Assembly (NCBI RefSeq): GCF_030247195.1
Contig: NC_080672.1
Location: 3,472,001-3,536,000 of the forward strand
Origin: Topomyia yanbarensis
Lineage: Eukaryota > Arthropoda > Insecta > Diptera > Culicidae
Reading direction: 5' to 3'
Length of the DNA: 64,000 bases
The notes beneath the pieces are model-generated. The model was not told the DNA's origin. It did not search any database and saw only the letters and a program-made list of their open reading frames with translations. Positions 1 through 64,000 of the stretch are shown here, piece after piece. A program made the translations under genes and the position numbers. Position 1 is the first letter of the stretch, and each line of letters opens with the position of its first letter.

Positions 1-2452
1 CAGACGCACATAAATAAACGCTCATTCCCACGCGATCGAAAAGTCCCATGTGCCCGCATATCTCAACCGTACATTCAATATCACAAACAGAATCACAACC
101 CGCTGCAATTGGCCTTAAGCAGTATTTTAGTGGGTGACATTTCCCGTCTAATCAACAATTGTTTTGAGTGATTCTGACGGGGAGCCCTTCTTAGAACCCA
201 GCTCTACAGCTCCAGTAGGACAGCTCTAGAAAAAATATGTCAATTAAGTAAAAGTAGGGTGTAGTGCCTATTTTCGCCATACTAAGCAAGGTGCCTCACT
301 AATTCGTCAATTTCTCGCCCTACAATCAATGGAATACGTAAAAAATGACATCAATATAAGAAAGGTGCAATGACACTGTATGGAAAAATGCATTTAATAT
401 TTTACGACTTTTGACATCAAAAATGAGTTCAGCACCTCAAAATTAGCTAAAATTGTGATTTTCAGCCAAATTAGGCAACATTTGAGGTTTTGTTCGACTT
501 TTGTTTGAAGATCCGCCACTGTGGGGCGTAGACGTTTCTACGTTCATTAATTTCAAAAATTTAAATTGTCAAAAAATCACATTTTTTAAACTTTTTATTA
601 GTCCAGGTGTTTGCGTTTTGACTTCGTCTCTTCAGAACCACAGCACTTGACCAATGCACCGGGCTGACGCTAAGTACACTGAAAAAGTTTCTTTGACGTC
701 TTTGAAGCGATAAACATTGGATTTTTGATATTTTATTATAGAGTAACGCGAATAACTTATAAAAAGGGCATAATTACACGAATTAATTGTTTTTGTTGGA
801 GCAAAATTTCAAAGATTTTTATCAAATGCATTTCGAATTAAAAAGATACTTAGAATTATATTCTGTAATAAAATTACAGTTTTGTACGTCAATTAGTATG
901 ACATTTCAAAACATGTGTAAAGTTATTGTTAGTAAAACTTTTTTATCAATAAGTTCTCCATCATGCAATCACAATCAAAATACTTCTTTTAGCTTTAGGT
1001 TTTTGTTGAAAAAATATAAAAAATTAAAAAAATGGATTTTTTGCAATTTTAAATTTTTGTTTTTGGGAAACATGACACAACATTTTTTTCATTGTATATT
1101 TTTTCGTGAAGAATTATTTACTTCCTGTAACTCGGAAGGATCTTCCTCTAATGTTCAGATTATCGCGACTATTTCTCGACCGAAACTCGCCATCTTGGAT
1201 TGCAAGATGGCGCCAAGCATAAATTTCCAACATGTAGAGTGAAGATCAGATAATATCAGTCTCCGATTTGGCTGCCCCCATTTCAGTCAGCCTTTTGATC
1301 CGATTTTGTCAGCCTCTTAATGAAATATATTGTAAGTATATTGTAGCGTGTAATATATGTAAGTATATTGTATTGTAATATATTATAAGATGGGCTCTAG
1401 CAATGAACCTAGCTGAATTCGACCAATACCTTTCTTGAGCAAATTTTTCTTATTTTAAGATTACGAAAAATGCGAAAATAAAGAAAAAACATTTTTGAAA
1501 TGCATATTAAAAAATCAGAAATGGTTATGAGACTATGTCTAGGGACCAATGAAGAATATTTTAGCACTATCGGTTTATTAAAGAGAAATAAAAAATATAT
1601 CCCGATATTGCTCCCATTTTGTCAACCTAAAATACACCAAGGGGCTGATAAAACGGGTCTTTACCGTACTTGTCAACTCCGTTACAAAAATTCTTATATC
1701 ACCCAGTTATAGAGAATATTGCTGAATCGAAAGTAGCTATCTTGGATTTCAAAATGGCGCAAAACATTCATTTTCATCATCTACTTACCAAGCCCGTTCT
1801 TACAATACCCATATTGTTAGGGCTATCGCGAATGCTACTCAAATGGAAGCCATCTTGGATTGCAAAAATGTTTTAATTGACTATTCCGCTTCAACTTCAT
1901 CTACTCCTCTTCTTGTCCAAGGTACTGTCACTTCTCAAACAACGCCATGTAGCTATGAAGGTCAGATTTCGGTGTGTTAATTCTGCCTAAATTCTTCTAA
2001 CTGTGGAATACATTACGTGAATGTAGTTGAAAGAAATATAACACAAAGATAGGTTTGGCCTTCAAATGATTTGTTATCTTATCAATAGGTTTCTTTGTAG
2101 AAACCTTGGGTGAACACATTATATGCTAAAATTAAAGATCTCTGTGATTTCATTTTCATCGAATGTAACTCGACATATTCGTGTACATCTGTTCATCAAC
2201 GGAAATTCAATAGTGTCCATAGGCCCCGTCTGGTCTTAAACCATTCTGATCAGAAAACTTGTTAAACGTACAAGTCCTTTTTAATCTTTTATGCATTGCG
2301 GAAAGAATTAAGAGCTTCTATTTAAATATTTCTAGTATACTAATACTAATATTAGCAAACGTCGGATTGACAAAGGAATATTCAGAGAAACACATGAGCA
2401 GCAAAAGTCCAGATCAGATATCCTCGAAAGTGTTATTTAGTTTACCATATTA
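1..2452. other. AT-rich non-coding stretch, no gene recognised
   Basis: No open frame here has a recognisable domain or coding character. A motif reading GCCTATTTTCGCC occurs near 265 and again near 35790, which suggests a dispersed repeat family. Internal repeats at 1189-1868 are listed separately. I see nothing else I can support. Confidence 0.5.
1189..1868. repeat. diverged repeats around an ATCTTGGAT core
   Basis: The core ATCTTGGAT recurs at about 1192, 1739 and 1852. The first copy is a small perfect inverted repeat (GCCATCTTG, five-base loop, CAAGATGGC). The second and third copies have decayed right arms. Surrounding bases are only loosely similar, so this is an old repeat family or a degraded tandem array. 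No function is assigned. Confidence 0.4.
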
Positions 2453-2520
2453 GGGACCAACCATAAATTACGTAACGTGATTAGGGGAGGGGGGGGTGTT
2501 AAGGGAGTACGACAAATTGT
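2453..2520 (+). mobile_element. solitary Harbinger-like MITE terminus
   Basis: The stretch begins GGGACCAACCATAAATTACG and is preceded by TTA. It matches 20 of 25 positions of the perfect terminus of the MITE at 7656-7952 and is followed by a similar G-rich run. TTA fits the three-base TWA target of PIF/Harbinger elements. I found no matching right end, so this is probably a broken copy. Confidence 0.4.
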
Positions 2521-2923
2521 GACAATCCATTAGGCTAAATGGATTAAAACGAATTGTAATTAGAGCGGTTAGAACTAAAAATAAGATTTAAAAGGATGAT
2601 CAATTTTGATATGAGCGTTGGTTTTTTGACAATTTCTTTTTAAATGTAGAATAATAATCTCTTCAAGTTCAGTGTTGTCCGACATCGCTACGAACTTCGA
2701 CTAATTCATAGCCCTTATGTTTGAGTAATACCTGAGATACGAGAGACCGACGGCGCATCAGCGGCCACCTAATCCCGCGGACCCTCAGAGGTTTAACGCC
2801 GCTTCAAATGCTTGGTCTCGGTTATTATGAAAGGCGTGTATCATTTTTTGAAAGTTCGTCAGGATCATCACGGGGGCCAATACTAATTCAATCTGGTTAG
2901 ATACTTCCGCAAATTTTCGCGCC

Positions 2924-3004
2924 AACATTTAACATCTAACGTCTATAAAGACCAACAAGAGCCTCGGTCTTGTTGGTCTTTATAGACGTTAGATGTTAAA
3001 TGTT
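2924..3004. repeat. perfect 37-bp hairpin with 7-base loop
   Basis: Bases 2924-2960 are an exact reverse complement of 2968-3004, separated by GCCTCGG. Perfect arms and a short loop imply a young structure or strong constraint. Alternatives are a small-RNA hairpin, the remnant of a foldback transposon, or a template-switch artefact of replication or assembly. No ORF covers it. Confidence 0.85.
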
Positions 3005-4984
3005 TTATAGACGGTTGAAAATGAAAGTGAAATTTGACAAATTTGACTTTTTTCTTGAATGTCGATAAAATTTTTTTTTTCATCAAAATTTATTGAAATA
3101 ACAGTAAGTCATAGGAAATTTCATCTATTTAATACATTATATCCATTTCTCATTTCAAGTAACTACGAGAGGCCCTGCACTTATCAAAGTAGGACGATGT
3201 TTCGTGCGCAGTGGCGCCATTTTGGATTTTCGAAAAAAGATCATTTTCTAATTATCGATAATTAACGAATAAAAATCAATAGCAAAAGTCCGTATGTTTT
3301 TTTATTTTTCCACAAAAAAATCTCAAATATTGCTTGATGTTCCGCCGAATCCAGGAGAAGGTCCCGTTAAGACATAAACCATCGGGATAGTGTTTGTGTG
3401 ACAGGTTCCAATACTTGCTTGGACACGAAACAACTGCCTGTAGAGCTCAGCTACTGTATCAAAGGAGGCATCTGACACTCAATATCGTGCGAGAGCCAGC
3501 CTTCTTAGATCCTGGTAAGATGAAAAAATCATTGCTTGTCCACTATCGGCTGTCACTTTTCCTTGGATGAATCGAGCACCATCCAATGCATTATTCAAGT
3601 TTTTCGTAACTATATCTTGAGGCTTCTGAACGAAAAATGAATCGGAAGACAAGTGAAAACTTTTTTCTTACAGCCTACTTTGATTTGATTTATGTGGTTA
3701 CTACCTAGCATCGCTATGGTAACAAGTGTTGAAATGTGCTTATCAAACACTAACTAAACTATACTGACGATTATATCAAAATCCTAGATTAAGGGGGCTT
3801 GTACTCATCAGATCTATTTTTTTTCTTTTCCCATGTTTCGAAAGAAAAACGGTTTAGAGTGATTCTCTTCATGGTCCGGAAATTTAAGTTTCAAAATGCG
3901 TTTCCCACTGAACATTGTTATTTAAGATAACTATGTGTTGAATAATGCAGAAAATCTCAATCTTTTTTGCTCTCTTGTTTAAGGTATTATTGCTATAAAG
4001 GGAGTCAAATAGAATGGTATAATATTCCTATGTCCCATTGATGGCTATACGGAATGAGTTCCATTATGACTAGCGACACTTCTATGAGTTCCATTATGAC
4101 TAGCGACACTTCTATGAAAACTATTTTCGTCTTATTTATGGGTTGAATATACGAATATTTCCATCAAACAATCCATTAATAATGCTATATGTGAATGATC
4201 ATTTAAAACAAATTCAAAGCGTTGGGAAAGGAACAGTTAATGCTAATTACAATAAAAAATATATTTACTATATTTTCATTTATAGATCGTGAATTCAACA
4301 AAAGATAGTTTATCTCAATTATTAAAGCAGACAAACTTAGTCATGATTTTAGTTATTTTTGTTCTTGTTATCGTAATATTTTATTTTAGAACTTACTTCC
4401 ACGACACTTGACACGAAATGTAATATGACTAATGTTCATGATATCAGCAGTTTTACAATGGTATTCGTAAATTCTCGTCGCCTATCTTGTTCTGTGAATT
4501 ATATCACGCACACTATTTGGGATTCTCAGCGCAGTTTTCGTTTTCTATCCAGACATTACAATGAACCTTATCAAACGAATTTCGATGTTCGTGATCCTAA
4601 TAGTTTTTTTTTTATATCTAACGCTCGTGTCTATTACTATGGCCGCTAGCTGCTTGGCATTTCATAAAACAGTTCATGGAATAAAAATGATTCCGCGAAT
4701 AATTCTCCAAATTTCGTGAAGGAGTTCCCGGGAAAATTTCATTATCATGCTGTATGAAATTGTAAATGATTAGCGATGTCTTCTAAATATCACCAGCACA
4801 CAAAATAGATTGTAAATCAAGTACTAAGCATCATGAACCAGTTCAGGAATACATGAATAATATTTTCTGATTTTGCAAACTATTTCACGAGCACGGATAT
4901 TGGATCGTCCCAATATCTCATTGGAGATCATGAATTGGTTCACGATAATTGAATGGATTCATGAATAAAATTTTGAATTTCGTG
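3005..4984. other. non-coding stretch with a 30-bp tandem duplication
   Basis: No gene is supported. The clearest local structure is an exact two-copy tandem duplication at 4054-4083 and 4084-4113 (unit starting ATGAGTTCCATTATGACTAG). The remainder is AT-rich with no recognisable coding frame. Confidence 0.45.
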
Positions 4985-5290
4985 AAATAGTTCACGAGAA
5001 CATATCCAGAATATTTTGATTTTGTGAACTAAGGCCTATATTTATGAAAATCATCATAAGTCAACCTGTGGTTTTATAATTAATGTTCATAAAGTTGTGA
5101 ACTAGTTCGCGTACTGAAAATCGCATTAGAAATGACGGCGGAAACCGTGACTGAAGTTCACAAAACAAAGACAAATGGTTCCACTGAAATAAGCCTTATG
5201 CGGGCGTTACTGAAGGGAAATTGAGCATAAATATAAAACTCATGATTTTGTTCATGGTCCTGTTTTCATAACGTAAAAACCTGTTTTAAT
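4985..5290 (-). repeat. dispersed repeat, related copy at 40671-41004
   Basis: The reverse complement of this stretch aligns along most of its length with 40740-41000. Both share GTAACGCCCGCATAA, GTGAACTTCAGTCA and CACAACTTTATGAACATTA in the same order, at roughly 80 percent identity by eye. The related copy starts with GCACGGAAAAAAATT, a motif also seen inverted near 13360. Probably a non-autonomous DNA element; class not determined. Confidence 0.5.
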
Positions 5291-5304
5291 CAACCTAGTG
5301 GTGC

Positions 5305-6109
5305 AATTGTGCCTTTCTCATTTGTCCAAACTACGATTCCATGGCTCATTATGTTCAATACAATGGTGAATATTACATATTCAGTACGGTTTGCACATGG
5401 TACATACAATGGATCGACAGCCACGATTTTGAGATAGCATGTGTCGACACTGAGATATCGCTTGATACCTGCGCCTAATCAATGAGGAAGATCTGTTAAG
5501 AAATTTTATACTAGTTATAATTTGAAAGTAGCAACCCCTTACTGCATACTCCTACCTAAGCCTATACAAGCCAAAAAAAATTTTGTTCGGGATTAGGTTG
5601 ACGATTTTTAGAGCGATTGCATAACCTTTCTATATGAGAAAGGCAAAAATGTGCCAAAGTCAAAAAGTCCATTTTCGTCAAATTTTTTTTTCGAGATTAC
5701 TTCAAACGTTTTAAAGTCATTTGGTATCCAAAATACAAATTCGATTTTGAAATTTTACCTTTCTGCCCCCTTTGAGAATTTTTCATTTCAGTTTATATGG
5801 GAATTTGCTGTGTGGTCGCACGCTTCAGCCCGTAACTCCGGAACCAGAAGTCCAATCAACAAAAAATTAAATAACAGCCGATCGGAAGGTTGTACCTTTC
5901 ATTTAAGACTAGGTTTGTGCAAATCGGTCCAGCAATCTCTAAGAACAGAGGTGCCATTTTTTCCACATACACACATACACACACACAGATATTTTCCGAT
6001 CTCGACGAACTGAGTCGAATGGCATATGACATTCGGCCCTCCGGGCCGGGATTAGGTTGACAATTTTTGAAGTGATAGCATAACCTTTCTATATGAGAAA
6101 AGCAAAAAT
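5305..6109. mobile_element. MITE-like element with GCCTTTCTCAT termini
   Basis: The left edge reads GTGCCTTTCTCATTTGTCC and the right edge reads ATGAGAAAAGCAAAAAT, which are imperfect inverted termini. A 60-bp sequence beginning GATTAGGTTGAC is present twice in direct orientation, at 5591-5650 and 6050-6109. That suggests two overlapping copies or an internally duplicated element. No transposase is seen. Confidence 0.4.
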
Positions 6110-6267
6110 AAATATCCTACTGAAAAACATTTTAGTAACTACTTATATAATATGCGTTTTTTTTAAATTTTATTACATTCTTACAAGAAATCACATATAA
6201 AACAGGCTTACAACTACTTACAAACTAATTTATACATTGGTTGTAAGTATTCCTAAAAATCTTTTCT

Positions 6268-6433
6268 TTTTTTTTTTTTTATTTCGATTATAGAGGTTTT
6301 AACCTTAAGGTCATTCGCCTCTTCGGGTTAGAAAAATCTCTTGTGAAAAATTTCTAACCCTATGTGCGGGGTCGGGACTCGAACCCAGGTGCGCTGCGTA
6401 CAAGGCAATCGATTTACCAACTACGCCCACCCC
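6268..6433 (-). mobile_element. tRNA-derived SINE, Feilai-like
   Basis: Read on the minus strand it opens GGGGTGGGCGTAGTTGGTAAA, which supplies a Pol III A box. A B box (GGTTCGAGTCCC) lies about 40 bases on, and the element ends in a long A tract. A 13-bp duplication, AAAAATCTTTTCT, flanks it at 6255-6267 and 6434-6446. The body ending in a run of AATGACCTTAAGGTTAAAAC resembles the Aedes Feilai family from memory. It sits in the 3' region of the L1/Tx1-like LINE and is therefore younger than it. Confidence 0.85.
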
Positions 6434-6597
6434 AAAAATCTTTTCTGATTCTCTCTCCATTCAAACATTTATTTTAAAATGTGTTTAGAGCTGAACCAAA
6501 ATGCTTTCTAAAAGCATATCTGTTATTCCATCTTATGTTTCTTAATTTACTTTGAAAATCGAACAGGCTGCCTTCGTTGTAATTTTTCATATTATAG

Positions 6598-9500
6598 TTA
6601 ATTGCCTCCGAAACTAAAAATAAAGCTGCCTTTTTTATAATTTTTAACGATAAAAACGTCTGTGAATACTAGTTCTGGTGTTGTATAATTGACTTTATAT
6701 CTGTGTTTAACTACATTTGTAATCCAATCCCAAACCAGTTTTGAGCCTTTACATTTCTTGATTCTGTGTACATTGTTGTCTACATCTCTGCATGTTTCAC
6801 ACACGAAATTGCTTGGTTGATTGATATTGTGGTTGGACAGTTTAACTTGGTTTGGCACAATGTCATTGAAAATCTCAAACATAGTTGACTTTGCTGAGGA
6901 AGTTATAAAATTTTTACTCATATTTTCCCAAATTTTATCCCAGTCAACTTGAGGAAACTTTTCTGGTATTTTAACGGGTACAATTTTTGTTTTCCATTGG
7001 TAAGATCTGTGCAATATACCATAGTTTGGCTAAAACATATGTATTCAGAAACCATGCTCTTTGGATTAAATTTAGATTTCTTGAGCTGTGAATGGAGAGA
7101 TATGCCTGTATTTTCTGTATCAAATCCTCGCAATTTTTTTCTATCATTTTTTTTGTAGTTTTTATCTACTATCATTCCTAATATTTTAACATTTTCTTTT
7201 TCTTTTATTTGAACTGGACCCATCCTACATTCATTTATTCTGAGAAAAGCTGATTTTTTGAGATTCATGGTGATGTGAGCAAACATAGAAAACTCGTCTA
7301 TTGATTTCATAACTAAGTTGAATTCATTAATTGTCAAATCATCTGCATATCCGAATACTTTAAGAAACTTATTTGTGAGTAGTAGTCCATTCAAACTTGA
7401 ATACAAAGATCTTATTAAGGGTTCTATGTATAAGGAGAACATAATCATCGACATTGGGCATCCTTGTCTAACTGATCTACCAATCTTAAACGAGTGGGTC
7501 AAAAACCCATTTACTAAAACCCTAGAAGTAGCATTTTTGTATATAGCTTTTAAGCACATAATCAATTGATTTGGTATTTGGAATTTTTCCAATATCCTCC
7601 ATAAGCACTCGTGACTCACCGAATCAAAGGCTTTCTCTAAATCAATAGTTAATAAGGGATCATCCATAAATGACGTAGCATTATATGGAGGAGGGGGGAG
7701 TTTTGTATTTTGTGATGATGTGTGACGACAGGGGGGTAGGGGGTCATGTCATGCTACGTAGCTTTTTTAAAGGGGAATAGAATAGAATTTTTTAAAAATT
7801 TTACGGGGACAAGGGGGGGGGGGGGGGCAGAGTTACCGTAAAGCTACGTAAAAACCAGGGGGATATTTAGAGGTTTGTGACGAAATGCTACGATGGGGGA
7901 GGGGGGTGTTAAAAATCACTCAAAAAATGCTACGTCATTTATGGATCATCCCTAATATAAATTTATACTTTTTCGATTGTTGAGATTTGACTATTAGATT
8001 TCGTATTGCATCTAGATTATCTAGGCATGACCTGTTTTGTTTTCCCACTGTTTGTCCTTCCTCTAGTAAATTTTCCATTACTTTCGTGAAACGACCCGCT
8101 ATCAGTTTCATTAATATTTTGTTGTCTGTATTCAATAAACTAATTGGTCTGAAGTTTTCTAGCTCTGCATTATTCCCTTTTTTGTGAATAAGCGTTATTA
8201 TGCCCGAGGAGAAATTATCTGCAGGTTTAATTGTTCCGTTTAAAATCCCATTGCAAAGTTTAAGTAGGTCATTTTTCAGTAAATCAAAGTGACAAGCATA
8301 AAATTCGTAGCTGATTCCGTCGGGCCCAGGTGCTTTCTTTTTTGTTGCATTTGTAATAACGTTTTTCAGCTCTAGCTCACTAAAGGGGTTTTGTAAATAT
8401 GCTTGGTGCTCTGTACTTAGTTGCTTTGTGATATATCTTAAAGCTGCAAAGTTGTCAAAATTTTTGTCGTCTTCTATCTTTGCAAATTTTGTTTTGTAGT
8501 GTTCGTACGCTTTTGCACTATTACATCTGTTGTCCTCGTTGGAATTTTTCAATTTAAGGGTCGAGTTTTTTTTTTGATATGTGATGAAATTTGATACATA
8601 CTCATTTTCTCTTCAGCCAGTAAGGATGCCTGATTAATATGTTGTTCCAAATATGACAGACGATTATGCTCTATTTCTACCATTTTTGATTTGATTTCTC
8701 CTAACTCCAATGAGACATCTTCACCTATAGCTTGCTTATCTATGCATTTTCCTAATTCTATATACAAAGATTCTTTCATATTCGATACTTTTCTATTGAC
8801 CGTCTTTGATTTTTTTTTTGATAGAATTGTCGAATCTTTGCCTTTAGATCTATAGACTACCATTCTGAAAAAAATTTCGTGTATTTTTCCCTTAACTTTA
8901 TTTCATTATATTGACTAGAAAACTCACTTCTGTTCTCCTCGTCCTTCAAAAAGCTACTGTTCACCTTCCAATAGCCGCGGCCGACGGGAGTTGTTTTATC
9001 GCTACAATCAATCGTATATTGAAATCTAACCGCATGATGATCGGAGGACATAACTGGAACCGTTTCAAAGTTCTTCACCCTTTTAACAAAATCTGATGTG
9101 GCATAGAAACGATCCAATCTAGATGCAGAGTTACCTCTAATAAAAGTGAATTTCATAGGAACAGTTTTGTTGACTTCCCTGTCTAAATCTTTCAAGCGCA
9201 GAAGTGAAATTAAGGATTTCAGTCCGGGGCTGACGTTATAAGCATGGTTCTTTGTATCGCTTTGATCGACTACACAATTAAAATCCCCTCCAATGACATG
9301 ATGTTTTGCACTAGGTCTGTTTAGATGTATCGCTAGTTCATTTTTAAACATATCGTCTCGCTCAGAACGATACTGGCTTCCCGAGTGTCCATAAATATTT
9401 ATGAAGTTAATATCATTGATTTCTAAAGAAACTATTCGTCCTGAAGGGTCCAGCAAAGGGTTTTTGACTGGTATCGATTTTCGAACTAATATGGCGGTTC

Positions 9501-9690
9501 CTTTATTTTGTTTACTAATATTTACGTAAGCCGTATATTGTGGCAAAAATTAAAAGTTTTCGAAATGAACCTCTTGGATGAAAACTACATCCAAGTCTGA
9601 ATTAAGCACAAAGTCTTTAAACAGATGTTTTTTAGCCGTAATTTCTATAGCATTGATGTTGATTGATCCAATTTTTCGAATCAAATTCAT
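6598..9690 (-). pseudogene. LINE ORF2: endonuclease plus reverse transcriptase
   Basis: Translation starts at the ATG at 9690-9688 with an APE-type endonuclease. Visible motifs are a QEV near the start, GGDFNC and SDHHAVRF. The reverse transcriptase follows, with KAPGPDGISYEF, RPISLLNT, LTIDLEKAFDS, VRQGCP and the catalytic FGYADD. The C terminus has a Cys2-His-Cys knuckle (CETC, then H and C) near 6790. Damage: an in-frame TAA at 9550-9552, frame changes near 8860, 8550 and 7015, and a 297-bp MITE at 7656-7952 between the KYKFI and LTIDLE segments of RT. Removing the MITE and one TAA duplication restores that frame exactly. The product, if ever made, would nick DNA and prime reverse transcription at the target. 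Confidence 0.85.
7656..7952. mobile_element. 297-bp PIF/Harbinger-like MITE
   Basis: The ends are perfect 25-bp inverted repeats beginning GGGATCATCCATAAATGACG. A TAA duplication flanks it (7653-7655 and 7953-7955), fitting the TWA target preference of Harbinger elements. It lies inside the LINE RT domain, and its precise removal restores the RT frame, so the boundaries are firm. The interior is G-rich with a G run near 7805-7825 and has no ORF. It is non-autonomous. Confidence 0.92.
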
Positions 9691-9733
9691 GATGTTTGAG
9701 CTATGATTATAAGTTTACCTACCCTTTCATCGT

Positions 9734-10833
9734 TTAGTACTGTGTCCACTTGTTCGCTTCGTGTCTAGCTTGGCTTTTCTCGTACTGCGTAGCGGTTTCA
9801 ACATCTCCGTCCATGTCCTTGGGAATGTTTTGGATAGATTCCAGAGGACTAGGCTCCGCAGCTTGTCCTGTTGTTTCATCTTTACTTTTCTGCCTCTTGG
9901 ATGTGCTCTTCGATATTTTTGTTGTCTCTGCTTCGTCCTGTGACTCATTCGATCCTGCCTCCGAGTGGGAAGTTGTGCTGTCGGTCAATGCTCGCTTCAG
10001 CCTCAATCCCGCATTGTCTACGTCCATTTCTTCATTGCTTATATCGGTTTCTGCATCCTCCACGTGTTCCTCACTATTTGTGACGCCATTTTGAACACCT
10101 TGGACAATTCAACTGATGGCTGCTCAGCGGTCCGGCTGGACCCGGCTGTGGGCTTAGCAGATGTCCCCTGACCTTCTATTATAACCTGCGCATATGTCTT
10201 TGTGTTCGCTATTTCAGATTCATTGCTGCTGTTTTTTCCGCTTGATTCAGCCAATCTTGGACAATTGGCCCTCAGGTGATCATCGGCTCTGCAGAAGAAG
10301 CAGCGATTCTTAAATCCTTCATAGTAAATCCGTGCTTTGGAATTACGGAAGAAGAGCGAAGCCGGGACCTCTCTTTGAATGTCCATATAAACCCCGCGAA
10401 TTCCTGAGTACAGATCAAGCTCACATTCCGGCGGAAACTTTTCTCGCACGTGTTTCTGTACCTTACCATGACGTGATAATACTCGGCCGACGTCGTCGTC
10501 CTCTGGAGGCAGATTAAAAATACGAATATATTTGTAGATTCCTCCCGCGACGGACGTCTTAACTTTGATCGTTTTCCCATCACCATACCGGAAAGTGAGG
10601 ATATCCGGATTTCGTAGTCTCGCTACGTTGAATGCTTCAGCTGATTTGAAGCGAATGAAGATGCATCTATCATCAGCGTTCCGGTAGCATGTGTCCATTG
10701 TCGCCGGATCGGCGTTTATATTTTTTACAAAGCGACTCATGTCGGTTAAAGATGGTCCTGGAGCGTCAATCGGGAATTCGAAAACCAACGTGTTCTTCTT
10801 AGATGTCTCCATTTTTTTTATTCCGCTCAGCAA
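9734..10833 (-). pseudogene. LINE ORF1: CCHC nucleic-acid-binding protein
   Basis: The main frame (10833 down to 10039) has an N-terminal region resembling an RNA-binding fold (VFEFPIDAPG, then RCIFIRFKSAEAFNVARL). A single zinc knuckle, CFFCRADDHLRANC, follows near residue 180. The frame then changes near 10050-10085 and continues in another frame to 9734 with an acidic and lysine-rich tail (NEEMDVDN, STSKRQKSK). One small indel explains the break. ORF1 proteins of LINEs coat the transcript to form the ribonucleoprotein. It ends about 45 bases before ORF2 begins, the usual bicistronic arrangement. Confidence 0.75.
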
Positions 10834-10860
10834 ACTATTGAGGGTTCCGTTTATTGTTTA

Positions 10861-11400
10861 AAGTGAGCAGAACAATAACTATTGTCTGCGCACTAATTTT
10901 TCAGATTTAATCCAGCAGAGAAGCTTTTGCGTCTGATGCGTATGAAATCTACTGATCAACTGATAATTCTCATATAGATTAAAATAAAAATTTAAATTTT
11001 TTTGACCTACGCTTTCATCGGAGAAATTATCTAATACTGCTATTTATTTCAATACTTTTCCATCATATTTCCCCTGCACAACGTCGAACTTATTCATATA
11101 TACAACGAAGACACGTTTTATGAGCCCCTTGGTGATTTTTAGGATAACAAAATCGGGACATATTTTTTTCTTTTTTCTTTCTTTTTTTATAAACCGAAGC
11201 TGTTAATGTATTCTTCTATAGTCCCTTAACATAACTATTTCTGATCTGGTATATATTTCACTTTAGGGGGTCTTCCAGCGCAAAAATTAAAAAATGACTC
11301 CAAGACAAGAAAAATATGCCCTAGAAAGGATTTACACGAATTTGACTTGGTTCGTCTGCTAGATAGTAATTAAACATGAACAGTAATCACATTTATGCAC
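10861..11400. other. non-coding stretch upstream of the LINE
   Basis: This AT-rich stretch follows the presumed 5' end of the minus-strand LINE. The exact LINE start is uncertain because no flanking duplication was found. No coding frame or RNA gene is visible. Confidence 0.4.
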
Positions 11401-11733
11401 TGGTCAAATTCGAACGTGAGCTCTAGAATAAAATATCACGATAACGTGCATATAAATTACGAAAAAACGTGACTAAGATCCTGCAATCATGAACATAAAT
11501 TACACTACTCGTGATTGAAATATCAAAAATTGTGACTATGATCCTGACATCATGAAGATAAGTCGCACTACTTTGCCAGAAAAATTCAGCACGAAACTCG
11601 TGAATAAAATATCACGAAAACGTGAATATTAATAACGAATATTGTGATAAAAATCCTGAAATCATGTACATATATCGAGCTACTCTGTCAGAAAAATCCG
11701 ATATTAAGCTCATGAATAAAATATCACAGTAAC

Positions 11734-13013
11734 TTTTGAAGCCGGCTGTCTCAGTCTTTTGAAAAATCAAAACAAGGGTTTCTTATTACCCGACGTTTCG
11801 GCCTTTTGGTGATGGCCTTTCTCAAGGGAAACTATGATTTTTTATTAGAGAGGAAATCATTAACATAAAAACATGACTACATGAAAATTACCTGGTATAA
11901 CATTGTGAACTTACTAAAGTTATTGTTTTTCGTCAAAAAGTCGCTGTCCGACCGTCCGGTGTCTGATGTATGTTTCTGGATGCATAAATCTGTGCTGAGT
12001 GCTAAAACAAAAACGAGTTTGCATTGGAATTAAATTTTGTATGTCACTGCTACACTACTTAACGTCCGTGTTTTGGAATATATTGATTTGATATGTAAAG
12101 CTTTTCTGAGTGTAGTGTTAGTATCACTAGAAGAGCTTTTAGATTTATTCCTTCTACTACAAGCAATGGATTTGGCAGAGTGTAAGATGCCAGCGTATGT
12201 GGTGTTAAGTCCCTGTACATCGGTGCGATGGTTTACGGTGTTGGTTGTGTTGGTGATGTGGCACATCTCCAACAGTGGTAAAGCCGATGATCGTAAAGAT
12301 CGATCGACTATTTTTGTTTTTCCAGAGCAAAACTGTGCCCCTGGCTGATGGTGTGATGAATGAGGGCTGTTTTCTCTCCCAGACTGGCAAGCTCTTGGTC
12401 TGCGTGTTCCGGCGGGTTGTTGATCAAGCTGGAGTATTTAGTGATATTTGACTTATGGCCACTAAGCCTTGTACGGAGCTGGTTTTTGATCATACCTAAA
12501 TATACCATACCACAGCCATTGCAAGGGATACTGTATATGACGTTGGATTGTTGCATTGGTTGTACGGGGTCTTTAACTTGTCGTAGTATGTTCTTGGTTG
12601 TTTTGATCGGTCTGTGGGCGAATTTCACTGTTGGGTAATCTACTCGGAGAGTTTCTGTGATGTGTTTGGTGAGACATGGAATGAACGGCAATGATCTGTA
12701 AACAATTTGTGGTGCTAATATGCTGGATACCGGCGGAAGATTGTTCGTGACTGCGGGTTGTGCGATAGAAGCATCCGCTGTGGATACGTTGGTGCTTGTT
12801 GTTTGCGTTTCTATTAGTGATGGGTCGTTGGCTATAGCAATTTTTGTATGAGATCTTTTGTATCTCAAAAAAAAAAAAAAGAAAAAGAAAAGGAGAAAGG
12901 CCATCACCAAAAGGCCGAAACGTCGGGTAATAAGAAACCCTTGTTTTGATTTTTCAAAAGACTGAGACAGCCGACTTCAAAATCTCCAACATAACAACCA
13001 GTCGTTGATCTAC
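11734..13013 (-). mobile_element. 5'-truncated Penelope-like retroelement
   Basis: A perfect 13-bp duplication, ATATCACAGTAAC, flanks the insert at 11721-11733 and 13014-13026, and the host repeat aligns across the empty site. Inside, 11736-11823 and 12893-12980 are inverted copies of an 88-bp terminal sequence that contains GGCCGAAACGTCGGGTAATA. Between them, on the minus strand, lies the end of a Penelope ORF with a GIY-YIG nuclease. Penelope elements characteristically carry terminal repeats in direct or inverted order. The reverse transcriptase is missing, so this copy cannot move alone. Confidence 0.88.
12030..12910 (-). pseudogene. Penelope ORF C-terminus with GIY-YIG endonuclease
   Basis: The main frame covers 12910 down to 12308. 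After a low-complexity start it shows LPFIPCLTKHITETLR, then the nuclease core NVIYSIPCNGCGMVYLGM and LRTRLSGHKSNI. In the family the second motif is usually YIG; here it is YLG. The frame is lost near 12310-12330, then resumes in another frame through LLEMCHITNTTNTVNHRTD down to 12030, the expected segment after the nuclease. Penelope proteins fuse an RT to this single-strand nicking domain; only the nuclease half remains here. One indel accounts for the frame break. Confidence 0.85.
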
Positions 13014-13372
13014 ATATCACAGTAACGTGATGACAAATTACGAAAATTTGCGACTAAGCTCCTGAAATCATGACCATCGTTTTAGTTGATATACTACAAA
13101 CCAGTGTATCCCCAAAGTATGAACAAGAATCATAACAAAAACTATACATGCCCAGGGAACAACCACAGTAACCCAACCAAAAATTGTAATTTAACGCCTT
13201 TTTCCTTTTTTGCGCGAGCTAGTTTTTTTTAAAATACTCATAGTTTCATGAATACGAGGATTATTATTCATAATTTCAGGAACTTGGCCCACGATTTTCA
13301 TAAATCGCTCAGTTCACGAAATCGCAATTTTTTGTTCATGAATTTATGAACGGATTTTTTTCCGTGCACTTT

Positions 13373-14780
13373 TGAACTTTTAATTACCAATTTAATTACC
13401 ATTTTTTGAAATTGTCAGTAAGAAAGTTTTTTTACAGATAATTTTCAAATTTATCAAGAATTTCTTTTATTTATTTATTATTTACTTATTTATTTCAAAC
13501 ATAAATTATATTGTTGTATTTATGTATGTTCGGTAACCGTTCATGGTTTCGTTTTTAAATAAAATATACCATGCGAAAATATTCGCTGAACATACTGTTT
13601 CAGACGAAAGGGCTTGTAACATTATAAACTCAATTTTTTACACTATGGCGAAAATCACCAGGCTACCCGCAAACGACGGAATCACCGATATTAATGATCA
13701 GCAAAGTTTTAGAGGAAATTAGAAAAGTTGACAAAATCAACGCTGAAATGCAAACAATAATGACTTCGCAAGACCCACTTTGTTCGACCTTAAATTCATC
13801 TCCAAGTAATCAGAATCGTGCCATCGCTTCCGGGGAATGACTCGGCATTGATCAGTATTCCCCGCAGTCTGTTCCCGGGGAGAAAAACCCCTTCCGAACT
13901 AACTAACTTTGAAGGATTTCGTCCCGTCGCGACAACGGCATGACAAAATCCAACTCATTTTCCGCGCCTACTAGTCACGATCTCGCGAAACTGCGCTGTG
14001 CTACGCAGACGAGAGTCAAGAAAGACATGACTCTCCACTTCAGCACAGCAAGCGTTATTTATGAAGCCGGATTAAAAAGTTTCCTGTCATTCCAGCGGGC
14101 GCGCATCTTCTTACTTTATAGTTGGCCCTTCATCGCTTTCGCTTGCTGTTTTTTTTTGCACCTCCACCAGGGATGGGATATTTTTTTCTCTCTGTCGCTA
14201 CACTGCCTGGGATGCAAGTGGAGAAGAATAGGGTGGCCGTGGAATATAAATTTAAAACGAAGTGTGCTGATGAAAAAGATGACGCGATGGATGCTGGAAA
14301 GTGTGGAAAAAGTTGCCGAGAAAAGAAAGTGAGCCGTGGTAACAAATTTTCCCTGTCAAGCGCTTGTTGATGCTTAGATACAACCGGATGGACGGAGTTA
14401 GAATAGGAGCGATGAGCGATGAAGATATTTTCTACTATTAATCAATCAAAAAACTCAGCGCCTAATTTATAGGCTTATTTAAAGCTTTGGCCTGTCTTTC
14501 GCTTTTAGCGAGAACTGTGACAAATCGAGCTGAAATGATTTGACAGATCTTCTAGGATTTATGGGTTAAGAACAGAGCGTTCCAGATATTCAGTAGCGTG
14601 AAAGTAATTCGCCAGTCTTTCTTTAGTTTGTTTGAGAGAATATTTCTTCGAAGGTGTCTCATTTGCATAGTTCAATAGGCAAATAAGACGATTAATTATG
14701 AATCCATTGCAACTATGTACTTATTTTAATAACATTTATCTTCGTTGAGTTTGTTTTGGAACAGGTGTTGAAAGTTTTTA
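13373..14780. other. intergenic stretch upstream of the secreted-protein gene
   Basis: No gene is supported. A short plus-strand frame near 13680-13840 reads like a coiled coil (SKVLEEIRKVDKINAEMQT) and may be a scrap of a retrotransposon ORF1, but it is too short to call. Frames near 13940-14370 have no recognisable domain. Confidence 0.4.
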
Positions 14781-14781
14781 A

Positions 14782-14816
14782 TATAAATACAGTTCGGAAA
14801 AAGCTCATCGATCAGT
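14782..14816 (+). promoter_or_regulatory. TATA box plus initiator of the secreted-protein gene
   Basis: TATAAATA lies at 14782-14789 and an arthropod-type initiator TCAGT lies at 14812-14816. The distance from the first T of the TATA box to the A of the initiator is 32 bases, the canonical spacing. Transcription from 14814 would give a 39-base leader before the ATG at 14853. This arrangement suggests a focused, tissue- or stage-specific promoter. Confidence 0.75.
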
Positions 14817-14852
14817 TGATATTCGGCACCAAGAATTGTAAGTCATCTGAAA

Positions 14853-16439
14853 ATGTGGAAGGCAATACCGTTGGTCGTTTTTCTGGTTCTACCAGCTCTA
14901 TTGGAGGCAAAGCCAGATCTGGCACTTCCGGTGTCGATGCTTGGAGTATCTACCGGAAGTTTGGATACCTCAGGAAACATCGTCTCCAATGTGGACCGGA
15001 TTCAATACATCCTGAATCAGTTTCAATCGATCGTCCAGAGTTTGTACAGCATCCAAACTCCTGAGCTGAGCAGTGCTGCGGATAATTTCCGTTTCGTAAT
15101 GGACAGTTTAGTCGTAGTGGGAAGCCCAATTTTTCAGGCTCTGTCGAGTGCTTCCAAGGTTTCTTCGGGGAATATCTCTCGAATTGTTAGAGGAATTGAG
15201 GATGACATCGATTACGCTGTAGCCTTGCACGAGGTTCACGTGCAGTTGGTCAATGAAACAAGACAAATTCTAGGAGAAAATTCAACGAATTATTTCAACG
15301 AAGCTCTGAACAGTTTAGTGGATAATGTTGAAAGTTTTGTAGCTCCGTTATATACCATAAAAACTGCTGTCGAGGGAATTCAAAGCCAAAAATCGTTATC
15401 TCGAGATGAAATTAAAGCTCGGTTACCGAACGAAGCCATAAAAGAATTGAACGCTGCCCTCAGGGAGTACATCAGAATAGGAGATGCAGCCGTCCCGCAG
15501 ATACGATCGGTGGTAAGTCGAGTTCAGACGGTGGACAATTTTCTCATTCGCTTGTCGGCCGTAGTCAGTCAGCAACGCCAGTATTTGAACTCAAGCTTGG
15601 CACGTATATCTCCTTACTTGGAATCAAATGTAATCAGTCGGTTCCGCAGCAGTCTCTCATCGCTAAGCTCGCAGGTCACCCAGCGAAGTGGAAGACTTTC
15701 CGTGACTCTGTCCAACCTGTTCCTGATGGAATCGGAAGTTTTGAGGGTAGCTGCCAATCAAACGATTCCCGCAATTCAAGCATTCGCCATGAACATTTCC
15801 AACGACGCAAATGCCGTTTTGCAGCAAATTGCGCAGTTAACAGTTAATCAAAGTTTACCCTACATCGTACTGAACGAGACCGAGCGATTGTTGAACGAAG
15901 CATCACGCGGATTATCTTTAGCGATGACGCAACGTATCCCACGAGCGGACACTTGCTACTCTCAACACAACTACGACTTCGACCGTATTCCCCGGATGGT
16001 TTACAGCCAATCGTACTCCTGCGTGTGGGACACGGCGTCTGATTTGTCCGCGGTGGCCATAAATCTCAACTACATAATTCAATTGGCTCTGATTGACCTG
16101 AACAGTGGACTGCAGGCGGTAGAACGGTGCGCTGGTTTGGTGTCGAGAAGTTCTCCGGCGTTGACCAAGTATCAGGCCTCCGTTTGTCTGGATAATGCGA
16201 GGAGATTCATCAGTAATAGGCGAGTGTACGCACAGCAGATGGCTAACTATCAGGTTCTACTGGGGAACGAGATTTCGTACAGCGCTCAGCGGTATAACTT
16301 CTGTATGATGAACACACTAAGCCAGGCGCAGGCTCAAATTTCCTATCTGGATGCGGCGGTTAATCAATGCTTGAACATTACTCAAGTCGTAACACCGATG
16401 AAGTGGTGGGGCAAGCTATCGATTGGGTTCGGCAAATAG
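14853..16439 (+). CDS. secreted Cys/N-glycan protein of unknown function, 528 aa
   Basis: An intact intronless frame. Residues 1-19 form a signal peptide (hydrophobic core PLVVFLVLPAL, likely cleavage after LEA). No later membrane segment is evident, so the product is predicted to be secreted. The middle, about 45-360, is rich in heptad-like helices with nine NxS/T glycosylation sites. All six cysteines are in the last third (368, 390, 426, 445, 484, 506), consistent with three disulfides in a compact C-terminal domain. I do not recognise the family; a mosquito-restricted secreted protein is plausible. The start is chosen because it directly precedes the signal peptide, has A at -3 and lies 39 bases from the predicted transcription start. 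Codon use is more balanced in GC than the surroundings. Confidence 0.85.
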   Translation: MWKAIPLVVFLVLPALLEAKPDLALPVSMLGVSTGSLDTSGNIVSNVDRIQYILNQFQSIVQSLYSIQTPELSSAADNFRFVMDSLVVVGSPIFQALSSASKVSSGNISRIVRGIEDDIDYAVALHEVHVQLVNETRQILGENSTNYFNEALNSLVDNVESFVAPLYTIKTAVEGIQSQKSLSRDEIKARLPNEAIKELNAALREYIRIGDAAVPQIRSVVSRVQTVDNFLIRLSAVVSQQRQYLNSSLARISPYLESNVISRFRSSLSSLSSQVTQRSGRLSVTLSNLFLMESEVLRVAANQTIPAIQAFAMNISNDANAVLQQIAQLTVNQSLPYIVLNETERLLNEASRGLSLAMTQRIPRADTCYSQHNYDFDRIPRMVYSQSYSCVWDTASDLSAVAINLNYIIQLALIDLNSGLQAVERCAGLVSRSSPALTKYQASVCLDNARRFISNRRVYAQQMANYQVLLGNEISYSAQRYNFCMMNTLSQAQAQISYLDAAVNQCLNITQVVTPMKWWGKLSIGFGK

Positions 16440-16548
16440 GCTGGGAGTTGACTTGAAAACTAGCAAAGTTTTATTCTGCTAATACTTCTAATTGGAATAG
16501 TTAAATCGGTAAATATTTTTTGCTTTCTATTGTAAATATAAAAATTGA

Positions 16549-16554
16549 AATAAA
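16549..16554 (+). promoter_or_regulatory. polyadenylation signal AATAAA
   Basis: AATAAA lies 110 bases after the stop codon of the secreted-protein gene. It is the first such hexamer downstream and completes a compact transcription unit. Confidence 0.65.
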
Positions 16555-16932
16555 GACTAAGATGGACTTTGCACTAAGCCGAGTCTGTACAATATTTTCA
16601 ATGAATAGAGCAGGGCATATTTTCAGTGATTTTGAAATATTTGCAGGGCCGGCGGAACACGTGGGTAGTATGGGTAGTACTACCCACTCGAAAATTGTAG
16701 AGGGGGGAATTACCCACTCGAAAGTTTGGAACATAACCTGAGATTAACCGCGCATAAAATTCATGCGTCTGAAATTTTCGACTAATTTCTTTGCTTTACA
16801 ATTTAAATTTCTTGAAAATATGGCATAATAATTTGGGTTTGCTTGAAATTTGAAATTATTTTTTATATTTCTACTAAGGGTGCATTTTGACATTAGACTG
16901 CCCAGGAAAACAATGAATTTTTTAAAACGTAG

Positions 16933-18040
16933 TCGGCCCACCCCTGATTCGATTCCTAGTCCCACCAGGAGTACTTGCACCAAATTTGAAGCAAATCGGA
17001 CAAGTCTAGCTATCGGACCAACGTGCCTGAAGTTTGTGTGGGATTTTTCGACAATTTACATGGAGAAAACCCTCTAACTCGCATTTTTGCCGCTAGATGG
17101 CAGTGCATGTATCGTATTATCACTGTAAGTGAAAATAAGAAAGATAATTTAATTGTCTAAAACTTTGCCAAAGACTGCTAGTGATTCCGCCTTGGTTAAA
17201 GAAGTTATTAAACTTTTAACGAAGTGATGTCTGAGTCAGTTTTGCATGGGGCCTAGCAGTGCATGGTTGTGTAGCTGTAATCGATTCCCACAAACTATGC
17301 ATTTTTGTGAAATAATCGATAGGTTTAGCCCAATAGTATGTTCAGAAGAATTATAAGACATAATACGAATTATGTTTTGGTTGGAAAATTTTAGTTCCAA
17401 CTATGACCGCATAGAGGGCGCCAATAATAACTTTTCATAGAAGAGAGATAGACTATCAAGATGTTCGAAAGAATTATTGGAAAATGCCTGTTCTACAACT
17501 TTGTGGAAGACACCTAATTTCTATCTCTTTCCGTTGAAAAGTTAGTGTTGGCGCCCTCTACGTGGTGAAATGTGGAACTGAAACGTTGTAACCAAAATAT
17601 GGCTCGTATTATTTACTACAATTCTTCTGAATATATCATAGAGTTAAATCTGACGGTTATTTCACAAAAATGTTTAGTTCGCGCAAATCGAGTACTGATA
17701 CACAACCATGCACTGCTAGGCCCTATGCAAAACTGACTCAGACATCACTTCACTAAAAGCTTAATAACTTCTTTTAACAAAGCCGAATTCACTAGCAGTC
17801 TTCGGCAAAATTGTAGACAATTAAATTATCTTTCTTATTTTCACTTACAGTGATAATGCGATACATACAGTGCCACCTAGCGGTAAAAATGCGAGTTAGT
17901 GGGTTTTCTCCATGTAAATTGTCGAAAAATCCTATACAAACTTCAGGCACGTTGGTCCGGTAGCTAGACTTGTCCGATTTGCTTCAAATTTGGTGCAAGT
18001 ACTCCTGGTGGGACTAGGAATCGAATCAGGGGTGGGCCGA
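16933..18040. repeat. 1.1-kb palindrome (foldback element)
   Basis: The two halves are reverse complements of about 550 bp each, centred near 17486, with almost no spacer. The ends read TCGGCCCACCCCTGATTCG on both strands, and TAG flanks both sides. Matching landmarks include GCACGTTGGTCC, CACTTACAGTGATAAT, GCATGGTTGTGTA and GGCGCC near the centre. Identity is about 85 to 90 percent by eye, so the arms have diverged. No ORF is present. A read-through transcript would form a very long hairpin. Confidence 0.85.
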
Positions 18041-18049
18041 TAGGGGTCA

Positions 18050-18910
18050 TTTTTTTTTCCTGTCACTCTAATCTAAATCTTAACACAAGGAGTTCAGATC
18101 GATACACAAAAAATAATATTGCAAATTTATTCAGATTAAAGGATGCAGATTTAAAGTACTACCCAGTAGCTTATAATTTTTTAAGAAGAACAATTATTTG
18201 ATTACAAATTGAAACAAGGAGAAACATTAGTAGGCATTTTATAAGGAAGGCAAACGACACACGATTGATTCCAACATCAGTAGCAGAGACCGTATCAGGG
18301 AAAGTGAGGAGAGGGCGGACAACGATGACAGGCTAAAAGGAAATTAAATTCGCAACTTTTTAGCAAACGGAAGATCACTGTCAGGACATCATGAACCGGA
18401 TCGCCGACTTGTATCCTTGGATCCGCTGGGAACTCTTGGGATCAGTTTTCCAGGTAGCTGTTAGCATATCACCCGAAAGAGAAGAAGATAGACATATAGG
18501 AGAGATCGAGGATAGACAGCACATCTCGAACTGGAACGGGACCGAATTGGATTCGTTTAACGGACATCTGGCGCTGGGACGCTAGGTGCACGACCAGACA
18601 ACATGTTTGATGTCGCGATAAACGTTACCACAAGCGCAGAGACCGCTCTCCACGACCTCAATTCGCCTTCAATATATAATGATTGGACATGCCTCGAGAT
18701 ATCACCCGAAGGAAGTCACGATCTTCATCCATCCTTTTTAACTAAGGTTTGTTGATGTCTTTGGGATTCCTAAACTTCCTTGTCCCACAAAATTAGCAAA
18801 TTTTTGAGCGTCCTCTGAAAAGAAATACTGTAAAAATCGTTGAGGCTATGCAATCTTTCATAAATACCGCCTTCTAATGCCTAAGTGTCCGCCTTCTCAT
18901 TGCTATTCTA
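18050..18910 (-). pseudogene. Loa-like LINE ORF2 C-terminal remnant
   Basis: Minus-strand frames contain GNEKADT (the RNase H end motif) near 18905, then YERLHSLNDFY, then a zinc-knuckle region CACGNVYRDIKHVVWSC near 18600-18660. The same order of motifs occurs in the copy at 23105-23893. Stops and frame changes are frequent. It lies inside the hAT-like element next to the palindrome. Confidence 0.6.
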
Positions 18911-19569
18911 ATCTAAATGTCTCCTTTCTCATTACCCAGAATGGAGTAATGCGAAAAAACTCAAACGAATGTTTGTATCTGGTAATCTGGTACGATTTTT
19001 CAGATATAGCACTCATGAACTCCCGTATTTTGCCTACGAAAAACAAGGAGTGCGAACGGAGAGCCTCCTTGAAACATTAACGATGTGGGCATGATCGTTG
19101 ATAAGTAAATATGTGGGGAAAACTGTTTGCAGCACAGCCTCTTTTATGATTGCCCTCACCAATACTGTCATAATATTTAGCATAGAAGCTATTCATAGCT
19201 CTTATCATCTGACGAACGTTACGGTGATATTCGCACTCAAATGCTTAGGGTGCGCATTTTTGCTGTCAGATAAATTTGATTAAAGAACAACCATGACACA
19301 GTATTATCATTTCATCGCGTACGTCTAACGTTTGAATGTGGATCTGTTGCGGCCGAAAAAGCACTCATGGTTCCGTGTATTCCGATCAAAGTTTAAATCA
19401 AGTACACAACATAGAACTGCCACCATAGATGAAATATTGTTTCTCACGTTATCCGTCGACGAACCGGTGCCAATAACCGAGTTTTTCAGCTTTCATCAAG
19501 TTTTTCATTTGCGTTTCTAACGTCGCGTATATACGGAAAAAATCAAATTGAAAAAGCCCTTATAGGACT

Positions 19570-20930
19570 TTCACATACAATTCTGAGCACTCTTTGCCCA
19601 CCATGAAGTGGGAGACCGTCCACGGTTGTTTGCGCAGGGTACTCGTTTCATCTGATCTTTTACCGCAGCGTAGAGAATCAAAACCTTGTGCGCTTCCACC
19701 GGATGAATTTCTTGTTTTGATTCAATTGTTTCGGATGTAGCGGACGCACAGCTCTTTCAATCAATAGGCACACTAATTGTAGCGAGGTTGAATATAACGA
19801 TAAATCTAACGTACTTGACCGCGCTAGTGGAGTAGGCATTCGTGTCCTTTCCACCGTATTCTAGAGGATCATATTGAAATTGTTGCGAATATCATTCAGT
19901 AAGATAGATCGGTTATCATCGTAAAGACAACCCAACAGCATACCGTAGGAGTTGAAGTCTTCTAGAACCTGCTGGGGTGTGATGTATATTGGTATGTTGG
20001 AACAATGCCAATAAGCCTTTGCCTTTGATACGGATTTGACAACGGACAACTTCCATACCTGGTATCGAGCAAAGGCTAATTCGATCTTCTTTTTTTCAAA
20101 GGCTAATCCGATTGAAATAATAGCACGGTTTGATCCCAAAAACGCTTCTTCATAGTCTTTTCTCGATCCTGGCGAATAATTTTAAAATTAAGGACGATCT
20201 ACATTCTAGGACAATAATAGGATTGAAATCTAAAGACACTTGGAGTTTTGGATGTCCCACGGGGACTTCCCGAAACAAGGACCCACTTATTTCGGTTTTG
20301 TAAAAGCATCCATCAAGAGACACTCTCAAGCCTTTACGAGGAAGCTTAGGAGAGGAAATGATTCTGCCCTTTCAAAAATTTATAGGCGCATTATTTTTTA
20401 TGCGGGATATGTCGACAGTTCATTAGGAGTCTCTCTTCAGAAGGAGAACTTTTTATGATTTTCTCCGTATTTTCCACACCATGCCTTGTTTCTACAATTC
20501 TATGGCTCATTGATTGCAACGACCACAGTTCATGCCCCGCGGCACAAAAAGACAAACAGGTAGACAAGCCCGGTTCAAAAGAACAAAGTTTGGAAGGACA
20601 GATCCTTCGAAAGGCACGAAATGAGGCTGATGAAAAATAAATTGTTTTCTTATACTCCTCGATTTTTGCCTAACACAATTACTTGCATACCAGAATTTTC
20701 ACTATACTTAAAGCCCCTCATTACACCATCAATCTCTACTTCCCGGGCGGGTACGTAGATAATATATTTCTTCGTATACAGTCGAGTGTTGTTTAATTAG
20801 ATCATGCGATATATCAATGATATTAAATGGCTTATCTTTGGCCCGGAAGTAGACTATCCAGGAGCCGGTTATATTAGATGGATATAATTAGTTACGAAAA
20901 GGAGATTTATCGACATTATTTTTGGCATTA
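19570..20930 (-). pseudogene. Loa-like LINE ORF1 and linker remnant
   Basis: DNA words shared with 34340-35700 in the same order (GAGCACTCTTTGCCCACCATG, TGGAGTTTTGGATGTCC, CACAATTACTTGCATACC against their counterparts) mark this as the 5' half of the same LINE family on the minus strand. Short frames cover an RRM-like ORF1 piece near 19861-20139. Most of the endonuclease and RT is absent, so the element has a large internal deletion before the RNase H remnant at 18050-18910. The stretch 18911-19569 between them is unassigned. Confidence 0.5.
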
Positions 20931-20974
20931 CTACCCACTCGGGTCAAAAGTGTTCCTCCGGCCATGAATAGTTG

Positions 20975-23089
20975 TGTGCACTGCGGTACTTTCTCGCACA
21001 AGAAATTACATTTCCACCGATGATCATGGATTATCCCGATGGTCTTTAAGCACAAATCTTCTCGACTTTACGTCAACCTGCAATCATAGTCGTAGCGTGG
21101 TCTTTTGACGCCCTTGGCGGAGTCTCAGTTTTGCGCCCGATTGGCGTTTACTTTTGCTTTCTTTTTCAATAATTTGTGTACATGTAAATTGCACACCTAT
21201 CCCCTGCTTCATTAATGTTTGACTGTCGTTCAATTCAATTCAGCCACAAACAACATAAACATAACATGAACATAAAATTTAATAACCGAACGCACGTCAA
21301 CAGCATGAGCACCTCGAAAAAAGTTTCATTACAAAATTTTAGCTCTATGTCAAATGTCTTAGAAATGCATGAAACAGTTGGATCTTGTATCTTCTTGTAA
21401 AAAAATTGATTCCGATATTTTTAGTTTTTAAACTGAGATTTTCAAATAAAAATGAAGAAAATTGTTTTTTTTTTCGAATTGACACCAGATTTCGACATTT
21501 CACAAATTTCTGAAACATTGAGCATACAAAAATCAACAACAAAAAACTGCATTTCCAAACTCAAGTTCCATCTCAATTCAATATTTTTCCTTGCATCATA
21601 AATGCATTTTGTTCATCATTATCATTTCAGATCTCGACGCTTCATGACATTGTTTTCGATTGCGTTCAAATTTTGCATGGGGAATTTTTTTTTTCGAAAT
21701 GCAATGCTTTTGAGGTGTGTCCGGTTTAAAAATTTAGGATGACCATACATATTGGCACTCTACCGTATTTCGAGAAGTTATATTTTCTAATATAAAATAA
21801 GTTGGATATATCGAGTGAAGATAGATTACATTGTTTCTTTATTCAGACTTGTCTTTCAAATTATATCCCCCATGATTGCTACAGTTTTAACTTTGCGTCT
21901 GGCTCTAGGCGCGTGCATAAATGAACTCTCCTGAAATGACCCAAATGATCTTAAAATGGATGTCGAACAAGTTTCGTCATCGAAGACTCCAAGTTTCCAT
22001 TTCAAAGCAAACACATTGAACTGGGTTCGACCGTATCCGATCTTCTTTCGGATCAAAGATATTCCGCTAACTATTCAAATATTCCGCAAGATGCAGAAAT
22101 ATTCAGCTGTGCCAGATATGCCGAAAGTTCATTTAGATAAGCTCAGAATTGTGAAATTTCATCTAAAACAAACAAGACTCTTATATGGAACTAACACGTT
22201 TACATACCCGCTCACAAAGTTTAGATCGATGGTGTAGTTATCGATTTGAACTTGGTATGCGTGAATCTACTGAAGGAAGTTTCAAAGATCCCTTGCTTCA
22301 GTGAGTGAAGATTTTGAATGCCAATCGCACCGGACGGGACAAAATGGTGTGTCCCTTCAAACTAGTATCGGGGTGCAATTGGCGAGACTGCTTTGCTTCT
22401 TCTTCGACAGGGATCGTCTGTATGATCGGTTGTTAGTACCGCGCGTCATGCATGCAGTATTGTACTAACTACAAGCAAATGGGTCTTTGTAGCAATATTT
22501 TTTTTCTCTCTTGAGAGGCTGTTACTTTTTTCTCTCTTAAAAGACTGAGGAAGCTCTGCCATTTGATCCGGAGCAAACACAAGGAGTTTCCAACGCTAGT
22601 AGAAACACCGAAAATCTCATGAGATATTTCAACCAGAGAATCAACGTAGTGCATGATTGGATCTAGGTTGGGAACAGGCAATTTTGTGATATTGCGGAAC
22701 TCCTGCCGACATCGAGAAGACTTCAATTTTCGCGGCACGGTATGGAATTATTTTTTCGATAATAATTAATCTAGCTCACTCTACAATCTACAGCTTTAAT
22801 AAGGTGGCCTGCTGTACTGCACATGACCACATTTCCTATGTTTCTATGAGCGGAAAAATTTGCAATATTTTTCGCTAATTATTTTTGTTGAAATTTGAAA
22901 TCTTTGTTGTGTTTGTTGTTCATTCTGGATTAACAGGACCGTAGCGTAGTCGTATGGTGCCTTTGGTAGAGTCTCTGTAATACGCCTTTTTGCTTCTTTT
23001 TCAGTTCGACTTTCGAACAATAATTTTGTGTTTACCTGGGAATGATACTCCTATCCTTTTTTTATGACTTAACCTCAATTATTTTATGA
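20975..23089. other. non-coding stretch, no gene recognised
   Basis: Several short open frames occur but none shows a domain. The phrase GTAGCGTGGTCTTTTGACGCCC near 21096 resembles GTAGCGTAGTCGTATGGTGCC near 22933, hinting at LINE 3'-flank debris. Nothing else can be supported. Confidence 0.4.
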
Positions 23090-23104
23090 AGCAGAACAAA
23101 GATT

Positions 23105-24225
23105 TTAGTGCCCCCCTTGATTACAAACTCGGGTTGCCTTGACGTCATGAAACGGGTCGACAAGTGGTACTCTTCGGACCCGCGGAGGGTCTTCCACACG
23201 TGGTCTATCACTATCAGGTCGCCCCTTTAAATACGGACAATGCCGGCGTAGTGATGAGGGCAAAAGCGGTAACATGATGGCACTCTGGTACAGGTCGGTT
23301 CCACAAAGGCAATGCAGGGGTCTTCTGAGAACGATAAATAGAAGCAAAGAAGCAATATAGCAAAGATGGCGACTTTCCATGATATCTCGAACTGGAATGT
23401 TGGGTGATTTACCTTGGGTCCGAAGGGAACCCTTTAACTGAGACCTGGCGTCACAATATCCGGTGCACACCCAGACAATGTGCTCGATGTCGTGATAGCC
23501 CTCGTCACAGGCGTACAGACTACTTGTTGCAAACCTAACACGTTGCAAATGTGCATCCAACGTTTGTGGATTCACATTTGCGACACAACCATCCCCCTGA
23601 ATAAAGGGTACGTTGGTACTTTCGGGATAATAGAATGTAGCCATCGTCCAAGTTCCCCATTGCTTCGCAAGGTTTGCCAGCTGTTGAGTTTCCTCTGACG
23701 ATAGATACTGAAAAAAATCATTGAAGCAAATTGGTCTCTCGTAGTTGCCACGCTCTAATGCGCCCGTCTTTGCCGAAGAGCCGGCCTTTTCATTACCCGG
23801 GATAAAACAATAAGAAAAGACCCAAGCAAAGGAAAACTGGTGAGAGTTTTCAAAAAGTATACGCAAGGATCTCTGTATCTTGTCCAAAAACACAGGAATT
23901 ACTTTTAGGGCTTCGTCGCACGAAGTACCTCTATAGAGCCGAGGCTTTCTTTGTCCGAAATGATGAGGTAGTGATCTGTGGGTCTCCTGTGTGGGTCCCC
24001 AACCATGTTCCAGTTATTGTCCGGAAAAAATTGGTCTTTTGTTGGCATTTCTGTTTTACATACCTAATGAGACATCTCCACATACCTTTACCCCGAGATA
24101 TTTAAATGTGAGGACCTGATTGATGACTACACCCATTAAAAGAAGCTGGAGCTGCGCAGGCTCACTCTTCCTAGAAAATACGACCAGCTCAGTTTTCTCC
24201 ACGGAGAACTCGATACCGAACTGAA
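23105..24225 (-). pseudogene. Loa-like LINE: RT end, RNase H, C-terminal knuckle
   Basis: Reading down from 24225: GIEFSVEKTELVVFSRKSEP, then LTFKYLGV, then a compressed segment with TQETHRSLPHHF. From 23893 an open frame includes PGNEKAG (RNase H end motif), YERPICFNDFFQYL and a knuckle CDEGYHDIEHIVWVC, followed by a poorly conserved tail. The RNase H N-terminal half with its first acidic residues is missing, so it cannot be active. This block directly abuts the I-clade insertion. Confidence 0.7.
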
Positions 24226-24855
24226 CATTCGAGTTCAGCCCACTGCGGAACAGTGTCTCACGACCTCATATATTTTAGTCTTTATTCGCGTTTTTACGCG
24301 GGTGATCTACCGTGTAAGTATTTAAACGGTACCAGCAAGTGACGTAGAAGTTATCACTCGTAGAAGATTAGTGGAAATCGACCAAAAAGTGCATAAAAAC
24401 AGTGAAAAAACTAAGGTGTGATAGTAAACAATCGCGCGCCATCGCTCCCAGCCAGAGTGCTTCGTTCGGTAGCGCAGCTGCAGGCTAGTGTTGTTAGACT
24501 ACCACTGTGGGCCAAAGTGGTACCGTGTCAAAACGCCCGCGTGCGTTAAAAGATTTTGAAAGCATCTTTGAAGTGTTGGCACCCAATCGTTGAACAGTGC
24601 GAGTGTACGAAGAAGTGATAAATCCATCCCGCAGGGCAAAAGTATCCTACCAACCGAGCCGGATAAGAAGATAGTGGTGATTTATTGTGTTAGCAGAATC
24701 TGTCGGTGGTTTTCATTTGCAGCAGGTGTCGTTGAAGGAACAAGGTAGGAAATTTTATTTCACTATCTGTTTGGGGTAGGTACTGGGTGACCGGTGCCAC
24801 TTCATTATTAGTTTCCAACGAAGTGGTTGAGTGGTAGTGGTGGTGGTTCTCTCCG

Positions 24856-26139
24856 GTGACGATGGCCGCTGCTAGCAGTGGTGACCCTGGAGGGTACGTA
24901 GGTAGGAGATTACCACGTTATATGGATCCAACAAATAACTTCGGAGAACTCACTTTCCTGCAACTTGTAGGGAAAAATGATGCACCACTTCCCAAAAATC
25001 CATTCGTCATTGGCAAATCCGTTGAACATGTCGTCGGAGGACAAATTGAAGGTGCAGTTACAGAGGCGCAGGGCACACGGTATACACTAAGAGAACGTAA
25101 TCCCGCGCAGGTCGATAAACTACTGCGTATGTCATCCCTTATCGATGGCACAGAAGTTACTGTTCAGTCACATCCCAACCTTAACGTCAGTCGTTGCGTC
25201 ATCTCCTGCTTCGATTTAATCCACATGGAGGAAAAAGACATCTTGTTAGAGCTGGCTGAGCAAGGCGTGACCCTCGTCAAACGAATTACTCGAATGGAAA
25301 ATGGAAGCCGAGTCAACACATCAGCCTTAATCCTAACGTTTAACAAATGCACCTACCCTAGCCACGTTAAAATCGGTCTTCTACGTACAACCACGCGCCC
25401 TTATTACCCAAATCCGCTACTGTGCTACGGATGTTTTAAATTCGGTCACCCTCGTCTACGTTGCCCTGGACCACAGCGGTGCTTCAACTGCTCTGGTGAA
25501 CATGAAGCCGAAGAATGTGGAGCAACAGCCCATTGTATAAACTGCGACGGCAATCATAGTCCAAACAGCCGACAGTGTCCCATCTACAAAAAGGAAATGG
25601 ATGTAATCCGTCTCAAAGTGGATCATAACTTAACCTATCCGGAAGCGAGAAAACGAGCTGGCGGGGAGAGAGAAAGTTACGCAACAATCGCAGCCCAGCA
25701 AAGCGCCGACAGACTGAAACTGGAAGCACTGGAGAAAAAGATGCAAGAAAAAGACGCACAGATTACTCAACTCCTGGTTGCGATGAAGAAAAAAGATGAG
25801 CAAATAGAAAAAATGGCGACGTATATCCAAAAGTCGAGAGCACAACATGAACAGAGCCAAACAAGAAGCCAACCAACTAAAGAAACGCGGAGCACGACAC
25901 AAGTTACAGGATTACAAATGCAGCTCAGGAACAGATCGCCAGCAATAACGGAGAAACGTGAAGAACCTTCTAAGAAATCAAAGCGACAAAGAGCAATAGG
26001 AAATACGAAACCCGAAATCTCTCCAGATAGACGAAGTCCGTCCCCCAAAAAAACAACAACGAATGATCAAGAGTATTCTGATCAGGAGGATGTTGATACA
26101 GATGAAGTTCTAGAGATCGATGTAACACCATCAAACTAA
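24856..26139 (+). CDS. I-clade LINE ORF1, gag-like protein, 427 aa
   Basis: The frame is intact. Residues about 95-185 form the LINE gag domain (RTTTRPYYPNPLLCYGC marks its end). Three zinc knuckles follow: C190-C193-H198-C203 (CYGCFKFGHPRLRC), then CFNCSGEHEAEEC, then CINCDGNHSPNSRQC. Residues about 270-340 are a charged coiled coil (EALEKKMQEKDAQITQ). The C terminus is basic, then acidic (SDQEDVDTDEVLEID). The protein should bind element RNA and assemble the particle. Thirty-four bases separate its stop from the ORF2 ATG. No frame damage is seen, unlike ORF2. Start: the first ATG with upstream GTGACG and a continuous domain thereafter. Confidence 0.9.
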   Translation: MTMAAASSGDPGGYVGRRLPRYMDPTNNFGELTFLQLVGKNDAPLPKNPFVIGKSVEHVVGGQIEGAVTEAQGTRYTLRERNPAQVDKLLRMSSLIDGTEVTVQSHPNLNVSRCVISCFDLIHMEEKDILLELAEQGVTLVKRITRMENGSRVNTSALILTFNKCTYPSHVKIGLLRTTTRPYYPNPLLCYGCFKFGHPRLRCPGPQRCFNCSGEHEAEECGATAHCINCDGNHSPNSRQCPIYKKEMDVIRLKVDHNLTYPEARKRAGGERESYATIAAQQSADRLKLEALEKKMQEKDAQITQLLVAMKKKDEQIEKMATYIQKSRAQHEQSQTRSQPTKETRSTTQVTGLQMQLRNRSPAITEKREEPSKKSKRQRAIGNTKPEISPDRRSPSPKKTTTNDQEYSDQEDVDTDEVLEIDVTPSN

Positions 26140-26173
26140 CCTGTTCGATAATCTCAACTTCTATGAAGGACCA

Positions 26174-29100
26174 ATGACCAGCTATACCAACCGGACTACT
26201 GTACCGAAAACCAATAACAATCGGTTTGGAGTGAGGGAAAGTGAAGTACCTCCTCCACTCTTACGAGTGAGAGCGCAGCAGGTGGGAGGATCCATCCAGG
26301 ACGTCCTACCCCAACCTGTTGATGGAGAATCCCCCTCTGCGGCCGATTCTGATTCTTACATCCCACCTACCACCCACACCACATCCACCACAGAAACAAC
26401 CAGCAAAACACTCTCCGTACGCTCCACACAAAACCCATGCCAACAAACCTCCAGTTACACAACGCATCGCCACCACACACACAATCGACGAGGGGAGGGA
26501 GAGCGTGAAGTAACCTCCTCCTTCCCTAACCACGGAATGACTATCCAGGGGGAAGGGAGTGGGATCAGTCAAGAGTGTCTTACACTTACTAACTCCTCCT
26601 GGAATCCGGTCGATCGAACAATCTCACGGCAATCCGCATCTCATGAATCCTCATCGACAATTGTAACCGAAAATAATAGGTGCTTCGCATTACAATGGAA
26701 CATCCGTGGCCTTCGAGGAAACCTCAACGAACTAAAGCAGCTTATCGCTACCCTCGAACCGAACGTAATAGCATTACAAGAAACGAAAGTTGATCGCCGG
26801 GTGACATCAGTTGATTTCATCGGATGCAATGATACATTGTTACTCCAAACCGGCAACAGATGCCATTGGCAACAAGGTGTTGGACTTGCCATCAGAGAAG
26901 GGATGTCGTTTGAGCGACTGGAGATCGAGACCAGTGTTCAAGCAATCGCTGTACGAATACAATCTCCACAGCCTATGACGATTGTATCGATCTATGTGCC
27001 ACCTAACTTCCAACAGAATCAACTACCATTAGACGAACTCGTAGAAAAACTCCCGAGCTCCGTTCTGCTACTAGGTGATTTTAATGCACACCACCTTGCC
27101 TGGGGATCGAGCACATGTAACGGGCTCGGACGATACATTGCCGATAAATCGTTGCAAAATAAACTCGTTATTTTGAACAATGGATCACCTACTCGTATCG
27201 ACCCGGGAACTGGGAAAACTTCAGCGATTGATCTAACGATGTGCTCAGAGTCCATTGCAGCAAAATTTATTTGGAGGACACTCAATGATTCACACAACAG
27301 CGACCACTTTCCAATAGTACTCTCTATTCCCGGGTGGTCTCAGACGACAGAAAAAAGAAAGAGGTGGCTATACAATCGTGCTGATTGGACGAAATACGAG
27401 CGAATGACTGCTGAAACCATCCGGCCAGGAGACGTGATAGATGTAGACACTTTCACCGATCGATTGATAGCAGCCGCGACCGCAAGTATACCCCGCTCTA
27501 GTGGCAAGACTGGCCCGAAGGCAGTACCGTGGTGGTGCACGGAAGTAGAAACTGCCGTAAAACGACGGAGAAAAGCACTTAGAGCCCTCAAACGAATGCA
27601 GACAGACGAGACAGGGAGAGCACATGCTCTTAAATGTTTCCAGGAAGCCCGTTCATACGCGAAGAAGGTAATTAAAAATTCAAAGAAGCAGTCATGGGAA
27701 GACTTTGTTTGGCGAATTTCCCCAAATAGTTCAGCTACGGAAATGTGACGAACGGTAAACGTCCTTCGAGGTAAACGACACCAAAGTACGGCTAGTATAG
27801 AACGGGCAACAGGATGTACCGAAAACATTGAAGATGCATTGGAAGAACTTGGTAAACATTATAGCAATCGATCGGCGACCTCTAATTATACACCATTGTT
27901 TCAAAAGACGAAGACCAAGACCGAACGAAAACGGTTCGGTACCGATCCGGATACTAGGGAGAAATATAATATCGATTTCACGATGGACGAGCTTTTGTGG
28001 GCACTCGACAGAGGTCACAGCGCATCTACAGGAACAGATTCGGTGGGATATCCAATGCTTCGACATTTACCGTTTTCCGTGAAAACCGCTTTCCTGGAAT
28101 TGTTGAATCGACTCTGGCACAGTGGTGTGTTCCCAGCTAACTGGCGATCAGGTTTGATTATCCCAATCCCGAAGCAGAATTCTGTTGACTCCGGACCCGC
28201 TGCTCTCCGACCTATCACGTTAATAAGCTGCGTGGCGAAAATATTCGAGCGGATGCTAAATCGACGGCTTTCTACCGAACTAGAATTAAACGGACGGCTG
28301 GATAAACGTCAACATGCATTTAGACCTGGTTGCGGTACCGAATCATACCTAGCGGAGCTCGAGAGGACGCTGCCGAATAAAGACGAACATTGTTGGATAG
28401 CATCACTCGACCTATCGAAGGCGTAAGATACTACATGGAGGTATGGTATAATGCGAACACTGAAGAGATGGCAGATCCGAGGCCGAATGTTCAACATGCT
28501 GAACAGCTTTATGTCGAAACGAACCTTCCAAGTCTACGCCGGAGGGTATGTCTCTCGTCTGTTTGAGTTGGAGAATGGTGTACCCCAAGGATCAGTACTA
28601 TCGGTTACGCTGTTCCTAGTAGCGATCCAACCAGTTTTTCGAGTAGTATCAAATAACGTGAAAATTCTAGTTTATGCAGACGATATCCTTCTCATAGTGC
28701 GAGGAGCGAAAGGACAGCCGTTATATCGAAAACTACAAAAAGCGGTTAAGGCCGTGAACAAATGGGCAACAAGTGTTGGATTCTGCATCTCCGCTGCTAA
28801 GTCCACTATCTTCTATCGTAGCCCTAATCTTCGTCGTGAGCCAACTGGAAACATTTGCATCGACCGCCAAGCAATCCCGAAGACAACGAAATTAAAAATT
28901 CTAGGTGTGGTCCTCGACCGTACACTGAATTTTAAAGCCCACTGCAAACAGGTTAAGGAATCCTGCGAATCGAGACTGCGGATCCTGAAAATTATCGGAG
29001 GTAGATTACCCCGAGGCGAACGTACCTCGTTGCTACGAATCGGTTCAGCAATCATTACATCACGACTCATCTACGGGGTGGGGCTTATAAGTAGAGGAGG

Positions 29101-30289
29101 GGAAACTGTAGTACAAGTGCTAGCCCCACTGTACAATCGCATGGTTCGATTCGCCTCAGGAGCATTTGTTACCAGTCCGATTGCGTCTATCATGGCCGAA
29201 GTCGGAGTTTTACCTTTCGAACTAGTCTTCCTTCAGTCAATCACACGTCTTGCTATTCGACTGCTGGAGAAGAGTCACGAAAATGAAAGTCTCCCACTGG
29301 TTCAGCGGGTCTCACAGCGACTTGAGGAGGAAATAGGGATGCGGCTTCCGAAGATCAATGTTCGCTTGAACCTAACCAGCCGAAAGTGGTTTGAGCCTAA
29401 ACCCCATGTAACGTGGAATGTAAAAAAACGAGTAAAAGCTGGTGATCCCCCAAACATAGTACGTCCCGTGGTCCAGCAACTATTGATGGAGCAGTTTCCT
29501 CACTACCAAGTAATTTATACGGATGGATCAAAAAGTTGTGACACGGTAGGAGCAAGCGTTTTCAGTGAAGGCTGGCAGAAGTCTGTGGGCCTCCCATCGC
29601 AATGCAGTGTCTTCTCTGCGGAGGCTTTCGCGCTAAAGACAGCAGTAGCCAACCCAATACCGCCAAATGGGTCTCTTATCTTATCAGACTCGGCCAGCTG
29701 TTTGTTGGCAATTGAAGCTGGATCATCTAAGCACCCGTGGATTCAAGAGATCGAGTACCTTGTGCGATACAAACCGGTCATATTCTGCTGGATCCCCGGT
29801 CATGCAGGTATACACGGAAATGAAGAAGCGGATAGGCTTGCTACTGGAGGAAGAAATAGTGCTCCATTGGATATCCCCATTCCGACAGCAGATGCAACAA
29901 GAAACATGAAATCGAGGATTAAACTCCATTGGGAAAATAGATGGGCATCGCTTAGAGATGTGAAACTGAGGGAAGTGAAAAACGACGTAGAAAGATGGAA
30001 AGATCGAAATAATATGGCTGACCAGCGAGTTTTAACTCGACTGCGTATAGGTCACATTAGACTGACGCACGAGTTTCTTCTAACAAAATCTTCGCCCCCT
30101 ATATGTGAAAGTTGTGGTGTTACTGCAGATGTGCGCCACATAGTTCTCGAATGCAGAAAGTACAAGGATGAAAGAAGAAAATGTGGTGTTGAAACGACGA
30201 GTTTAAGAGCATCCTTAAGGAATGATGGTAATGTAGAAACAAAAATACTAAATTTTCTCAAAAATACGCAGTTATATACAAAAATCTAA
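26174..30289 (+). pseudogene. I-clade LINE ORF2: endonuclease, RT, RNase H; two stops
   Basis: A single frame of about 1371 codons broken only by TGA at 27746-27748 and TAA at 28424-28426. Endonuclease: FALQWNIRGLRG (about residue 170), VIALQETKV, LLGDFNAHH, NSDHFPIVLSI. RT: AALRPITLISC, WIASLDLSKA then the stop in place of the Phe of motif A, GVPQGSVLS, and catalytic LVYADDILL. RNase H: IYTDGSK, SAEAFAL, LSDSASC, HGNEEADRLA, all acidic residues present. The end carries a knuckle CESCGVTADVRHIVLEC. The first stop sits where Trp is expected, consistent with one G-to-A change. Without both stops the enzyme would look complete. Confidence 0.9.
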
Positions 30290-30401
30290 ACATGAATTGT
30301 AAGTACAATATTGTATTCATTTCTTTTTTTTCAGACACGAATGCATCAAAAAATTGATGTAAAGTGTCTTTAATAAACACAAAAAAAGGTACCGAACTGA
30401 A

Positions 30402-31076
30402 GAACACAAGGAGACAAATTACCTTTATTGTATCTTGCAAATCGACAGCTTTGGTAACCGAGACCACCCCGTCGTCTGCAAGTTGCCTTAGCGTGCATGA
30501 ATTGACAAGAAAATCGTCTACGTCGTTTGTAAAATTGTAAAGTAGGGGGTGTGAGGTAGCGTTACAGTGTTACTCATTGCACTTTCCGTATGTACTACAC
30601 AGAAATCGGTCGCAAACGATGGGTTAAGCAACACGTCATGCAGGGGTACCAACCACGACGAACAGATACTGCGCAAATACCAGAATAGTCGCATGCACAC
30701 AAGCCACAGTCAGTCGAGTGCAAATAGTTTGAGAGGTAAGTCGTATAGGCCTCGCGCTGAGTGACTCTCCGGGTTGGTAAATGGCGACTTTCACAGGGGG
30801 CTTAGACATGTCCATTACCACGCGCAAAATGCATGTGTTTTTCAGACAAGAGAAAGTTATTTAAAATTGGTAAAAGACCAAGCTGATTCAGCTTCTCTGA
30901 AAGAAAATTGATGGAAACTGAGTCAAAAGCCCACTTTAATATCCAAGAAAACTGATGCCATCTGTTCTATACTTGCATAGGCCATTTGAGTTTCGGCCGA
31001 AAGCAACGCAAGGTAGGCGTTCGTCCCTTTACGGAAGCCAAATTGTGTATCTGGCAGCAGGTAATTCGCTTCAATC
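30402..31076 (-). pseudogene. Loa-like LINE: central RT block
   Basis: Minus-strand reading gives WIEANYLLPDTQFGFRKG, then TQMAYASIEQMASVFLDIK (motif A region), SINFLSEKLNQLGLLPIL, a stretch disrupted near 30545-30780, then LLYNF and the catalytic QLADDGVVSV with LADD in place of the usual YADD. It ends at the target duplication of the I-clade element. The disrupted stretch replaces the expected GLPQGSCLSP motif and may be a further small insertion. Stops and frame changes are several. Confidence 0.65.
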
Positions 31077-33761
31077 CACCATGGGCCACAAATCGATTTT
31101 TTGGTCGAAAATCCAAAACTTATAAACCGGTAGTGCTAGACTTTCAGTGTCTTTGGAATAAATTCTCTACAATAAGTGCCCTTCATTTTGGGGAAAACAA
31201 AATTAGGGTGGCCGTCTCAATTTTAGAAATAAAAGAAAATCTCCTGAATGGAAAAAGATAGGAGAATACAACCTTTTAAAGAAATATAGAGAAATCAATT
31301 CTAAGTAACTTTGTTGAAAATGTCGAAACTTTATATTCAACGGTTTTTATTTTACAGCGATTTCCATTGTTTCGTTTAGGGTGACTCTTAAAGAATCAGT
31401 TTTTTTTAATATAAAATCTTTGACGATGATTTCTCGTGAATGTCGACTTCTAACAACAGTTAGCTCTTATAAATGCGCACATTTTTTCTTCTGAGACCAA
31501 CTCATTAACTTTTACAGAAACAGAGTTATTGACGATTTTCTGCTCAAAATTCGACATTTTCTAAGGTAAATAACTCCGAAGGTGGCAAAATGTGACAATC
31601 AATGCTATGGCCATCTGATAGTACTTTAAAAACGCTACAAAATAAGGGGTACGTCGTTTGTCTCCTAGTGACTCTTTACGTGAAATGGTTGCATATAAAC
31701 TACCTCTGTCCAAGGGTCAAAAGTCGATTTTTGTTGAAGATCCAGTTCTTATATCCCGTAAGTACTAGACATTCAGTGTCTTCAAATGAATTTCTTCACA
31801 ATTTTATTTCGGTGTAAAAAATAAGGTTGTCTGAACATGTTTGAAATAAAAATAATTTCTTCTGAACAATAAAAATAGAAGCATAAAGCCCTTCTGAAAA
31901 TTAAAAAGTAATCATGTTTAGGTAATTTTATTGACAATTCCTAAACTATTGTCAGTGGCTTTTATTTTACGACGATTTCCTTTATTTGGTTTGGCGTGGT
32001 GACTCTTAAAAAAATATTTTTTCAGCAAAATAGTTTTGAAGTGAATTTCCCAAAAATTTTGAAATTTTCTTCTGATAAGTACCATTTTTTTCTTTAGAGA
32101 CCAACTTATTACCAATTTTATAAACGAGATATTGATTTTTTCAGTAGCAATATTTTTTCTACGTTTTGACAATTTCTACACTGCTAAAATAAAGTACCCA
32201 TTAATGCGTAGAAATTTGAATAAAAGTGAAATAACTCACATAATGGGCGAAGAGCTTGTACGTCAACCTCGATACGTTTTATCCATTATTTCTTGTAGAA
32301 CACTTACAACGAATTGCATATAAATACCAAAATTCGTTTTTTCTGAGCCAATAATGTGCAGTTTGCGAAACGATTTTTATTGTGTAGGTCATCTCGCTTG
32401 AAGTAATTCATAAAGATCCCATTATTAGTCACTTATTATTAGTCTCAATATACTTATTGGCATAGCCTCATCGAAACGGATGTGAAGTACCCAGTATTAG
32501 AAACAAAAAAGTACCCACTTTTTGGCACCTGGTATAACTTCTGCATATGAGCAATTTATAATCAGAAAATTAGTAAAGTTTTTTTTTGCGTGAAATTTTT
32601 TATTGTTAATTTCCTCAGCTTGGGTTAAAGCCATGGCAAGAATTAGCATTTTGAGAAACTATTAGGAGAAATAGCAGACAGCTGAAACAAAAGAGAATAT
32701 ATGATTAATAAAAGACAACCAAATAATTAATGCTAAACAATGGGTGCATCCTATATCGTTAACCTGAGCTTTCAAAATATTGTAATATGTTGATAATAAT
32801 TCCTTATTTGCCATTTGAATAAAACGTATGCCAAACACTCCAAACATTCATTTTGTAAACCGTAGTCCGAAAATCACATGTTTTATGTACAATTTGTCTC
32901 CACGAAACAAGTATAAAATATCTGACAAGAATTCTCATCATTTTCACAAAGTACGGAAACGATTTGCAAAAACTTTGGTTTGAACGAGACACATCTCTAA
33001 TGAGTATTATCAAATTTGATTTGAATCGGAGATCCGAATATGTGTGTATAAAAGAACGGCGACTATGATTAATTTATATTTTAATTTAGATAAATACCGC
33101 CTACATCCTCTATAACAGAGGGAGTTTAGAAGAAACCATTTCACGTGAAGAGTCGCTAGGAGACAAACCATGTGACCCTTATTTTGTGGAGTTTTTAAAA
33201 TACTACCAGATGGTCAAAACATTGATTGCCACTTTTTGCCACCTTCGGAGTTATTTACCTTAGAAAATGTCGAATTTATTTACCTTAGAAATTGTCGAAT
33301 CGTCAATAACTCTGTTTCTGTAACAGTTAATGATTTGGTATCGGAGGAAGAAATGTGCGCATTTGTAAGAGCTAACGGATGTCCGAAGTCGACATTCACG
33401 AGAAATCATCGGCAAAGATTTTATGTTAAAAAAACTGATTCTTTAAGAGTCACCCTGAACGAAACAAGGGAAATCGCTGTAAAATAAAAACCGTTGACGA
33501 TAGTGTTTCGACATTTTCAACAAAGTTGCTCAGAATTGATTTCTCTATATTTCTTTAGAAGGTTGTATTCTCCTATCTTTCTCTATTCAGGAGATAATTT
33601 TTTTTTATTTCAAAAATTGAGAGAGCCACCCTAATTTTGTTTTCTCCAAAATGAAGGGTACTTATTGTAGATAATTTGTTCAAAAGACACTGAAAGTCTA
33701 GCACTAACGGTTTATAAGTTCTGGATTTTTGACCAAAAAAATCGATTTGTGGCCCATGGTG
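31077..33761. mobile_element. 2.7-kb foldback element with ~700-bp arms
   Basis: The left end reads CACCATGGGCCACAAATCG and the right end is its reverse complement. Homology continues inward for roughly 700 bases per arm (31077-31780 against 33761-33070), sharing CTTTCAGTGTCTTT, GAATACAACCTT, GAGTTATTGACGATT and GTTTGTCTCCTAG. A second, more diverged direct copy of the same unit follows the left arm at about 31710-32170. The centre (32170-33060) is unrelated AT-rich DNA. No transposase and no clear target duplication; the flanking LINE frame reads through the empty site. Class unknown. Confidence 0.75.
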
Positions 33762-35700
33762 CAGCGGAAAAACAAATGTTTTCACAAAGATCACCTCGAA
33801 CATACTAGTATTCGGAAGGATCTAGAAAATTGACTCCTGCACTGGTAAGTGGATAGAGGCCAAATAGTCCCAAAAACCAGTTATTTTCTATTTCTAGTTC
33901 ATATTAAGGCATAATAACAGGGATAGCCGCAATAAATAGTTTTGACCAGGATTCGACCCCAGTTACTCCTCTGTGAAGCGCTGCTGTGTCAGGCAGATTC
34001 TTCAACAATTTGAATTTGATTCTGTCTAACCCCGGGGCATATTGTTGAATGATAAGAGAGCAAGTGAGAACTTCACCATCGAAAACGGTGTTTCGTTTGC
34101 GGTATCGTGAAGAGCCGCGGCGTGGTATGTTTTCTGTACCGGAACAGAAGTCCGGACAGATCTTCTTTGCGAAAGCTGTTTCACGTTCATGTTGATACTT
34201 TTTCGGTTCATGTCCCAAAGAGTGTCCATGGATGTTTCTCTCGATAACCCGTTGAAGGACCGGCGCCAATAACTGCGTTTTTTGACTTTCATTAAACATA
34301 TCATTTGCGTCGATATCTAGCGGGCAATTTGTCATCTGCGGTGGGCTTTTTCGCGTACAGTGCTGAGCACTCTTTATCCCACCATGAAGTGGGAGGTGTT
34401 CGCGCCAGGTACTGGTTTAGTCTGTGCATGTCAAACTATCAATCAAACTAGCTCTTCCTCCGGAGGTGGTTCTTGAATGGATTCGATGTTATCGGATATT
34501 GCGGTCGCGTAACTTTACCAATAAATGTTCGATGGTCTCAAACCGTTAGCAATTGAAATCACGATAGGCAAATAGTCGCAATCTTTCATATGCAATCTAA
34601 CTGTAGTGATATCGAAAAAAGCGATAAATCTAACATTGAAAATTGTGAAAATTAAGTACACAATGCAGAAAAATTCATTAGCCTAGTATTGGATTGAGAA
34701 TCTGTTTGAACAAAGGAGCACTTGGGGCTTTTGATGTCCCTGCAAGAGCTAGATACTTCTTCTTAGAATTAAAATTCCAACGTCTAGAACTAACAAGCTT
34801 CAGCTTTAAGGCACCACTTCCATATGTTGTTGTTAGATGTAGTTGGCGCACTCACAGAGGAGGACACTTTGGGACCTTTACGAGGTAGTCTAAGGGAGGA
34901 AAATTTTTTTCGTTTACTGGACTCCACCGGTTTAGCAAAAGATGTTCCCTCTTGTGGATTATTGCTCAACGCGAGTAAAAAGAACAAAGGAGTTTTCTGA
35001 ATACAGGTGGCGAGGCATTCTTTAGAATTTCTACATAATACATAGTTCGAGCGTTCCCTAAGGGAGCGCTTAAGTGTATCCCGGCGCAGCTTGTACGTAA
35101 GACATGACGGGAGATCATGCGGGTTTCCCCCGCAGCAAAGAAACTTTTCAGTCTCTTTACCGAACAAATCATCCTAATCTTCTCCCCCATATTTTCCGCA
35201 CCGTTTTTGTCGCCACTATAGGTGGCTGTATAGTCTAACTGCTTGCAAGTATTGCAGTTCATGTCCCGCAGTACAAACAGGCGAACATGTAGGCAAAGTT
35301 TGTCCAGGAGGTCATAATTAGGCAGAAAAGATCTGGCGAAGGACAGCAGCATCGAGTCTGATAGTGAATATGTTGTACTTTGATTATCCGCTGTTTTCGC
35401 TAAACACAATTGTTTGAATTCCAAAATCTTCACCTGTTGCAGTGAAGGGTCCTTGAAGCAGCCAACCACGGCCTTCGCATTTCAGACCTGGTTCGGAGAT
35501 GACCCCGTCGATCTCCACGGTCTTAGCAGGTATGTAACTACAATAATCTTGCGCAAAACGTTTGCAGCAAGCAATCTTGTTTGCCTGGTCGAGATCCTTC
35601 ACGATAACCCCGTATTATCTGGGTTATGGCCGAAAATTACGATGTCAGCCTACTTCGACCATTTAAATCTAGCGGTCATCGCTAACAGATGAACATCAAA
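33762..35700 (-). pseudogene. Loa-like LINE: ORF1, linker and RT start
   Basis: From high to low coordinates: ORF1 knuckle scraps (MNCNTCKQLDYTATY; CCGGNPHDLPSC; TYKLRRDTLKRSLRERSNY), a basic stretch (KRKKFSSLRLPRKGPK), an endonuclease end scrap (DYLPIVISIANGLRPS), a linker whose conserved WWD-like segment appears as TSHFMVG, then the frame 34335-33904 with RRSVRTSVPVQKTYH in one frame and APGLDRIKFKLLKNLPD (RT entry) in the other. Most of the endonuclease is deleted. Frames switch several times. Confidence 0.6.
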
Positions 35701-38700
35701 GGATATACCACAGACGCACAGGAAATATGCACATTGTAAACATATTCACACCGATGCGCTCCGATCGTATAGCAGTTAGGGTAAAAAGCCTATTTTCGCC
35801 TTGTTTCTATTATCACTCTACCCATTTGAACCCGTTGGTTAGAGCAGCCATTTTTGGTTAACACGTTGACTCAAACGGTAGTACGATAATTGGGACATTC
35901 AATTGGAAATTTTTGTTGCGCTCAAACAGAAGTGTTTCATTATCCTGAGATCATTTTTTGTAATTATATTGATTCTTTGGAACAAAGCAAAGATACTGAT
36001 GCTAATTTATACGTATTCCATCGTTTGTAGGTCGCGTAAATAATGAAATAATGCGGCGCCTTTCCTACTGCTTTATTTTATGGCATATTTGACATATCTA
36101 GACAGGCCATGACTTTAATTGCACAAAAAACGGAAAGAGCTCAACTGGTGGATACATGGCATCACCATACCTCAGACCAAAAGCATCAAAATACAGCATC
36201 ATCCAATTCGATGAGAGAATTCAATTGAAAATAAATTACACACCCAAAAGTACTTGAAACTCGTCAGAACTTCCCACAGTAAAATACAATTAAAATAATG
36301 AAACTCCCCAACCGGGGTAGTATTTTATTCACAACAAGCTATCCCTCTGCTTAAAGTGACACTTCAACAATGTGGTTTACCTTCGTCCAACCTTCAGCTA
36401 ACCAAATCCCACCAATATTAATGACATTCACTTGTACCCTGTCGGCCACGAATCCAACGACGGCAAACTGAACGTCCCACGGCCACACAGATGGAGTCCT
36501 TTCCTTGTCGTCACGCGTTGCTACCGAAACGGGAAAAGTTAGGTGACAAAGAATCATTGCACCTCACTCAGCAGAGCCAGGGCCTATTGTTGTCAGTCCA
36601 GTGACCCCTTGTGCCAATGTGCCACCCTTTTTTTGCGGACAAGCTCCGCGTGCCGGCCACCACTTTGGAACAGTCCCATATCTCTCTCGCTCTCTGCGGA
36701 AAGTAGGACGTGTATGTTCATAAGTGTTGTTGTTATTTATGCTTCTCTATGTGGTGACGTGATTAATGATCAGAGATCCTGCCGTTCAACGGCACCGATA
36801 TGATGGTCCCACCGTGGGCGAGAACCCGGTGGAGTGCAAGCGAGAGGAGCATCGAAGCAAACCGTAAGCTGGCACACTGAAAACTGGCTATACCTGTGTC
36901 CGTAATCCACTCAGGGATTGACAATGTTCTGTTTTCCACTGATTTGGAACTGGACGATGTGTGGTTCTGCAATCGATTAATTGTGCACAAACAGTAGAAT
37001 GTTCAATCGAGCGTAAAAATTGGAAAACGGAACGTCTCAATTATAACTGCACCATTTGACCTAAAACACTCAACAGAGGACAAGCAAAGAATGGTTCCAA
37101 ACTAAAGTGAAAATTTGTTGCTAACAAACCGCCTACTCCGATGAGAATTTCTTTTATCGCTTCGCATGTAATATAAGAACTTTAATTTATTTTGGATATG
37201 TGGTTGTCATAGCCAACTATTATGGCAACCTGATAGCCTTATTATTCTATTAAATTGGAAAACTAGATTATATTCCAAAATTCAACGTTTCGCAGTTCAA
37301 CTCAAACCAAGCACCACCCCCTCCTGCCAATGTCAAATATCAAGCAGCGAATCCACAAACAAAGAACTGATATAAAAAACACCCCCGCCTGCATCGTATT
37401 CAAACATGTCTACCATTATATGCACATTGCACATGTTTTGCAGCCGAAAAAAGGGCGAAACACAAATGGCTCACTCGGGCACAGTACATCTATACACACG
37501 GCCACAATAACATGGTTTGAAACAAGGAAGCAGAAAATAAATCGTTTGAATTAAATCCAAAACAGCTCCTTCCTGTGTTCCCGGTTCACGCTAGTAAAAT
37601 AACCCAATTCCTGCAGGGACGAAAAGCCGCCAGCCAAATCGGAAAATATGAAAGAATAACACAGTATATGCATGCGGCCCAATCTCCCCATATGAATAGT
37701 TAGGACAGGACGGTGCCGATGTGCAGCGACCCTGATCCAAACCAGCCCACCCCCTCCCATTTAAAACCTGGCTGGTAGTGAGAGAGTCGTACGAGTAAAA
37801 ATGAAAACGATAAGCCATAAAACTGACAGGAAAACGAAATATTTTTATTTGAGCTGTCACTCTGCCGTTAAAATGTTGTGAAAAAACAATAGGCAGGCAA
37901 TGTTCTGTGATGGTTTTTTTTTTCTAGTTACGCTTCGAGGTGCTCTGATTTGGTTGAATAGACTTTTAGTATAGCTTGTGATGGTTTTTTTTTCTGCCAC
38001 CGATAAATGTATCGGGCGGTTTGCCAGATAAAAGTCAAACAGTGTCAAAAGGGCCAATTTCAGGTCCGTTCGGTTTTCATTGAGTAAAAGTAATGCCGTA
38101 TTGAACTTTCCAAAAAAACGCAATTTCTTACGTCATATCTGGAGAATAGAGGCCGTGTTGAATGATTGTTTAGTCTAATTCTGTCGGAGCATAATGCTTG
38201 TTTTTGAAGTGTAGTGAGCAGACGCAGCACTCCGTGTACCGTTAACGTCGAAGGCTCTTCCAATGTGATGTTCACAGTGGCAATTAGCTAAACCACGTTA
38301 TGTGCCACTTTTGGATGTAGTGGCTTGCTAATGGAGTAGTGTTTGCTACTCATAAGTTCTATATTTGAAATTCCATTGTGGGAATCAAATTCACAGAACT
38401 TGATCCAAGTTAGTCTTCCTTCAACGGGGTTAATTAAAGTGGTTCTCACTCTTTGAATTTTAATTTAATCACTGAATAGCTTATTAAACAAATAATTCTG
38501 TACTTCACTTTCACGAATATACAATCACATGCCTGCCCGTTTGAATAATTTCGTCAATCAACACAACCGATGACACATGATTCCTATCCTTGCCCCTAAG
38601 AGATATGAAGTATCAAAATCACAGGGAAAAGCAACGTGATAATAGAAAGAATTTTATTTCCAGCACCAATCGTTTGCCAGCTTTTCCACCATATAAATAG

Positions 38701-39061
38701 TCAATTCTGTTTCCGATTCCGATTCAGTTATGGTTCCTGCACGGTCACGCTTCTGACACTCACTTGTGATCGCAGACAGCAGACGTGCTCTCATTAAAAT
38801 TTGATTGTTTTTGATTCTGTGGACCATTGCCGGTCGGTCTGTGCAGAAAATGAATAACAAAAAACTCTCGTTAGCGTGCAGTTCAATCGATTTTCCCGGT
38901 TTGGTGGGACAAAGAAGGACTGTTGGGATAAGCTTGAAGGGCCTCAACTTTAATTTTTTCAGAGTTTCATACTGATTTTTTGTAAAATCGATCCTAGGCT
39001 GCATATTCAACAATGAATTGATCGCACTTAAAGAGATGTTTTTCTTCAAAATGAAATTACT
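35701..39061. other. low-repeat stretch with two unassigned open frames
   Basis: This is the longest stretch without obvious transposons and might hold unrecognised exons. On the minus strand 36351-36557 is open, with a possible splice acceptor (TTTCGGTAG) before it and a possible donor (GAAG/GTAAAC) inside; the peptide includes VWPWDVQFAVVGFVADRV. On the minus strand 38654-39049 is open for 131 codons with no known domain. A GCCTATTTTCGCC word near 35790 matches one near 265. I cannot support a gene call. Confidence 0.35.
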
Positions 39062-39078
39062 TCAGTAATCGGAAATTA

Positions 39079-39371
39079 AGTCTTTTTGGTGGTATCCAAC
39101 TGGGAAAACCGATCGAAATGGTGAGTGAAGCGAAAGCAATTATGTGAAAAAATTCCCCCGGAGGCGAGATTCGAACCCGCAGCCTTCGAGACTCCGGGCC
39201 AATGCACTAACCCTTGTGATATCCCTTGGATATGATTACGTCCCAGAAAGAACATGTGATTATAGCACTAGCGATGGTGATCGTACCCTGGCTGTAAAGC
39301 GAGATCACACACAGCCGCAGCTACCACCCAACACATTTGATTTATATAATTTGTTTAATTGAATAATTAGT
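39079..39371 (-). mobile_element. tRNA-related SINE-like insertion
   Basis: A 14-bp direct repeat, GTAATCGGAAATTA, flanks the segment at 39065-39078 and 39372-39385. On the minus strand an A-box-like TTAGTGCATTGG and a B box GGTTCGAATCTC lie about 37 bases apart (39150-39208), inside a tRNA-like stretch ending GCCTCCGGGGG. The tRNA-like part is internal rather than at the 5' end and there is no clear A tail, so the class is uncertain. Confidence 0.5.
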
Positions 39372-39385
39372 GTAATCGGAAATTA

Positions 39386-40670
39386 GGCGCATAATTTAAG
39401 TAACAAATAATATTTTATAGTACGCTACAAGCTTTAAACGTGACCTCAAGTGAATTATTAAACCTCAATGCGTAACAGACTCCTTCGTCGATTTTAATTT
39501 GTTTTGTTTATAAACCGGTTGATGCAACAGTAATTTTTCATTCTTGGGCTTAGTGAGTTGGTTGATTTTAAATAGTTCAAACAAAACTCCGATTCTTGAA
39601 TTATAATAAAAGCACAGTGATAGTAAAATGATGATTTTAGCTCGCCGAAAAACAACTCCTGATCAGTAGGACGCAATTCAACACCCAAACCGAACTGTTG
39701 ATGTTACTGATAACACTTTTTATTGATTGTTTACATGTTTTCTTGCTCCGTACAATTTTGTATCTTATCCTCGCTAAAACTGAAATCAACGCTTAGGTTC
39801 AATCGATGAGATATCTTTCTGGTTATTTTGCCGCAAAATTTTTATCCATCTTTGATCAGCTTTCTTGGAAAGCCTTGCTAAAGCGTTATCTGCTCAGTTC
39901 GTTTCGTTTCACTGAATCGTACACTGCCTTGAAATCTACCAACGGATGGCGTTTCTACTAGACGTATTTTTGAAATTTGGACAAGATATACCGTAGGTGA
40001 AACATTCCTATCTACTATTTGTATATTGTTTGAGGATGAGGTTTATTGCTATAAAAATGCCGGATGTAGTCGTTAATGTTTCAATATTAGATTGTGGTTG
40101 AGCTGTCGTTGCCGATTGTACAATTGTCCGTATTTTAGCTTTGGGCGTTGAAGTCTGATATTTTTATTGGTTATAGCAGGTGTTTTTTTTCTTGGGAGTT
40201 CCCAAGCACGGTTGTCCATCGAAGCTCAGAAATATGGACATCCCCTGGTGAACTTGAAAGGAGAATGAAATTCAATTCATGCACGCCAGGCTGAAGGGAA
40301 CGTTTCAGTTGTTTGCCTTGCACTTTATTCGTTCGGTGCAGTGCATTCATTCAGTTATTTTCGGTTCCAATTCAAATTCCACGAATCATACCATGTTGTT
40401 TCTGTAGATAAACTGATCTAGCGAAATAAGAGCTTTGAACTGCTCCTGTACCATATTTCGAACATGTTGAAACTGAATGAGATTAACATCATAACTTGTA
40501 TTTTCAAATTTTCATGCTTAAACAAGCATTTCACTTCCCTCACGGGAGGGTGAATTTTACACGTTTTGATGTCAATGACCGCTGCGATACAACGCCTCAC
40601 GATGAACACATTGTACTCATTCAACGTGACCAGTGTTGTTGGTGTCTGGCATCAGATTAATTTACGCACG
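39386..40670. other. unassigned stretch apart from one RT scrap
   Basis: Apart from the RTE-like scrap at 39832-39945 I see no coding capacity or repeat structure that I can name. Confidence 0.4.
39832..39945 (-). pseudogene. RTE-like reverse transcriptase scrap
   Basis: The minus strand reads VDFKAVYDSVKRNEL followed by RFSKAF- and SKMDK-type words, which resembles RT motif A and the next helix of RTE-clade LINEs (JAM1 in Aedes is one; from memory). A related scrap lies on the plus strand at 61219-61290 (NAVYDSVARNKLWQIM). It is about 40 codons and broken. Confidence 0.45.
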
Positions 40671-41004
40671 GAAAAAAATTGTTCCCAAAATCCTGAATAA
40701 AGTGCCATGAATTGTGGAACAATCACGTTTTTACATTTCGAAAACAGGACCATGAACAAAAGTTATGGCTTTTATAATTATGTTCAATTTCCCTTTAGTA
40801 ACGCCCGCATAACGTTTTCATTAGTGGAAATATTTGTTTTTGTTTTGTGAACTTCAGTCATGGTTTCCGCCAAGTTATCTCTAATTCGATTCTCAGTAAG
40901 CGAACTGGTTCACAACTTTATGAACATTATTCATAAAACCAAAGGTTGACTCGTGCCTGTTTTCAAAGATATGGGAACATAAGTTCACAAAATCAAAATA
41001 TTCT
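40671..41004 (+). repeat. dispersed repeat, partner of 4985-5290
   Basis: It opens GCACGGAAAAAAATTG and aligns in reverse complement with 4985-5290. It directly abuts the terminal-repeat copy at 41005-41412, so the two may have been joined by nested insertion. Confidence 0.5.
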
Positions 41005-41412
41005 GTTTATACAAGTGTAAACTTGGCTTACCACCAACCGCTCTCGTATGGCAGATGCAGCTATTCAAACAGGGTTGCTATGATTAATAAAAAAATCCAC
41101 TTGTTTTGAAGTCATGCTGCTTCTTTAGTTAATAACTTTTCTCAGCGAATTTTCACAAATTTAAAATGTTCCATAAATGTGTTCAGTTGAAGAATACCTT
41201 GTGTTCTCATGAATTGATTGATGAGGTGATTTTTTAAGAATTTATTTTCAATTTTAACCGATTTTACATACTAATTTCCATATAAACTTTAAAATTTTTG
41301 GAGGGTCCGTAGACGCAACCGATTGGTACCAAAATTTGCACAATTACTAAGGGCCATAAAAGGAATCAGTAGAGCTTGGTGGAGCTAAAAGTCAAAAATT
41401 GAACCAGTCTAG
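41005..41412 (+). repeat. third copy of the long terminal repeat of the 47610-55862 element
   Basis: It aligns with 55480-55860 nearly end to end in the same orientation: GCTATTCAAACAGGGTTGC, CTTCTTTAGTTAATAAC, AAAAAATCACCTCA in reverse and the terminus GAACCAGTCTA are shared. The inner 28 bases (TTATACAAGTGTAAACTTGG and on) are inverted relative to the 55-kb copy. It may be a solo end or a small non-autonomous relative. No opposite arm was found nearby. Confidence 0.7.
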
Positions 41413-42374
41413 CGTGCACGCTGCGTTTGCCTTGTACGCACGCCTTTGCGATGGTTTCAATGTACATACTGATCACAGCATGCTGTGCGTTCAACTATCA
41501 TTTTTCGTTTGTTTACTTTTTTGTACGGTTTACTTTCTTCGTTTCGAAAAGGTCGCGGTTTTGCATTGAAATGTGTGTAACTATGTGAAATCTTGCGTAG
41601 AATTTTGGAATTCATTACGCGAATGTAGAATTCATCATAAACAAGTTTGGGGAACATTATTCTTTGGATGAACTGATAGCAATAGGCAGAAAATTCGGAT
41701 CTTTCAGCTTGAAACTGGACTATAGAAAGTGGCATCTCTAATAAGGAAGAATAAATCAATGTCGATACGGGTGAACGAGCTTCGGAGTGGTCCAACGTCT
41801 CAAGAAATAGAACAATTTAAAGACCTATGAAAAGCAGAAAATCGTCAATGAATGTGCAGAACAAAATTGTGAGCATTTTTTGTCGGCCCTTTAAGTGCCT
41901 GGTTGTCTTCGTATACAGCGGTGGAGTCAAAACAATGTTGAATTCACCGAGAGTATTAAATAGGCAGATCTCTGCACATGATGCTTGGCAAAGTGAAATA
42001 TATTTCGTTTCAATCTGTTACTGGCTGGCAAATGGTCTATCTTTGAAAATGTTCCTAGCTTCTGGTCAGATCACGGGGATCGTCTGGGGTAAATTCTAAC
42101 GAGCTCGCTCGTGAAAGCACGTAATTTAAGAGCAGGATAACGCTCGAGATTCCGAAATACTGCTGCACGATGAGTGGACCTGGATCTTATCGATACACAT
42201 GGTATTCCTGATGCATTATCACGTATCGTGTTCTGGATAGGTGGATTACCGGTTCACCGTCGCTTCTCAGTGGAGCATGGTCCGATTTCGACTATGGAAG
42301 GGACTGCGCGAAGGCGGATACTTATGGTGTTATTTGCAGAGGATTTCAGTTTGGTGGTCACTCGAATTAACTGG
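41413..42374. other. unassigned stretch
   Basis: Open frames exist at 41457-41795 (minus) and 42174-42395 (plus), but neither shows a domain. It may be degraded retrotransposon DNA, as the following bases contain LINE and BEL scraps. Confidence 0.35.
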
Positions 42375-42389
42375 AAGGGCCACTTCTAC

Positions 42390-42820
42390 AACTAAACTTA
42401 GTATTTACTACCAGAACGTACGTGGATTGCGAACAAAAATTGATGCATTCTTCTCTTCCCGAAACGATCAGTCGCAACAAATCTAGTGCTATTAAAATCA
42501 CATCGTTTGCGAAACATGAATGACGATACTCAAATTGATGCCATCTACTTTGAACTCAACCTTGCTTGTATACTCCATCTCGGAACCCTTTTCGAATCTG
42601 TCTGGGGTTCCATAAGGCAGCAATTTCGAAGCGCTTCTGTTTTAAATCTTCATTAATGATGTTGTTTTGTTACTACCTCCTAGCTGCCTTTTTATTTTAT
42701 GCTGACAGTACAAAATTATTCAAGGTAATTCAAAACATGTTGGACTGCTTGGAACTTCAGCGCATTCTGGATACTTTCATTGCGTGGTGTTCGTCGAACT
42801 TGCTGACGTGAAGCATCGAC
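42390..42820 (+). pseudogene. CR1-like LINE remnant
   Basis: Near 42393-42486 the frame reads LSIYYQNVRGLRTKIDAFF, the start of a CR1/T1-type endonuclease. After a large deletion, 42600-42811 reads GVP, then FYADSTKLFKVIQNMLDCLELQRILDTFIAWCSSN. That matches the region around RT catalytic motif C, with YADD changed to YADS. The RT core between is gone. Confidence 0.6.
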
Positions 42821-42989
42821 CAATGTCTCATTATTTTCTACCATCTTTGAATGATCTCTCACACGCGTATAACGCATCAATGACTTATGGGTTAGCCGGG
42901 ACAGCGAATTCACGTTCATACTTCACTACGATGACATCATTGCTTGAGCTAATCGGAGTCTGGTCTGGCTGTGACGGTGTTACCTGAAT

Positions 42990-43640
42990 CTACCCAGAAC
43001 TGCAGAGCCACGAGTGCTTCGAAGCGAGATTGTTTCGGAAGAATGACAATCCGCATCTGTCAGACAACTTCTCGATGGCAGTTAAGCGAATGCAGAGTCT
43101 GGAGCGAAACCTGCCAACGAATCTAGAGATGCGACAGAACGTGAGTTGATGACAGTAGAGCCCAGGTAATGTGTGGTATTTTCCCCTAAATGTTGTGCTC
43201 AACCCCAAAAAGCCAGTAGTGGTTCCCCTTATTATGGGACGCTGTGACATCCGTTCAAGGTAAGTTCAAAAGCTTTGAATTGATTAAAGGCGATATTTCC
43301 GGAATCTACCAGATCCCTCCAAAAGATCTTACTCGGACCCTTCGGTGATACATGTTGCCACTTTCCGCTTAACCAGCTCACCATGTTCCGCACAATAACC
43401 GAAACGAGCAAGAGTCCACTGAACAGTTTTCTGATGCCATGGAGGCAATCGTAGGCATTATGTCAATGATATCCATGGATTCGACGTTCACGGTCGATGA
43501 GGCCATTAAGCGGGCAAGTTAGGTCGCTTTCATCTACTCCACAGTGGGATATAAGTTTCGAAATTGGGTATAGAACAGGAAAGTTGCTGGTGTCTTGGTT
43601 GTTTCAGGTCCACCTCACGCTGTTTGTTCGCGAGGCATGC
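42990..43640 (+). pseudogene. BEL/Pao retrotransposon pol remnant
   Basis: Frames along the plus strand give NPHLSDNFSMAVKRMQSLER, then VWYFPLNVVLNPKKP, then IKGDISGIYQIP, then TVDEAIKRA and FIYSTVGYKFRNWV in order. These correspond to the pre-RT, RT entry and post-catalytic parts of BEL/Pao pol. The catalytic YVDD segment is deleted, several frameshifts exist and no LTRs were found. Confidence 0.6.
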
Positions 43641-44589
43641 CGGGAGATCACAAGGACACAGTATGGCTGCTGGTTAAAGCATAATTAAAACAACCCTGTG
43701 TTTCAGCAGATCCGGTCAACTCGAACTGGAATCGGAATCGACACCATCGATCTCGACTAGGATTGCTGGTACGTAGACTGTATACTCCTTCGTGAAAGGT
43801 CTGTAGCTATATAATTTGCTTGCTTTTACCATCACCTATGCTTATATTAGATTTTGCAATCACGGTCGAATTTTGTTGCGTCTGGACTCTTGAAATCTCC
43901 AATAAATTCTAAGGCGGTCTTAGGCGAGGAAGAAGATCACGAAGAGCCAAATTGAGGAGTTTGGGTATAATTTCAGCCTAGAAGTCGACTTTATTTCGAC
44001 ATACATTACATCGTGATGGGAATCTTTATCAGGGGAAACCATTTTTGCACGAACGCAGGTCCCCCCACGGGATTTTTGGCAATACAGAAATGAGAAAGGT
44101 TATGCAATGGTTGTACTTATCGTTGTTCAACAGTTCTATTCATTGGTCGAACAACGGCTTTTAATAGAGTCTGTTTCCAACCACCAAAGATATCGGTTAC
44201 GATACTCAGTGTGTTTCTGACCAAGCCAGTGCAAGACGAACGAAAAAACAGTTACTTTATCTTCTATGTATTGTTTGAAGAACAAATAATACCGTAACCT
44301 TTATTCTTGCGTTGTGATCTATTAAGATGACTGAGTCTCATTAACAAACCGTGATTCATCGGTCAAATCGGGTGGCCATTGACTTTCAGTTTTTTCGCAC
44401 AAGACGAGAATGCAGGACGTAGAATCTTTGTTGAAGGTGAGTATGCAACTTCAGTTTTCGGAAGTCACATTTATCCAGTTCGAGCATGTCAGACACGCAG
44501 TGCTGATGGTGTTTTGTGGTGAGAATGCGGGTGGATCGACTCAACCCCTCTTACCTTACCCAGCTGTATAAAATACAATGTGATAACAC
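43641..44589. other. unassigned stretch before the Tc1-like remnant
   Basis: No coding frame is recognisable. It should include the left end of the Tc1/mariner element, but I could not identify its terminal inverted repeat. Confidence 0.35.
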
Positions 44590-44816
44590 CATTGAACAGA
44601 GAACTCTTGGGAAAATTAATACTTTGTCGAAATGCTGATGAGGATAGCGAATAAAAGTGGCCAGAAAGTATCTACGTATAGTGTTTGGAATGACAAGCGG
44701 GTAGTCGCAGCTTTGAATAGGACTCCCAATAGTTTAGCAAGAGACATGGCGATAAAACTGCATTTATGTAATACTTTTCTGTAAAATGCTATGAAATGTG
44801 TAGGACTACACAAGTA

Positions 44817-47280
44817 CACCGGATTCTGTTTTTGCACGCACTTTTTTTGCACGGATTTTTTTGCACGACTTTTTTTGCACGGTTTTGCCAAATAACACGA
44901 TTTTTATGTATAAAATACCTATTTCGATATACCAGTTTAATGATTTGATCATCCCGTGAAAAAAAACGTGCAAAAAAATCCGTGTTATTTCGAGAAACCG
45001 TGCAAAAAAATATTTATAATAGGCATTTAGTAACAGCAGCTGAAAATAAATGGCATTGGATATTTGCAATGCAAATGGGGATGATCCGCCAATGTGTAAA
45101 AATCGCGTATTTTTCAATTTTAGGAAATGAGTTGTTATTCAAAATTCAAGTTATGGTAGTTGAAAATCAATAATATTCGGCAATGGTTTTTATAGGATTG
45201 TATGCTTTTTAGATATCATCAAATAATATTCCGGTTCATATATCACATCGCATTGGCAATGGAGCAATTGGTATATGGCCAAGTTCCCCCGGGTAGTGCC
45301 ACTACACAAAGTATATTAATTTTGCTTGTTCAGTTTGATAAGCTAGAAACTGATAGCGGAGATTTTAATATGCAGGGATACGCAATACGTATTGTTTGGT
45401 CTGAGTAGATAAGGACTGATGTTTCTTTTTATCAACCAATTAGTGATCTCTGATTAAATAGAGCTTTCAAAGAGTTAGGAACAGGCACAAGTCTTTTTTT
45501 TACTGAGATGGGACAAGTTGGTGCTGGACCTGTGGCATTCGTCTGGTATGATCCATTCTCGTTGGTACGGATGTGTTCATGACTGGTTTGTAGATGAGTG
45601 GTCCTACTTAAAAGCGAATTGATCACTTCGCTTGAGTGGAGATATATGTGACTTCTGCTAGCTATCGAGCTTGGATATGTTAGTGGTTCCAAGAAGATGT
45701 GCAGGACTGGCACCTACGAGAATGTTGATTGTTTCACTCGAGCTTTGGTTCTTGGAAATAACAAATCGCTTCCTCGGTGTGATATGCTCGAGTTGAATGC
45801 TCAGGGGTTGAAATGTGTTTGGAGGATTGGTGGTCTCCGAGAGCAGATGCGAATAACTCCTAAGTATCCAATAAAGGGAGATTGTATCTGTGGAACTGAA
45901 AAATATTGTCACTACTCTAGCTTATTGGTACATCATAATAACTACCAATATCGACTATTTAGAACAGAGATTTTCAAATTCTGTTATAAGATTGAGAAGA
46001 CATATAGCACAGTTGTAGTGAATAAAGTATTTGCGAATAAGGACCGATACTGCTGGCATCTTTTATCATATTTATTAATAGATTGATCCGCTTCAGACCT
46101 AGGAGACGAAAGAAAAGAACAGGAACAAGACAAAAGGCGGTTCTAATTCTAAATTGGTTTAGTATAGATATAGGCGACTCAAACGCACTGACAGGAGAAA
46201 ATTTTTCAGAATTAGACAAATTAGAGGACATCGCACTTTTTGAGACATACATGCACAAAACTTTATCGTCCTCCTAAAGATCGGTGCTTAATTGGCAGAT
46301 AGTCGCCATTTCGTACGATTTTGCAAAGTTTGCCGCGCGGGACGGACCGATATCCACCCAGGCACAGGTTGCAGTCGTTAAAAAAACTAGATTCGCTAAA
46401 TGTAAAATAGCGAATTTTCAGCTTTTCAGGAAAGAATTTTTCATCAAAGTGCAGTTTTGGAAATTTTAGTTGCAAAGAAGGGGTCTGTCAACATTGCAAA
46501 ATGGCAATTGCTGCCTCTTATTAATTAAGTAAAAGCCAATCAATAGGCCGTTGAAAATTGACAATTTCTGCCCTTTCAATTGCGCAAGAGAGTCTTTGTA
46601 TCAAAATGATTTTTTTTTTACTTTTCATGAAAATTCTTTTAATGAGAAAATAACCATTTACATGAAAAAATCGCAAAACATGACAATTTTGATATTGTTG
46701 TCCCAGAATCGAACAATGTTTCTTACCAAACTGTATATGACCGCATACTGTTCGAAAGGTCTAGTTTTCTTCGTTCAAAAAATGTTACAAAACCGAAAAT
46801 CGGCTGAAAATGACAACGTAGCTAATTTTGTTGTGGCAAAGGTCCCAAAAAAATGTTTTTTTTTGCTTCAAAATTTCGTGTGTACATTACTTTGTATCGC
46901 ATTTGCTATACTAGTTCATTTAAAAAAATTTAAAATCGCTAAAGTGTAATCTACAAAAAGTTAACAATCTCTAAATAGTTGAAGCATTTTACCATTTTAA
47001 CTATTGCTTTTCAACGGACAATAACTTCTTTTAACGAATAAAAAACTTAAATTTTTCTAAAAAAAACCTCTTCGAAAAATTAAAAAACTGGTACTGGGCA
47101 CATTGAAAGCCCTTGTGCATTTAAAATGTCCAACAGTATTCATTGTTAAATACGATAACCAAATAGCTGTTAATAAAAAAATTCAGATTTTTTTTACACG
47201 GTTTCTCGAAATAACACGGATTTTTTACACGGTTTTTTTTTGCACGGAACGCATCCCCCGTGCAAAAAAAGAATTTGGTG
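44817..47280. mobile_element. 2.46-kb DNA element with TA target, in the Tc1 gene
   Basis: The ends read CACCGGATTCTGTTTTTGCACG on the left and, reverse-complemented, CACCAAATTCTTTTTTTGCACG on the right (19 of 22 matching). TA flanks both sides (44815-44816 and 47281-47282). Both ends hold clusters of subterminal TTTTTTGCACGG repeats. Removing the element and one TA restores the Tc1 transposase reading. Internal frames at 45697-46086 and 46551-46949 (plus) have no domain I recognise. It is likely a non-autonomous Tc1/mariner-type element. Confidence 0.75.
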
Positions 47281-47609
47281 TACAAGGTCCAAAAAGCGTC
47301 GAATCGCTATGATCGGCAGAATACGGTGCGCGGGAGTTCTACATTCAACTGTTGACGAAACCGCATTGTCCCGTTACGGATGATGAGACTTATGTGAAAG
47401 CAGATTTCCGACAGCTTCCTGGGTTCCTTTCCATCCTCACTGCTCGTCATAAGTTTGACGTCTTTGGTGATATTAAAAAGCAAAAGATGTCTAAGTTAAT
47501 CAAAAATGCATAATTTGGCAGGCAATTTGCTCGTGTGGAAAGCGGAATATCCCGTTCGTGACAACCTCAATGGTCAATATTTGAAAGAATGCCTCCACAA
47601 GCATCTACA

Positions 47610-48030
47610 TTAGACTGGTTCAATTTTTGACTTTTAGCTCCACCATGATTCCTTTCATGGCCCTTAGTAATTGTGCAAATTTTGGTACCGATCGGTTGTA
47701 TCTACGGACCCACCAAAAATTTCAAAGTTTGTATGGAGATTAGTATGAAAAATCGGTTAAAATTGAAAATAAATTCTTAAAAAATCACCTCATCAACCAA
47801 TTTATGAGAACACTACACATTTTTAAAGGTATTTTTCTACTGAACACATTCGTGGAACATTGCAAGTTTGTGAAAATTCGCTGAGAAAAGTTATTACTAA
47901 AGAGGCAAGTCATGCTTCAAAACAGGTGGATTTTATTATTAATCATAGCAACCCTGTTTGAATAGCTACATCTTCCATATAGGAGTGGTGGGTTGTAAAG
48001 ACGCTGAATCCCTCTGGATAAAGACTCGCC
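47610..48030. repeat. left long terminal inverted repeat
   Basis: It pairs with 55441-55862 in inverted orientation. Shared landmarks are TTAGACTGGTTCA, GGCCCTTAGTAATTGTGC, AAAAATTTCAAAGTTTGTATGG, AAATAAATTCTTAAAAAATC and, at the inner edge, TCTGGATAAAGACTCG. A short stretch near 47965-48010 differs between the arms. Confidence 0.85.
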
Positions 48031-48053
48031 AACTCTATCTTATTCTTATTTTT

Positions 48054-48186
48054 TATCTGTCAGTGTCATTCCAATCGAGCACGAGACCTGTCAAAAGCCC
48101 GCAATCCGAAGAAAATCGCTTCGAATCCTTCTGGAACGAGGGCCATTGACAGGTCTCGTGCTCGATTGGAATGACACTGACAGATA
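48054..48186. repeat. perfect 41-bp hairpin at the inner edge of the left TIR
   Basis: Bases 48054-48094 are the exact reverse complement of 48146-48186 (arms start TATCTGTCAGTGTCATTCC), with a 51-base loop. The right arm of the big element lacks it, so it was probably inserted into the left side alone. No clear target duplication is seen. Confidence 0.85.
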
Positions 48187-48191
48187 AATGG

Positions 48192-48215
48192 TACACGCTC
48201 GTAAAAAGTTACTCA
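48192..48215. repeat. inner inverted repeat, partner at 55402-55425
   Basis: A perfect 24-base inverted match begins TACACGCTCGTAAAAAGTTA on the left and is mirrored at 55402-55425. GGTACACGCTCGT occurs again at 48413-48425 in direct orientation. These repeats could be the ends of the gene-bearing element proper, or subterminal transposase binding sites of the larger one. Confidence 0.75.
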
Positions 48216-48546
48216 GATTCTGAGTACTTTTAACTCAGTTTTAAATGATGTTCGTAAACGTCAAAAATTGAGTTGTCATGTATAATATCTCTGAGTAACT
48301 CTGACTCTATTTTTGGGTATTACACAAGAAACCGTTTTGGAGTTACCAAACGGAAAAGCCGTTTCTCGCCAAGTTAAAAATTCCAAGCGTCATCCGCCAT
48401 TTTCCATTAGTAGGTACACGCTCGTTTAGTTATCGCTCATCACTTTTTCACAAATAAAAATTTGTTCAAATATTTATAATAGTTGAAGCTAGAGTTGTAG
48501 TGTGTAAAATACATTTTAATTGAAAGAGTGGATTTGAACAACCAGC

Positions 48547-51434
<2,888 letters not shown>

Positions 51435-51550
51435 TAGGGAAATAAACTTGGAAATAAATTTATAATAAAATAAACAACAATCAAGAAGGTAGTGCAAACA
51501 ACTTGAGATGTCACTTTAAACCTTTATATATACTTATTCGCTCTTTTCAG

Positions 51551-54511
51551 CCCAAAAAATAAACGATCAGAACCTAGTTCTGCTCAACGATGCCGACCTA
51601 GTTGAAATGGGGATAATCGAAAAAGGATCCCGTCTAACAATTCTTAACATAATAAAAAACTATAGTTCTGAAGCTAATCCGACCAAAGATAAAATTGATG
51701 AGACTTCCACTAATGTTCAAAATTTGGTAAACTTTCTACTATAATTACTGTAAGCGCTTGTCGTACTATACATATTTAACGTTTTCAGATTAACCGTTCG
51801 ACATTCGAAGATGACGCAAAACTCCGAATGAAAATTTTGTATCCAATTTTGGATCAAGGGATCGTACCAGATAAGGACGGTTTAAATCATCTTACACGAG
51901 TCGCATGCAAGCAAATGGAGACTCAAATAATGGACGGTCAAAGGCAAGTAGAAAGTTTTATTTGTTACTCTACTAGTGCATCAAACTATGAACACTCCTT
52001 AAAGTGTGATAGAATGAATTGTTTACATTGAACCGCACGAGTCTCTCCGCTAGAGCAACCTTGCGGCGAAATGCGCAATGCCTATACATATTTATAGGGC
52101 TTACTGCCAATTTCTTTATCCTCGCTTAAATTTTAAACCGGGTTCACCAGTACGTTTAAACCTGGTTAAGACGTTAAGCGAGAATGAAGAAATCGGCCCT
52201 TAGTAGTCCTTCGAGCAAATATGCAGGTGATCTAACACTGTCTATGAGCAGAGAAAAGCAATGCCTTTCGTTGTGAAGCTTCTATTTCAAAAAACATCGT
52301 AGTCAATCAGTATCATGCATTATTACTTCATTGAGCCTATGAAACTATGAAGTATGCATAGTAATGAAGCACGGCCAAACAACTTCACTTCCGATTATAA
52401 ATATAAAGAAATGTATGAAACACAGTACAAACTGCTAGAGGAAAACACATAGTTATCAGTTCTTCGCATCCTGATTTCAATATTGACCATTCTTTTCACA
52501 TCTTCAATCTGGTTCGATTTATAAACTTCGGCATAAGAACGTACATGCGTCTTTGACGGTGGTACTTAGAAAGCGTAATTCGTCATGTTCCGGCACAAAA
52601 TTATAAAGACGACCGACGACGACGAATTATAATAACTTAAACATTTAAACCAACAGAATTTAATGGTATACAATTTCTGTTTATAGCGAGCGTGTTTATT
52701 TGTTTACATATACAGTTCAATCGTAAATCGACCAAAGGGTCTAACTAAGCCGCAATGTCGTTGAATCGAGCAACAGCGATGCCAGATTTACAGACTGTGG
52801 ACAGATTTGCTGCACTGAGAAACAAAAATATGCAGAATTAGCATACTTTCATTCCCGTCTCTTTTGCTGTAATTTATTTTCATGCATTTTCTAGCATATA
52901 CTTCTAGTAAATATTCAATGAGTGGATAGACCGAATACGTCCAATGCACAAAATTTGCAGCAGAAGAAATGAGAGGCAGATCAAAAAGTATGATATCGGT
53001 GATTAAAAAAAAGTTCTGCGTATGCCTGGTCCAGACATTTACAGACTTTTAAAACAGTAATAAACTGACCGATTTTCTTCAGAAAATAATAGATGTGTCC
53101 CAGCATGCAAAGAATTACGAATCAAATACCGTTCATACTTTTACCATTTAGATTTTTTTTAAGAAATTTAGAACTTAATCTTTCACGGAATCTTTTTGGT
53201 CTTTTTCGGAGTAACGAACCAATGATCTCTAAATGCGCAGGTATCCTTCTGTTGATCAACAGCATGCGGCAGCTGTTCAAATCGTAAAATTATTTCCACA
53301 ACTTAGTAATACGCGAGTCACACCAACTGCTCCTGATGAGGTTTGTTATTCTATGCTTATTTAATTTCTCTAATATAATTATAATTATTTTCATGCTAGT
53401 CATTTTTCTTTTGGCGCAACGGAGGCAAGGAAAAGGGTGCTCATACTGGCATGATATTTCATCGCATCCGGAATGTCATCAAACAGCTACCTGCAGAAAA
53501 ACATAAATATAATCGAGGAACTATGCCTGTAGAAGAGTCCGTTTCAACTGAACTTGTAGAGCGGGCTCAATTGCTCCGAGTAATGCTTGCATCGGCATCA
53601 GTAGCAGAACATATTTGTGATGAAATGGACCGATGCTTTCCAGTCCTCAAACTGTTATTAAAAGAAAAGAAACCCGTTAATGATATCTTGGATATGTTTC
53701 CACACCTGTGTTCATATGAAGGATTGGTGGTAACATGTTTATTTTTTATTATTTACTATTTCACTTTATGGTATTCACGGAACATATGAATATTTATATC
53801 ATATCACTTTTTCTAGATTCGTCAAATGTTTGAGAGATTGTATCCTAACAGAACAGAAGGTCTCAAAATCGAGGATGTCTTCTCTCAGTGTCTATCTTAT
53901 TCACCGTCCAGATTCTCTAGAGTAGAAGATGGTGAGATATAATTTTTTTTAATTTAGCCCAAAGGTCTGTCATAAAATTTTAAATTTGTAAAACTATTCA
54001 CAGATCACATTCGAGGATGCTTGAGAATAATTTCTCATATGCCAATTCGCGGACAAAAAAGAACGCTGGTAGGCTGTCCAACTGTAGGCGAAGAACATTC
54101 GGCTTCAATTTTAATTCGTTGGATTGGGGTAAATGCAATATAATATACATAAGGTTAGATGTAATGATTTTATATCATCATTAGGAGTGCTTAGATACAT
54201 ACGTGGCATCCCCCGCAACTGATTCCAAACTACACATGGTGTGCGTAGCAAGCCCGATGAAAAGAGGAAATTATGCCGTCATTTGTGAGAAAAAAGTTAT
54301 ATTCGAGACTAACAATTCTATTCATGCAGTGGAAATTTTATTCAAATGCCACGCAGTTCTCGGAGTGGAGGTGCCACCTAATTTTAGAATGTTTTGGGAC
54401 TTTCTGGCATGTGCCATATATAATATAATTCCGCACAGTCAGAGGACAACTGTGAATAGACTCGTCCAGACTTTTATTGAAGTTTCCCGCGCACGTATTG
54501 ACAACAAATAA
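51551..54511 (+). CDS. SAM-domain multi-exon protein (SAMD3-like)
   Basis: Predicted exons: 51551-51726, 51789-51943, 53241-53340, 53400-53729, 53817-53931, 54004-54128, 54185-54511. All phases agree and every intron ends AG; all donors are GT except GC after 51943. Exon one encodes the second half of a SAM domain (LVLLNDADLVEMGIIEKGSR). Later segments include ILYPILDQGIVPDKDG, VQIVKLFPQLSNTR, FWRNGGKEKGAHTGMIFHRI and LVGCPTVGEEHS. This layout recalls proteins annotated as SAMD3-like in fish and insects, from memory. No start codon lies in the first exon listed. Exon 48547-48598 has the right phase to join it, giving 459 residues in total. AATAAA is at 54556. Function unknown; a transposition partner is possible. 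Confidence 0.6.
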
Positions 54512-54792
54512 AAGGACAACTTTTTTATACAATACTTACTAAAAACCATAAAATTTAATAAACAGAAGTTTCTTTAATTATTGTTGTAAAAATATTCCAT
54601 AAGAAAAGAAAGACTGCATTGTGTTGTATCCAAAACAAAATTTTGACGGCCAATTTCTTCACTGGATGTAAACCGGTTTAGTTCCAGTTCAAATGCAACA
54701 ATCGATCATGAACCAATTTAAATAGGAATCGGTTGTTGCATTTCTTCTTACAGAAACCATTCAGAATTGCAAGTCATAATCCGGATGTTTCT

Positions 54793-54956
54793 CAGTAAAG
54801 TTCAGTCAGAAATGAGCCGGAGTTCCGGCTGGCTCCAGTCAGTATTCCGGCTCCAGTGACACAACCTATTCTAACTAGAATCGGTTGTGTCACTGGAGCC
54901 GGAATACTGACTGGAAACAGCTGGAATTCCGGCTCATTTCCGGCTGAACTTTACTG
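54793..54956. repeat. imperfect hairpin with GCCGGAATTCCGGCT-type arms
   Basis: Arms of about 70 bases (CAGTAAAGTTCAGTC outward, GGCTCCAGTGACACAACC inward) are reverse complements with a few differences and an 18-base loop. It sits between the SAM gene and the right subterminal field. Likely a small inserted MITE. Confidence 0.75.
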
Positions 54957-55401
54957 GGTTTTAATGAAATATTGCACTCATAAATTGGGTAATATTCTAC
55001 CCAAAAACTGAGGAATTACAACTGGCTTTGTTGTCTACTCAAAAATTGGGTAAGCTTCTGCTCATAATATGAGTAAAAATCGATCAATTTTTGGTTTTGT
55101 TGAAGTTCTACTGAACCCAAAATTTGAGTAATGTTCAACTCAAAGTCTGCGTAATAATTACTTAATTTTTGGTTTTGTTAAATTTGTACTGAACTCAAAA
55201 TTTGAGCAATGTTGAACTCAAAATCTGAGTACTAGTGAAGCACTTTTGGGTTTAGTGTAGATAATATTGTACTCAAAAACCGAGTAATAATTACTCAGTT
55301 TTTGGTTCAGGCTGGCTTACTCAAATTTGAGTAACTCCGGAATTACTCAATTTAAGGGTTGTTCCACTTTATCTGGAAATGGGTGGGATTAAACTCATTT
55401 T
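54957..55401. repeat. subterminal field of ACTCAAAATTTGAGTAA repeats
   Basis: Short self-complementary words built on ACTCAAAA and GAGTAA occur about ten times in both orientations, for example near 55020, 55075, 55125, 55195, 55270 and 55335. A smaller set lies at the left side (48205-48310). Clustered subterminal repeats are typical transposase binding sites. Confidence 0.65.
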
Positions 55402-55425
55402 TGAGTAACTTTTTACGAGCGTGTA
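55402..55425. repeat. inner inverted repeat, right copy
   Basis: Exact reverse complement of 48192-48215. It is followed after about 15 bases by the inner edge of the right long terminal repeat. Confidence 0.75.
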
Positions 55426-55440
55426 AACAAACGATTGACG

Positions 55441-55862
55441 CGTCGAGTCTTTATCCAGAAGGGTGGTAAGCCTAGTTTACACTTGTATAATGATGGAGCT
55501 ATTCAAACAGGGTTGCTATGATTAATAATAAAATCCTCTTGTTTTGAAGTCATGCTGCTTCTTTAGTTAATAACTTTTCTCAGCGAATTTTCATAAACTT
55601 ACAATGTTCCACGAATGTGTTCAGTAGAAGAATACTTTTAGAAATATATAGTGTTCTCATGAACTAATTGATGAGGTGATTTTTTAAGAATTTATTTTCA
55701 ATTTTAACCGATTTTTCATACTAAATTCCATACAAACTTTGAAATTTTTGGAGGGTCCGTAGACACAACCGATCGGTACCTAAATTTGCACAATTACTAA
55801 GGGCCATAAAAGGAATCAGTAGAGCCTGGTGGAGCTAAAAGTCAAAAAATGAACCAGTCTAA
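55441..55862. repeat. right long terminal inverted repeat
   Basis: Mirror of 47610-48030, ending GAACCAGTCTAA. It is followed by the duplicated TCTACA and then the resumed Tc1 transposase. The stretch GTGGTAAGCCTAGTTTACAC near its inner edge is inverted in the copy at 41005. Confidence 0.85.
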
Positions 55863-56170
55863 TCTACATCCACTTCTGAGGTCTCACAGGTCTCACGACT
55901 TACTCGAAAGCTGTTTTGTAGTAGTACAAGGCTAAGGAGGTCAATTTCGTACCAACGGGTCTTATTACCCTGAACGCACTGGAATTCCAACCAATTGAGA
56001 AATACTGGGCCATCACGAAGCAGGCACTCCGAAAGCATCCTAAGGCAGTGAAATCGGTGGTAGAAAAGAGGGAAAATGAATTTCCACACAAAAACAAGTC
56101 AGTCCAATACGATCTTATGAGCAGTGTTGAGTGTTGTAGCTGCATTTGTATATGGCTATGGAGGTGAACA

Positions 56171-58722
56171 AAACAAACATGTAAAAAATTATGCTCGGTT
56201 TTATTCCCTGAAAGTTGAAAACGATCGCATGAATGAGAGAATTTTGACGGACTTTTTCTTGTAACGCAATTTGATTTCGTACACCCTTTACACACTCTTC
56301 AATATCATTAACTGAATTACAAACGGTTGCAAAACTTGTAGCTGCTGTTTAGGGAAACCAATACCACCAGAGAAGAAGATACTACCACGTATGAAGGGTT
56401 CACACTCGTGACCCGCAAATGCAAAAAGCTAGGAAGAACATCTGATCGCAAATATTAAGGCAGTAACCAAAATAAGGATACGAATATGAATGACAACGAG
56501 AGAGAAATGAATGCCCTCACGATGCAGTTGGTGAGGAAACGAATATTTCCCCACCGTGAAAAAAGATCTGCGCTCGCAATGGCTAATTGCGCGCACGAGA
56601 TCTAACAGGCTCTAATTAATAGTTCGTTATTTTTATTTTTTACATATTGTAAATATATGAAGGACCCACGACTTCTTTTAGCTAAAGCGTTCAGCCATGT
56701 CAAATAAACCATTTGAAAAAGAATGTATCAAACCAAAATACGGCTTACAAACCTATTTGAGAATCCTCGAGGGAGCAATCTTCAAACACGCGTTTCTCCT
56801 CTTCATGGGTATTGATTTTAGTTGTTTTCAATTCTTCCAACTATAATAAGGTAGGATTTTCTTTTTCGGAGCTTGTCTCCTCAGTATCATAGCAGACTAT
56901 CTTTGCCGCCAGCTAGACACTAATTTCATGTTTAGATATTATTTTATTTTCAGTAATGTACATTCTATCTATAATTAGACTCATTTGCAACGTAAATAAT
57001 CATAAATGGTTAATATTAAAGTTTTGATTCTCGCTGGCTAATAAAGATGGCTATGGTCACCCATTCTTCATGAGAGATGAGCTTTGTTTCTCACCAGTTT
57101 TTTGCTTAAGATATGACAGTTGAACGTATTGTAATGTTTTATACACCAAAAAGATCGGTGGGTAATGTTAGAGACATAACCGCAACGAAGTAGAATTCAC
57201 TTAAGGAATCTCCAAGTAAGCCAGTTGATTTTTCAAATTCGAAAAAATATCAAATCAGGAATAGGCAATGGAATGAATCTCAATCTATCAACACTGTCGA
57301 CTGGAGACAACAGAGTCTTCAGTAAAACACACTACGTCACGTTATAGCCCAGTCTCCTGCTCCCATATGTTACAATTTGCTATATGATATAATTTTAAAA
57401 ACCAGGTACAACACTATGATTTATGCCTTTACTTGTAAACTAATCGATTATTTCAATAGGTGAATCTCTCCTGGCAATAAACAACAGTTCCAAACGTATT
57501 TGAAATCAAGCAACAGAGAGAACGGAAGCGTATATCAGTTAGATAGTTCGAAAAAAAAACTGTTAGAAATAATAAATCAAAAAGCTGTGCTGGGGATGTG
57601 ATAGTTTCAGTTTAAATTCCACTTCTATATTAAAAACTACGCTGAATACACGTTGAGGAACCCGATTGATATAAAATACTAATGCTTGCAAACTTGTAGT
57701 AACAATGAAAAAATAGGACTTTATCTTGGTCAGATGACATCACCTTTGGTTTGACAACCAAGAATATCTATAGATTAGACATTTTGAAACAAACTGAAAC
57801 TGCTCTAACAAAACGCAATCTCCATGCCCACTAAAATCTTCAATCAGCATCTGTCCTTCAGCAGGCGCAAATCCAGTTCAGTCTGCCCGTGCTTCAGCAA
57901 CTCCTACAGAACCATGTTGTCAGAAGCCTCAGTGATAAACAAAACAATCACGCATATTCGAAATATGAAACATGTGTGTTAATAGGCTCGCCATCCTGCG
58001 CACCCACAAACCGCCGAAAACATGTTGGCATGAGGATTTCAGCCGTATTAACCCAACTCACACCCAAGCAGAAAAATAAATTTAACACTTTTTTGTGAAA
58101 AGAGCGTTACTGGTAGTGGCCTCATTCTAAGAAAATCAACAGTGAATATTTACGGATATAGTTTTAGTAATTATTTAAGAACTATTGTGTTTTTGCATCC
58201 TAGGTTGCATGATCCAGTGATTGGAACACAAAGCTTTACAAAGTATTTAAAACATGAAATTTTGTTTTGGATTGTAAATTGGATCATTGATAGTATCGCA
58301 AATTCGGCAAATAGCTTAATAATCATCGAAATGCGAAAAAATAAGTTTTGGCCTCGAGCTGGTAGCAAAACAAAGTATCGCCCAGATTGTTTGTATGGAG
58401 CGTACAGGGCTTTTAACAACTAAAAAACATTTCCACCTTTGTATTTACACTGTAGTTTGGACAAGAAATATTGAATCATCAAATTTTTTAGAATATTTTG
58501 TTGCGTTTCGAAGCCTTCTTTCGCATATATAGAAAACTAGCTCCATTTACATTTGTAAGTATCGCCCATTTCACAAAAAAAAGTATTGAATTAATTCATC
58601 CCAATGAAACTCACAAGCCACACACACACGTCGCAGTGTTGAACTCAATCCAAACCCACACTACCCACCCATATTGCAAATCATCAAGTGTGCACGACCC
58701 GAACCTATCGCTTTTCCATCAG
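56171..58722. other. non-coding stretch, no gene recognised
   Basis: This should contain the right end of the Tc1/mariner element, but I could not identify its terminus. Short open frames (57889-58098, 58142-58423) show no domain. Nothing else stands out. Confidence 0.4.
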
Positions 58723-59656
58723 GTTTACCATATTCTCAAATTTTTTTTTCGTAATTTTTCATCACAGAATCTTTTTTTACATATGACAGATATTTTTTAG
58801 CATTTTGATGAAAATGTCACAGATTTTTGGAAATGTTGTGATTTTTCACAGATTTTTTTTCCTATTTTAATCATTACAGATGGTAGAAAGATTTTTTTTA
58901 CCGAAACACAGATTTCAATGTGGCATCTCTGATTTCCATACTCGTTCGTGTTCACAGAGCATTTTGCAAAGAAAACCTGGCAGCTCAAGTAAAAATCTGT
59001 TACTTGAAAGCGACCTCAAAAGCATCGAAATTTGACATAAAATTTAGTCTTCACAGAACGTGCATCAATTCATTTTTCTTAAATTTTTTGAAAATATATC
59101 AAAAATTTCCAAAATATGTCATATCTTTTTTTAAAATGATAATTTTTGTGTAACAACTTCTATAATTTAAAAATCTGGCAGAATGAGAGGTTTGTGTTTT
59201 TGTCTGGAAGCTGCAGAAAAACCTGCAAGGAAATGGGTGCAATCCTCACACAGTCCAACTGTGTGAAACCCCTTAGAGTAGACGCTATGGGATTTTGGAT
59301 TAGGCGACATCAATTCGCACACAGTTAAACCGTGTAAAACTTACACTCGTTTCCCTGCTGTGTGCAAAGTTTATCGAGGAGTGTTCCACACCTTGCCATT
59401 CGACGCGAAGGCATATACACGAACGATTGTACCGTCCGGACCATATAGTCATGGTGGTTGCTCGTTTGGCATTCGAGCGACGAATGATTGAAATGTACTT
59501 GCGGCACCAGGGATGTCACATTGAAATCTGTGTTTCGGTTACAATTTTTTTTCTTTTTTATGTTTCCAAAAATTTGTGGAAATCCGTAAAATCCGTGACG
59601 GAAAATTATGAAATAAATCTGTGACATTACAGAAAAATCTGTGAACGTGGTAACCC
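58723..59656. repeat. foldback-like region with CACAGATTTTT inverted repeats
   Basis: The edges are AGGTTTACCATATTCTC and, inverted, AGGGTTACCACGTTCAC. Between them, CCGAAACACAGATTTCAATG at 58901 is repeated inverted at 59518-59541. Many CACAGATTTTT words occur on both sides. No target duplication was found, so the element limits are approximate. Confidence 0.45.
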
Positions 59657-59819
59657 TAGATTTGTAAACTACCTATACTATTTGATTGAGTCACTTAAAT
59701 GCCAATGTTGCCGAAAATCCATAGCACCCACTGCTTATTGTACCGTCCGGATAATACAGTCAAGATGTTGCTCGATTGGTATGTGAGCAACAATTGATGT
59801 AAAACGAATACGCGGGACC
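59426..59819. repeat. diverged direct repeat starting ATTGTACCGTCCGGA
   Basis: About 83 bases at 59426-59508 recur with changes at 59735-59819 (ATTGTACCGTCCGGA, then TTGCTCG, then GCGGCACC against GCGGGACC). One copy is inside the foldback region and one outside, so that region may have inserted into a tandemly repeated sequence. Confidence 0.45.
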
Positions 59820-60176
59820 TGAATAAATAATCTTCTCGTATGCAATGAAACGCTTCCCTAGTAACAATTTAGGTTTTATGATAGTTTTGTAGTTACTCAT
59901 AAAACTTAGATTGCACTTGTAGCGTACTATAAAACTTAAATTGTTACTTGGGTTAGATGCCCCCTTTTGGCGGCTTTGCCCGAAATAGGTCTGCGAATTT
60001 CGCATTTTCCTCGTCGTTTTCGAATGATTTTTTGAACATCCGTTTTTGCCTTATTCAAACTACCCATAAAAGCATAAGAGTCTTATATTGAAAAACAGCA
60101 AGCCGAGAAAAACGCTGCCAAAGATTTACATTCTCGTTGAGTCTTATGGATGGAACAACCATGTTTTGTTTTTTTT

Positions 60177-60682
60177 CTCAGTTGCGTTTCGGCTTCGCCT
60201 CATTAGAAACCGACACTAACTTTTTGTCGGTATAGATTAGCGCCGGCTTGACGCACGGTTTTACCAACAAATTTTCACCCTAGTGAGAAATTTTAGTGTT
60301 TACCAAATTTTCCTCCTTAGGGTGAAATATAGCATAGTGCTTTCGCATAGGCCTGCTAAGCCAAGACAAGTTTCGGCTTCACTGTGTCTCATCGGCATAA
60401 ACAGAACTTCTGCTCCGACGGGACATCACGTTTGATCAGTCGTTCGATTGAAACACAAAGTGTGTTTTAGTTTTAAGGGATTTGCGTCAAGCCGGCGCTA
60501 ATCTATTCCGACAAAAAGTTAGTGTCGATTTCTGATGAGGCGAAGCCGAAACGCAACTGAGTAAGAAATAAGGATTTGTGCCCTCAAGTGCAAAGACTGG
60601 TTTTAACAACAAATTTTCACCCTAGTGAGAAATTTTGGTGTTTACCAAATTTTCCTCCTTAGGGTGAAATATAGCATAGTGC
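60177..60682. repeat. foldback with 79-bp arms and an interleaved 84-bp direct repeat
   Basis: Arms 60177-60255 and 60483-60561 are inverted copies (CTCAGTTGCGTTTCGGCTTC outward, GCCGGCTTGACGCA inward). An 84-base sequence with its own inverted ends (TTTCACCCTAGTGAG and CTTAGGGTGAAA) occurs at 60257-60340, inside the arms, and again at 60599-60682, outside them. No coding frame is present. Confidence 0.8.
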
Positions 60683-61694
60683 ATGTTTTGGTATTTTTTC
60701 GATATTTTCTAAACAAATCTGGAGTCTTATTTGTACATTTGTACATGGGACTCTTATGTTTTTATGGGCAATATAGTAGTCGTACAATTTGCGAAATTTA
60801 ATACAAAACACGTGCACATGTTTCCGATCAGATAGTGCTAAAATATTGCGATTTTGTTCAGTATAACGGAAGTTATTCGCATTCAAAAACTGGTAAAGTT
60901 TTGTGCGGAAATTTTTGATAGGGGACCCCGGTATTAAAACTTTAGAAGTAGTCTACTTCAAAAACAACTTAATTTTTGCTTTGTTTTATTCTTTACTACA
61001 AACTACTACGGTACTCGTTATGTCTGGTGATGCCATATGGCATCACACGCGGAGAATTGGTTAATAAGTCATCTGACAAAGCGACCACCGTAAGCGATTG
61101 GTAAATCATTCAATTTTAAGTTGAAAATGTATTTCAATATAATAACAGAACGATTTTTTAAACGAAATTTAGACCTCATTTGTATATGTATGAGAAGAGC
61201 ACACGATCTGTTGAGCTAGATACAAGTTCAAACGCAGTGTACGATTCAGTGGCACGAAACAAACTGTGGCAGATAATGCTTTTCAAGAGTAAAACTTTGT
61301 TAATTCATTTCTCGAATTTGGAAAACTGCTAAAAAATAATACATCTTCGAATTCCAACAAATACCTCCATATTATAATCCATTCCTCATTCCAAGAGCTC
61401 GGACCCGCCGCATTTCACCGGTCTTGCGAGCACAAAGCTGATTTATTTTATATACTCAATCCCGGTAATCATCGTTTGGCTCCGAGTGTTGCTCAATGCC
61501 GGACCGCAGCGTCCCTATCGAATCAGTGCTGCTCTGAACTGCACCAAAAACTGCTACTCCACGCTAGATAGTTAGACAACATGGGTGGGAAACAATTTGG
61601 TGCACTAATTTAACTTTGTGTATGATGCTCCGTTTCGTTATCAGAACTCGAACCGTGCCACGGCTAAAACAAACAACAACTCGACGTTCCTGGC
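60683..61694. other. unassigned stretch apart from one RT scrap
   Basis: Contains a 20-bp palindrome, GTGATGCCATATGGCATCAC, at 61027-61046 and the RTE-like scrap at 61219-61290. Nothing else can be named. Confidence 0.4.
61219..61290 (+). pseudogene. RTE-like reverse transcriptase scrap
   Basis: The plus strand reads LDTSSNAVYDSVARNKLWQIML, close to the motif A region DFKAAYDSVxRxxLW of RTE-type RTs. It matches the minus-strand scrap at 39832-39945. It is too short to define more. Confidence 0.4.
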
Positions 61695-61737
61695 GTTGTT
61701 GATGTTGATGTTGATGTTGTTGTTGTTGTTGTGGTTG
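61695..61737. repeat. GTT/GAT trinucleotide microsatellite
   Basis: GTT and GAT triplets alternate, then a pure GTT run follows. The minus-strand frame reads as Gln/His repeats, which is composition rather than a gene. Confidence 0.85.
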
Positions 61738-62537
61738 CGTCGCTTCAGTCATCCTAAATTAAGTTCAATGTATTCCAAATATGCCAGGATAATAACATAT
61801 TTATACAGTGTTCAAATATTGAATTAATATGGTATGGTGATGCCTTTTAGAAACGTTGGCTACTCACGGAAGATAATCGTGAAACGTTGGAAATTCAATT
61901 CAGGGTGCAGCGTGGGATGCTCGGTAGCAGGCCCGTAGCCAGGATTTTGTTTCGGGAGGGGCTAAAAGTTTGAAATTTTTAAAGTGTTTACGATTTGAGA
62001 TGACCGAACAAGTTGCAAACCAAGATGAGGTGCAGGAGACAACAAACCGAACTGTCATCACAAAAGTTCGTCTTCGTAAATGCAGATACAGTTCGATGTA
62101 CATCGCGATCGATGACACAGTTTGCGAAAAAAAATAACTTCAGTTTTCTTCGTAAACAAAAATATTTCAGCGGGCCTATCTAAAGGCATTTCAGAGTAAT
62201 TTCAAAAGATTAAAATGATTTTTTTTTCTTGCGGCCGATTTACAGGTGTGGTAAAACTGTCATTGAATTCTGCTTTTCACAACTGATGCAACAGAACTAT
62301 TTACATTCCCATTATGAGAATAAATCTTGTATTTTTTTTATTTTGCTTGAATTAAAACAAGTAAATGTTTGAATTATCGTCTGGGCCGATAGACTATCCA
62401 ACTCAATTCATTCGCCGATATAAAAAAAATGGGGGTGGGAAATACCAAATCATAAATGTAACTAATCTGCTCAGTAAACTCACGTGATACATATTCGATA
62501 AATCTTGATCGCGTTCATGAATTTTTTATTACTCCAA
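61738..62537. other. unassigned stretch
   Basis: A short phrase near 61925 (GGCCCGTAGCCAGGATTTTG) resembles many transposon ends, but no partner was found. No coding frame is recognisable. Confidence 0.35.
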
Positions 62538-62852
62538 TCTAGGGGCAGATCACTCTAGGGATGTATAACAAATTTGGATGAAATCAGCAAAAATGCATTT
62601 AATTCCCATTTTTGCATCAACTTTACACTCCTTCGCAGAAAAATTTGTTTAACAAACGTTCTACGCTGATCCACTTTGTTCGACGTTTTATTGAGTATAG
62701 GACTAATTTTTATAGGGTTTTGACGCTTTACACGCAACGCAAAATACATTGCACGTAACGCAAAATACATGATGAATTTCTATTATGATGGAAAGAACTG
62801 TATTTCATTTCGCTGATTTTTAAAAATGCTTCACAAGTGATCTGCCCCTAGA
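62538..62852. mobile_element. 315-bp MITE with TCTAGGGGCAGATCACT ends
   Basis: The 17-bp terminus at 62538-62554 is exactly mirrored at 62836-62852. If TA is the target, the ends become GGGGCAGATCACT inside TA, fitting Tc1/mariner-type MITEs. The interior holds a short tandem repeat (ACGCAACGCAAAATACATT twice, with changes). No ORF of note. Confidence 0.7.
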
Positions 62853-62976
62853 CTACAATACTAACAGTGCACAACCGCAATTAAAAATTAACGGTTTATT
62901 TCTAAATTGTATAAACACCAAATTATTAAAAGTATTTTAATCAGATGATTCTGATTCGGTTAGTGCATAAAAGAAC

Positions 62977-63303
62977 ACTGAAAAAAATCCAAACGTTAAC
63001 TCTATTTGCTTCAAACCGCTTAAAATTCATATGAAGAAGAAATGCTATTGTTATCACGCGCACACATACCTTCTGTGTGTCAACTGTATAAACTATGTAT
63101 GCACACACATAAGTTAAATGTGCATATTGTTATAGAATGGGGGTTTATGTGTCTAATAGTTATGAAATGTGAATGTAAGATTAATATTTCTTGTAAATAC
63201 ACACATTAGGTCTATGTACCAGCAAATAGTGTCTATATGCCTCCGTTAATTGCAAAAATCTATGTGTAAAATCAATAGGCATAACGTTTACTTTTTTTTG
63301 AGT
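62977..63303. mobile_element. 327-bp MITE-like element
   Basis: The left end ACTGAAAAAAATCCAAACGT and the reverse complement of the right end ACTCAAAAAAAAGTAAACGT match at most positions and both continue TA. GAAC flanks both sides (62973-62976 and 63304-63307). The interior is rich in ACACAT/ATGTGT words. Superfamily not assigned. Confidence 0.5.
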
Positions 63304-63307
63304 GAAC

Positions 63308-64000
63308 ACAATCTACCGCCAACCTGCAAATTTTAATGTCTCATAGCCCCTAATAGTAATTTTGGACATTTTTAAAGCCAAGTAGCGATGTTTCGCAAAG
63401 TGAAATCTTTGAAAAGTATCGTTGACTCATCCACTCATAACACGGCTCAAAGCGCTAGCTTAACGAAGCTTTGGATCTATCATATATTTTTATAGTGCAT
63501 AAAACTTAAAACAAAAAATGTTAAGCTATTTTACGTGGAGATCTTTCATCTGGGAGAAACATGGGCTTTAAATCACTCTCGATGCTGTTATTAGCATCTT
63601 TAATGATGTGATGGTGTTTTTGTTCAGATCTTCTTCCTTGTTTCAACTCCTGGATCACAAGCCGTCTGTGATATTAGCATCCTGCTGGCAGTTTATTCGA
63701 GGGTACCGGACGCAGCTTTTGACTACTATGTTGGTCATGTATATGAGCAGCGCTGGTTTTAGACTGATTACGTTTTGGCGTCTCTGCTGTTTCATAATAC
63801 ATTTCGCATGTGTGTATATATATACAATAATGTAAAGCGACTAAAATGTTGATACTGATAGCCACATTAGGTTCCTCATGATAAAATTATCTAAGAGCGA
63901 ATGATGGAAGCAAAAATTGATACATATTGACGTGACTAATAAATCTATATGTGATTCGCATCCGACCAAAAGAGACGACTGAATCACGTAGCTTACTTTA
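63308..64000. other. non-coding window edge
   Basis: No gene or repeat structure that I can support. Confidence 0.4.

Follow-up and report, generated by a model that had tools for sequence, protein, structure and literature searches.

A stretch of 64,000 nucleotides from Topomyia yanbarensis (NC_080672.1, positions 3,472,001 to 3,536,000; hereafter the window) contains two nested elements that an earlier reading had merged into one: a gene-bearing element lies at a TA within a gene-less foldback repeat of about 1 kb, and the foldback itself lies within a Tc1 gene. Judged by its sequence, the gene-bearing element is a young, recently spread transposon, and the motif order of its transposase together with the predicted fold of a relative place it in the CMCT clade, as an EnSpm-like element. 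Such EnSpm/CACTA-like elements, which belong to CMCT, are already known, contrary to the suggestion of the first-pass annotation that the group might be undescribed or poorly described; a SAM-domain partner for such an element did not turn up in the literature searched. The element is probably a single transcription unit processed in two ways, encoding a RAG1-like transposase and a SAM partner that would bind its ends. Observed directly are the borders and copy number of the element, its 2-bp duplications, the order of its genes, the catalytic motifs and the recurrence in a second family. The features are collected in Table 1.

Table 1. Coordinates of the nested elements and their parts, numbered from the first base of the window.
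Feature	Position	Strand	Basis or remark
8-bp target duplication ATCTACAT of foldback repeat, left	47603..47610		Tips aligned across copies
Left half of gene-less foldback repeat hosting the insertion	47611..48191	+	Arm match, tips aligned across copies, L004
Target duplication TA, 2 bp, left	48192..48193		2-bp duplication in 8/8 copies with both ends in hand
Gene-bearing EnSpm/CACTA-like element, 7,230 bp	48194..55423	+	Ends common to full copies L056 and L057; empty site in L004
Left terminal inverted repeat CACGCTCGTAAAAAGTTACTCA, 22 bp	48194..48215	+	22/22 bases identical in 10/10 further 5' ends
Left subterminal ACTCA/TGAGT repeats (5)	48211..48296		5 in 48194-48493, expected 0.62
Exon 1, phase 1, putatively common to both proteins	48547..48598	+	NCBI models P0054, P0016
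Intron with (TA)n array	48599..48932	+	
Exon of the transposase, with C2H2 fingers, a DDE core and a BAH-like C-terminus	48933..51434	+	Frame-shifted here; intact copies exist
Four AATAAA signals past transposase stop, ahead of first downstream SAM exon	51441..51474	+	
SAM gene exon 2, later part of SAM domain	51551..51726	+	
SAM gene exon 3, GC donor	51789..51943	+	
SAM gene exon 4	53241..53340	+	
SAM gene exon 5	53400..53729	+	
SAM gene exon 6	53817..53931	+	
SAM gene exon 7	54004..54128	+	
SAM gene exon 8 with stop	54185..54511	+	
Right subterminal ACTCA/TGAGT repeats (15)	54976..55406		15 in 54924-55423, expected 1.0
Right terminal inverted repeat, 22 bp	55402..55423	-	Identical in 5/10 further copies (3' end within fetched stretch)
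Target duplication TA, 2 bp, right	55424..55425		2-bp duplication in 8/8 copies
Right half of gene-less foldback repeat	55426..55861	+	Arm match, tips aligned across copies, L004
8-bp target duplication ATCTACAT of foldback repeat, right	55862..55869		Tips aligned across copies

The borders of the inner element emerge from its copies in the 1.17-Gb assembly of this sabethine mosquito. In two full copies, L056 and L057, the match to the window is confined to about 48178/48194 through 55424/55425, and both carry the tips CACGCTCG...CGAGCGTG and 2-bp duplications without foldback arms. Ten further copies, represented by end pieces, all possess the left end, with ten different flanks outside it; the right end falls within the fetched 301 bases in five, flanked by the duplications TT, TA, TA, CT and TA, and is displaced or lost in the remaining five. 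The duplication is TA in the window, TT in L056 and TA in L057. Additionally, the foldback copy L004 is continuous across the insertion site, while L002 and L003 are too divergent there to tell. Since these copy ends, duplications and the continuity of L004 agree, the element is delimited as the 7,230-bp stretch of Table 1, bounded by the terminal repeats CACGCTCGTAAAAAGTTACTCA..TGAGTAACTTTTTACGAGCGTG. L056 and L057 carry about 237 bp in the SAM gene's large intron that are missing from the window copy, at 52874/52875.

The long inverted arms of about 420 bp, previously described as the terminal repeats of a two-gene transposon, are real; they belong to the foldback, of which the TAGACTGG arms form the two halves, and are absent from L056 and L057. 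Within the window the arms match over 251 nt at 93%, and the right arm matches a left-arm query at positions 4-429 with 87% identity. The survey covered 38 arm-bearing loci (23 plus 15, window included), of which 29 show both ends and nine only one end inside the fetched stretch. Among the two-ended loci the 8-bp flanks agree at all eight positions in 22, at seven in six and at six in one. With tips aligned across copies, the foldback border moves one base inward of TTAGACTGG, the tip given originally, and the 6-bp duplication reported there gives way to 8 bp (ATCTACAT) for the arms and 2 bp for the gene-bearing element. The earlier proposal was to be judged by whether other copies of these arms carry the genes: the 28 complete copies besides the window measure 0.5-1.05 kb and are therefore too short to hold them, which counts against the structure proposed, and the gene pair is clearly mobile. 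The observation that a Tc1-like frame resumes across the foldback's empty site holds, as the frame reads through ECLHKHLHPLLRSH and shifts further on.

As a family in its own right, the gene-less foldback (the copy in the window and loci L002-L043) has tips TAGACTGGTTCA and 8-bp duplications mostly of the form nTnnnnAn, in that respect resembling hAT-type elements, whose 8-bp duplications take this form. In the first set all 23 loci agree with the pattern, having T as the second and A as the seventh base (one side per copy); L036, L040 and L042 are exceptions in the second set of 15. No newly described insect superfamily with 8-bp duplications was found in the literature searched.

A protein search of the genome returned at least 83 transposase-exon matches at 96-100% identity, a lower bound that comprises the matches at 83 of 404 candidates scored. 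Among those listed, 75 of the 83 contain no internal stop and 40 lie in an open frame of at least 900 codons. Divergence from the window copy is 0.26-0.46% in 12 others, measured along roughly 1,532 bases of this exon. The close copies (14 rows, two of them duplicates) show 18 nonsynonymous changes, 11 synonymous changes and one stop relative to their consensus, so that purifying selection is not visible over so short a time. Except where noted, counts are of distinct copies, L044 being the window copy itself, and L046 and L057 a single copy. Both the transposase and the SAM protein frames are open in L056; the transposase frame is shifted in the window copy, at an A-run near 49890-49901, and also in L057. 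Co-occurrence was scored in 12 distinct copies besides the window (13 rows, one copy appearing twice), each covering at least about 1.5 kb on either side of the match. Eleven of them have SAM exons 2 and 3, which were not found within 1.5 kb of the transposase match in L050; exon 1 is likewise present in 11 of 12, being absent from L049. The two-gene, intron-bearing transposon with a transposase and a SAM partner, as originally envisaged, thus finds support in the recurrence of the pair in 11 of 12 copies and in a diverged family.

The CMCT clade comprises EnSpm/CACTA, Mirage, Chapaev, Transib, Plavaka and ESTA, which share a DDE transposase with C2C and H(3-4)H motifs, mostly 5'-CA..TG-3' ends and duplications of 2-5 bp (PMC12730594). 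The mosquito transposase combines a DDE triad with C2C and H3H, the motifs of the CACTA/EnSpm-Transib-RAG1 clade, these lying between the second D and the E, and the element has CACGC..GCGTG ends and 2-bp duplications in 8 of 8 copies. Structure prediction, recommended for both proteins in the first-pass annotation, was informative for one of them: the predicted fold of a relative, P0002, is best matched by RAG1, which points to a RAG1/Transib-like catalytic fold, while AlphaFold gave no usable model of the SAM protein (P0050 and five relatives; pLDDT 37.7). Pfam Transposase_21 scores 16.9 bits on the transposase, below its curated cut-off of 28.6, and matches 10 of 42 relatives at E<=1 (best E 1.4e-4), and the Plavaka model weakly matches three of the 42. 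Against PDB sequences, the transposase profile finds nearly exclusively zinc-finger proteins over the finger region (among 60 of 123 matches), the top match of those listed being an RNA-editing protein (E 3.1e-6, profile positions 32-74); a viral fold library gave no match at E <= 0.001.

Because its tips read CACGC, the element is filed as EnSpm-like rather than strict CACTA. It lacks the CCC tips of TRC elements, and its 2-bp duplication differs from the 5-bp target duplication of Transib/RAG. Membership in KDZ/Zisupton, which a 10-letter protein motif and the 8-bp duplication might suggest, is rejected: the order of the motifs and the fold indicate CMCT, and it is the foldback that makes the 8-bp duplication.

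Both genes described at the outset, one with C2H2 fingers and one with a SAM domain in seven phase-consistent exons, were confirmed, one intron of the latter having a GC donor, and there appears to be an extra first exon. Pfam SAM_2 matches the SAM protein at 19.4 bits, below the cut-off of 20.5, and the addition of exon 1 does not lengthen the match (13.6 bits, residues 15-54); two of three proteins match, with a best E of 0.0028, and against PDB the domain weakly matches Polyhomeotic-like 3 (E 0.011). SAM exon 2 covers only the later part of the domain, from profile position 24 to 64 out of 66, which calls for a further exon upstream with a phase-1 end. The transposase gene's exon 1 suits this role: it joins both acceptors in phase 1, and the transposase frame lies between it and the remaining SAM exons. 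The stretch 48547-48598 therefore seems to be a first exon common to the SAM and transposase genes, and we infer that one transcription unit yields two proteins. About 290 bp of the first intron (48617-48908) consist of a (TA)n array, and the distance between exons 1 and 2 differs in L056 and L057.

Annotated proteins agree with this structure in part. NCBI protein P0054 (LOC131681122) contains the predicted exon 1-SAM join and is identical to the prediction up to the end of exon 3, where it runs on into the intron; by position and by this join, the transposase frame falls inside the partner's first intron, as in En/Spm-type elements. For the window family the join is known from annotation, namely from this one NCBI model, and such models may be partly ab initio. 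P0049 covers exons 4-8 of the SAM gene, while P0050, from a second family, covers exons 2-8 and starts in the intron just upstream of exon 2, outside exon 1; none of the NCBI models found extends all the way from exon 1 into exon 8. P0050 and the transposase P0017 are isoforms X3 and X1 of one NCBI locus, LOC131694093, where P0017 reads from exon 1 on through the exon 1 splice donor, leaving it unused. The Armigeres protein model P0016 begins MENLEKKLDAESFQKLTG, an exon-1-like start followed by a zinc finger, and exon 1 is apparently joined to the transposase there.

Near its two ends the element carries the ACTCA/TGAGT arrays of Table 1, and L081, of the second family, has six and eight such motifs near its ends against 0.65 and 0.69 expected from first-order random sequences, from which all expected counts derive. 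In the interior the motif is rarer than expected (three against 12.9 in the window element, 11 against 19.9 in L081), and no other 5-mer is as strongly enriched as ACTCA in either family.

In the mechanism favoured here, exon 1 would be spliced to the transposase exon, and the transcript may end at the AATAAA cluster past the transposase stop, where four signals lie within 40 bases; two more lie at and after the SAM stop. Alternatively, the transposase would be skipped and exon 1 spliced to the seven downstream exons, yielding the SAM-domain protein. The RAG1-like transposase would cut at CACGC..GCGTG and insert with a 2-bp stagger, while the SAM protein would bind or gather the ACTCA/TGAGT arrays near both ends. 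That the SAM protein may serve as an end-binding or end-pairing partner is suggested by the gene plan, which is the same as in maize En/Spm. SAM domains often self-associate, and self-association could help pair the ends, the role of TnpA in maize En/Spm. A more ambitious picture, possible but distinctly speculative, has the element mobile now or very recently, the En/Spm plan kept or re-invented, the SAM protein pairing the ends from the ACTCA arrays, and the BAH-like tail reading chromatin, in which it would compare with the chromatin-reading PHD finger of RAG2.

The arrangement recurs in a second family, represented by L081 and L083, whose transposase is about 43% identical to that of the window family and whose SAM-gene protein is 37% identical to the window's. 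Exon 1, the transposase and the SAM gene follow one another with the same exon order as in the window. A few other copies of this family carry stops in the transposase. Its tips are CACGCTTA..TAAGCGTG (8 bases), located between TG and TG in one copy read by eye. At another locus, L082, a homologous exon 1 adjoins the SAM exon across a 56-bp intron; on the other strand from its transposase, positions 4780-5501 carry SAM exons 2 and 3, fused to one another, as well as ACTCA repeats and a CACGCTC tip, and the remainder of the SAM gene was not found in this locus. L082 is either a rearranged or deletion derivative or a different gene layout.

The original interpretation as one 8.25-kb element, with inverted repeats of about 420 bp, both genes and a 6-bp (corrected to 8-bp) duplication, draws on arms that flank the genes and a duplication that is perfect, but has virtually no chance of being correct in view of the 28 short gene-less copies (nine more loci show one end in the fetched stretch), two full gene-bearing copies without arms, a CACGC end that recurs in ten further copies with ten different outward flanks, and the unoccupied site in L004 (L002 and L003 being too different there). 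A separate question is whether the SAM gene is a passenger cargo or a captured host gene outside the transposition machinery. Domain searches and AlphaFold found no fold or DNA-binding domain in its protein, and Armigeres P0052 and Wyeomyia P0053 are annotated at loci other than those of the transposases found there, both of which would suit cargo. Such an origin is nevertheless quite improbable, as the SAM gene accompanies the transposase in the family of about 43% identity in the same exon order and place, its exons occur in 11 of 12 distinct close copies, the same subterminal repeats mark both families, and one NCBI locus lists both proteins as isoforms.

Exon 1 could instead be exclusive to the SAM gene, with the transposase translated from its own transcript starting inside the long exon, an alternative compatible with most of the preferred explanation. 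L082, where exon 1 adjoins the SAM exons away from the transposase, and NCBI model P0001 of the window family, which starts at an internal Met, speak for this version. We consider it unlikely, given that an internal start would lose both cysteines of the first zinc finger, that exon 1 is in phase 1 with both acceptors, and that Armigeres P0016 has an exon-1-like start.

Among known systems, En/Spm has a 3-bp target duplication, whereas the mosquito element, with a shared first exon as the preferred reading, has a 2-bp duplication and ends in CACGC rather than CACTA. It further differs from En/Spm in a possible poly(A) site that follows the transposase immediately, its BAH-like tail and the SAM domain of a partner that may be likened to TnpA by gene plan. 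Compared with RAG1, ProtoRAG (BbRAGL) and Transib, it has a 2-bp rather than a 5-bp duplication, a second protein of SAM type rather than RAG2-like, and a BAH-like tail. In maize En/Spm the transposase frame lies within intron 1 of tnpA, TnpA binds the subterminal repeats (PMC2613891), and both proteins are needed (PMC1636069, PMC2613891). The mosquito element shares with it a tnp2-type transposase frame in intron 1 of a multi-exon partner, short CAC-type ends, a short target duplication and subterminal repeats (PMC2613891, PMC1636069); soybean Tgmt* is described with a three-base duplication (PMC2613891). Animal TRC/CACTA elements, namely SmTRC1 and its relatives in Schistosoma, Tribolium and Aedes aegypti, resemble it in a Transposase_21-related protein, 2-bp duplications and, for SmTRC1, alternatively spliced transcripts, but their tips begin CCC, and the portions of the source devoted to them describe no SAM-domain partner (PMC1636069). 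Plavaka, ESTA and fungal EnSpm share the D-D-E triad, its C2C and H(3-4)H motifs, ends that are in most cases CA..TG, and 2-3-bp duplications; by contrast, they are fungal, some carry TET/JBP genes, and a SAM gene does not figure in the relevant portions of that account (PMC12730594). In the open-licence literature searched, no paper was found that describes a SAM partner for TIR transposons, CACTA/EnSpm included.

If active, the element would be an animal CACTA-like transposon with its own partner protein, existing in numerous nearly identical copies; among those listed, about half have a long open frame. It could then offer experimental access to the way in which a transposase of RAG1 fold cooperates with a second protein, and to the question of an ancestral or convergent origin of the En/Spm gene plan. 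The nested arrangement is corrected here; otherwise one chimeric element could enter repeat libraries.

The window element also contains a small inverted motif, ..GGCTCCAGTGACACAACC..GGTTGTGTCACTGGAGCC.., at 54814-54935. A similar one occurs at about 1760-1900 of L083, where it sits immediately beyond the right-hand end of the L081 element; the motif is probably another small repeat.
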